Shown here: one piece after another, positions 1 to 45,838 of the stretch
Layout: each line of letters opens with the position of its first letter
Position numbering within the stretch: position 1 is the stretch's first letter
Assembly: GCA_029551185.1 (NCBI GenBank)
Contig: JAKPFY010000091.1
Span: 1-45,838 of the forward strand
Length of the DNA stretch: 45,838 nt
From: Bacillota bacterium
Lineage (GTDB): Bacteria; Bacillota; SHA-98; UBA4971
Direction of reading: 5' to 3'
Program-made: the position numbers and the translations under genes
The notes under the pieces: generated by a model
What the model was told of the DNA's origin: nothing
Seen by the model: the letters and a program-made list of their open reading frames with translations, nothing else
The model's database searches: none

Positions 1-1
1 G

Positions 2-20
2 GTCTTCGTCCCTTGAAGAC
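2..20 (+). other. Inverted repeat at window edge, upstream of pheS
   Basis: GTCTTC and GAAGAC form a short stem around a CGTCCCTT-containing loop, just before pheS. CGTCCCT is common in the terminator stem of T-box leaders, which often control pheS in Bacillota. The specifier loop and the T-box sequence would lie outside the window, so this is only a hint. Confidence 0.25.
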
Positions 21-53
21 TGTGGCCCCTCTCCATAACTAGGAGGAATATGT

Positions 54-1082
54 ATGGACGAGAAAACAAAAAAGTTTGTGTCTGATGCTAAGAAGAGCAT
101 AGAATCTGCAATGAGTCTGCCGGATTTAGAAGAGATTCGCGTGAAGTATCTGGGGAAAAGGGGAGAGATAACTCAAGCCCTCCGCAGTCTGGGTAAGTAC
201 TCTGAAGATGAGAGACCTAAAATTGGCCGGCTCCTCAATGAAGCTAGGGAAACTGTGAGAGAGATGATAGAGGCAAGACGCGTCGAGATCTCTGCCATTG
301 ACTTGGAGAACAAGCTTAAGGCAGAAGAAGTTGACATAACACTTCCGGGGAAAAGGCCTTCTATTGGTACAAGGCATCCTGTGAGTGTAGTCTATGAGGA
401 ATTGGAACGTGTTTTCGCGCGTCTCGGATTTGAAGTATTGGAAGGTCCCGACGTAGAGCTCGACTACAATAATTTCGAAGCCCTGAATGTGCCAAAGAAC
501 CATCCGTCCCGTGACATCCAGGACACTTTCTACATTACTGACGATATTGTCCTCAGGACTCACACGACTTGCGTGGATATTAGAATCATGAAAAACCGTA
601 AACCACCAATCCGAGCTATTATCCCAGGCAAGGTTTACAGGTCTGATGCGTCTGACCCGTCACACCTGCCTGTGTTCCATCAGTTGGACGGGCTCGTCGT
701 TGATGAGGGAATAACATTTGGAGACGTTAAAGGTGTCTTGGCAAGGTTTGCTCACGAGTTCTTCGGTCCTGACACAGATGTCAGGTTCAGGCCGAGTTAT
801 TTTCCATTCACCGAGCCCAGCGCTGAGATGGACGTGTCTTGCGTCATATGTAACGGCGCAGGTTGCCGTGTATGCAAGAATACAGGCTGGCTTGAAATCC
901 TCGGTTCCGGGCTGCTTCACCCCAGAGTGCTTCGGGAAGTGGGCTTTGATCCGGAGGAGATTTCGGGGCTTGCATTCGGTATGGGAATTGACAGAGTGAC
1001 AATGCTGAAATACGGGATAGATGACATCCGTCTCCTCGCTGAAAACGATATGGCATTTAATCGGCAGTTTATACATGCTTAG
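54..1082 (+). CDS. pheS: Phenylalanine--tRNA ligase alpha subunit
   Basis: This is the catalytic alpha subunit of the cytoplasmic alpha2beta2 enzyme that charges tRNA-Phe. The 342 residues match the usual bacterial length. An N-terminal coiled-coil tRNA-binding arm (about 1-85) is followed by a class II synthetase core: HPVSVVYEELERVFARLGFE near 107, then VYRSDASDPSHLPVFHQLDG (motif 2 region), FRPSYFPFTEPSAEMDVSC, and motif 3 as GLAFGMGIDRVTMLKYGI near the C-terminus. The ATG at 54 has AGGAGGA six bases upstream. pheT follows after an 18-base gap, the usual operon arrangement. Confidence 0.98.
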   Translation: MDEKTKKFVSDAKKSIESAMSLPDLEEIRVKYLGKRGEITQALRSLGKYSEDERPKIGRLLNEARETVREMIEARRVEISAIDLENKLKAEEVDITLPGKRPSIGTRHPVSVVYEELERVFARLGFEVLEGPDVELDYNNFEALNVPKNHPSRDIQDTFYITDDIVLRTHTTCVDIRIMKNRKPPIRAIIPGKVYRSDASDPSHLPVFHQLDGLVVDEGITFGDVKGVLARFAHEFFGPDTDVRFRPSYFPFTEPSAEMDVSCVICNGAGCRVCKNTGWLEILGSGLLHPRVLREVGFDPEEISGLAFGMGIDRVTMLKYGIDDIRLLAENDMAFNRQFIHA

Positions 1083-1100
1083 TAAAGGGAGGTTCCTTTA

Positions 1101-3203
1101 ATGCTTGTCCCATATAAATGGTTAGCTGAATATGTTCCGGGGCTTCCTCTTCCGGGTGATGTAGCAGAGGCGCTTACTTCAAGCGGGACCGCTTGCGAAT
1201 CATTGATCGGGGAAGGGGAGGATACTGTATTTGATTTTGAAATTACGCACGATCGCGCTGACTGCCTTAATGTCTTCGGCATAGCTCGGGAGGCAGCAGC
1301 TACTCTCGGCCTCGAGCTGAAACATCCTGGCCTTGTCGTAAAGGAGGAAGGTCCGGCGATAGACGGGCTTGCAACAGTGAAGATTATCTCCGAGGACTTG
1401 TGTAAGCGTTATGTTGCACGTGTGGTAACAGAGGTAAATATCGGCCCGTCACCCGGATGGATGCAGAAGAGGCTCATCTCATGCGGTATTCGTCCGGTTA
1501 ATAACGTGGTGGATATTACTAACTACGTTATGCTCGAACTTGGTCAGCCTCTCCATGCTTTCGACTTGGACCGTATCCGCGACAGTACTATAGTAGTAAG
1601 ACGGGCGCGCAGCGGAGAGTCTATGACAACCATTGACGGGGAGCCCCGTGAATTGAGTGGGGATATGTTGGTTATATCGAATGCTACATCCCCGGTGGCA
1701 ATTGCAGGAGTAATGGGAGGCGCAGATACTGAGGTTGAGGAATCCACCACCCAGGTGCTTCTTGAGGCCGCAGCTTTTGATTCTGTGAGCGTATGGAGGA
1801 CATCACGCAGACTTAAAATGAGGACAGAGGCTTCTATGCGGTTTTCCAGGGGTGTGTGGCCTGAGAACGCCAGATTAGGCATAGATCGGGCTGCAGCTCT
1901 CATGGCTGAGCTCAAAGTGGGAAAAGTCGCTGTAGGCAGGATTGATGAGTATCCGGGACTTGAAACCCCTGTTCACATTCGTCTCCGTCCCGCCAGAGTC
2001 AATCGCTTGCTCGGGATCGACATAGACCAAAACGAGATGAAGTCAATTCTGATGAGATTGGGATTTATCTTGGATGAATGGAATGAGGATTCATGTCGCG
2101 TGCTTGTTCCTAACCACAGAATGGATGTACGTCAAGAAGAGGATCTTGTGGAAGAGATTGCGCGTATTTATGGGTATGACAAGATCCCTCATACGATCCC
2201 CAAAGGAGCGCCGCCTGAGATACGGCTGAATCCGGTAAGGCGTTTGGAGTCTAAGGTAGGCGAGATTCTCAGGGGCTCAGGCCTTACAGAGGTGGACACC
2301 ATGACTTTTACGTCAGAGGCTGCCTGCTCTGAGTTAAGGCTTCCTGAAAAGGACATTGAACGCTATAAGGTACAGATTAGCAATCCTATTTCCAGTGAAC
2401 ATACGATGCTACGAACAACGCTCTTTGTGAGTCTCGTTGATGTTCTTGCAAGGAACGCGTCGAGGCAACGGGATGATGTGGCTATCTATGAAGCGGGTAA
2501 GGTTTTCCGAAGACGCTACGTAGAGGAAGTCAAAAAGGAATCAGGGAGAGAAGCCAATCTCCCGGATGAGCGGAAGATGATCGGCCTTGCGCTCATGGGA
2601 AAGCTCGAGGAGCCTACATGGACAAATCAGACGCCGGACGTCGATTTCTTTCACATGAAAGGTATCATTGAAAGGCTTCTTGAAAGTCTCGGGATTTCCA
2701 GATATAGGTTTGAGAAGATGGTCCATCCTACATTGCATCCGGGAAGGGCTGCCAGATTAGTGATAGACAGTAAGGATATCGGTTGCTTTGGGGAACTCCA
2801 TCCGACAGTCAGTGAGATTCTGGGCCTTAGCAAAAGAGCATATTTGGCTGAACTGGACTTAGAGAAGCTTCTCCTTAGCATGCCGGGAGATCTGGAAGTC
2901 AAACCTCTTCCGAGGTTCCCTGCAGTTAGCAGAGATATAGCTGTTATTGTGGAAGAAGACATAGAGAGCGGAAGAGTTGAGGACAGGATATGGGAGGCAG
3001 GCGCCGGCCTTGTTGAGCGAGTAAATCTATTTGACGTATATGTGGGACCCCAAGTTCCTCCCGGCCACAAGAGCCTGGCTTATTCAATAACCTATCGGAG
3101 TCTTGACCGCACACTTACGGATGAAGAGGTAGGAGCGGTTCATGCCCGAATAGTTGAGAACCTTGCGCAAGGAGTGGGGGCTTCTATTCGAAGTCAGGAC
3201 TAA
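1101..3203 (+). CDS. pheT: Phenylalanine--tRNA ligase beta subunit
   Basis: This is the beta subunit, carrying tRNA-binding and editing functions of phenylalanyl-tRNA synthetase. The protein has 700 residues. The N-terminal region is somewhat shorter than in the roughly 800-residue forms: MLVPYKWLAEYVPGLPLP leads quickly into the B1 and B3/B4 editing domain (FEITHDRADCLNVFGIAREAAA; NNVVDITNYVMLELGQPLHAFD), so the EMAP/OB-like tRNA-binding insertion seems to be absent. A B5 domain, the catalytic-like core and the C-terminal anticodon-binding FDX-ACB domain (PLPRFPAVSRDIAVIV to the end) follow. The ATG is preceded by AAGGGAGG. It is translationally close to pheS. Confidence 0.97.
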   Translation: MLVPYKWLAEYVPGLPLPGDVAEALTSSGTACESLIGEGEDTVFDFEITHDRADCLNVFGIAREAAATLGLELKHPGLVVKEEGPAIDGLATVKIISEDLCKRYVARVVTEVNIGPSPGWMQKRLISCGIRPVNNVVDITNYVMLELGQPLHAFDLDRIRDSTIVVRRARSGESMTTIDGEPRELSGDMLVISNATSPVAIAGVMGGADTEVEESTTQVLLEAAAFDSVSVWRTSRRLKMRTEASMRFSRGVWPENARLGIDRAAALMAELKVGKVAVGRIDEYPGLETPVHIRLRPARVNRLLGIDIDQNEMKSILMRLGFILDEWNEDSCRVLVPNHRMDVRQEEDLVEEIARIYGYDKIPHTIPKGAPPEIRLNPVRRLESKVGEILRGSGLTEVDTMTFTSEAACSELRLPEKDIERYKVQISNPISSEHTMLRTTLFVSLVDVLARNASRQRDDVAIYEAGKVFRRRYVEEVKKESGREANLPDERKMIGLALMGKLEEPTWTNQTPDVDFFHMKGIIERLLESLGISRYRFEKMVHPTLHPGRAARLVIDSKDIGCFGELHPTVSEILGLSKRAYLAELDLEKLLLSMPGDLEVKPLPRFPAVSRDIAVIVEEDIESGRVEDRIWEAGAGLVERVNLFDVYVGPQVPPGHKSLAYSITYRSLDRTLTDEEVGAVHARIVENLAQGVGASIRSQD

Positions 3204-3284
3204 TACCTCCATGTATGCAGAAGGTAATGGCAAAAGAAAGTCGAATCAATAGCTGTGACCACAGGCGCCATGGAGGTGATGGGT

Positions 3285-3572
3285 TTGCCGGGCCAAGAGG
3301 CCTATGAAGAAATCGAACCCACCGGGAAAAAGAATCGGGTTACAGTCAATATTATGGGGGAAGAATATATTATCCGTTCTGATGCTGAAACTGATCATAT
3401 AAAGGAGTTAGCAGAATCAGTGGATGAGCGGATGAAGGCTGCCCTTGCCATGAATCCGCGCCTTTCTCGAAGCCAAGCGGCTATTCTGGTTTGCCTCTCC
3501 CTAGCTGATGATCTCAAGAAAGCAAGGCGCCGTTATGAGGAGCTCATGCGCCTCGTGGAGGATGTAAGGTAG
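3285..3572 (+). CDS. zapA: Cell division protein ZapA
   Basis: This small cytoplasmic protein bundles FtsZ protofilaments and helps Z-ring assembly. The sequence shows the ZapA pattern: an N-terminal beta element (NRVTVNIMGEEYIIRSDA), then DHIKELAESVDERMKAAL, and a helical dimerisation segment ending in a coiled coil (RSQAAILVCLSLADDLKKARRRYEELMRLVEDV). The frame stays open upstream to a GTG at 3255, but GGAGGTG at 3272-3278 sits six bases before the TTG at 3285, so I prefer that start (95 residues). The gene lies between pheT and cvpA, its usual place in Bacillota. Confidence 0.88.
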   Translation: MPGQEAYEEIEPTGKKNRVTVNIMGEEYIIRSDAETDHIKELAESVDERMKAALAMNPRLSRSQAAILVCLSLADDLKKARRRYEELMRLVEDVR

Positions 3573-3589
3573 AAAAAGGGGGAGCTGAA

Positions 3590-4177
3590 ATGGATTGGCT
3601 TAGCCTCGTGATCTTGGTTTTCGTCGGGCTGATGGGTGTTGCGGGACTTAGAAAAGGTTTTGTGAGGCAAATCCTAGGCCTTGTAGGACTGATTGCCTCA
3701 GTAATCTTGGCCCTGCAATATTACGATGTGGCATCAGACTATATCCTCCGCTATTTTGCTGTTCCTGAAGGAATTGCCGTTATTCTTGGGTTTGCGGCAG
3801 TCTGTCTCGGTGTGGTACTGACAATTTCAGTTTTTGGATGGATCTGGGGTAGGCTTGTAAAGTATTCGCCTGTGTCTATACTTGACTCCTTAGGAGGCGC
3901 GCTTTTTGGCTTTGCCAAAGGAGCTTTCCTTGTTATGATTGTGTTGCTCATGGTTTATGCGCTTCCCTTTGAGGGTGCGCGCCTGGCGATAGACAGCTCG
4001 TCTATCGCCAGGGAATTGATGAATCTATCTCCTATAGTCTTCAGAAGCCTTGAGGATGTCTTTCCGGGAGGGATTCCGTACCTGACAAACCCGGATAACG
4101 CAAGTCCTAATGAAAAGGCAGCCCCTCCCTTTCCGACAAAACCCGGCAATAAGACAAAAAAAGGGGATACTGTATAG
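3590..4177 (+). CDS. cvpA: CvpA family membrane protein
   Basis: This is a 195-residue inner membrane protein of the CvpA (colicin V production) family, whose role in Bacillota is not well defined. Four hydrophobic segments are visible: WLSLVILVFVGLMGVAGL, IASVILALQYY with the following stretch, GIAVILGFAAVCLGVVLTIS, and AKGAFLVMIVLLMVYALP. Family hallmarks are RKGFVRQILGL after segment 1 and DSLGGALFGFAKGAFL before segment 4. The charged, proline-rich tail is presumably soluble. AAGGGGGAG precedes the ATG. It sits between zapA and polX, a conserved firmicute order. Confidence 0.88.
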   Translation: MDWLSLVILVFVGLMGVAGLRKGFVRQILGLVGLIASVILALQYYDVASDYILRYFAVPEGIAVILGFAAVCLGVVLTISVFGWIWGRLVKYSPVSILDSLGGALFGFAKGAFLVMIVLLMVYALPFEGARLAIDSSSIARELMNLSPIVFRSLEDVFPGGIPYLTNPDNASPNEKAAPPFPTKPGNKTKKGDTV

Positions 4178-4207
4178 GTGAATCGAGTTTAACAGGGGGT
4201 TGTTTTC

Positions 4208-5938
4208 GTGGCTAACGCCGGATTCGCTGCGGTTTTCCGTGAGCTTGCAGATTATTTGGAGCTGAAAGGAGAAAACCCGTTTAAGATCAGAGCTTACAGA
4301 CGAGCTGCTGATACTCTCGAAAGTCTCAGTGAAGACGCGGCTCAACTTGCCCGGGAAGGGCAGCTCAAGAACATTCAAGGAATAGGTACAGCTATCGAGG
4401 AGAAGACTCTGGAGATTGCTGACTCTGGAACTCTCAAGGCGCTGGAAGACTTAAGGGCGGAGTATCCTCCCGGAGTGATGGATATGACAAAGGTGCCTGG
4501 AATAGGCCCAAAGACTGCATCTTTGATATTTCGCGAGCTTGGAGTCGCCGGTATTGACCAACTGGAAGAAGCTGCCCGATCCGGAAAGTTAAGAACGCTC
4601 CCGGGCATGGGACAAAAGTCGGAGGAAAACATACTGAGAGCTATGGAAAAACTAAAAGAAGAAGATATGGCTCGCATCCCTCTTGCAATTGCAGACAGGC
4701 TCAGTGCGAGCCTTATTGATTTCATAAGTTCTCATACCGAAGTTAGTGAGATAGCTGCGGCAGGCAGCGTAAGAAGACGCAAAGAAACCTGCGGCGATGT
4801 AGACATAGTCCTTGGGATCGAAGATTCATCCGGTATCCCGGATCTCATAAGATCATGGAGCGGGTTCCTTGGCACGTGCTTTTCTGATGAAGATAGGGTT
4901 ACGTTTACTGCTGAAGGTGATGTGGAGATAGATGTCTCTATTGTGAGACCGGAGGAGTTTCCATTCGCACTTTTGGCGACAACAGGTTCAAAGCTACACT
5001 ACGCAGGTCTTAAGTCTGTTGCACGTAAGCTAGGGCTCAGGCTCTCCGGAGACGGTCTTTTTTATGAGACAGGCAAAAAGCAGGGTGCGATAAGTGAGGC
5101 AGATATATACGAAGCCCTGGGGATGGAGTATATTCCGCCTGAGCTGCGTGAGATGACAGGTGAAATCGACGCTGCTTTGGAGCGGCGTTTGCCTAGGCTT
5201 TTGGTTGCCGGCGATATCCTTGGGGACCTTCATATGCACACAAATTGGAGTGACGGTAGAGAATCTCCCGAGTCTATGGTGGAAGCAGCTAAGGCCTTAG
5301 GATATGAATATATTGCAATCACTGATCATTCGAAATCCCTGAAGGTTGCGAGAGGACTCTCGGAGACGAAGCACATGAAGCAGCTGGAGGCTTTAGGCCG
5401 ACTTCGGGACAGATTTGCCGGAATCCATGTGTTGTCTGGGATTGAGCTTAAGATTCTAAAAGACGGCAGCCTCGATTACCCTGATTCGATCCTTTCTCAC
5501 TTTGACATAGTCGTGGCGAGCGTGCATAGTGCTTTCGGTCAGCCTGAAGGTGTTATGACAGGTCGAATAGTAAAGGCAATTCAAAGCGGAAGTGTAGACA
5601 TTATTGCCCACCCCACAGGACGCGTGCTCGGCAGGCGTTTAGGCTATGATGTAAATATGGATACAGTCATTCAGGAAGCGGTTCGGCACAATGTGGCTTT
5701 GGAGATTAACGCGTACCCTGAAAGACTGGACTTGGATTCCACATGGGCCAGGAAGGCAAAGGAAGCAGGCGCCTGCATCGTCATTAACACTGACGCTCAT
5801 AATGTGAATGAACTCCGGTTTATGTCATATGGCTTAGATGTTGCAAGGCGTGCGTGGCTTGAACAGCCTCACGTAATCAACACTTGGCATCTGTCAAAGC
5901 TCCAAGATTGGCTCAAAAGACGTCGTATGAGAGCCTGA
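4208..5938 (+). CDS. polX: DNA polymerase/3'-5' exonuclease PolX
   Basis: This is a family X DNA polymerase fused to a PHP phosphoesterase domain, used in gap-filling base excision repair. The 576 residues match bacterial PolX. The order is an N-terminal helix-hairpin-helix region ([48 protein letters not shown]), a nucleotidyltransferase palm with [20 protein letters not shown] from about residue 183 (paired aspartates) and [12 protein letters not shown], then a C-terminal PHP domain starting near [18 protein letters not shown] with later metal-binding histidines ([28 protein letters not shown]). The GTG start has CAGGGGG upstream. Confidence 0.96.
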
Positions 5939-6059
5939 CTGCATACAAGCTTCTATTCCTTCAAAAATCACACATGCGGAATACATGTCGGAGATTGCAC
6001 TCATACTACAATCGAGAAGCACCGGCGCCTGAAAAGTAAGGGCGGAGGGGTGTTTGCAG

Positions 6060-6764
6060 ATGCTTTCCACTGTGTTCAAAACAGTATTCATGTACGTGTT
6101 TGTGCTCTTTGTCACGAGGGTGATGGGGAAGAGGGAAATCGGGCAATTGTCTCCCTTTGACCTTGTTGTGGCTATCATGATTGCGGACCTTGCAGCTATG
6201 CCCCTGGAAGAGAGGTCAATTCACATACATGATGCAGTCATTCCCATTGTTGTATTGGCCATTGCCGAGGTGGTGTTCGCATTCATGACATTAAAGAGTG
6301 AAAAGGCCAGATCCTTAATCAGTGGAAAATCCTCCATTGTTGTGAGAGACGGGAAGATCTTAGAAGGCGCGTTAAGGGAACTCCGTTATAACATAGATGA
6401 CCTATTATCAGGGTTACGTGAGAAGGATGTACCCAATATCCAAGATGTGGAGTTTGCTATCCTGGAAGGATCAGGCAGATTGAGCGTGATTATGAAGTCT
6501 CAAGCAAGGCCTGTAACTCCCAGGGATCTCGGGATCACAACTTCATATGAAGGTCTGCCTTACCCCCTTATCACAGACGGAGAAATAAAGTACAAGTACC
6601 TGAATCAGCTTGGGCTTACCATGGCGTGGCTTAAGGAAGAATTAAGAAAAAAGGGCGTAAAGGATCCTCATGATGTGTTACTTGCAAGTCTGGACACATC
6701 CGGGGAACTATATGTTGTGAAGAAAGAAAGTGCTGAACTCCGCGATCTGAAAACTAAGGAATAG
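6060..6764 (+). CDS. DUF421 (YetF-like) membrane protein
   Basis: This is a membrane protein of the DUF421/YetF family. In Bacillus, relatives include spore germination and envelope-associated proteins, but the biochemical role is not established. Three hydrophobic segments lie at the N-terminus: MLSTVFKTVFMYVFVLFVTRVMGKREIGQLSPFDLVVAIMIADLAAMP and HDAVIPIVVLAIAEVVFAFM. The family signature R(V/L)MGKREIGQLSPFDLV is clear. The cytoplasmic part has the typical GKILEGALRELRYNIDDLLSGLREK and ILEGSGRLSVIMK. I prefer the ATG at 6060 because GGAGGGG ends nine bases upstream; a TTG at 6054 is in frame but too close to that site. Confidence 0.9.
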   Translation: MLSTVFKTVFMYVFVLFVTRVMGKREIGQLSPFDLVVAIMIADLAAMPLEERSIHIHDAVIPIVVLAIAEVVFAFMTLKSEKARSLISGKSSIVVRDGKILEGALRELRYNIDDLLSGLREKDVPNIQDVEFAILEGSGRLSVIMKSQARPVTPRDLGITTSYEGLPYPLITDGEIKYKYLNQLGLTMAWLKEELRKKGVKDPHDVLLASLDTSGELYVVKKESAELRDLKTKE

Positions 6765-6776
6765 GTGGTACCCACT

Positions 6777-7367
6777 ATGGAGCTTTCAAAGGAATTCCGT
6801 GAGCGATTCATCAAGACCCTCCAAGGTAGAGACTACGTTCTATACGGAGGTCTTCTGGAACTTGCAAGACAGCGTGGGTTAAAGCGTATCAGCACCCGAG
6901 TCATTCAGATCCCTTCTATGGATAACGGAATGTACGGCGTAGTAGAGGCAGAAATTGAAACTGAAGACGGGATATTTACGGAAATTGGGGATGCGTCGCC
7001 TGAAAGTGTAAACCGGGCGATACAACCCCACCTCTTGAGAATGGCTGCGACAAGAGCGAAGGCCAGGGCTATGAGAGATGCTGTAGGTATAGACATGGTG
7101 GCCTTGGAGGAGCTTGGCGATACCCTTCTTTCGGATGAAATATCCGTTCCTGATAATCCTGGGGATCTGATTCTCACCTTTGGCAAGTACGTCCGAAAAC
7201 CCCTTGGACATGTGGCACGTCAGGATCCCGGATATGTCGCTTGGCTTGCAGAAAATGCCAGGGATGAAGCTGTGAAGCAGGCTGCCCGAAGTGTCCTGGA
7301 GCACGAGGCTCAAGCGGAACCGGACGAATTTCCTGAGGTCAGCATTGAGAGACCGCCTGCCCACTGA
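6777..7367 (+). CDS. Possible Erf/Rad52-like protein with ExoX-type C-terminal domain
   Basis: I do not recognise this as a named gene. The first 115 or so residues read YVLYGGLLELARQRGLKRI, a beta-rich stretch (YGVVEAEIETEDGIFTEIGD) and RMAATRAKARAMRDAVGIDM. That last helix, with repeated arginines after an alternating beta sheet, resembles single-strand annealing proteins of the Erf/Rad52 type. The C-terminal 65 residues (LILTFGKYVRKPLGHVARQDPGYVAWLAENA) resemble the small domain found at the end of exonuclease X and related proteins. It sits one codon after the DUF421 gene and before mutS2, so a DNA transaction role fits the context but is inference. The ATG at 6777 has AGGTGG upstream. 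Confidence 0.6.
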   Translation: MELSKEFRERFIKTLQGRDYVLYGGLLELARQRGLKRISTRVIQIPSMDNGMYGVVEAEIETEDGIFTEIGDASPESVNRAIQPHLLRMAATRAKARAMRDAVGIDMVALEELGDTLLSDEISVPDNPGDLILTFGKYVRKPLGHVARQDPGYVAWLAENARDEAVKQAARSVLEHEAQAEPDEFPEVSIERPPAH

Positions 7368-7391
7368 AAGCTGTTTTCCTAGCGCCCGTAA

Positions 7392-7400
7392 TGTTATAAT
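7392..7400 (+). promoter_or_regulatory. Extended -10 promoter for mutS2
   Basis: TGTTATAAT is a perfect extended -10 element (TGnTATAAT). The -35 position (about 7372-7377) is poor, as is usual for extended -10 promoters. Initiation would fall near 7407, about 44 bases before the mutS2 start. Confidence 0.6.
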
Positions 7401-7403
7401 AAT

Positions 7404-7439
7404 CCCTGACAGCTGATGAAATATCAGCCCGTGTCAGGG
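7404..7439 (+). promoter_or_regulatory. 5'-UTR hairpin overlapping the mutS2 ribosome-binding region
   Basis: CCCTGACA (7404-7411) pairs with TGTCAGGG (7432-7439), and the adjacent GCTGAT pairs with ATCAGC around a GAAAT loop, leaving a three-base bulge. The 3' arm runs into the only G-rich Shine-Dalgarno candidate before the mutS2 TTG. There is no U-tract, so a terminator is unlikely. Confidence 0.6.
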
Positions 7440-7450
7440 GGTTTGCCGAT

Positions 7451-9859
7451 TTGGATGAGAGATCAGTTCGAGTGCTGGAATTTCATAAGATAAAAGACCG
7501 CCTTAAGGCCCTTGCTGCAACCAACTTAGGGAAGGAACTTGCGGACAGCCTTCGACCTGTAACCGATCTTCATGAGGTTAGGAGGAGACAGAAAGAGACT
7601 ACTGAAGGCAGAGCAATCCTGTCTGCAGGTAGGGATGTGTCCCTTGGGGGTGTCCGTGACATTCGCAGCTTCGTAGAGCGGGCTGCTATCGGAGGAACTC
7701 TCACCCCTGAGGAGCTCCTGGACGTTTCATCGACCCTTGGAGCAGCCATGAGACTTAGGAAGTTCATCACAGGACTGGGCGGAGAGTTTGCGATTCTCAG
7801 AGAGTATGCTGAAGGGATTACTCCACAGCCCGGTATTGTCAAGGAAATTGAACGGTGTATTGACGAGTACGGCAACGTGGTGGATCATGCCAGTTGTGAG
7901 CTGGCTAGGATAAGATCGCAAATACGTGCAGTAAACAACAGGATTCGTGAGAAGCTCGATTCCATTATCAAGTCTGAGCAGTCTGTTCGCTATCTCCAGG
8001 AACCCATTATTACCCTGCGTTCAGGGAGGTTCGTGGTTCCTGTGAAGCAGGAAGCGCGGACTTCTGTGCCCGGGATAGTCCATGACAGGTCTCAAAGCGG
8101 CCAGACTCTCTTTATTGAACCCATGCCCATAGTAGACCTTAACAATGAGCTGACACAACTCGCAGGGAAGGAGAAGGAGGAAGTCGAGAGGATCCTCCAA
8201 AAGCTGTCTTTTGCGGTGAGTGGTGCAAGTGTTGAGATCCTTGACACCGTGAGCATTCTCGGTGCCATAGACTTTGCTTTAGCCAAAGGCAGGCTCAGCC
8301 TTGACATGAAAGCCCAGGAACCTGACGTGGACAATAAAGGATACCTTAGAATTCGTCAAGGTAGGCATCCGCTTCTCTCAGGTGATGTTGTCCCTATTGA
8401 TGTAGAACTTGGGAAGGACTTTAGAACCTTAGTAGTGACCGGCCCGAATACAGGGGGCAAGACTGTCACTTTGAAAACTATAGGGCTGTTTGCCCTTATG
8501 ACTTTGGCAGGTCTTCACATTCCGGCGTTATCCGGGACGAAAGTGCCGGTATTCTCTCAAGTTTTCGCTGATATCGGCGATGAACAGAGCATTGAGCAGA
8601 GCCTGTCTACGTTCTCTTCGCATATGACTCATATAGTAAAGATTATGGAGCAGGCGGACTCAAGCTCCTTGGTTCTCTTGGATGAACTCGGCGCAGGTAC
8701 TGATCCTCGGGAAGGGGCAGCCTTGGGTGTGGCAATCTTGAAATATCTACACGAACGGGGTGCCTCCACCGTGGTCACAACCCATCTCAGTGAACTGAAG
8801 ACATTCGCTTATGAATACGAAGGAGCGGAAAACGCATCGTGCGAATTTGACGTTGAAACATTGGAACCTACGTATCGGTTGATTATGGGATTGCCGGGAG
8901 GGTCATGCGCCCTTGCCGTAGCTTCCAGGCTTGGATTGCCTGAAGAGGTAATCAATACTGCCTGTAACTACCTTGGAGAGGACAGGATTCAGGTTGACTC
9001 CATCATAGCGGAAATGAAGCGAACTATGGAGGAACTGGAAGCAGAAAAAGAGGAAGCCGAGAAAGCCAGGGAGGAGCAGCAAAGACTGAGGCAGAGGCAG
9101 GAAATTGAGGTTAAACAGATAGAAGAGGCCAGACTTGAAATCTTAAGAAAGGCAAAGACGGAAGCTGACACCATGTTAGCGCAGGCAAAGGCTGATATAG
9201 CTGCCATTATTAAAGAATTGCGCAAGAGTTCTCAGCTGCAAATGAGTGCCATTGATGATGAAGCGCGCAAGGCAAGGGAAGCACTGAAGGAAGTCTCGGA
9301 GAGAGGACGTCCCATCGAGGAGGAGTTATCCGGGCAAGATATTGCAAGGGGAGAGATAGATAGTGTAAGACCTTTGAATCCCGATGAAATAGAAGTAGGC
9401 GCCGAGGTTTTCGTGGGCAAATTGGGTCAGGTAGGTCAAATTAACTGGGTGTCCGGCGAAGGTGATGATGTGGAAGTTCAAGTGGGCGGACTGAAGGTCT
9501 TAGTGTCTCGTAAAGATCTGTACGTGCCGGAAGGCGAGGATTGTCGTAAGAAGCCTTCGTATACAGGACAGGTTTATCTCTCACCCATTACCCGTGAAAA
9601 AGCATCCGCTGTCTCCATGGAGCTTGATGTACGTGGGCATACTGTGGAAGAAGCCATAGCTGACGTAGATAAGTACCTGGATGACGTTTGTCTTGCAGGA
9701 TTAAAGAGAGTAAGGATTATTCACGGGAAAGGGACAGGAGCTTTAAAGCAAGCAGTGCGCAAGTTTCTGAAGGAACATCCTCATGTAGATGAAGCGTTGC
9801 CCGGGGGGCTGTCTGAAGGCGGTGACGGGGCAACCGTGGTTTTAGTGCGTGGAAGATAG
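7451..9859 (+). CDS. mutS2: Endonuclease MutS2
   Basis: This MutS-family ATPase acts in recombination suppression and/or ribosome collision rescue in Bacillota. The 802 residues match the family. It has a MutS core and clamp region (VRRRQKETTEGRAIL; LREPIITLRSGRFVVPVKQE-like stretch near 190), then the ATPase with Walker A GPNTGGKT at about 331-338, Walker B LLDELGAGTDPREGAALG and TTHLSELK. A long charged coiled coil (about 515-640) and a KOW-like segment follow, then a C-terminal Smr nuclease domain (MELDVRGHTVEEA; RIIHGKGTGALKQAV). The start is a TTG with a weak G-rich site that lies within a predicted hairpin. Confidence 0.96.
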   Translation: MDERSVRVLEFHKIKDRLKALAATNLGKELADSLRPVTDLHEVRRRQKETTEGRAILSAGRDVSLGGVRDIRSFVERAAIGGTLTPEELLDVSSTLGAAMRLRKFITGLGGEFAILREYAEGITPQPGIVKEIERCIDEYGNVVDHASCELARIRSQIRAVNNRIREKLDSIIKSEQSVRYLQEPIITLRSGRFVVPVKQEARTSVPGIVHDRSQSGQTLFIEPMPIVDLNNELTQLAGKEKEEVERILQKLSFAVSGASVEILDTVSILGAIDFALAKGRLSLDMKAQEPDVDNKGYLRIRQGRHPLLSGDVVPIDVELGKDFRTLVVTGPNTGGKTVTLKTIGLFALMTLAGLHIPALSGTKVPVFSQVFADIGDEQSIEQSLSTFSSHMTHIVKIMEQADSSSLVLLDELGAGTDPREGAALGVAILKYLHERGASTVVTTHLSELKTFAYEYEGAENASCEFDVETLEPTYRLIMGLPGGSCALAVASRLGLPEEVINTACNYLGEDRIQVDSIIAEMKRTMEELEAEKEEAEKAREEQQRLRQRQEIEVKQIEEARLEILRKAKTEADTMLAQAKADIAAIIKELRKSSQLQMSAIDDEARKAREALKEVSERGRPIEEELSGQDIARGEIDSVRPLNPDEIEVGAEVFVGKLGQVGQINWVSGEGDDVEVQVGGLKVLVSRKDLYVPEGEDCRKKPSYTGQVYLSPITREKASAVSMELDVRGHTVEEAIADVDKYLDDVCLAGLKRVRIIHGKGTGALKQAVRKFLKEHPHVDEALPGGLSEGGDGATVVLVRGR

Positions 9860-9864
9860 CCCGG

Positions 9865-12123
9865 CTAGTCCGGGTTGTCTTCGTATGAAGATGAAGATTC
9901 TTCTTTATGATCCAAAGACTCCTTAGATGAGGCGCTATGCGAATCCGTTGTCCACCACGTATGCACTTTACACGCTACCCTTGGAATTGACTCTTCTGTC
10001 ACTATGGTTCCGCAAGGCAGGATCCTTAGGCCGCTTGACACTAAATACCTGCGCCTCTCTACTTGGTCGGAAGGACAATATCTTGTTGCAAGCTGCCCTG
10101 ATTCAATGCAGACATCCACTTCCTGTGTTCTTGTGTGTAAATAGCAGAGCTGCCTGGGTTCCGTTCCTTCAATGAAAACTTCAGTTGCTGCGCCAGGGCA
10201 CGATTCACTGGCAAGAACGCCTGATTCCGTGCAGATTTTGGCGAAAACAATACCGCTTGGCACAGGGAATTCGGTTACAGGCATGTCTTTCAGCGCTTCT
10301 TTCATATATGCTCCCCAGATTGCTGCAGCCTTACCGCTTCCGATTCTGGTTCCCCCATAGACCATGGGCTTTTGCTGTTCATCATTGCCTATCCAGATAC
10401 AGGCTACAAGTTCCGGGGTGAATCCCACAAACCAGGCGTTTGTATATTCTGTGGTTGTTCCTGTCTTGCCTGCTGCCGGCCTACCTATATTGGCTGATTT
10501 GCCTGTTCCTCGGGTAATGACTCCTCTGAGCATATCAGTGATTATATAAGCAGTCTGTTCGTCTAAGACTACTTTTTTCCGGGGAGTATTTCGCTCCAGC
10601 ACATTGCCATTGGCATCCTCGACTCTGAGTATTGCTATAGGTTCAGCTTTGATGCCCTGATTAGCGAAAACAGCATAAGCTGAGGCCATTTCGATGGGCG
10701 TGACCCCACGCGTCAATCCCCCGAGCACAAGGGAGAGATTCATGTCATTATGACGCCCTGATTCTACCAGACTTGTTATTCCCATGGATTTTGCTGCTTT
10801 AATCGCATTAGCTACTCCTATTTGGTCCAAGAGTTTCACAGACGGGACGTTAATGGAATCCTCAAGGGCTTTACGGACTGTTACCGGGCCGCGAAACTTA
10901 TTATCATTGTTTACCGGCGCCCATGGTTCGGCTTGTCCCGGGATAACGTACTCTATGGGTGAATCGTCCAGTATAGTTGCAGGGGTGTAGCCTGCCTGGA
11001 GCGCTGCGGTATATACAAAAGGCTTAAAGGCTGAACCCGGCTGTCTGTAAGACATGACAGCCCTGTTAAACTCATCTTCGCCTCTGCCGCCTACCATTGC
11101 CTTGATATACCCTTCGCGTGCGTCTAATACTACCATGGCAGCTTGGGGCTGGGTAAGCCCTTTTGAGTCCTTGCCCCCGTTCGGCAGGTTAGAGAGAAGG
11201 ATTTGATTAGCCAGATTCTGAAGTCTAAGATCCAAAGTTGTGTAGATCTTTAGACCTCCTTTATATACTGTCTCATGACCGTACTTTGATATCATCCGAT
11301 CGCGGACATAGCTGACAAAATACGGGGCTGCTTGTTTGGAAGGCCTGGGCTCGATCGCACCAAGGGGTGCTTCCATGGCGGATTGGGCTTCTTCTTCTGA
11401 TATGTACCCCAGAAGTGCCATACGTTTTAATACAACTGCCCGACGCGCCTTGGCTGATTCCGGGTGTTGTGTCGGTGAATAGATGTACGCATTGCGTATA
11501 ATACCGGCAAGAAGCGCTGATTCAGGCAGGTTCAGGTGGCGAACACTCTTGCCGAAATATCCTTGGGCTGCGGCTTCCACTCCGTAGACCGCTTGACCGG
11601 GAAAGAAATAGACTTCATTCAGATATAGTTCGAGGATTTGATCCTTTGTATAAGTACGCTCCAGTTGGATGGCGTATAATAGTTCTTGGAGCTTTCTCGT
11701 CCATGTTCTTTCATGGGTGAGGAATGCGTTCTTTGCAAGCTGCTGGGTAATGGTGCTTCCGCCTTGCACAATTCGCCCTTCACGGATATCTACGAGGAAA
11801 GCCCGGAGTATTCCCATAAAGTCTATGCCATGATGCTCGCGGAACTTGGAGTCTTCAACAGCGATGACTGCATCTTGCAACTCTTTAGGCATCTCCGAGA
11901 GGGGTACCCATACTCGGTTTTCAACGTACAGTTGGGCAATGAGTTTGTTATTTACATCATATATTCTGGTGGCTTCAATCGGTCTGTACTCGAAGTCTTC
12001 CAGCGCGGGCATATTCTTCAGTGCTGCTGAGATAACACCAATTACGACCCCTGATCCAATACAAAGCACGAAGACAAGCCCGATAGCCAGGATGGACAGA
12101 ATACGGCCAAAACCTCTCGACAT
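9865..12123 (-). CDS. Class A penicillin-binding protein (PBP1A family)
   Basis: This bifunctional peptidoglycan glycosyltransferase/transpeptidase is anchored by one N-terminal membrane segment (ILSILAIGLVFVLCIGSGVVIG). The GT51 domain shows AVEDSKFREHHGIDFMGILRA and GGSTITQQLAKNAFLT. The transpeptidase domain shows SxxK as PGSAFKP, SxN as SIN, and KTG as AAGKTGTTTEYTNAWFVG. The C-terminus carries repeated cysteine-containing modules (ICTESGVLASESCPG; VCIESGQLATRYCP). The frame is open to a TTG at 12174, but that would leave only a few leader bases after the predicted -10. I prefer the ATG at 12123 with GAGAGG upstream (752 residues). It converges with mutS2, leaving five bases between stops. 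Confidence 0.93.
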   Translation of the reverse strand: MSRGFGRILSILAIGLVFVLCIGSGVVIGVISAALKNMPALEDFEYRPIEATRIYDVNNKLIAQLYVENRVWVPLSEMPKELQDAVIAVEDSKFREHHGIDFMGILRAFLVDIREGRIVQGGSTITQQLAKNAFLTHERTWTRKLQELLYAIQLERTYTKDQILELYLNEVYFFPGQAVYGVEAAAQGYFGKSVRHLNLPESALLAGIIRNAYIYSPTQHPESAKARRAVVLKRMALLGYISEEEAQSAMEAPLGAIEPRPSKQAAPYFVSYVRDRMISKYGHETVYKGGLKIYTTLDLRLQNLANQILLSNLPNGGKDSKGLTQPQAAMVVLDAREGYIKAMVGGRGEDEFNRAVMSYRQPGSAFKPFVYTAALQAGYTPATILDDSPIEYVIPGQAEPWAPVNNDNKFRGPVTVRKALEDSINVPSVKLLDQIGVANAIKAAKSMGITSLVESGRHNDMNLSLVLGGLTRGVTPIEMASAYAVFANQGIKAEPIAILRVEDANGNVLERNTPRKKVVLDEQTAYIITDMLRGVITRGTGKSANIGRPAAGKTGTTTEYTNAWFVGFTPELVACIWIGNDEQQKPMVYGGTRIGSGKAAAIWGAYMKEALKDMPVTEFPVPSGIVFAKICTESGVLASESCPGAATEVFIEGTEPRQLCYLHTRTQEVDVCIESGQLATRYCPSDQVERRRYLVSSGLRILPCGTIVTEESIPRVACKVHTWWTTDSHSASSKESLDHKEESSSSYEDNPD

Positions 12124-12186
12124 CTGTGATGCCTCTCTTTCAAGATGAGCATTTTCTGTGAGCTGTCTACCCAACTATTAACGTTA

Positions 12187-12217
12187 ATTATACCACAGTG
12201 GTTTATGTTTGCGTCAA
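12187..12217 (-). promoter_or_regulatory. Promoter of the penicillin-binding protein gene
   Basis: On the minus strand TTGACG (12217-12212) and TATAAT (12192-12187) are 19 bases apart, and the -10 is extended (TGGTATAAT). It drives leftward, divergent from tyrS. Confidence 0.6.
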
Positions 12218-12239
12218 TACAGAGGCGCAGACGGAATCG

Positions 12240-12269
12240 TTGACGTTATAAGTTGGCGTATGCTAAACT
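12240..12269 (+). promoter_or_regulatory. Candidate tyrS promoter
   Basis: TTGACG (12240-12245) and TAAACT (12264-12269) are separated by 18 bases, with TGC just before the -10. It would give a leader of about 120 bases. I see no T-box motif in that leader. Confidence 0.5.
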
Positions 12270-12398
12270 TAATTTACCTGAGCAGGATCTGTCACAGCCA
12301 CGAAAAACGGCCTAAAGAGCAGATAAAGATTTAGTTTTGGAAATTTCCAAGTGGCTTGTGCGGATGTAGAAGACATGTAATATTAGGAGGCGGAAGAA

Positions 12399-13619
12399 TT
12401 GCAGGTCAAAGAGCAAATGGACATTCTCAGAAGAGGATGCGCTGAGATTATTTCCGAGGAGGACCTGGAAAGCAAACTGGAGCACTCAATAAGAACCGGG
12501 AAGCCTCTTCGGGTTAAGCTGGGCCTGGATCCTTCCGCTCCCGATATTCACTTGGGACATGCAGTGGTTCTTAGGAAAATGCGCGAATTCCAGGAGCTGG
12601 GTCATGAAGTATTTCTGGTGGTAGGGGATTTCACCGGGCGTATCGGAGACCCTTCGGGCAAGTCTGAAACCAGGCCCCAGCTTTCAATGGAGAAGATAAT
12701 GGAAAACGCCAGGACCTATCAGGAACAGGCATTCAAGATTTTGGATCCTGCCCATACCCATACTGTGTTTAACGGCGAATGGCTTTCCAAGCTCACTTTT
12801 GAAGACGTAATCAACTTAGCTTCCAAGTATACAGTAGCAAGGATGCTGGAGAGAGAAGAATTTCGCGATAGATTCCATGAAGAAAGGCCTATCTATATTC
12901 ATGAGTTTTTCTACCCTTTTATGCAGGCCTACGATTCAATTGCCCTTGACATAGACATAGAGCTTGGGGGTACTGATCAGAAGTTTAACATTCTATTTGG
13001 GAGAACACTCCAGCGGGAATTTAATCAAGAACCTCAGGTTGCAATCCTCATGCCTATACTTGTGGGGCTTGACGGCGTAAAGAAAATGAGCAAAAGCCTG
13101 GGTAATTATATAGGCGTGACAGAGGATCCGAAAGAAAGCTATGGTAAGGTTATGTCCATATCGGATGAAGTGATGATGACCTACTATGAGCTTGCTACTA
13201 AACTTCCGGAGGATGAGATCGCATCCATCGGCAAGGCGCTCTCTTCCGGCGAATTGCATCCCCGTGACGCCAAAAAGAGGCTTGCCAGAGAGATTGTAGA
13301 GCTCTACCATGGCCACGAGGCTGCCCTTGAAGCCGAGGCGGAATTTGATGCTGTTTTCCGCGAAGGCGGTCTTCCTGAGGATATCCCTGACATTGTGATT
13401 TCCAAAGAATTCCTTGCAAGCGGCAAGATATGGTGCCCTAAACTCCTTGTAATGGCAGACCTTGCAAGCAGTAACAGTGAAGCGCGTAGGTTAATCCAGC
13501 AAGGCGCGGTGACTGTTGACGGTGAGAAAATACAGGATTCCAATGAGGATATCGCTGTGCGCACCGGCATGATTATGAAAGTCGGCAAGCGTAAGTTTGC
13601 CAGGATTCAAGTGAGTTAA
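12399..13619 (+). CDS. tyrS: Tyrosine--tRNA ligase
   Basis: This class I synthetase charges tRNA-Tyr in the cytoplasm. The 406 residues fit the family. The HIGH-like motif appears as DPSAPDIHLGHAVVL, and the KMSKS loop as GVKKMSKSLGNYIGV. The form DxxGRIGDPSG plus QAYDSIALDIDIELGGTDQKFN is typical of the TyrRZ/TyrS2-type synthetase. The C-terminus is an S4 RNA-binding domain (SSNSEARRLIQQGAVTVDGEKIQD). The start is TTG, with AGGAGG eight bases upstream. It is transcribed away from the penicillin-binding protein gene. Confidence 0.96.
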   Translation: MQVKEQMDILRRGCAEIISEEDLESKLEHSIRTGKPLRVKLGLDPSAPDIHLGHAVVLRKMREFQELGHEVFLVVGDFTGRIGDPSGKSETRPQLSMEKIMENARTYQEQAFKILDPAHTHTVFNGEWLSKLTFEDVINLASKYTVARMLEREEFRDRFHEERPIYIHEFFYPFMQAYDSIALDIDIELGGTDQKFNILFGRTLQREFNQEPQVAILMPILVGLDGVKKMSKSLGNYIGVTEDPKESYGKVMSISDEVMMTYYELATKLPEDEIASIGKALSSGELHPRDAKKRLAREIVELYHGHEAALEAEAEFDAVFREGGLPEDIPDIVISKEFLASGKIWCPKLLVMADLASSNSEARRLIQQGAVTVDGEKIQDSNEDIAVRTGMIMKVGKRKFARIQVS

Positions 13620-13701
13620 CAATACCTTTCTTTTCCCGGCCTCTCATGAATAAGATCTTTTAGACGATGAATCAAAGGGCAGGAGGCTATGGGAAAAGAA
13701 A

Positions 13702-14598
13702 ATGGCCAGATGTTACCGGTGGTCCAGGGGTCTCTTCCCGCGCCCCTGGTGGGTAGATTTTAATCGTTGGCTTGCCGGACTGCTCCATGGAATGAGACGG
13801 AGTCCGAGGGCTTGGGGGGTTAGTGTCAGTAGGCGCCCGAGCTATCTTAGGAAGCGGAAAAGGGATCCTATATTCCATGCCAAGCCTTCAGGTCTTACTC
13901 GCAGGAGAGCAAATCCTGAACAAGCCAATTGGTCCGGAACATCCTCAAAACCCCGGAAATGGAGGGTATTCTTCGGTCGACTCATCTTGCTGTTACTCGT
14001 AGCAATAATGATTTTTGCCATAATAGACTGGCGTCTGAGGCCTACTCTTCACCAGTTGGCTACAGCCAAAGCCAGGGTGCTTGCGACAGAAGCCGTGACT
14101 TCCGCTATTGCCTTGGAAATTGCGGAAGGCATAAGATGGGAAGATCTCTATGCGCTTCGTCCTGACAGTGCCGGAAAAGTTGTGCTTGTCCAGCCGAATA
14201 CAGGGGAGATTGACAGGCTGACCTCAAAAGTCACCCTCAGAGTGCAAGAATATCTCAGCAAAATCAGCGATACTAAGATTAGAATCCCTCTCGGCCAGAT
14301 TCTGGGGACTCATGTCCTCGCGAACGTGGGTCCGAGAATCACCATTTCAATAACACCTATAGGCACTGTTACCACAAAGATACTCAGCGATTTTGAACAA
14401 GCGGGCATAAATCAGATTCGTCATAAAATCTACCTTGAGGTTACTGCGCACATGCAAGTCATAGTCCCTATGGTAATGGCTACAGATGATATAGTCGCCC
14501 AGGTTCCCATAACAGAAGTCCTGATAATGGGGGATGTTCCTGAGACATACATCCAGGTCGAGGGAAAAGACTTCAAAAGCTTGCTTCCTAACCAGTAA
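13702..14598 (+). CDS. yunB: Sporulation protein YunB
   Basis: This is a YunB-family protein, required for efficient sporulation in Bacillus and made in the mother cell; its biochemical role is unknown. One membrane segment (GRLILLLLVAIMIFAIIDW) is followed by the conserved extracytoplasmic part: ATAKARVLATEAVTSAIALEIA, GKVVLVQPNTGEIDRLTSKVTLRVQEYL, IPLGQILGTHVLANVGPRI, FEQAGINQIRHKIYLEVTAHMQVIVPM and VAQVPITEVLIMGDVPETYI. About 92 residues, rich in arginine and tryptophan, precede the membrane segment, longer than in Bacillus YunB. No better internal start is visible. AGGAGG at 13681-13686 is rather distant from the ATG. Confidence 0.88.
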   Translation: MARCYRWSRGLFPRPWWVDFNRWLAGLLHGMRRSPRAWGVSVSRRPSYLRKRKRDPIFHAKPSGLTRRRANPEQANWSGTSSKPRKWRVFFGRLILLLLVAIMIFAIIDWRLRPTLHQLATAKARVLATEAVTSAIALEIAEGIRWEDLYALRPDSAGKVVLVQPNTGEIDRLTSKVTLRVQEYLSKISDTKIRIPLGQILGTHVLANVGPRITISITPIGTVTTKILSDFEQAGINQIRHKIYLEVTAHMQVIVPMVMATDDIVAQVPITEVLIMGDVPETYIQVEGKDFKSLLPNQ

Positions 14599-14630
14599 AA
14601 AAAACAGTCCCGGATCCGCTCCGGGACTGT
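14597..14630 (-). terminator. Rho-independent terminator of groESL
   Basis: An 11-bp perfect stem (ACAGTCCCGGA with TCCGGGACTGT, 14604-14630) is followed on the minus strand by a run of eight T (14604-14597). It sits between the convergent yunB and groEL ends. It has no U-tract for rightward transcription. Confidence 0.92.
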
Positions 14631-14651
14631 ATATTGATGCTCGTGACCGAC

Positions 14652-16295
<1,644 letters not shown>

Positions 16296-16310
16296 TCATC
16301 AATAGTTGGA

Positions 16311-16592
16311 TTACTTGATTGCAAGAATGTCACTCTGGCGGAGGATCATATACTCTTCGCCGTCAATTTTTATCTCGGTTCCGCCGTACTTGGCAAAAAT
16401 CACCTTATCGCCAGGCTTAACGTCCATTGGCGCTCGCTCGCCATTCTCCAGAAGCTTGCCCGGACCGACTGCGATGACTTCGCCCTCCTGAGGCCGCTCC
16501 TTGGCGGTGTCAGGCAATACGATTCCGCCCTTAGTGCGTTCTTCTTCGGTACTGGGTTTAACCACTACTCGATCTTCCAACGGCTTTACCAC
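16311..16592 (-). CDS. groES: Co-chaperonin GroES (10 kDa)
   Basis: This is the heptameric lid of the GroEL chamber. The 93 residues show [36 protein letters not shown], the mobile loop with its conserved GGIVLP, and the core [29 protein letters not shown]. The start is GTG, with AAAGGGGG upstream. It is the first gene of the operon and lies directly downstream of a CIRCE operator. Confidence 0.98.
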
Positions 16593-16618
16593 TCGCTATA
16601 CCCCCTTTAGGTGGAAAT

Positions 16619-16645
16619 TTAGCACTCACCAAAGGAGAGTGCTAA
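16619..16645 (-). promoter_or_regulatory. CIRCE operator (HrcA binding site)
   Basis: TTAGCACTC, nine bases, then GAGTGCTAA is an exact match to the CIRCE inverted repeat. It lies between the predicted groES promoter and the groES start, so HrcA repression with heat induction of groESL is expected. Confidence 0.97.
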
Positions 16646-16657
16646 CAATCTGATTTA

Positions 16658-16687
16658 ATATTACTAGACCTTGTTCGGAGTTGTCAA
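16658..16687 (-). promoter_or_regulatory. groESL sigma-A promoter
   Basis: On the minus strand TTGACA (16687-16682) and TAATAT (16663-16658) are 18 bases apart. The CIRCE element begins 12 bases after the -10, covering the expected transcription start. Confidence 0.8.
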
Positions 16688-16759
16688 TAGGTCAGCTCAC
16701 AAATTCTTCAAAAATCTCAGTTCTTTTCCTTTGCCTTATGCAAGGCAGCCACCGACCTA

Positions 16760-17386
16760 TCACCCGTCTGTCCAGCTTGCCAGTGCTTCTAAGATGTGTA
16801 ACAATTCTTCTTCCCCGGAAACAGGTATGCCTGTATTTAAGTCATCGAGTTCTCGCGGAGGAAGATCGGATACCTTGATTCTTGTTGCGCTTTTCGGCCT
16901 GCAACGATTATCCGGGGTTCCGTAGAATACCGTAACCCAGCCATCTTTTTCCCCAATATGCATAGTTTTAAGACATGATGGTGACATCCCTTGCCTTTTT
17001 TGAAAGAAAACTACCTGGCTTTCAGAGAACTCAGTAATAGTCCATCCTTCTATTTGTTTAGCAAGATCATCCCTGGAAAGTCCGATCATTTCCGCAGGAG
17101 CCGGTATTCTGTTTGTCTCTTCATGGCCGCATTCGTAAACAGTTCTATAGATGATTTCCGTAAAAGAACGAATCTTGGCCGGATTGACCGGATCTATGCT
17201 TGCCTGATGAAGCCCATAGGAGGAGGCGTTCCCTTCGTATTCAAGCCTATCAGACAAGTCAGGAAATTGTTCATCAGGTTTATCCAAGTCAGCCGGAGTC
17301 CTAAGACTAAGATAGGCATAGCTTAGGCCGGCAGATAGCAGTATAAGAATTAAACCGGTAGCGAGCAGCTTGCTCCTACTGTTCAT
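16760..17386 (-). CDS. bofC: BofC-like sporulation protein
   Basis: This resembles the C-terminal domain of BofC, the forespore-secreted inhibitor of the SpoIVB protease that times sigma-K activation in Bacillus. The N-terminus is a membrane anchor or signal (LLATGLILILLSAGLSYAYL). The domain spans roughly residues 77-205: EIIYRTVYECGHEE, AEMIGLSRDDLAKQIEGWTITEFSESQVVFFQK, HIGEKDGWVTVFYG and DLNTGIPVSGEEELLHILEALASW. These match the firmicute BofC C-terminal pattern; a separate N-terminal BofC domain is not obvious. Its role in SpoIVB control is inferred from the family. It stands alone between groES and yebC. Confidence 0.72.
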   Translation of the reverse strand: MNSRSKLLATGLILILLSAGLSYAYLSLRTPADLDKPDEQFPDLSDRLEYEGNASSYGLHQASIDPVNPAKIRSFTEIIYRTVYECGHEETNRIPAPAEMIGLSRDDLAKQIEGWTITEFSESQVVFFQKRQGMSPSCLKTMHIGEKDGWVTVFYGTPDNRCRPKSATRIKVSDLPPRELDDLNTGIPVSGEEELLHILEALASWTDG

Positions 17387-17640
17387 AATACCACTCCCTT
17401 TGGGTCTTTGAATGCAAGCTTCTTCTGACCCCTGAGGAGGTATAGTCTTACATGTACAACGTATTCAGTGCAATAGCCGTCATAATAGCCGGATATCTTA
17501 ATCAATCCCCTTGCTATAATGCCCTACGCAGAGGATAGTATTCGTAGAAATGAGAAGAACATGGCATATATGCCATGTTCTTCAGAAATTGAAAGACAGC
17601 TTCTTACCAAGATTCGGGCAAATTCACCCAGCCTGTGATG
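17387..17640. other. Intergenic region with a 30-bp perfect palindrome
   Basis: This gap separates the bofC-like gene from the 3' end of yebC, both leftward. It holds a 30-bp perfect palindrome at 17554-17583 (half-site GAAGAACATGGCA, central TATA). The hairpin lacks a U-tract on either strand. It lies just beyond the yebC stop, so it may end or protect that transcript. A purine-rich site precedes the bofC-like gene. Confidence 0.7.
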
Positions 17641-18396
17641 TCAATGGGCGACAGCTTCAAATTCTTCGTCAGGGATATCGAAGTTAGCATAAACTTGCTG
17701 TACGTCATCGAGATCTTCTAAGGATTCCACAAGGTTTAGGACCTGTTGAGCCGCTTTTCCTGTCACTTTCACTGTATTTTGTGGGAGCATGGTTACTTCA
17801 GCAGTGGAAAAGCGGACCCCCTTAGATTCAAAGAATTTCTCAGCTTCCTCAAAATCTTCAGGTTTAGTATACACTTCAACGGTTGTGCCGTCAGATTCAT
17901 AGTCTTCCGCGCCTGATTCTATAGCAAGATTCACAAACTCATCTTCACTCATGTCAATCTCATCTAAATTCACAACAATAAGGCCTTTCTTCTGGAACAT
18001 CCATGCCACACAGCCGGTCTCCCCCAAGTTGCCCCCATTCTTGGAGAAGACATAACGGATATCCGATGCAGAACGGTTTCTGTTATCCGTCATGGCAGAT
18101 ATCATAATAGCTACTCCGCCAGGACCATAGCCTTCATACGTAACCTCTTCAAGAGACTCTGCATCAGATTCACCGGCCCCACGTTTAATAACCCTCTGAA
18201 TACTGTCGTTCGGCATGTTTGCGGCCCGTGCTTTATCAATAGCAAGCCTGAGTCTGAAGTTTTCCTCGGGATCAGGTCCTCCCTCACGCGCCGCTACCAG
18301 AAGTTCTCTGGAGATCTTTGTAAATGCCTTTCCTCGTTCAGCATCAACTCTGGATTTCTTACGCTTAATATTTGCCCACTTAGAGTGACCAGCCAC
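17641..18396 (-). CDS. yebC: YebC/PmpR family regulatory protein
   Basis: This is a widespread cytoplasmic protein of the YebC/PmpR/TACO1 family, described as a transcriptional regulator in some species and as a translation factor aiding proline stretches in others. The 251 residues show the hallmark start MAGHSKWANIKRKKSRVDAERGKAFTKISREL, then RLRLAIDKARAANMPNDSIQRVIKRGAG, YEGYGPGGVAIMISAMTDNRNRSASDIRYVFSKNGGNLGETGCVAWMF and a C-terminal VTMLPQNTVKV segment. The start is GTG with GGGAGGGAG upstream. Confidence 0.96.
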   Translation of the reverse strand: MAGHSKWANIKRKKSRVDAERGKAFTKISRELLVAAREGGPDPEENFRLRLAIDKARAANMPNDSIQRVIKRGAGESDAESLEEVTYEGYGPGGVAIMISAMTDNRNRSASDIRYVFSKNGGNLGETGCVAWMFQKKGLIVVNLDEIDMSEDEFVNLAIESGAEDYESDGTTVEVYTKPEDFEEAEKFFESKGVRFSTAEVTMLPQNTVKVTGKAAQQVLNLVESLEDLDDVQQVYANFDIPDEEFEAVAH

Positions 18397-18518
18397 TTTT
18401 TCTCCCTCCCTGTCAAGGTAATTTTAGCACAGTCCATTGAGATCCGCTACTGACTACCACAGGCATAAGGACAGCTGATTATAAAGCTGTTACCGGTTTG
18501 TATCACAATGAAATCATA

Positions 18519-19289
18519 TTATTCAGGATAGTCTGCATCGGAAAGCAAGGATGAATCTTCTTCAGTCGTTGTTTGGATTATGGGTTGTAAAGGATTTGGC
18601 TGAGAGGACATCCTTCCGGCTTCCGCGATCTTGGTGTTCAAGTAGAAATACGTGGCAAAGACCATCGCAATACCGAAGGTAGGAGGGACTAAGCCCGCAA
18701 TGATGAGAAAATCATATAAACCGTGGAGGCTTACAGCTATTGCAAGTCCTTTCCCCACAAGCGGTGTAGTGTTTCCTTTATGGAATTTGGCGAGGCCCAG
18801 ATGGTACCCGACTATCCCCGAAAAAGAGGCATGAGCCAGGTCTGTAATGAAGGCGCGAAATAATCCGACAGCTATCCCGAACCTGACAGAATAGAACAGA
18901 TTTTCTACTGCGGCAAATCCAAGCCCTGTGGCTACTGCGTAAATTATGCCGTCGATGACTTCGTTGAATTCCGGATGGTCATAGACTGCCAGTTTGACCG
19001 CGATGAACTTTGCCATTTCCTCTACAAGACCGACAACTAATACTGTTACGATGAAGAGCCTCCCTATGTCGGGGGCTTGACCGGCGATAAAAGGACGAAA
19101 CGGGGCTTCTAAAAAGGCTGCTGGGAATACTGAAATCGCGCCGAAGATAAACGCCTTCATGACCAGGGAGATAGGTTCAGGTTGATCCTTGTCCTTCCTG
19201 TAGAAAAACCAAACCCACAACATACCCGGGAAGAATGATACTATTAGCAAAGGGATTAGGTCTGGGGTTGCGTTTTGCAAAATTGTCAC
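18519..19289 (-). CDS. prsW: PrsW family intramembrane metalloprotease
   Basis: This multi-pass membrane protease is related to PrsW, which starts cleavage of the anti-sigma factor RsiW in Bacillus. The expected motifs are present: EExxK as VGLVEEMAKF, ENLFYSV, FxxxxH as LAHASFSGIVGYHLG, and SLHGLYDF. At least seven hydrophobic segments are visible. The substrate here is unknown; no anti-sigma gene is adjacent. The frame opens at a GTG at 19289, but AAAGGTG overlaps that codon. A TTG three codons in (19280) is better spaced, so the true N-terminus may be QNATPDLIPLL. Confidence 0.88.
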   Translation of the reverse strand: MTILQNATPDLIPLLIVSFFPGMLWVWFFYRKDKDQPEPISLVMKAFIFGAISVFPAAFLEAPFRPFIAGQAPDIGRLFIVTVLVVGLVEEMAKFIAVKLAVYDHPEFNEVIDGIIYAVATGLGFAAVENLFYSVRFGIAVGLFRAFITDLAHASFSGIVGYHLGLAKFHKGNTTPLVGKGLAIAVSLHGLYDFLIIAGLVPPTFGIAMVFATYFYLNTKIAEAGRMSSQPNPLQPIIQTTTEEDSSLLSDADYPE

Positions 19290-19477
19290 CTTTCATTGCC
19301 GGCGAGCTCTCGACATATTACAATCGCTTTGGCGGTTCCGAGACGAGGAGGGATAATTCGGCAGAGAGTGTCACTCATGCTTTAAGTGTTCCCTAATTCA
19401 CTTGGAGTATAATTCTTATATGCCATTATAGGCTGGGATTATAGGTTATCTCAACCGTAGGTGAGAGGCCTTGGATG

Positions 19478-19486
19478 TGATATAAT
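19478..19486 (+). promoter_or_regulatory. Extended -10 promoter for the DUF2905 gene
   Basis: TGATATAAT is a perfect extended -10 (TGnTATAAT). No good -35 is visible. The leader would be about 22 bases before the GTG at 19515. Confidence 0.55.
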
Positions 19487-19514
19487 GTTCTGGAAACCAC
19501 GGAGGTGACTTTGG

Positions 19515-19739
19515 GTGAACAGTGTAGGTTCTATCGGGAAGTTGCTCATGTTGGTAGGTGTTGTTTTACTTGTGTTAGGAGCTGTTCTTACTTTTATTGG
19601 TAGGATTCCCGGTGTGGGAAGGTTGCCCGGGGATATCGTAATCAAACGGGGCAATTTCACATTTTTCTTCCCTGTCACCACGTGCATTATTCTAAGCATA
19701 ATTCTGTCACTCCTCTTTGCGCTGTTTTCACGTAGGTAA
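19515..19739 (+). CDS. DUF2905 small membrane protein
   Basis: This is a 74-residue integral membrane protein of the DUF2905 family, function unknown. Two hydrophobic segments (LLMLVGVVLLVLGAVLTFIG and VTTCIILSIILSLLFALF) flank the family signature GRIPGVGRLPGDIVIKRGNFTFFFPVTT. The GTG start has GGAGGTGA six bases upstream. It is divergent from the PrsW gene and precedes recO. Confidence 0.9.
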   Translation: MNSVGSIGKLLMLVGVVLLVLGAVLTFIGRIPGVGRLPGDIVIKRGNFTFFFPVTTCIILSIILSLLFALFSRR

Positions 19740-19851
19740 ATAATGAATATATAGTGGTTGCGCTAAACTAAACTATCAGAGGTTTTGGCATATCTCAGGT
19801 GCGGCACGGGAACCCTAATTGCGATGAGGAGTGATTCCTGGAGGCGACTAA

Positions 19852-20604
19852 ATGGCGCTTTATACTACAGAAGGAATTATCCTCAAGACCCAAAATATTG
19901 GTGAAGCTGACAGGATTTGCACGATATATTCACCTAGCAAGGGCAAAGCTCGGGCTGTGGCCAGAGGCGCAAGGCGTCCCCGGAGTAGATTTGTCAGTAG
20001 CACTCAGATGTTCGTGCATGGAGATTTTCAGATTTTTACCGGGAAGTCTCTTGACAGCATAGGTCAGGTCGAGTTGAAGGAAGCATTCCCAAGACTGCAC
20101 GACGACCTCATTAGGTTGGCATATGCCAGTTATATAGCTGAACTTGCTGATGAGATGACAGAGGAAGGCGATGGCGACAAAAGAGTCTTTGACATGCTCT
20201 TAGCATATATGAGGGTTTTGTCTGAGACCCTTGATCCACAGCTGGTTACTTGTGCGTTTGAAATCAAATTCGCGACTATTCTTGGTTACAGACCACGTCT
20301 GGAATCTTGCTCAGAGTGCGGAAGAGAAAATCTCGGCCGGGAAGTCTTTTTCAGTCCGGAAGCCGGCGGCCTTATCTGTAGTGAGTGTTCGTCCGGAAAC
20401 TCCGGTATATGGCGTGTGTCACAAGGCGCGGTTCGGTTACTTCGGGCTTTACTGATGACGGAGTTTCGGAAGGTTGAACGAATTAAAGCAAGTCCCGGCG
20501 TAAGGCGTGAGATTGAAAGACTTATTAGGGCTCATTTAGGTTTCAGGCTAAATCGGAGATTAAGATCCATCGATTTCCTGGAGGCTGTTACGAAGGCACC
20601 TTAA
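19852..20604 (+). CDS. recO: DNA repair protein RecO
   Basis: RecO is a recombination mediator that loads RecA onto SSB-coated DNA with RecR and anneals complementary strands. The 250 residues start with an OB fold (TTEGIILKTQNIGEADRICTIYSPSKGKARAVARGARRPRSRF). A helical region follows, and a zinc site made of CSECG (about 157) and CSEC (about 180). The ATG is preceded by GGAGGCGA. It leads the group that continues with the DUF4342 gene after 16 bases; recO next to glyQS is a common Bacillota order. Confidence 0.95.
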   Translation: MALYTTEGIILKTQNIGEADRICTIYSPSKGKARAVARGARRPRSRFVSSTQMFVHGDFQIFTGKSLDSIGQVELKEAFPRLHDDLIRLAYASYIAELADEMTEEGDGDKRVFDMLLAYMRVLSETLDPQLVTCAFEIKFATILGYRPRLESCSECGRENLGREVFFSPEAGGLICSECSSGNSGIWRVSQGAVRLLRALLMTEFRKVERIKASPGVRREIERLIRAHLGFRLNRRLRSIDFLEAVTKAP

Positions 20605-20620
20605 CATGGGAGGAATCTTC

Positions 20621-21037
20621 ATGGACCAAGAACTTGATCTTGATAAAGTCGACATCCTGCGAGAACGGGCCGGACTTTCATACCGTGACGCAGTGGAATA
20701 TCTGGAACGGGCAAAAGGCGATGTTGTGAAAGCCCTGGTTTTTGTTGAAGAAGACAAGTACGAGCAGAAAGAAGTCAGAGCTGAGAAGAGTCAGGAAGCT
20801 TTTGAGAAAGTCAAGGAAGTAGTAAGAAAAGGCAATGAAATGAAGATTAAGATAGATAGGCACGGCGATTCCTTGATTGAGATCCCTGTGATCATCGGGC
20901 TCATCGGAACAGCTATTGCACCGTACTTGGCGCTTGCAGGAACCGCTGTCGCTCTTGCCACCAACTGTTCTATTTCAGTTAAACATCCGGAGGAACTTCC
21001 TGAATTCGAGTCAAGAAGTGAAGAGGGCATTCCATAG
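20621..21037 (+). CDS. UBA/TS-N-like plus DUF4342 protein
   Basis: This is a small protein (138 residues) with an N-terminal UBA/TS-N-like three-helix motif (KVDILRERAGLSYRDAVEYLERAKGDVVKALVFVEE), which in elongation factor Ts and NAC binds partner proteins. A charged linker follows, then a DUF4342 region (VRKGNEMKIKIDRHGDSLIEIPVIIGLIGTAIAPYLALAGTAVALATNCSISV) containing one hydrophobic hairpin. The function is unknown. An upstream ATG at 20606 overlaps its own Shine-Dalgarno site; GGGAGGA at 20608-20614 fits the ATG at 20621. Confidence 0.8.
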   Translation: MDQELDLDKVDILRERAGLSYRDAVEYLERAKGDVVKALVFVEEDKYEQKEVRAEKSQEAFEKVKEVVRKGNEMKIKIDRHGDSLIEIPVIIGLIGTAIAPYLALAGTAVALATNCSISVKHPEELPEFESRSEEGIP

Positions 21038-21238
21038 TAGGCTCGGGGGAAGGGTAGGATTGACACGGGAGGTAGCGTTTGGTATAGTGTGGGAGATTGA
21101 GCATAGAAGCAGACTTAATGTGGAGAATCATGGAAGTGTCAGTTAAGCGCGCTGGTCGGGGTGAAGCTCAGGGAGAGAGGCCTCTCGTCCTTTGATACTC
21201 TGTCGAGGGCGGGGGGTTCATTTGTGGAGGGGTATTAT

Positions 21239-21883
21239 GTGCGTGTATCCGAATTGCTCAGCCGAATTCCAAGAATCCTGAAGGCGAGCCGGAGGTACAT
21301 AGCTCTTGCCACAGGTCTGTTTCTAATGGGAATTGCAGCCGGCGCTTCTGTATTTTACTATAATCCCCTGGATGCGTCCCAATTGTTTCTTCTGCTTGAC
21401 AGGAAATTCGGTCCTATGACACGTTCTATGGCTGAGATAAGCATACCTGAAATGGCAGGTATGGTGTTTTGGAATAATCTCAAAGCTACGGGGCTCTTGA
21501 TTGCAGGTGGAATAGTTTTCGGGATTCTACCTATGATAATGGTTTTCATAAACGGACTTCTTGTCGGTATGGTGTCAGGCGATGTGGTTCGTCAGGGATT
21601 CGGCCTTTTCCCGTTTATTATTGTGGGGATCCTTCCTCATGGCCTGTTCGAAATCCCGGCTTATATTCTCGGGGGGACCCTGGGAATAAGGCTTGGATTC
21701 AATATTCTCGGATACGAACGCGGACGTCAACACGGGCAAGGCTTGAAGGTAATAGTTATTGATACCCTTGTAGTTCTGGTCATAGTGCTGATACCTCTTT
21801 TGGCGATAGGCTCATTAGTGGAAGTATCAGTAACCCGGCAGCTGGTGGAATGGGTTATGGGGGATGCGCTTAGATGGCACTGA
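21239..21883 (+). CDS. SpoIIM-like (DUF95) membrane protein
   Basis: This is a membrane protein of the stage II sporulation protein M/DUF95 family. In Bacillus, SpoIIM acts with SpoIID and SpoIIP in engulfment. Hydrophobic segments are YIALATGLFLMGIAAGASVFYY, GLLIAGGIVFGILPMIMVFINGLLVGMV, FPFIIVGILPHGLFEIPAYILGG and VIVIDTLVVLVIVLIPLLAIG. The signatures FWNNLKATG, FINGLLVG and LPHGLFEIPA are typical. It is a DUF95 relative rather than certain SpoIIM. The frame opens at a GTG at 21161, but GGAGGGG at 21226-21232 is well placed for the GTG at 21239, giving 214 residues. Confidence 0.78.
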   Translation: MRVSELLSRIPRILKASRRYIALATGLFLMGIAAGASVFYYNPLDASQLFLLLDRKFGPMTRSMAEISIPEMAGMVFWNNLKATGLLIAGGIVFGILPMIMVFINGLLVGMVSGDVVRQGFGLFPFIIVGILPHGLFEIPAYILGGTLGIRLGFNILGYERGRQHGQGLKVIVIDTLVVLVIVLIPLLAIGSLVEVSVTRQLVEWVMGDALRWH

Positions 21884-21917
21884 CCAATAGAGCAAGGCAG
21901 GGGTAGGAGGCGGAAGT

Positions 21918-22829
21918 TTGACTTTTCAGGAAACCATACATAAGCTGAATGCTTACTGGGCAGAACAAGGCTGTGTGCTGCAGCAACCATATGATGTAGA
22001 GGTCGGAGCAGGTACAATGGCGCCTCAAACCTTCCTGCGCGCGTTAGGGCCTGAGCCTTGGAGGGTGGCTTATGTTCAACCTTCGCGTAGGCCTGCCGAC
22101 GGACGTTACGGAGAAAACCCTAATCGCTTGTTTATGCACCATCAGTATCAGGTCATTTTAAAACCATCCCCTGATGATGTTGTCGAATTATACCTTTGCA
22201 GTCTTAGTGAGGCCTTGGGCATTGATCCTGTAGAACATGACATTCGCCTCGTAGAAGATAACTGGGAGTCTCCTACATTAGGCGCTTGGGGGACGGGATG
22301 GGAAGTCTGGCTTGACGGCATGGAAATAACTCAATTCACATACTTTCAGCAAGTCGGTGGAATAGATGCCAGACCTGTGTCAGCGGAACTCACATACGGA
22401 CTGGAACGTTTATGCATGTATTTGCAAGACGTTGACAATGTATATGATTTAGCCTGGTCTGCCAAGATTTCGTACGGTGAAATACAAAGACAGTTCGAGA
22501 TAGAGCATTCCACTTATGGCTTTGAGGTCGCAGACTGTGAGACACTGACGCTGCTATTTGATACATATGAGGCAGAAGCGAAAAAGGCTTTGGAGAGAGA
22601 CCTCGTTTTGCCGGCATACGATTATGTGCTCAAGTGTTCACATGTGTTTAATTTACTTGATTCTCGCGGGGCGTTAGGGGTAAGTGAACGAACGTCACTG
22701 ATAGGACGGGTGCGAGCCTTGGCAAGGGGATGCGCGGAACAATACATCGAAAGCAGGGAGATGCAAGGTTTTCCGCTTGCGGGGGTCCGAGAGGACGGGC
22801 CGTGTGAAGGAGGGACCCTCTGTGAGTAG
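21918..22829 (+). CDS. glyQ: Glycine--tRNA ligase alpha subunit
   Basis: This is the catalytic subunit of the bacterial alpha2beta2 glycyl-tRNA synthetase. The 303 residues show the highly conserved [79 protein letters not shown] and [15 protein letters not shown]. The start is TTG with TAGGAGG upstream. Its stop overlaps the glyS start by eight bases. No T-box is visible in the short upstream gap. Confidence 0.98.
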
Positions 22830-24936
22830 GATTCAGGGTGCGTCTTCGGATAAGAGAGATGCTGTTTTAGAAATAGGTACAGAAGAATTACCTGCCAGGT
22901 TATTTCCGGATCTTATAAGTATAATGACACAAAGTGCAGATAGTCTTCTCAAAGAAGAGCGGGTTGAGTATTCTTCGGTAAAGGCTTATGCCACTCCCAG
23001 GAGACTTGTATTGTACATAGAGGAAGTGGCTCCTTTGGGTCGCCCCCTTGTACGTGAAGTGCGAGGCCCCACTTACAGTGTCGCTTTTGACGAGGCCGGT
23101 AAACCGACGCAAGCTGCGATAGGGTTTGCTCGTGCCCAGGGAGTGGACGTATCTGACCTTATCGTTAGAGAAGAGGCCAAAGGCAAATTTATGTATGCAG
23201 TCTCAAAGGTGCCGGGTCGTGGGGCAAAGGGTGCTTTGAAAGATGTTTTCTCGCGTTTTGTCGCGGGACTGACTTTCGAGCGTGCCATGAGATGGGGAGA
23301 AGGCAGTTTCAGATTTGCGAGACCTATTCGATGGTTCCTTGCACTTTTGGGAGAAGACGTCATTGATATAGAGATATGCGGTATAAAAGGGAACAGATTT
23401 ACATCCGGCCATAGATTTCTGACTTCAGGCATGATTGAAGTCCGCCGGGCTGAGGACTACTTTGATGTTCTGGAAGATGCTTACTGTATTGTTGATCAGG
23501 ATAGGCGAAAGGTGATAATAGAAGAGGGTATCAAGAAGCTGGCACAGGAAGCAGGAGGGCAAATTGCGGAAGATGAGAGACTTCTCACAGAGCTTGCCTA
23601 TTTGGCTGAACACCCTGCGCCTTTGGCCGGACGGTTTGCTCCTGATCTCTTGAGACTCCCCAAAGAGGTAATTACGACTTCTATGAAAGGCCATCAGAGG
23701 TACTTCCCTGTCGAGGACAGTCAAGGGGCTTTGCTTCCGGTTTTTACTGCGGTACGTGACGGTCTTACTACACGTATTGCCGCTGTTCGTAAAGGGTATG
23801 AGAGGGTTCTTTCAGCCAGGCTTGAGGATGCCAAGTTCTTCTATGAAGAAGACACGAAATCACAACTTGAGACCCATGTCTCCGGACTTAGAGGAATTGT
23901 CTTCCATGAAGGGCTCGGGACTGTCCTTGAGAAGACTTGCCGCATTATGGATTTGGCTGAGGCTATTGCAGATAGATTAGGATATCCGGAGGATACAAAG
24001 GCCAAAGTAAAAAGAGCGGCAAAACTATGCAAGGCTGACCTTGTTACAAATATGGTAAGAGAATTCCCTGAGCTTCAAGGTGTGATGGGACGGGAGTACG
24101 CTCGCATGTCCGGTGAGGATGAAGACGCTTCCCGAGCTATATTTGAGCATTATCTGCCACGGTTCTCAGGGGATATATTGCCTGAAAGTCCTTGCGGGGT
24201 TATCCTTGCCCTTGCAGATAGGATTGACACTGTCGCAGGCTTTTTCGGGATTGGGATTATTCCTTCCGGGTCCGAGGATCCCTATGCCTTGAGGCGTAGC
24301 ATCTCCGGAATAGTATCTATCCTTCTGGAACGTGAAGTTCATCTGCCTGTATCTTGGCTTGCTGCGAAAGCTGTTTCGTTGCTGGAAACTAAAGGGATGC
24401 TTGAACGTTCTTTTGAAGAGACAGTAGATGATATTCTTGACGGGTTGGGCCAACGCTTAAGATCGTCTTTGATTGACAAAGGAATAAGGTATGATTTGGT
24501 AGATGCAGCAATAGCCATAGGATTTGACGATGTGCCTGATACCTATAAGAGGGCAGAAGCCTTGCAAGAAGCGAGCGCAACCAAAGAATTCGCCTTAGCA
24601 TGTACCGGTTATACAAGAGCGTCCCGCCTTGCCGGGAACATTCATCATGGGAGTGTCGATGAGTCTCTTCTCAATGAACCTGCAGAGAGAACGCTTTTCG
24701 ACGCTCTCCGTAACACTGAAGAGTGTATTCGTTTAATGCTCAGGGAAAGAGACTACTCCGGTATTTTGAAGGCCTTGTCCAAGTTGGCTGAACCTATAGA
24801 CGTATTCTTCACCGAGGTCCTTGTAATGGCAGAGGATGAGGGTTTGCGCCGGAACAGGCTCGCTCTTCTGGCTTATACTGCTTCTCTTACACGGGAAGTG
24901 GCTGACCTTGGCAAGGTGGTTGAAAAGGCAGTATAG
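22822..24936 (+). CDS. glyS: Glycine--tRNA ligase beta subunit
   Basis: This is the tRNA-binding beta subunit of heterotetrameric glycyl-tRNA synthetase. Signature regions are [85 protein letters not shown] and [21 protein letters not shown]. An HD-like region ([32 protein letters not shown]) precedes the C-terminal DALR anticodon-binding domain ([22 protein letters not shown]). The frame is open to 22777, but AAGGAGGG at 22807-22814 fits the GTG at 22822 (704 residues). Confidence 0.97.
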
Positions 24937-24949
24937 CAAGGTGATATTC

Positions 24950-24981
24950 CCCAAATGAGTTCACAAAATGGCTCATTTGGG
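24950..24981 (+). other. Hairpin between glyS and ppdK
   Basis: A 10-bp perfect stem (CCCAAATGAG with CTCATTTGGG) encloses a 12-base loop. No U-tract follows, so it may mark the 3' end of the glyQS message or a processing site rather than a simple terminator. Confidence 0.6.
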
Positions 24982-25044
24982 ATACACTCTGCGATTATGC
25001 TGGATACTGAGTCTACTGAAAAGTAAAGGAGGTCAGAGCAAGAG

Positions 25045-27744
25045 ATGGCAAAGAAGTACGTATACTTTTTTGGTACAGGTAAAGCCGAAGGCAGTAAAGA
25101 CATGAGGAACTTGCTAGGGGGTAAAGGAGCGAACCTGGCTGAGATGACAAATATCGGTATCCCTGTTCCTCCCGGCTTTACCATCACAACGGAAGTTTGC
25201 AAAGTCTATTACGAAGGTGACCGAAACTACCCTCCTGAGCTTGACGTTGAAATTGACGAGAACTTGAAGAAGCTCGAGGATGCAATGGGACTTAAGTTCG
25301 GTGATCCTGAAAAGCCTCTTCTAGTGTCTGTAAGGTCAGGCGCAAGAGTATCAATGCCGGGCATGATGGATACAGTGCTTAATCTCGGATTGAATGACAA
25401 GACTGTTCAGGGACTGATTAAGATGACCGGCAATGAGCGGTTTGCATACGATGCGTACCGTCGGTTTATTCAGATGTTCGGTGATGTGGTGCTGGAAGTT
25501 CCTCATGAGGAGTTCGAGGCTATTCTCGATGCGAAGAAAGAGGAACTGGGTGTGACTCTTGATACGGAGCTTGATGCAGAGGCTTTGAAGGACATAGTCT
25601 GTAAGTATAAGGCTCTCGTTGAAGAGAAAACCGGGCAAAGCTTTCCGGAAGATCCCAGACAGCAATTGGACATGGCTCGGGATGCAGTATTCGGGTCATG
25701 GATGAATGCAAGAGCTATTACCTACCGTAAGATACATAATATACCGGATGACTGGGGAACTGCAGTCAACGTCCAGGCAATGGTATACGGTAATATGGGA
25801 GATGACTCCGGTTCCGGTGTAGCGTTCACAAGGGATCCTAGTACAGGTGAGAGAAAATACTTCGGCGAGTACCTGCCAAACGCCCAAGGTGAAGACGTAG
25901 TTGCCGGTATCAGAACCCCTCTTCCCCTTGACAACTTAAAAACAGAAATGCCTGAGATTTACAAGGAGCTTACGGATATCTTCGAGAAACTTGATGCCCA
26001 CTACCGTGATATGCAGGATGTAGAGTTTACTATTCAGAGAAACAAGCTTTACATGCTGCAGACCCGTGCAGGCAAACGCACTGCGGCAGCAGCTGTAAAA
26101 ATCGCGGTGGATATGGTGAATGAAGGGCTTATCACAAAAGAAGAAGCCATAATGCGCGTTGACGCCGGTCAGCTTGATACCTTGCTGCATAAGACTGTTG
26201 ATCCGAAAACAAAGGAAGAGTCAATTGCAAGCGGAGTCGCCGCTTCCCCGGGGGCTGCCATAGGGAAGGTAGTCTTCACCGCGGATGACGCTGTAGAGAT
26301 GGCGAAAACAGGGGAAGCCGTAATCCTTGTGAGAAGAGAGACTTCTCCTGACGACATACACGGCATGGCTGCAGCGAAAGGCTTTCTTACGAGCCGCGGT
26401 GGGAAGACAAGCCATGCTGCAGTGGTAGCTCGTGGCATGGGTAAGCCGGCAGTCACCGGGTGTGAGGCTGCCATGGTGGATGAGGTCCGCGAGGAGTTGC
26501 ATATCGGCGATGTTGTTATCCGGAAAGGGGATATCATTACTGTTGACGGTTCCCATGGCAAGGTCTTCCTCGGCGAAATAGAACTGCAGGATCCTTCCAT
26601 CGGCGGTGATTTCGCTACCATTATGAGTTGGGCTGACGAGATCAGGACTTTAGGCGTCAGGGCTAATGCTGATACTCCCCATGACGCTAAGACAGCTCTG
26701 GAATTCGGCGCGAAAGGCATAGGGCTTTGCAGGACAGAGCATATGTTCTTCGGGGAAGACAGGATCCGTGTCGTTCAAGATATGATACTTGCCGAAACCG
26801 TAGATGCGCGACGCGCTGCCCTCGATAAGTTATTGCCTTTCCAGAAGGATGACTTCAGGGGAATCTTGAAAGCAATGGAAGGTTATCCTGTGATTATCAG
26901 GCTTCTGGATCCGCCGCTTCATGAGTTCTTACCCAGTTACGAAGAACTCCTTGTTGAGGTTGCGACCATGAAAGCCAAAGGCGCTAAGGCGCAAGAACTC
27001 AAGGAGAAAGAGGAGCTCCTTGCTCGTATCGACAGGCTACGGGAGCTTAACCCTATGCTTGGCCATAGAGGATGTCGTATCGGCATAAGCTATCCTGAGA
27101 TAACCGAGATGCAGGCACGCGCAATCTTTGAGGCTGCATGTGAGCTGACAAAAGAAGGGCGCAAGGTTATCCCTGAGGTTATGATTCCCCTTGCAGGACA
27201 CGTCAATGAGATAGAGATCGCGCGGGAAATCATTGAGAGAGTGGCAAAAGAGGTAATTGACAAACATGGCGTAAAACTCGACTATATGGTCGGCACCATG
27301 ATTGAACTCCCAAGAGCCGCTCTTACTGCCGATGAGATTGCGCAAAAGACAGATTTCTTCTCTTTCGGCACTAATGACCTGACTCAGACGACGTTCGGTT
27401 TCTCCCGAGATGACGCTGAGGCGAAATTCCTTCCACACTATCTGGATGCGAAGATTCTACCCAGTAATCCCTTTGAGACTATTGACATCAAGGGAGTTGG
27501 CGAACTTGTCAGAATCGGCGTAGAGAAAGGCAAGTCTAAAAATCCAAACCTCGAGATAGGGATATGCGGGGAACACGGAGGGGATCCTGAGTCTGTGGTG
27601 TTCTGCCATAATGTAGGAATGGATTACGTAAGCTGTTCTCCTTATCGTGTACCTATTGCGCGGCTGGCAGCAGCCCAGGCCGAACTGAAGAAGCCAAGAA
27701 AGAGCGGCGCAAAAAAGGTTGCGACCGAGTATTCGACAGTGTAA
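25045..27744 (+). CDS. ppdK: Pyruvate, phosphate dikinase
   Basis: This enzyme interconverts pyruvate, ATP and phosphate with phosphoenolpyruvate, AMP and diphosphate; in anaerobic Bacillota it can run in glycolysis or gluconeogenesis. The 899 residues match the family. The N-terminal ATP-grasp domain has LLGGKGANLAEMTNIGIPVPPGFTI and SVRSGARVSMPGMMDTVLNLG. The swivelling domain carries the catalytic histidine in TSRGGKTSHAAVVARGMGKP. The C-terminal PEP/pyruvate barrel has GIGLCRTEHMFF, GHRGCRIGISYPEI, FFSFGTNDLTQTTFGFSRDD and GICGEHGGDPESV. AAAGGAGG precedes the ATG. No PpsR-type regulatory kinase gene lies next to it. Confidence 0.98.
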   Translation: MAKKYVYFFGTGKAEGSKDMRNLLGGKGANLAEMTNIGIPVPPGFTITTEVCKVYYEGDRNYPPELDVEIDENLKKLEDAMGLKFGDPEKPLLVSVRSGARVSMPGMMDTVLNLGLNDKTVQGLIKMTGNERFAYDAYRRFIQMFGDVVLEVPHEEFEAILDAKKEELGVTLDTELDAEALKDIVCKYKALVEEKTGQSFPEDPRQQLDMARDAVFGSWMNARAITYRKIHNIPDDWGTAVNVQAMVYGNMGDDSGSGVAFTRDPSTGERKYFGEYLPNAQGEDVVAGIRTPLPLDNLKTEMPEIYKELTDIFEKLDAHYRDMQDVEFTIQRNKLYMLQTRAGKRTAAAAVKIAVDMVNEGLITKEEAIMRVDAGQLDTLLHKTVDPKTKEESIASGVAASPGAAIGKVVFTADDAVEMAKTGEAVILVRRETSPDDIHGMAAAKGFLTSRGGKTSHAAVVARGMGKPAVTGCEAAMVDEVREELHIGDVVIRKGDIITVDGSHGKVFLGEIELQDPSIGGDFATIMSWADEIRTLGVRANADTPHDAKTALEFGAKGIGLCRTEHMFFGEDRIRVVQDMILAETVDARRAALDKLLPFQKDDFRGILKAMEGYPVIIRLLDPPLHEFLPSYEELLVEVATMKAKGAKAQELKEKEELLARIDRLRELNPMLGHRGCRIGISYPEITEMQARAIFEAACELTKEGRKVIPEVMIPLAGHVNEIEIAREIIERVAKEVIDKHGVKLDYMVGTMIELPRAALTADEIAQKTDFFSFGTNDLTQTTFGFSRDDAEAKFLPHYLDAKILPSNPFETIDIKGVGELVRIGVEKGKSKNPNLEIGICGEHGGDPESVVFCHNVGMDYVSCSPYRVPIARLAAAQAELKKPRKSGAKKVATEYSTV

Positions 27745-27832
27745 ATCGCTTTGGTTAGACCGGTGTAACAAGGGCTCGGGTATTTTCTGTAGCACCGTAG
27801 GTAAGCTCAACAGGCATACGCTTTAAGCACGG

Positions 27833-27872
27833 AATGTCCCCATGACTCTTCCGGGATCGTGGGGACATTTTA
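27833..27872 (+). terminator. Rho-independent terminator of ppdK
   Basis: AATGTCCCCATGA pairs with TCGTGGGGACATT (one G-U pair in 13) and is followed by TTTTATT. It lies about 90 bases after the ppdK stop. Confidence 0.88.
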
Positions 27873-28246
27873 TTGCAGCGTTTCATAAAGAAAAAGAAAG
27901 ATTATACAGAACACTTGCACGAATTTTCTGGCATATATTGATGCAAGTGAGTAAGAATACATTTATATAAGCTTAAGGGAAATAGGAATAACCAAGTCTA
28001 TGAACTTAAATAGAGCGTATCAGGGAGGATTTTCAATAAATTCGTCGAATTCGATAAATCAGCCCCTGTGCGATTAGGTGCCGGGGGATATCTTGTCTTA
28101 TTGTAGAAGACAGGTTCAAAATCAGCTGTGTTTCGCTAATCAGTAATGGACGCGAAATAGAGGAAAAACGTTTAATATGGCGAAATCCAACAGGAAGTAG
28201 GAGTAGCCGGTTTTCGAGGTGTGCAGGAAGAAGGGATATAAAAGTC
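27873..28246 (+). other. Gene-free leader upstream of dnaG
   Basis: About 370 AT-rich bases hold no convincing gene. Two details are visible: a weak stem TGTCTT/AAGACA near 28093-28111, and an isolated AGGGAGGA near 28021-28028 not followed by a usable start codon. It presumably contains the dnaG-rpoD promoter, which I cannot place with confidence. Confidence 0.5.
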
Positions 28247-30148
28247 ATGCGCGGCCAAGGCGAATGGCGCATTTACAGTGAAGAGGCGCTAAATGAGATC
28301 CGCGCACGAACTGATATCGTAGAAGTAGTATCAGGTTACGTCTTATTGAAGCAAGCTGGGAACACCTATAAAGGATTATGTCCGTTTCACACGGAGAAGA
28401 CACCATCTTTCACGGTATCAGCAGAAAGGCAACTTTTTTATTGCTTTGGATGCGGTGCAGGCGGAGACGTTTTCAGCTTCGTCATGAAAATCGAAAACGT
28501 GAACTTTGGGGATGCAGTAAGAATGCTCGCTGAACGGGTCGGGGTTGTGCTGTCTCAAGACGATGAGTCTCCTGAAAAGAGGGCGGCCAGGGAGAAGCGA
28601 CGTAGGCTTTATGACTGCATGGAGGCAGCTTGTCGTCATTTTGAGACTGTCTTTGCAAAAAGTCCGGATGCAAAAGATGTCAGAGACTATGTTGGGCGAC
28701 GAGGCGTTTCTGATGATACCGCAAGGTGTTTCAGACTGGGATATGCCCCAAGAGAATGGGATAGCCTTTTGAAGGCTCTTACAGGCAATGGGTTTTCGCG
28801 TGAGGAGCTTGTTTCTGCAGGTCTTATTGTGCCTTCTAAGAGCGGGAAAGGATATTATGACCGGTTCCGAGGAAGGCTTATATTCCCCATTACTGATATC
28901 TCCGGCAGGGTTATTGGCTTTGGCGGTAGGGTTCTTGACGATTCGGAGCCGAAGTACCTGAATTCCCCTGAGACAGCTCTATTTAGAAAGGGAAAGACAG
29001 TCTATGGGCTTGCCCTTGCAAAGAATTCCATCAGGAACGAATCCAAGGCTGTAATCGTTGAAGGATATATGGACGCTATTATGTGTCATCAATTCGGTTT
29101 TACGAATGTAACAGCCACTCTTGGAACCGCGCTTACTAAACAACAGGCTGAGGCTGTGTCAAGATATGCTCCCCAGGTAATCATCGCCTATGACGCTGAT
29201 GCAGCAGGGGAGGCAGCTACTCTTCGCGGTATGGAGATTCTGGCAGACGCAGGCGCAGGTGTGAAAGTAGCGGTTTTGCCTGCGGGAGAAGATCCCGATT
29301 CTATCCTGAGGAAGAAAGGTAAGGAAGCCTTCGCCGAAGTGCTGGAAGACGCAAAACCGTTGACAGCTTACAAATTATATCTTATCGCGTCCAAGACGGA
29401 TACTTCCAAGCTTGACGAGAGGGTAAAAGCTGCAAAAGAAGCAGCGCGGGTGCTTGCGAAGGTTGAGAGCGCCGTGGAGCGAACGGAGTATGCTGAGAAG
29501 GCTGCTGAGATGCTAGGAGTGTCCTGTGAGGCGATGCTTAGGGATATCGACGGATTAGTCAAAGTGTCCGGCCCCCGCAGAGTAAAAAGGCGGGATCCTG
29601 AGGTGCAGGATAGATTCGAAGTAAGTAGGTATACTAGCTTTAAGGATGATATTGCCAGATCCGGTGAGGTTGTTCAAATCCTGAAAGCTGAGAGAATGCT
29701 CTTAAGACTTATGTGGGAGAGCAAGGAAGTCTCTGAGATTGCATCGAAGAGACTCAAGTGGGCTGATCTTTCTGATGAAAGGCACAGGAAGCTTGCCCAG
29801 GCGATCCTGTCCAGTCAAGAGGCCTACCCTGAGGGTATTAAAAAAGGCAGTCTGACTCCTCGACAAGTTATCGGGCTTATAGATAACGGAGAGATTCTTG
29901 AATATGCTGCAGGAATACTTATCGGAGAAGATGAAAAACTGCCGGATAACTTGAAGAAGGCGGCTGAGGACTGCATTAATGTTATTCTTGAACACAACCT
30001 TGTGTACAGAATACGTGAGATAGAGAAAGAGCTTGCGAGTTTAAGTTGCCGAGGAGAGATGCAAAAATCGAGAGAGTTGCTAGCAGAATTAGGATACCTC
30101 AAGAAAAGAATTTCAGAAGAATTCCAACCGTTTCGTGGAACCTTATGA
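28247..30148 (+). CDS. dnaG: DNA primase DnaG
   Basis: This enzyme makes the RNA primers for chromosome replication. The 633 residues match the family. An N-terminal CHC2 zinc domain (CPFHTEKTPSFTVSAERQLFYCFGCGAGGDVFSF, about 42-76) is followed by the catalytic core (SGRVIGFGGRVLDDSEPKYLNSPET) and a TOPRIM fold (AVIVEGYMDAIMCHQFGFTNVTATLGTALT; IAYDADAAGEAATLRGMEIL). The C-terminal helical region presumably binds DnaB helicase. It directly precedes rpoD, the classical macromolecular synthesis order. Confidence 0.97.
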   Translation: MRGQGEWRIYSEEALNEIRARTDIVEVVSGYVLLKQAGNTYKGLCPFHTEKTPSFTVSAERQLFYCFGCGAGGDVFSFVMKIENVNFGDAVRMLAERVGVVLSQDDESPEKRAAREKRRRLYDCMEAACRHFETVFAKSPDAKDVRDYVGRRGVSDDTARCFRLGYAPREWDSLLKALTGNGFSREELVSAGLIVPSKSGKGYYDRFRGRLIFPITDISGRVIGFGGRVLDDSEPKYLNSPETALFRKGKTVYGLALAKNSIRNESKAVIVEGYMDAIMCHQFGFTNVTATLGTALTKQQAEAVSRYAPQVIIAYDADAAGEAATLRGMEILADAGAGVKVAVLPAGEDPDSILRKKGKEAFAEVLEDAKPLTAYKLYLIASKTDTSKLDERVKAAKEAARVLAKVESAVERTEYAEKAAEMLGVSCEAMLRDIDGLVKVSGPRRVKRRDPEVQDRFEVSRYTSFKDDIARSGEVVQILKAERMLLRLMWESKEVSEIASKRLKWADLSDERHRKLAQAILSSQEAYPEGIKKGSLTPRQVIGLIDNGEILEYAAGILIGEDEKLPDNLKKAAEDCINVILEHNLVYRIREIEKELASLSCRGEMQKSRELLAELGYLKKRISEEFQPFRGTL

Positions 30149-30188
30149 AGGCGATATGTATTAGTTTAAGCGAATTTGGGTTGCAAGG

Positions 30189-30208
30189 ACGAGAGACCGG
30201 TCTCTCGT
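30189..30208 (+). other. 20-bp perfect palindrome between dnaG and rpoD
   Basis: ACGAGAGACC followed directly by its reverse complement lies 40 bases after the dnaG stop and 24 bases before the preferred rpoD start. It could form an RNA hairpin (8-bp stem, CCGG loop) or a DNA operator. No U-tract follows. Confidence 0.75.
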
Positions 30209-30232
30209 ACATGCCAGAAAGGGGGGATAGGG

Positions 30233-31372
30233 ATGAGTGGGCCGAAGCATTTGGAAATACCTAAGGTGCTTGAGCTTATTGAGAACGGCAAGAAGACAGG
30301 AACTTTGACGCATAAAGAAATTATGGACACATTGCAGGATGTAGAGTTGACGCCTGACCAGATTGACGATGTCTACGATGCTATTGAGCGAATGGGTATT
30401 GACCTTGTTCAAGAGCCCAGTGGGAATAACAAAGCGGAAGTCGATCTCGTTAAGGCTGTGAAGGTCAAGGATGTAGATGACACTGCAAATGGAGAGGCTG
30501 TTTCTGATGAAGCTGAGGCGGAATTGTCCCTCCTTGAAGGTGTGAGTGTGGACGACCCTGTTAGGATGTACCTAAAAGAGATTGGCCGGGTCCCTCTTCT
30601 TACGGCTGAGGAAGAAGTCGATTTGGCTAAACGCATTGAAGCAGGTGACGAAGAGGCAAGACGTAAGCTTGCTGAAGCCAACCTGCGTCTTGTGGTTAGC
30701 ATAGCCAAGCGTTATGTAGGGCGGGGAATGCTTTTCCTCGATCTTATCCAAGAAGGGAATCTCGGTCTATTGAAAGCTGTCGAGAAATTCGATTACCGTA
30801 AAGGGTATAAGTTCAGTACTTATGCGACTTGGTGGATTAGACAGGCTATCACCCGAGCCATTGCTGATCAGGCAAGGACAATTCGTATCCCTGTACACAT
30901 GGTAGAGACAATAAATAAACTTATGAGGATTTCCAGGCAACTCCTCCAGGAGTACGGCAGGGAACCTTCAATAGAGGAAATCGCCGAAGCCATGGGGATG
31001 ACTGATGACAAGGTGAGGGAGATTCTAAAAATAGCCCAGGAACCGGTGTCCTTGGAGACCCCGATTGGCGAGGAAGAAGACAGTCATTTAGGGGATTTCA
31101 TTGAGGACGAAGATGTTCTGGCGCCTGTGGACGCTGTGTCATTCTATCTGTTGAAGGAACAGCTTGAAGATGTGTTAGGTACTCTTACTCCCCGTGAGGA
31201 GAGAGTGCTCAGACTAAGATTCGGCTTAGATGACGGCCGTCCCAGAACCCTTGAAGAAGTCGGACAGGAGTTCGGTGTTACGAGAGAGCGTATTCGTCAG
31301 ATAGAGGCAAAAGCTTTACGGAAACTACGGCATCCGAGCAGAAGCAAGAAGCTCAAAGATTATCTGGAATGA
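30233..31372 (+). CDS. sigA: RNA polymerase primary sigma factor SigA/RpoD
   Basis: This is the housekeeping sigma-70 factor. Region 1.1 is at the N-terminus ([29 protein letters not shown]), region 1.2 at [28 protein letters not shown], and region 2 at [72 protein letters not shown]. Region 3 follows, then region 4 with the helix-turn-helix [30 protein letters not shown]. The frame is open to 30176, but AAAGGGGGG at 30219-30226 points to the ATG at 30233 (379 residues, the usual firmicute size). Confidence 0.98.
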
Positions 31373-31396
31373 AGCTGAAAATCTGCAAGGACTGCC

Positions 31397-31425
31397 TTGA
31401 CCCGGCTGAGAATATATTATATAAT
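31397..31425 (+). promoter_or_regulatory. Promoter of the tRNA pair
   Basis: TTGACC (31397-31402), a 17-base spacer and TATAAT (31420-31425) form a near-consensus sigma-A promoter ending 23 bases before tRNA-Asn. Confidence 0.88.
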
Positions 31426-31448
31426 GCGTGATACGAAGAGAGATTCGT

Positions 31449-31523
31449 TCCCTGGTAGCTCAATGGCAGAGCAACCGGCTGTTAACCGGTGGGTTGTAGG
31501 TTCGAATCCTACCCAGGGAGCCA
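31449..31523 (+). tRNA. tRNA-Asn (GTT)
   Basis: The acceptor arm TCCCTGG pairs with CCAGGGA, discriminator G, with an encoded CCA at the end. The anticodon stem ACCGG/CCGGT encloses the loop CTGTTAA, anticodon GTT at 31481-31483. The T arm is GTAGG TTCGAAT CCTAC. Confidence 0.95.
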
Positions 31524-31530
31524 TAATTTT

Positions 31531-31605
31531 GGGCCCATAGCTCAGCGGTAGAGCGACCGGCTCATAACCGGTTGGTCCCTGGTTCGAATCCGGGTGGGCC
31601 CACCA
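31531..31605 (+). tRNA. tRNA with CAT anticodon (elongator Met or Ile2)
   Basis: The acceptor GGGCCCA pairs with TGGGCCC, discriminator A, with an encoded CCA. The anticodon loop CTCATAA places CAT at 31563-31565. The first acceptor pair is G-C and the anticodon stem lacks the three consecutive G-C pairs of initiators, so it is not initiator tRNA. Elongator Met and lysidine-modified Ile cannot be separated by eye. Confidence 0.92.
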
Positions 31606-31620
31606 AAAGCCAAAGAGTGT

Positions 31621-31650
31621 AAGCAGGCTTCACGGTCTGCTTATTTTTTT
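31621..31650 (+). terminator. Terminator of the tRNA operon
   Basis: AAGCAGGC pairs with GTCTGCTT (one G-U pair) around TTCACG-like loop bases and is followed by ATTTTTTT. Confidence 0.9.
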
Positions 31651-31824
31651 GTCATTAAGAGGTTTATTGTAAAATAATGGATGTTGCAAAAAGGAAGGTA
31701 TTTGAGTTTTAGGAGGAACTGAACATTCTATGTAGAAATACATACAGTATCATAGTTGTAGAGCCGAGTACCAGGGTCGAAGGCCCGAGGGACCTAAGAC
31801 AGGAGGAGAAAGGGGCCTGTAAGG
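31651..31824 (+). other. Leader region upstream of the TraR/DksA-type gene
   Basis: This 174-base stretch lies between the tRNA terminator and the next gene. A promoter-like TTGTCA...TAAAAT is weak. AGGAGG at 31711-31716 is not followed by a normal start codon at a useful distance; an ATG at 31730 is followed at once by TAG. A GC-rich stretch near 31770-31800 may fold. Confidence 0.4.
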
Positions 31825-32007
31825 ATGGTTACGAGGTGCGAAATATGTGGGAGAGTCATCCCCAAAGCCAGACTGGACATTTTACCCACAACAAAACGGT
31901 GTGTAGAATGTGCCAAAAAAAACGGCACTGATATTCAAGGGAAAAGAACAGAAGTGGGGATGGATATCGAGACATATAAAGACCTTTTGGGCGCAACCAG
32001 AAGCTAA
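31825..32007 (+). CDS. TraR/DksA-type C4 zinc finger protein
   Basis: This 60-residue protein has a four-cysteine zinc finger: CEICGRVIPKARLDILPTTKRCVEC, with CxxC pairs 20 residues apart. The stretch R(V/I)PKARL(D/E)xLPTTxxCVEC is the signature of DksA/TraR-type fingers, which act on RNA polymerase in other bacteria; the coiled coil of true DksA is missing. The finger belongs near RNA polymerase by family only, and the role here is unknown. AAAGGGG precedes the ATG. The next gene, another zinc-ribbon protein, starts 65 bases later. Confidence 0.8.
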   Translation: MVTRCEICGRVIPKARLDILPTTKRCVECAKKNGTDIQGKRTEVGMDIETYKDLLGATRS

Positions 32008-32072
32008 GACTCAAAATGTGCGAATCAGGGCACGCTTGAGTTCTATTATAGCCGAAAGGGAACAGGATATAA

Positions 32073-32786
32073 ATGACAGAAATACAATCCTTGCTTAAGC
32101 TCCAAGAACTGGACATGGAGCGTCTGGCTCTTGAAACTGCGCTGGAGGAGTTGCCTGTCCAAAGAGAGATCGATAAGTTGCAGGAAAGTCTTTCTGTGTT
32201 GCAGGAAAGACTGAGCAGCGCCGGATTTGAGCTGAATCGTGTGCGTAAGGAACAGAAACACGAAGAATGGACGATCAAGGATACAACCATGACTATTGAC
32301 TCTATTTCCCGGAAGCTGTATGGCGGTGAAGTGACGAATCCCAGGGAAATTGAGAGTATGCGATGCAGGCTTAATACGCTTGAAGCAACTAAGAGAAAGT
32401 TGGAAGATGAAGTAATCGGGCTTATGGAAAAGGTGGAGGCCCTTGAGTCAGAGACCGCCGGGGTCAATCTGGAGATTCAACAGAAGGAAACAGAGGTCTG
32501 TAAACTTATAGGTAAGCGCGATTTGGAGATAGCGGAGATTTCCGCCAAACTTAAGAGTATTGCGGAAGCCAGAGAAAAGCTGCAGGTTCAAATATCTGAC
32601 TCCCTTCTTAAGAAATATGAACAGATCCTAAAGGATAGGGGAGCGCCTGTAGTAGTCCCCATCAGGGGCAATATTTGCGGAGGATGTCATGTTGCGCTTC
32701 CGAGTTCCATTATTATACTTGCCAAGCCCAACAATAAGGTTGTCAGGTGTGAAAACTGCGGTAGAATTTTATGTTGGCAGGAGTAG
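32073..32786 (+). CDS. Coiled-coil C4 zinc-ribbon protein (COG1579/CdsZ-like)
   Basis: This cytoplasmic protein of about 237 residues starts with a long coiled coil (about 1-180, many heptads such as LLKLQELDMERLALETALEEL). It ends in a zinc ribbon: GNICGGCHVALPSS and VVRCENCGRILCW, giving two CxxC pairs. This layout is the COG1579 family (zf-RING_7), recently linked to ribosome silencing or dormancy in some Gram-positive bacteria; I did not verify that for this sequence. The C-terminal coding end overlaps the longest rnhA frame. rnhA and rnpB follow, a common firmicute arrangement. Confidence 0.85.
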   Translation: MTEIQSLLKLQELDMERLALETALEELPVQREIDKLQESLSVLQERLSSAGFELNRVRKEQKHEEWTIKDTTMTIDSISRKLYGGEVTNPREIESMRCRLNTLEATKRKLEDEVIGLMEKVEALESETAGVNLEIQQKETEVCKLIGKRDLEIAEISAKLKSIAEAREKLQVQISDSLLKKYEQILKDRGAPVVVPIRGNICGGCHVALPSSIIILAKPNNKVVRCENCGRILCWQE

Positions 32787-32818
32787 GTTTTCCCTTTGAT
32801 AATCATGGAGAGGCAGTT

Positions 32819-33304
32819 TTGAGTGATAACTATATGAGCGAACCTCTCATAGAAGTGACTATATATACGGATGGGGCGTCCCGAGGTAATCCGGGTTCTG
32901 CAGGAATTGGCGCTGTTATTTTAGATGCGGATGGTTCTTGTCTTATGGAGCTTTGCGAATGGATTGGGATTGCCACGAATAACGAAGCTGAGTACATTGC
33001 TCTCATAAAAGCGCTTGAGGCAGCGAAGGCGCTTGGAGCGAGAAGGGTTAGGGTTTACGCTGACAGTGAACTCGTAGTAAGACAGTTGAAAGGGGAATAC
33101 GCTGTCAAATCACCCAGGTTGAGGCCGCTTTTTATGGAAGCGCGTCGTCTGAAGGATGAGTTCGATAAGTTTAGCATATGTCATATCAAGCGCGAGAAGA
33201 ATGCTCGCGCTGATGTCCTTGCTAATATTGGCATTGATTCCGGATCAGATAAGCCGGGCAAACCGGATTCAGACACAAATTTGACATCGGAAGAGAACAG
33301 GTGA
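32819..33304 (+). CDS. rnhA: Ribonuclease H (type I) family protein
   Basis: This is an RNase HI-fold nuclease that degrades RNA in RNA-DNA hybrids. Catalytic features are visible: IYTDGASRGNPGSAGIGAV with the first Asp, NNEAEYIALIKALEAA with the Glu, ADSELVVRQLKGEY with the second Asp, and KREKNARADVLAN with the C-terminal Asp. It is the compact form without an N-terminal hybrid-binding domain. The frame is open to 32771, but GGAGAGG at 32807-32813 fits the TTG at 32819; an ATG at 32834 is also possible. The stop lies inside the rnpB promoter. Confidence 0.92.
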   Translation: MSDNYMSEPLIEVTIYTDGASRGNPGSAGIGAVILDADGSCLMELCEWIGIATNNEAEYIALIKALEAAKALGARRVRVYADSELVVRQLKGEYAVKSPRLRPLFMEARRLKDEFDKFSICHIKREKNARADVLANIGIDSGSDKPGKPDSDTNLTSEENR

Positions 33305-33310
33305 TAAAAT
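33281..33310 (+). promoter_or_regulatory. rnpB promoter
   Basis: TTGACA (33281-33286), 18 bases, and TAAAAT (33305-33310), with TGA giving an extended -10. The -35 and spacer lie inside the last codons of rnhA. Initiation near 33317 fits the RNase P RNA 5' end. Confidence 0.85.
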
Positions 33311-33324
33311 AATTTTTAAGAATT

Positions 33325-33724
<400 letters not shown>

Positions 33725-33734
33725 TTATTTACAC

Positions 33735-33765
33735 GGTGGGCGCTTCGTAGCACGGAGCGCCCACC
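33735..33765. terminator. Strong hairpin between rnpB and leucine dehydrogenase
   Basis: GGTGGGCGCT and AGCGCCCACC form a perfect 10-bp stem with an 11-base loop between convergent transcripts. It probably ends both, but neither strand has a clear U-tract. Confidence 0.65.
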
Positions 33766-33776
33766 TGCTATGTGCG

Positions 33777-34859
33777 CTACAGAATGAGTCCTTTGCCCGG
33801 ACCTTTTCGTATTCTTGCAGAAAGCTGCGCTATTAACTCTATTCTCTCTTCAGCAAGTTTTAGGGCTGCGTTGTTAGTGGGAATCTTATCTTGCTTTGAA
33901 ATCTCAAATACTCTTAGGAGAATATCATAGATTCCTTGCGCCTTCTTCATAGCTCGCTCGCGATTATATCCATAAAGCCCGTCAGCGACATTAATGACGC
34001 CGCCGGCGTTGATTATGAAATCCGGAGCGTAAAGAATGCCTCGGTCCTCTAATGCCGCACCATGTTTGTCCTCTTTTAATTGATTGTTAGCTGAACCCGC
34101 TACCACCTTACACTTGAGTTGCGGTATCGTGTCATCATTGATTATGGCGCCAAGGGCGCATGGGGCAAAGATGTCACATGGAACTTTGTAAATCTCTTCC
34201 GGTTCTACAGCCTTAGCGCCGAATTCTTGCTCCGCTCTTTCTACTTTATCCGGGAAGATGTCACTTATAATCAGATTTGCTCCCTCTTGGTTGAGGTGTT
34301 TCGCCAGGTGATATCCGACATTGCCTGCTCCTTGGATTGCTATGGTGAGGCCTTTTAGCGAGTCATCTCCAAAGGCCGCTTTGGCGCATGCTTTTAGGCC
34401 GTGCCAGACTCCGTAGGCAGTAACAGGTCCGGGATCGCCGCTGCTTTCAGAGGAACCCCCAACCCATCTGGTTTCAGATCCGATAAGATCCACATCTTCG
34501 AGGGTTATGCCTACATCTTCGCCTGTGATGAATCTGCCTCCCAAAGTATCCACAAATCTTCCGAATGCCCTGAAAAGTCCTTCAGACTTGTCCTTTCGCG
34601 GATCGCCGATTATTACGGCTTTCCCGCCCCCAAGATTTAAGCCTGCTGCTGCACATTTGTAAGTCATACCGCGGGCGAGGCGCAATCCGTCGGTTATCGC
34701 TTCTTCTTCCGTTTTGTATGGCCACATGCGTGTGCCGCCGATTGCAGGCCCTAGTGTCGTATCGTGAATTACGATTATAGCGCGAAGCCCGGATGACTTA
34801 TGGCTACAGAATACCACTTGCTCGTAATCATGTTCTCTCATCTCTCTGATTATTTCCAT
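33777..34859 (-). CDS. Leucine dehydrogenase (Glu/Leu/Phe/Val dehydrogenase family)
   Basis: This NAD-dependent amino acid dehydrogenase interconverts branched-chain amino acids and their 2-oxo acids. The 360 residues match leucine/valine dehydrogenase rather than the longer glutamate dehydrogenase. The N-terminal domain has [47 protein letters not shown] with the catalytic lysines; the Rossmann domain has [17 protein letters not shown]; the end shows [37 protein letters not shown]. The frame runs to 35021, but GAGGAGGA at about 34870-34877 fits the ATG at 34859 and the extra N-terminal 54 residues look non-coding. It is divergent from the mutasome operon. Confidence 0.92.
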
Positions 34860-34968
34860 TGATATATGTCCTCCTCTTCTATTCTTCTTGACTCCTCGCT
34901 GTCGGTTCGTCCTTCTTCGCATAATTTTCACTTTCAGTTCGCTAAATCCTTCTATGCCATTATCTGTC

Positions 34969-34998
34969 TTGACAGGAAAATCGGGAGAAACATATAAT
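34969..34998 (+). promoter_or_regulatory. Promoter of the imuB-like operon
   Basis: A perfect TTGACA (34969-34974) and a perfect TATAAT (34993-34998) are separated by 18 bases. Such a strong promoter needs tight repression, which the adjacent LexA box supplies. Confidence 0.9.
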
Positions 34999-35005
34999 AA
35001 TATTA

Positions 35006-35019
35006 CGAACAAGCGTTCC
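35006..35019 (+). promoter_or_regulatory. LexA (DinR) SOS box
   Basis: CGAACAAGCGTTCC matches the Bacillus-type SOS box CGAAC-RNRY-GTTCG at all but the last base, and contains perfect GAAC-N4-GTTC. It begins seven bases after the -10, covering the transcription start, so LexA would block initiation. Confidence 0.88.
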
Positions 35020-35044
35020 ATTTAATATCAAAAGGTGAGTTGGA

Positions 35045-36340
35045 ATGCCCGAAAGAATAGGCCATATTTGGTTGCCTAATTTTTATTCCTCAGTTGAAAT
35101 AAAAATAAATGAATTTTCCCCCCATGATGCAGTCTTCGCTGTTATAAAAGGACAGAAGGTCTTGGATATATCCCCCACTGCAAGGGGAAAAGGGATAAAA
35201 CCAGGAATGACCCTGCGTCAAGCTCGCCTTGTGTGCCCTGATATCAGCGTAATAGAATACACTCCACAGCGATATACAGGTTTTGCCGAGAAGATCTGGG
35301 AGGCATACGCGACATACAGTTCTGCAGTAGAACCTCTGAATGAAAGAGAGGCTTTTATTGATCTCTCCCACTGTCCCAGCATGTTCGGTGCCTTAGATGA
35401 GATTTCCAAGTATGTAGAAAGCATCATAGGAGTTTCGCCTTTATATGGGATCGCCCGTTGCAAGTTGGTATCCAGGATTATCTCAGGGATTCTTCCCGGG
35501 TCAAGGACAAAGAGCTTCCGGCACCTTACGGAGCGCATGGTTTCTTGTGAGGGGAGACACATAGGCGCAAATATTGTTACAGACAGGGAAAAGGAGTTTT
35601 TGGCGCCTCTGCCTGTAAACATGCTGTGGCCTTTGGATCCGGACATCCTCTCTTACCTTTTAAGGCTTGGGATAGGTTGTATAGGTGAAATTCAACGCAT
35701 GAATCAATCAGTCCTTGTTGATATGTTCGGCCAGGTAGGGTACGTCATTCATCAATACAGCCTGGGTATGGATTATACTAAAGTATTGCCTGTCTTTCCG
35801 CAAAATGGCGTAACATTTTCGAAAACTTTCGATTCTCCGGTTTCCAATGAAAAGATCCTCTTGGCAGTGGCAAATGAAGGCCTGTCTTCTTTGGAGAAAA
35901 AGCTTGACGCAGCCTATATGACGGTAAAGGGGCTTAAAATTGCCTTAGAATGTGACAGCGGAAGCATAATAAGCCGCAAAAAAAATCTTACGAAACAAGT
36001 AAGCATGTATGGGGGGCTGCAGCGGATATGTGAATGTCTTTTAAACGAAACCTTTGAAGGCGGGGATTTAAATGAGCCTGTACGAACGGTCTCAATTACA
36101 GCATACGGTCTTATTCCTGTAAAGACAAGTTTACAGGTGGATATGTTCGCTCCGTACGAGGTTCAGGCTTCAGCTGAGGTCATGGACGAAATTCTTTGCA
36201 AGGTGCGGGAGAGGTTCGGTCCGGGTGCTATTTTCCCTGGGAGAGAGTTGCAATTGGCGAGAAGAGATAAGCTCCTCTTAGTTTCGGAGGGTTATATTCA
36301 TGAAGAGGGTAAAAGAGTCGCTTCATGTTATAGCGGATAG
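35045..36340 (+). CDS. ImuB-like inactive Y-family polymerase homologue
   Basis: The fold is that of Y-family polymerases: palm/finger N-terminus (RIGHIWLPNFYSSVE; GKGIKPGMTLRQARLVCPDI), thumb with helix-hairpin-helix (ILSYLLRLGIGCIGEIQRM), and a little finger (SISKTF-like FSKTFDSPVS onward). The catalytic residues are changed. The Asp-x-Asp at the start of the palm is replaced by W9 and P11, and the Asp of the S-x-Asp-Glu motif is R101 in NEREAFID (E102 is kept). This is the pattern of ImuB, a non-catalytic mutasome scaffold. A clamp-binding-like motif QVDMF lies at 364-368. The ATG has AAGGTGAG upstream. The gene follows a LexA-controlled promoter and leads the operon. Confidence 0.85.
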   Translation: MPERIGHIWLPNFYSSVEIKINEFSPHDAVFAVIKGQKVLDISPTARGKGIKPGMTLRQARLVCPDISVIEYTPQRYTGFAEKIWEAYATYSSAVEPLNEREAFIDLSHCPSMFGALDEISKYVESIIGVSPLYGIARCKLVSRIISGILPGSRTKSFRHLTERMVSCEGRHIGANIVTDREKEFLAPLPVNMLWPLDPDILSYLLRLGIGCIGEIQRMNQSVLVDMFGQVGYVIHQYSLGMDYTKVLPVFPQNGVTFSKTFDSPVSNEKILLAVANEGLSSLEKKLDAAYMTVKGLKIALECDSGSIISRKKNLTKQVSMYGGLQRICECLLNETFEGGDLNEPVRTVSITAYGLIPVKTSLQVDMFAPYEVQASAEVMDEILCKVRERFGPGAIFPGRELQLARRDKLLLVSEGYIHEEGKRVASCYSG

Positions 36341-36542
36341 CAATCAAAATCCTAAGAGATTTTACCGGGGAGGGGATTGGTTTCAGGTGGTATCTGTTAT
36401 AGATGAGTGGCATGAGATGAATAATTGGTGGGACTGTGGCGGAGAGACGCATTTCTATGTGATCTTGGCAGATAACTCCGGGGTATATGAACTCTGTCGC
36501 AATGAAGACGGGACCTGGTATTTGACAGGGGTTTTTGATTAG
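36300..36542 (+). CDS. DUF6504 family small protein
   Basis: This 80-residue protein overlaps the end of the imuB-like gene by 41 bases. The conserved pattern is PKRFYRGGDWFQVVSVIDEWHEMNNWWDCGGETHFYVILADNSGVYELCRNEDGTWYLTGVFD, matching the DUF6504 family, which elsewhere occurs next to or fused with ImuB-type proteins and DnaE2. It is rich in tryptophan and aromatic residues and looks like a small beta-barrel-like domain. Its role is unknown; an accessory part of the mutasome is the simplest inference. GGAGGG lies eight bases before the ATG. The dnaE2 start follows ten bases after its stop. Confidence 0.82.
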   Translation: MKRVKESLHVIADSNQNPKRFYRGGDWFQVVSVIDEWHEMNNWWDCGGETHFYVILADNSGVYELCRNEDGTWYLTGVFD

Positions 36543-36552
36543 AGGGATAACA

Positions 36553-39500
36553 GTGAAAAACTTTGCCCACCTCCATGTGCACTCGTGTTTTTCTTTTCAA
36601 GACGGCGCATCTGGAGTTAAAAAGCTTGTAAGAAGTGCCGGAGAGCTTGGCATGAACTCTATGGCTATTACAGATCATAATAACCTTTCCGCGGCTTTGA
36701 GACTTACAAAAGCCGCGGAAGAGTGCGGGATAAAGCCTATTCACGGAGCAGAGGTGACACTTGAGGACGGAAGTCACCTTATTCTTTTGGCGGAAAACCC
36801 CAAAGGATATTCAAATATTTCCGTGATTCTTACAGAAGCCTACATGTCCGGGGATTGGCAAAATACAGCTCGGGCGCTTGAAGGAAGGGATGCAGCAAGG
36901 ACAATGAATGCATTGAAAAGGCGCAGGATCCTGCCGAAAGTGCGTTTTGCGTCCCTTGAAGAACATAATGAAGGGATCATAGCTTTATCAGGATGCATGC
37001 GCGGAGCGATTCCTATTTTAATCCGCAGCGGAAGATTTGGGTGCGCGCTTCAACTTGCCCGAAAATATGCCGGGATTTTCGGCCAAGATAGATTCTACAT
37101 TGAGCTTGAGAATCTTTGTGTGCCGGGTAACGCCGGGCTCTTGTCGCGCCTTGTTGAGTTGGCGGATGAGGTGGGAGTCGGAGTTTGCGCGACAAATAAT
37201 GTCCACTACGTAAAGAAAGAAGACTTTATGATCCATGATGTCCTAACATGTATAAGGACGCTTACAAAACTTGATGACGTACACCCTGAACGGAGATTGA
37301 ACGCGGAAAATTACTTGAAATCGCCTAAAGAGATGGAGGCTTTATTCCGCCTCTGGCCTGAGGCTATCAGGACCGCTGGGGAGATTGCTGCCAGGTGTGA
37401 GCCCGGACTTTTGCCGGGCCGAAAACTTTTTCCTAAGTTTCCCTTGCCATCCGGCACAACTTCAGCCGAGCATCTAAGGAGCCTGGTATATAAAGGCGCC
37501 GAGGCCCGTTATGGAAGTATTACGCCCGAGATAAAGTCCAGGCTTGAACATGAACTCAATATCATCTGTACACTGGGATATGAAGATTACTTTTTGGTTG
37601 CCTGGGATATCGTGATGTTTGCAAAGAGTGAGGGGATAAGGTTTGCAGGGCGAGGCTCAGCTGCAGATTCAGCAGTAGCGCACTGTCTTTTCATAACCAA
37701 TGTGGATCCTATTGGGCGAGGACTGATTTTTGAGAGGTTTTTAAGTCTTGAACGGGCGCAAAAGCCTGATATTGATATAGATTTTGACGCTCGGAGAAGG
37801 GATGAAGTAAAGCGCTATGTCCGGCATAAATACGGTACTCGGCATGTAGCGACTGTATGTACATTTAATACTTTCAAGGCTCGGTCCGCTGTGCGCGATG
37901 TAGGAAAAGTCATGGGTATCTCCGGAAGTGACTTAGACAGACTCGCAAAGCGTCTGCCTCATGTCTATGCTGATGAAATTAAAACAGCTATAAAGAAATA
38001 TCCTGAGCTTTACAACGGAGATATTTCATTTGATGATTATTCGCGGCTTTTTGAGGTCTGCCATGCCTTGGCAGGCTTACCACGCCACATAGGCACCCAT
38101 TTAGGCGGAATTGTAGTGAGCCGACTTCCTCTTGCGGAAGTGTCTCCTTTGCAGGTATCAGCGAGGGGCGATGTGATTATCCAGTTCGACAAGGATGATG
38201 TAGAGGAAATCGGCCTTATTAAACTGGATCTGTTGTCTTTACGGATGCTTTCCGTTATAGAGGATTCCACAGTTTCGAGCGGGATAGACCCTGATGAAAT
38301 ACCATTGGATGATGATGCCACGTACAAAATGATTAACGAAGGCGGGACAATCGGTGTTTTTCAGTTGGAAAGCCCTGCGCAAAGAGCCCTTCAGGGTCGT
38401 TTAGGCGCAAGTGATATAGAGGATATAGTTGCAAGTATCGCTCTTATACGTCCTGGCCCTATTCAAGGAAACATGGTGGAACCTTTTATTGCAAGGAGAA
38501 AAGGATTGGAAGAAGTTTCTTATGTTCATCCTTCTCTTGAAAAGATTCTTAAGAAAACCTATGGGGTAGTGCTTTATCAGGAGCAGGTAATAGAGATTGC
38601 AAGCGTAATCGCAGGCTTTACCCCGGGGGAAGCCGATCGGCTGAGAAAAGTTATGACCCGACATCGCTCCAGGGAGGAAATGAATGAGATAGGCAAGGAG
38701 TTTGTGAAGAAAGCTGTCAAGAACGGAGTTGCCCAAGATATAGCAGAGACTATTCTATCTTATATAGTAGGTTACGCAGGCTATGGTTTTTGTCAGGCCC
38801 ATGCTGATGCATTTGCTGATACTTCTTATAAGACGGCTTATCTTTTAAGGCATTTTCCTGCCCAATTTTACACAGCTATACTTAATAATCAACCTATGGG
38901 ATTTTATCCTGCTAATACAATATGTCTTGAAGCAAGAAGGCGTGGAGTCAGAATTCTTCCGGTGGACATAAATATGAGCGTATATGAATTTACTGTGGAA
39001 GACGGCGCTATACGTATAGGACTGAAGCAGGTCCGTGGTATGGAGGAAGAGCTTGCCCGGGAGATAATCAGGTCGCGTGGGGGTTCGGGATATGATTCTC
39101 TTTTTGATTTTGTCCGACGTGTCTCTGTACCGCAAGATATTCTTGAAAACTTAATACTCTGTGGGGCATTTGATAGTATCCATAGTAACCGTAAGGCAAT
39201 GTTGTGGGCGGTTCCGGGAGTATTGCAGGGCTCGATGATTCTGCCACTGATAGAAGACTTTTCAGAACGAGAAAAATTTAAGCGAGCATATTACATACTC
39301 GGACTCCATCCCACTACGCATCCTGTGGAATTACAGCGTGTCCAATTGAATAAGGATAATATAGTTACTACATCCTGTGCCAGACAGATGCCGATTGGGA
39401 CATTTGTCAAGGTAGCAGGGCTTGTAATAAGACCACACCGGCCGTCGACGAGAAGTGGCAAGACTGTTGTGTTCTTTTCTCTTGAAGATGAAACAGGGCT

Positions 39501-39654
39501 CATTGATGTTACCGTATTTGAGAGTATATATAAACAATGTAAAGGTGTAATATTCACTCAGCCTATGGTGACAGTTGAAGGGCGTGTGGATCTCAGGGGC
39601 AACATCCCGAGTATAATAGCAGGCTCTATACATGGGAATGTCCCGGATTCTTAA
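36553..39654 (+). CDS. Error-prone DNA polymerase DnaE2/ImuC-like
   Basis: This C-family polymerase of about 1033 residues has an N-terminal PHP domain (FAHLHVHSCFSFQDG; MAITDHNN), then the catalytic palm with PDIDIDFD at about 405-412 and a third site in IKLDLLSLRML. The fingers region includes YQEQVIEIASVIAGFTPGEADRLRKVM and GYGFCQAHADAFADTSYKTAYL. A helix-hairpin-helix region and an OB fold (FVKVAGLVIRPHRPSTRSGKTVVFFSLEDETGLIDVTVF, about 948-986) follow, and the protein ends there, without the long C-terminal clamp/tau region of replicative DnaE. That is the DnaE2/ImuC pattern. Frame opens at a TTG at 36535; GAGGGA fits the GTG at 36553. Confidence 0.9.
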   Translation: MKNFAHLHVHSCFSFQDGASGVKKLVRSAGELGMNSMAITDHNNLSAALRLTKAAEECGIKPIHGAEVTLEDGSHLILLAENPKGYSNISVILTEAYMSGDWQNTARALEGRDAARTMNALKRRRILPKVRFASLEEHNEGIIALSGCMRGAIPILIRSGRFGCALQLARKYAGIFGQDRFYIELENLCVPGNAGLLSRLVELADEVGVGVCATNNVHYVKKEDFMIHDVLTCIRTLTKLDDVHPERRLNAENYLKSPKEMEALFRLWPEAIRTAGEIAARCEPGLLPGRKLFPKFPLPSGTTSAEHLRSLVYKGAEARYGSITPEIKSRLEHELNIICTLGYEDYFLVAWDIVMFAKSEGIRFAGRGSAADSAVAHCLFITNVDPIGRGLIFERFLSLERAQKPDIDIDFDARRRDEVKRYVRHKYGTRHVATVCTFNTFKARSAVRDVGKVMGISGSDLDRLAKRLPHVYADEIKTAIKKYPELYNGDISFDDYSRLFEVCHALAGLPRHIGTHLGGIVVSRLPLAEVSPLQVSARGDVIIQFDKDDVEEIGLIKLDLLSLRMLSVIEDSTVSSGIDPDEIPLDDDATYKMINEGGTIGVFQLESPAQRALQGRLGASDIEDIVASIALIRPGPIQGNMVEPFIARRKGLEEVSYVHPSLEKILKKTYGVVLYQEQVIEIASVIAGFTPGEADRLRKVMTRHRSREEMNEIGKEFVKKAVKNGVAQDIAETILSYIVGYAGYGFCQAHADAFADTSYKTAYLLRHFPAQFYTAILNNQPMGFYPANTICLEARRRGVRILPVDINMSVYEFTVEDGAIRIGLKQVRGMEEELAREIIRSRGGSGYDSLFDFVRRVSVPQDILENLILCGAFDSIHSNRKAMLWAVPGVLQGSMILPLIEDFSEREKFKRAYYILGLHPTTHPVELQRVQLNKDNIVTTSCARQMPIGTFVKVAGLVIRPHRPSTRSGKTVVFFSLEDETGLIDVTVFESIYKQCKGVIFTQPMVTVEGRVDLRGNIPSIIAGSIHGNVPDS

Positions 39655-39680
39655 GAATAATGAACCTCTCCTGAATCCGG
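39643..39680 (+). other. Hairpin at the end of dnaE2
   Basis: CCGGATTC at 39643-39650, inside the last codons of dnaE2, is complementary to GAATCCGG at 39673-39680, with a 22-base loop. No U-tract follows, so terminator function is uncertain. Confidence 0.45.
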
Positions 39681-40017
39681 TGCGGCGTCAAGGATCCTGG
39701 AGTTCCAAGATAGGGTCTGGTAATATAAAACATATTTAGATATAATTGACCCGAGTTTTACTGGGACATGCTATGTTGAGCTTAAGAAAAAGAAGGAATT
39801 TAAAAGATTATGTGGAAATGTATACTGTGCCTTGCATAGCTAATCTGTTTATATCTAAATTATGAACTATCTTGGCAAGCAAGGTAGGCTCATTTGCCTA
39901 AGTATATGTAAGTACTCGTCAAGGGGGTGGTGCTTAGCACCGGCGGAGTTGTAAGAGCGCTGAATAGTTTTACACTTTATGAGTTGCGAGACAACATGAC
40001 TAAAGGGAGGTAGAATC
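39655..40017 (+). other. Gene-free region upstream of the ABC transporter operon
   Basis: These 363 bases hold no convincing gene. A 12-bp inverted repeat (ATTTAGATATAA, 39734-39745; TTATATCTAAAT, 39849-39860) spans about 100 bases. The operon promoter should lie here; TTGACC at 39746-39751 has only a poorly spaced TGCTATGTT partner, so I do not assign it. Confidence 0.5.
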
Positions 40018-41706
40018 GTGAAGTTAAGAAGATTCCTTTTGCCTGTTGCCATTTGCCTGATTCTGGCTATGACATGCGGGATCGTCACTGCCCAGCAGAA
40101 GGTTAAGTGGGAGCCGTACGGGCCACAGGTTGACCAAATTATTATGCCGATCATTAAAGACAGCGAAGCGCAGCTTATCGCGTTTATGCGTGGTGACGTC
40201 GATGTATATCCCGGTTTGACAAGGCCTGAAGACCTCAATAAGGTAAAGGCTAATCCAAATGCGGAGATCACGATGAACTATGGTTTCCATATGTTCTATC
40301 TATGCTACAATATGAGGCGTGAGCCTCTTAATTCAGATGTTCTCCGACAGGCTATCGCACATGTTATAGACCGTGACAATATCATTCAGACCCTCTTCGA
40401 GGGCTATATGTTGCCGCTGGCTGCATTCTTGCCTCCGTCCAGTGGATACTATAAGGAAGATGTGCCGCGCTTCGAGTATAACCCGGAAGAGGCAAAGAAG
40501 CTTTTGGATAAAGCAGGTTACACAGTGGATCCTGCCACCGGAATCAGAATTGATCCGAAGACAGGAAAGCCACTTCGGAAGATGACTATCTATACGCCTA
40601 CATACGAAGTTGCTCCGACTTCAGCTGAGCTCGGCAAGATCATATCTGAAGCATGCCAGGCAATAAACCTGCCCATCGAGCCGGAGCCAATGGACTTCCC
40701 GGTTATGCTGGATAAGCTTGACAGGGCAGAGTTCGATATGTACATGCTGGCGTGGGGCCTAAGCCGTCTGCCTACTTCACTGTACAGCTTCTTCCACTCA
40801 TCTCAGGATATTGAAGCCGGGTACAACAGGCCTGGTATCCGCGATCCTGAACTGGACAAACTGCTGGAGGAACTCTATTATGCACCCAATGAAGAAGCTG
40901 CTAAGAAGGCGGCTGACGAGGCGCAGGTCATTCTTGCCATGAAGCAGCCATATACAGTGCTATACTCCAGACCTTACATGGACGCATTCCGCAAGGATAG
41001 GTTCACAGGTTATGTGCCGATGCACGGTTATGGCGCAGCGAACTATCAAAACAAATGGACGACTCTTAACATTCGACCGACCAAGGGTAAAGGCGGCACG
41101 GTCCGTTGGCTGCTTCCGGAAGAGCCGAAAGTCCTTAACCCATGTACTGCAAGCAGCGCCTATGAGTGGGAAGTTCTCGGAAGACTCTACGACGGGTTGA
41201 TAGAAGTCGATCCTGAGACCATGGAAGACATTCCGTGGATGGCCAAGAGCTGGGAAGTCAGCACTTGGGAGCCTGAACCCGGAAAGAAGGGCACTGTTGT
41301 CACATGGAATCTGGAGAAAGGCATCAAGTGGCAAGACACTACTCCTTTCACATCCAGAGATATCAAGTTCACCATCGAGTACCTGCGTGATAACAAGGTT
41401 CCGAGATATATTGACAGCGTCGAACATATCGTTAAGGTTGAAACCCCTGACGACTATACTGCCAAGGTCTACTTTGCGAATGAGAGCTACTGGCATCTCT
41501 ACAGAGCCGGTGAATGCTTCCTGCCTGAGTGGATCTGGAAGGACGTAAAAGACTACAAGACCTTTGAGCCATGGCTGGAGCCTCACCCATCAGTGAAAGG
41601 CCTTACCAAGGTTATCGGGCACGGCCCGTTTATCCTGGATCAGTACAAAGTGGGCGAGTATGTCCGACTGAAGAAGAACCCAATTTACTGGAGGCTGAAG
41701 AAGTAA
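40018..41706 (+). CDS. ABC transporter solute-binding protein, circularly permuted (SBP_bac_5 type)
   Basis: This is a peptide/nickel-type extracytoplasmic solute-binding protein of 562 residues with an N-terminal secretion signal (about 1-26, LLPVAICLILAMTCGIVTA; no good lipobox). The order of parts is unusual. Residues about 38-353 carry what is normally the C-terminal half: VDQIIMPIIKDSEAQLIAFMRGDVDVY, NMRREPLNSDVLRQAIAHVIDRDNII, EAKKLLDKAGY, and the family end TTLNIRP. From residue 359 the protein restarts with the usual mature N-terminus, GGTVRWLLPEEPKVLNPCTAS, continuing through FTIEYLRDNKVPRY to EYVRLKKNPIYWR, which normally runs into the VDQI segment. The GTG start has GGGAGG upstream. 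Permeases and ATPases follow. Confidence 0.88.
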   Translation: MKLRRFLLPVAICLILAMTCGIVTAQQKVKWEPYGPQVDQIIMPIIKDSEAQLIAFMRGDVDVYPGLTRPEDLNKVKANPNAEITMNYGFHMFYLCYNMRREPLNSDVLRQAIAHVIDRDNIIQTLFEGYMLPLAAFLPPSSGYYKEDVPRFEYNPEEAKKLLDKAGYTVDPATGIRIDPKTGKPLRKMTIYTPTYEVAPTSAELGKIISEACQAINLPIEPEPMDFPVMLDKLDRAEFDMYMLAWGLSRLPTSLYSFFHSSQDIEAGYNRPGIRDPELDKLLEELYYAPNEEAAKKAADEAQVILAMKQPYTVLYSRPYMDAFRKDRFTGYVPMHGYGAANYQNKWTTLNIRPTKGKGGTVRWLLPEEPKVLNPCTASSAYEWEVLGRLYDGLIEVDPETMEDIPWMAKSWEVSTWEPEPGKKGTVVTWNLEKGIKWQDTTPFTSRDIKFTIEYLRDNKVPRYIDSVEHIVKVETPDDYTAKVYFANESYWHLYRAGECFLPEWIWKDVKDYKTFEPWLEPHPSVKGLTKVIGHGPFILDQYKVGEYVRLKKNPIYWRLKK

Positions 41707-41760
41707 GAAAACAGGCATCCGGGAAGGGTTCGATTAATAGAAAGTAATCCCTGGAATACA

Positions 41761-41790
41761 TCCGCCGCCCCGGGCATCCGGGGCGGCGGA
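41761..41790 (+). other. GC-rich hairpin after the solute-binding protein gene
   Basis: A 13-bp perfect stem (TCCGCCGCCCCGG and its complement) with a GCAT loop lies 55 bases after the stop. No U-tract follows. Such hairpins often protect the message of a highly expressed binding protein. Confidence 0.8.
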
Positions 41791-41800
41791 ATTAGGTAGG

Positions 41801-41827
41801 GGCCGGTCACTGCTAAGACGACCGGCC
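41801..41827 (+). other. Second hairpin before the first permease gene
   Basis: GGCCGGTC and GACCGGCC pair over an 11-base loop, ten bases after the previous hairpin and 27 bases before the permease start. Confidence 0.7.
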
Positions 41828-41853
41828 AGGTTAGGTTAGTGAGGTGAGGCTGT

Positions 41854-42837
41854 TTGGGCTTTTCAAGGTATCTATTGAAAAGACTGGTCTACGCATTTAT
41901 CGTGGTATTTGTTATCATGACATTCAACTTCGCGATATTTCGGCTTATGCCCGGAGACGCTACGAAGATGATAATAGACCCTACGTTTACTCCGGAAGCC
42001 ATCGCTGAACTCAGAAGGCAGTTCGGCCTGGACGATCCCCCGCTTGTACAATACTTTAAGTATATTGGCAATCTATTTAAGTTCGATATGGGACTTTCTT
42101 TCTCTACGAGGAGGCCTGTGGTGAACGAACTGAAGGAACGGCTTCCCAATACCATAGTGCTTTTCTTGACGAGCTTTATTTTTACGACTATTATCGGTAT
42201 TTCTGTAGGGATCTATACTGCGTCGAAAAGAGGGACTTTCGGCGACAACTTCGTAACAGGAGCCGGCCTCTTTGCTTATGCAGTGCCGGCGTTTTGGATA
42301 CAATTGCTGTTGCTGATGTTATTCGGCTACTACATACCGATTTTGCCGATACACGGTACTATGAGTGCGCCTCCACCTGATGGATTCTTTCTGCAATTTC
42401 TGGATAGGATTCATCATTTGATATTGCCTGCAGGGAGCAATGTGCTCGTAGCTTTCGGATCATGGGCGCTTTATACACGTAATACAATGCTTGAAGCCCT
42501 TGGCCAGGATTACATCGTTACCGCCAGGGCAAAGGGTCTTGAGGAAAATGTTGTTTTGCGCCATCATGCTTTAAGAAGTGTCCTGCCCCCTATTGTTACA
42601 CTGATATTCGGGGCTCTCCCCGGAATGGTATCAGGCGCTGTTATTACAGAGACCATCTTTTCTTGGCACGGTGTGGGCAAGTATCTGATGGACGCAGTTA
42701 TGATGCAGGATTACCCTGCTGCGCAAGGAGCGTTTTACCTTATCGCTTTGGCAGTTGTGATTTGTAATCTTGCAGCCGACATTGTGTACGGAATCGTAGA
42801 TCCCAGAATCCGAGTGGGGGAGGGTGGAGCGAAGTGA
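41854..42837 (+). CDS. Peptide/nickel-type ABC transporter permease, DppB/OppB-like
   Basis: This is the first membrane subunit of the transporter (327 residues). The N-terminus RYLLKRLVYAFIVVFVIMTFNFAIFRLMPGD is the family hallmark. Six hydrophobic segments follow the usual spacing. The coupling (EAA) loop is EALGQDYIVTARAKGLEENVVLRHHALRSVLPPIVTL, and TETIFSWHGVGKYLMDAV is typical. The TTG start has GAGGTGAG upstream. Its end overlaps the next permease gene by four bases (GTGA). Confidence 0.95.
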   Translation: MGFSRYLLKRLVYAFIVVFVIMTFNFAIFRLMPGDATKMIIDPTFTPEAIAELRRQFGLDDPPLVQYFKYIGNLFKFDMGLSFSTRRPVVNELKERLPNTIVLFLTSFIFTTIIGISVGIYTASKRGTFGDNFVTGAGLFAYAVPAFWIQLLLLMLFGYYIPILPIHGTMSAPPPDGFFLQFLDRIHHLILPAGSNVLVAFGSWALYTRNTMLEALGQDYIVTARAKGLEENVVLRHHALRSVLPPIVTLIFGALPGMVSGAVITETIFSWHGVGKYLMDAVMMQDYPAAQGAFYLIALAVVICNLAADIVYGIVDPRIRVGEGGAK

Positions 42838-44330
42838 GCCAGAATAAAACGAAAACTGACATGAGTGCGCCGACCTTTTGGGAGCAATACAGGCGTAAGC
42901 CTTTGGGCATGATTGGTCTGGCCATAGTGCTGGTCTATGTTTTTGTCGCAATCTTTGCTCCTTTTCTGACCCGCTATAGCCCTAAGCAAATACTTTTGGC
43001 TGACAGGATAGCTGCTCCTATATGGTTTAGATCCGTTGTGCCTCAGTATAAAGATGCGCCTCCGACTATCAGGGCAGAGCTTGGCCCTAGTAAGTGGGTT
43101 GTGAGTGAGGCGACAGGGGGAAGACTTACTTCAGATGAGATTGACGGCAATGCTGTCACTGTTATTGAATTTGAACCTGTCCCAATAACGATGACAGATG
43201 AGAGTATCTCCGAAGGTGAAGATGACGAATTTCAATACGGAGACTATGAAGGAGAGCCGAGTAAGAGTGTTGTTGAGCTTTCATATCCAATAGCATACGA
43301 TTTTAATCCTCCGAGAACTTTCGGATCAACCTTTAATTATTGGATAGATGGATCTCCCGACTCCAAGACTGAACTGGAGTGTGTGATAGAAACGCCCGAG
43401 GGGAAAGAGTATAGTCTATGGGGAAAGTCATACTCCGGCGCTGTCAGTAATCAGCCTGCCAGGGTTGACTCGAGAGATTTAACCCTCAAGCAGAGGCTGG
43501 GCCTTACAATTTTTGACGACCCTGCCCCAAAAATCTTCTCATCAAAGGGAGACTATAGGCTTATACTGCGAGCAAACTCCACCTCAGGAGACGAGCCGAC
43601 GCGCGTGTACATCAGTAATGCGGAGTTCTATATCCCCGGAATGGTACACGGCCTGCTGGGCGCAGATCATATGGGCTCAGACCTATGGACTCAGCTTGTG
43701 TACGGCACAAGGGTATCGCTTTCTATTGGACTTTCCGCAGCCGCTATTTCAGTTGCTGTAGGCACTGCTGTCGGAATAATATGCGGCTATCTGGGCGGAA
43801 TTGTTGATGAGTTTATGATGAGGGTTGTTGACGTCCTTTTGGCCATTCCTACTCTTCCAATTCTTATTATCCTCGGGGCGATACTGGGAAAGAGTGTTTG
43901 GAATATTGTTCTTTTGATTGCGGCTTTTGCTTGGATGGGTACAGCGAGATTAGTTCGCTCACAGACTCTGTCACTCCGGGAGCGCGTATTTGTGGAAGCT
44001 GCCAAGGCATCAGGCGCCTCCGACGCTTACGTAATGGTTGTTCATATACTTCCTAACGTACTGCCTCTTGTATTTGCCGGCATGGTACTGCGTATCCCGT
44101 CAGCAATATTAACAGAGGCCTCCCTTAGTTTCCTGGGGCTTGGTGATCCAAGGGTTGCCACTTGGGGACGTATGTTACATAACGCGAGGGGATTTGGCGC
44201 ATTTACCACACTTGCATGGTGGTGGCTTGTGCCGCCGGGGCTGGCTATTACACTCTTGAGCCTTGCCTTTGTGTTCATTGGCAATACAGTCAATGAAATC
44301 CTCAATCCAAGGTATAGGGAGAGATCATAA
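42834..44330 (+). CDS. Peptide/nickel-type ABC transporter permease, DppC/OppC-like, with large extracytoplasmic insert
   Basis: This is the second membrane subunit. It has 498 residues, against about 300 in typical DppC. The N-terminus has the OppC-type cytoplasmic stretch and first membrane segment (YRRKPLGMIGLAIVLVYVFVAIFAPFLTRYSP). Between residue 50 and about 270 lies an added soluble region, predicted outside the membrane, with beta-rich sequence (TFGSTFNYWIDGSPDSKTELECVIETPEGKEYSLWG; GDYRLILRANSTSGDEPTRVYIS). The standard part resumes with HGLLGADHMGSDLWTQLVYGTRVSLSIG near 271, and the EAA loop FVEAAKASGASDAYVMVVHILPNVLPLV follows. The insert may contact the solute-binding protein; that is inference. 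Confidence 0.93.
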   Translation: MSQNKTKTDMSAPTFWEQYRRKPLGMIGLAIVLVYVFVAIFAPFLTRYSPKQILLADRIAAPIWFRSVVPQYKDAPPTIRAELGPSKWVVSEATGGRLTSDEIDGNAVTVIEFEPVPITMTDESISEGEDDEFQYGDYEGEPSKSVVELSYPIAYDFNPPRTFGSTFNYWIDGSPDSKTELECVIETPEGKEYSLWGKSYSGAVSNQPARVDSRDLTLKQRLGLTIFDDPAPKIFSSKGDYRLILRANSTSGDEPTRVYISNAEFYIPGMVHGLLGADHMGSDLWTQLVYGTRVSLSIGLSAAAISVAVGTAVGIICGYLGGIVDEFMMRVVDVLLAIPTLPILIILGAILGKSVWNIVLLIAAFAWMGTARLVRSQTLSLRERVFVEAAKASGASDAYVMVVHILPNVLPLVFAGMVLRIPSAILTEASLSFLGLGDPRVATWGRMLHNARGFGAFTTLAWWWLVPPGLAITLLSLAFVFIGNTVNEILNPRYRERS

Positions 44331-44332
44331 TC

Positions 44333-45325
44333 ATGGCTCTACTGGAAGTAAGAGACCTCAAGATGTATTATAAAACCCTTCGCGGTTATGTGAAGGCAGT
44401 TGACTCTGTGAGCTTTGATATTGAAAAAGGGAAAGCCTTGGGCATAGCAGGCGAGTCCGGATGCGGGAAAACAAGCATGGCTGTTACGATTCTTAGGCTC
44501 CTTCCCAGTAATGGCAAGATCCACGGAGGATCAGTTAAGCTGGACGGCGTTGACATCGTGAAGTTGGATGACGAAGAGTTCAGAAAGTCTATTCGATGGA
44601 AGAAGATATCTATGGTATTCCAAGGTGCGATGAACGCCCTTAACCCCGTGCATCGAGTGGGAGACCAAATAGTGGAAGCAATATTGGCTCATGAAGACGT
44701 GTCACATGCTGAGGCAGTCAAGCGGGCTGAAGATCTCCTTGATATGGTAGGTATCAACCCAAAGAGATTCAGAGAGTATCCCCATGAATTCAGCGGGGGT
44801 ATGAAACAAAGGGTTGTCATAGCTATGGCCCTTGCTTGCAATCCTGATCTTATCATTGCTGATGAGCCAACCACTGCGCTTGATGTTATGGTCCAATCAC
44901 AGGTTTTGAAAGCTATGGAAGATTTAAGGAAGAGGCTGGATCTTTCTATGATGCTTATCACCCATGACTTATCGGTAATTGCCCAGACATGTGATGATAT
45001 TGCTATCATGTACGCCGGAAAGATTGTGGAATACGGCAATGTCATAGATATATATGACCATCCGATGCATCCGTATGGTATGGGGCTTGTAAACTCTTTC
45101 CCAAATATCAAAGCTGAGAGAACTCGGGTACGGTCCTTGCCGGGATTCCCACCTAACTTGTTGGCGCCCCCCGAAGGCTGTAGATTCCATCCCAGATGCC
45201 CACTGGCAGACGACATCTGTATGGAAGAAGAACCGAAGCTTATTGAGATTGGTTCAAACAGCCATAAGGTTGCCTGCCACAAGGTAGATATGCTTGAGAG
45301 GGGGGTCGACATATGGGCGCAGTAA
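44333..45325 (+). CDS. Peptide/nickel-type ABC transporter ATPase, DppD/OppD-like
   Basis: This is a cytoplasmic nucleotide-binding subunit of 330 residues. Walker A GESGCGKT is at about 40-47, signature FSGGMKQRVVIAMALA, Walker B LIIADEPTTALD and the H-loop ITHDLS. The C-terminal oligopeptide-transporter tail (LPGFPPNLLAPPEGCRFHPRCPLADDIC) contains the cysteines seen in DppD-type ATPases, some of which bind an iron-sulfur cluster. It follows the permease by two bases and overlaps the next ATPase gene. Confidence 0.97.
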   Translation: MALLEVRDLKMYYKTLRGYVKAVDSVSFDIEKGKALGIAGESGCGKTSMAVTILRLLPSNGKIHGGSVKLDGVDIVKLDDEEFRKSIRWKKISMVFQGAMNALNPVHRVGDQIVEAILAHEDVSHAEAVKRAEDLLDMVGINPKRFREYPHEFSGGMKQRVVIAMALACNPDLIIADEPTTALDVMVQSQVLKAMEDLRKRLDLSMMLITHDLSVIAQTCDDIAIMYAGKIVEYGNVIDIYDHPMHPYGMGLVNSFPNIKAERTRVRSLPGFPPNLLAPPEGCRFHPRCPLADDICMEEEPKLIEIGSNSHKVACHKVDMLERGVDIWAQ

Positions 45326-45838
45326 ACGCAATTGACCAGGAGAGAAGCGTCTCATGCGGTGATGTCATTCTTGATGTGGAAAATCTTGTAAAGCACTTTC
45401 CAATACGCCGCGGATTAGGACAGCCTTTACAAAGGGGACCGGAGCCGGCCGTAAAGGCTGTTGACGGAGTCAGCTTCAATATTAAGAAAGGTGAGCTTTT
45501 CGGGGTGGTCGGCGAGTCGGGTTGTGGCAAGACCACTATGGGCAGGACAATACTTCGGTTGCTTGAGCCTACATCCGGACGAGTGACATTTGAAGACATT
45601 GATATAACTTCTCTCCACTCTGAGGAGTTAAAGCGACTCAGGAGAAGAATGCAAATCATTTTTCAAGATCCTTATGAATCAATGAATCCGCGTCTGGATG
45701 TTTCGAGAATTATCGCCGAACCTTTGAGAATACAAGGAATAGTAGGAAATGCCGAAGGCGCTCGTCCTTACATCGAGAAAGCGCTTGAAGATGTTGAGAT
45801 GACGCCTCCCGAGGAATACCTCTATAGATATCCGCATG
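45313..45838 (+). CDS. Peptide/nickel-type ABC transporter ATPase, DppF/OppF-like (truncated by window end)
   Basis: This is the second ATPase subunit, cut by the window end after about 175 residues. The visible part has ILDVENLVKHFPIRRGLGQPL, KAVDGVSFNIKKGELFGVVGESGCGKTTMGRTILRLLEPTSG (Walker A) and a Q-loop with MQIIFQDPYESMNPRLDV, the OppF/DppF pattern. The ATG at 45313 lies 13 bases inside the end of the preceding gene. Confidence 0.95.
   Translation, partial: MGAVNAIDQERSVSCGDVILDVENLVKHFPIRRGLGQPLQRGPEPAVKAVDGVSFNIKKGELFGVVGESGCGKTTMGRTILRLLEPTSGRVTFEDIDITSLHSEELKRLRRRMQIIFQDPYESMNPRLDVSRIIAEPLRIQGIVGNAEGARPYIEKALEDVEMTPPEEYLYRYPH

Follow-up and report, generated by a model that had tools for sequence, protein, structure and literature searches.

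The window (the whole stretch of 45,838 nucleotides which was analysed) encodes what is, in our estimate with a probability of about 0.92, a working periplasmic solute-binding protein (SBP) of cluster C, with a chain that was circularly permuted once in an ancestor of the lineage. Its gene is a single open frame in the plus strand, from the GTG at 40018 to the TAA ending at 41706, which codes for 562 amino acids. The signal peptide is followed by the old C-terminal 60% of the chain, a linker of seven residues and the old N-terminal 40%. A functional permuted SBP_bac_5 protein had been proposed in the first-pass annotation; segment order, conservation, selection, the operon and a confident fold model all point in the same direction.

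The canonical order of segments in SBP_bac_5 is not found in this protein, whereas 37 normal proteins submitted to the same test show the usual order. The Pfam profile SBP_bac_5 (PF00496) matches it with 221 bits (cut-off 32.4), in two pieces which jointly cover the whole profile. The pieces are swapped: profile positions 144–365 fall on amino acids 34–263 and positions 3–151 on the C-terminal part. Solved structures searched with phmmer agree with this: residues 212–489 of AppA (1xoc) match amino acids 36–319 and residues 83–208 match amino acids 429–558, and DppA and other proteins behave in the same way. The swapped order is also apparent with a custom profile. At the cut-off of NCBIfam no equivalog was found for this SBP. 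Residues were mapped by aligning the protein in rotated order with YejA, DppA, OppA and NikA of Escherichia coli. In this alignment the old C-terminus, E507 of mature DppA, corresponds to R353, and the old N-terminus, T2 of DppA, to T361. The old C-terminal part comprises the end of lobe 1, the entire lobe 2 and the return into lobe 1. The linker differs among relatives, with 5–13 residues; dN is raised there, over few sites. The swapped order which had been noted from the sequence is thus borne out by Pfam, phmmer and full-length orthologs with the same order; the intact frame with a secretion signal and the short linker between the old termini were also correctly described, as it can be seen in Table 1.

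Table 1. Features of the permuted SBP gene and of the transport operon in the window
Feature	Position	Strand	Basis or remark
Signal peptide, aa 1–25, MKLRRFLLPVAICLILAMTCGIVTA	40018..40092	+	lacks a lipobox; SPase I type as judged by eye
New N-terminal segment, aa 26–34 (QQKVKWEPY), up to the breakpoint	40093..40119	+	
Old C-terminal part, aa 35–353 (DppA mature about 208–507)	40120..41076	+	rotated alignment, Pfam, phmmer
Linker PTKGKGG, aa 354–360, old C-terminus to old N-terminus	41077..41097	+	rotated alignment
Old N-terminal part, aa 361–562 (DppA mature 2–207), last residues NPIYWR	41098..41703	+	rotated alignment, Pfam, phmmer
RNA hairpin, 13 bp, strong, between SBP stop codon and first permease	41761..41790	+	
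DppB/OppB-type permease	41854..42837	+	BPD_transp_1 and BPD_transp_1_N
DppC/OppC-type permease, 498 aa	42834..44330	+	OppC_N aa 15–58, BPD_transp_1 aa 310–495
Insert of DppC/OppC-type permease, about 214 aa (aa 61–275), between TM1 and TM2	43014..43658	+	
DppD/OppD-type ATPase	44333..45325	+	ABC_tran and oligo_HPY
DppF/OppF-type ATPase, cut by contig end	45313..45838	+	frame translation

The position of the cut is different from the one first suggested, which was the crossing between the two lobes. In the rotated alignment it maps to residues 207–209 of mature DppA, 213–216 of OppA and 216–219 of YejA, inside lobe 1 in the three proteins, and a break at the crossing is ruled out. The lobe hinge of YejA is formed by residues 282–287 and 540–542 (PMC10924461). 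Their equivalents in the window protein are amino acids 86–91 and about 320, so that the cut falls within a loop of lobe 1, 50–65 residues ahead of the lobe crossing, and it adds no crossing. In oligopeptide-binding proteins the N- and C-termini are close together at the sheet of domain I (PMC10924461); since they are adjacent, a linker of 5–13 residues can seal them. The chain would begin, with its signal peptide, at the surface of lobe 1, in a loop flanked by the strand which ends in NPIYWR and the strand VDQIIMPII, while the linker would join the old termini, neighbours in domain I. Lobes, cleft and hinge would be retained, allowing solute capture by lobe closure, and the captured solute would be handed to the DppBCDF-type importer encoded downstream. 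Ligand binding and transport by the permuted SBP are what we infer from these features.

A search for other proteins in the same order had been recommended, and it reveals a conserved family. Among 101 relatives the full-length permuted order is found with identities of 81–89% within the genus, 71% within the family and 53–63% for further families of the phylum. Scanning of genome contigs gave 35 loci with over 25 full-length copies, mostly in Bacillota MAGs from many projects, one of them titled Limnochordales. We call the order of the window protein type A. With a junction profile it is detected in 27 of the 399 sampled Bacillota genomes, which belong to ten families, with identities of about 50–90%; this count is a lower bound, as scoring was limited to the best four candidates of each genome. 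Comparison with four relatives with unsaturated dS gives dN/dS values of 0.075–0.11 overall, low and similar in both parts, which shows strong purifying selection on the permuted protein. The closest normal-order relatives are remote, with about 33% identity in the C-half only.

The same genome has a second permuted SBP_bac_5 protein, with 526 amino acids (C260:1509-3089, locus L131), followed by a permease gene. Its cut follows the 'KAGY' helix of lobe 2, in a position equivalent to amino acids 168–188, approximately, of the window protein. We call this order type B. Sorting of proteins by their order gave 42 of type A, 44 of type B and 37 normal, with no ambiguous cases. Matches which span the junction place type B in 30 of the 399 Bacillota genomes; there are single-contig examples (G023, G069, G201, G352 and G376). 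It is also present in finished plasmids of Nitratireductor, Microvirga, Neorhizobium, Ketogulonicigenium, Roseomonas, Maritalea, Halalkalicoccus and Haladaptatus, in which the order was checked; type B therefore spans Bacillota, Alphaproteobacteria and Haloarchaea. Those plasmid proteins which are annotated are named only 'ABC transporter substrate-binding protein'.

Beside the SBP gene we find the gene set of an Opp/Dpp-type importer (PepT), namely a pair of permeases and a pair of ATPases which carry oligo_HPY. The transport operon had been described as complete: its four transporter parts are confirmed by Pfam, but the second ATPase is cut by the contig end and is intact in a relative (L027, 13300-14334). 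The operon SBP-B-C-D-F is repeated in relatives wherever the contig is long enough, with the exception of a divergent paralog in L051. This type A paralog (L051:7965-10116) is found behind a truncated SBP fragment and has no permeases nearby. Five relatives were tested for the hairpin and all have a similar one in the same place. Highly expressed SBP genes, with the SBP made in excess, usually have such a hairpin between themselves and the permease genes.

A peculiarity of the operon is the insert in the OppC-type permease. A homologous insert of 160–254 amino acids is found between TM1 and TM2 in all type A operons with enough sequence, and the topology of OppC would place it outside the membrane. 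It has no match in Pfam and its PDB match is insignificant (E 0.053). In the loci examined a profile of the insert finds no other open reading frame, and the permeases of neighbouring normal-order operons and of the type B operons examined do not have it. We hypothesize that the insert has co-evolved with the permuted SBP. A more speculative proposal has two parts: the permuted SBP and the insert-bearing permease would form a distinct subclass of importers, in which lobe 1 with its new end is the docking site of the insert, and permutation would have occurred several times in cluster C SBPs of Bacteria and Archaea, at two loops which are preferred. Taken together we consider them possible, on the doubtful side. 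In a Nitratireductor plasmid (L133:6544-8277) a type B operon likewise encodes a C permease with TM1 and TM2 separated by a long insert; this one is repeat-like and unrelated in sequence to that of the window.

Directly upstream of the operon (35045-39654) there is a Y-family-polymerase-like gene, ImuB-like by its appearance, and then a DnaE-type polymerase; this neighbourhood recurs in the genus and the family. The window also contains a class A RNase P RNA (33329-33724). Elsewhere in the same genome, which is 81% complete, there is an Omp85/BamA-type protein (G000:C118:8998-9891), in a Bacillota genome, and LptD has no match. The lipobox pattern is absent from all 42 type A proteins. A soluble periplasmic SBP with no lipid anchor makes sense because the genome encodes Omp85: the cell would be diderm, probably one which lacks classical LPS export.

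The fold was modelled with AlphaFold2. An alignment of 68 rows (42 type A proteins, 8 type B segments and 18 C-parts of normal-order proteins) gave a pLDDT of 94.6 and a pTM of 0.90, with all five models at 93.5 or above and low pLDDT confined to the first residues of the mature model. A first model with 11 close sequences was poor, with a pLDDT of 67.8. With the 68-row model the PDB matches listed by Foldseek are all cluster C SBPs, over 294–349 of 537 columns, with TM at most 0.51 and rmsd 2.4–4.6; no solved chain was aligned over its full length. This partial coverage fits a permutation, since a sequential aligner covers one of the two permuted pieces. The comparison with DppA/OppA-type folds advised in the first-pass annotation has therefore given a confident model that matches cluster C SBPs, and it predicts that the two-lobed fold of this cluster is kept.

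The mode of ligand binding is probably not that of DppA. The anchors for dipeptides in mature DppA, R355 and D408, are replaced by Y196 and L248, and every type A protein compared has a hydrophobic residue in place of D408. To judge from these residues, binding of free dipeptides with a DppA-like grip is unlikely. The loss of the anchors might also indicate that the protein has left transport for another role, as a sensor, decoy or enzyme; SBP folds are reused in other systems. We find this very unlikely: two permeases and two ATPases come next in the relatives, and the hairpin between the SBP and permease genes is present.

In a tree of the re-rotated sequences type A forms one clade with support 100, while type B appears in three places. 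A single clade of type B, and thus one origin for all of it, is rejected (AU p 1.7e-8), in a tree with long branches. If normal order was never regained, the data require a single origin of type A and two or more of type B. One group, the inner order of which is not resolved, comprises type A, the main type B clade and the SBP with normal order from the paralogous operon. In three relatives (L033, L034 and L035) there are tandem pairs of type A genes, 78–84% identical, before one transporter. The most likely route would start with a tandem duplication of the SBP gene, and it is made plausible by such tandem copies. The two copies would be fused in frame, the N-part of the first would be deleted behind its signal peptide and a stop would arise at the breakpoint of the second. 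A tandem duplication followed by loss of the outer halves had already been suggested; the duplication is plausible, but in the first copy the deletion must be internal because the signal peptide was kept. Among the relatives examined we did not find an ancestral unpermuted ortholog.

Other explanations of the permuted order have to be weighed against a single permutation. The source genome is fragmented, with 318 contigs, and MAGs make up the majority of the type A genomes found, as might be expected of an assembly or annotation artefact. Misassembly is ruled out by the identical full-length order in over 25 separate assemblies, at about 50–90% identity; for the same reason the order is not due to chance. 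The variable linker, the strong purifying selection, and the type B permutations in single-contig genomes and finished plasmids also speak against an artefact, the probability of which is practically nil. A tree with no outgroup root might be read with the permuted order as ancestral and the usual one as derived. Such a reading is hardly credible, since a broad sample of the family has predominantly the normal order, and the type A proteins form a single nested clade.

A chimera deserves more attention: the C-part of one SBP paralog could have been fused to the N-part of another, with no permutation of a single gene. The trees of the two parts differ indeed in their nearest neighbour: the C-part stands next to the SBP with normal order from the paralogous operon (L018/L020/L003), the N-part next to type B proteins. 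In several relatives a normal-order SBP operon is found just upstream. The deep branches of these trees are mostly weak, and the N-part of the normal-order neighbour has diverged extremely (branch about 1.5), so that the disagreement between the trees may be noise. Both parts must also pack as one fold, as the model predicts. We consider a chimera unlikely, and a single-gene permutation remains the preferred reading.

From a natural permutant that is conserved one can learn which breaks of the chain the fold and its docking to the importer tolerate. Natural permutants are also ready-made scaffolds for biosensors, in which permuted SBPs have been built by hand. With at least three origins (one for type A, at least two for type B) at two loops in one family, the origin of circular permutants becomes directly testable. 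Annotation and structure searches which depend on order cover only part of the permuted SBPs.

Structural work on cluster C SBPs goes back to the 1990s. In the open-access literature we found no description of permuted cluster C or oligopeptide-binding proteins, in agreement with the earlier remark that no case was described in this family; the one natural permuted SBP found there, TpMglB-2, belongs to another cluster (PMC4990184). One paper was checked for a domain dislocation in OpuA-type betaine-binding domains and did not confirm it.

The window protein shares all family segments with AppA (1xoc), DppA (1dpp), OppA, NikA and YejA; its fold is predicted with high confidence and its operon is of the Dpp/Opp type. 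It differs from these normal cluster C SBPs by a segment order rotated by about 207 residues and by the missing anchors of DppA. Over the C-part its closest normal-order protein, with 32–34% identity, is the SBP of the paralogous operon (C216 of the same genome, L003; relatives L018, L020 and L022), an operon which in some relatives adjoins the permuted one directly upstream. That SBP has a normal order, a very divergent N-part and a permease with no insert. Type B proteins (C260:1509-3089; L021, L023, L110, L119, L133-L142) have the same kind of junction between old C- and N-termini, an intact frame and ABC transporter operons, but their cut is in lobe 2, their origin or origins are separate and they extend to Alphaproteobacteria and Haloarchaea. 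TpMglB-2 (Tp0684) of Treponema pallidum is a natural permuted SBP, classified as 'Type Ic / Cluster Bc' (PMC4990184). Like the window protein it is natural, secreted and circularly permuted, it has an intact two-lobe fold, which in the window protein is predicted by the model, and it is found in a set of related bacteria (PMC4990184). It is a lipoprotein with the sugar-binding fold of cluster B, and its cut adds a fourth lobe crossing (PMC4990184). By sequence, fold model and cut mapping, the window protein has neither the cluster B (type I) fold nor the cut position of Tp0684: it belongs to cluster C, lacks a lipobox and is cut inside lobe 1 with no added crossing. As far as the open-access literature goes, natural permutation is new in cluster C SBPs, whereas a permuted SBP as such was already known from TpMglB-2 (PMC4990184).
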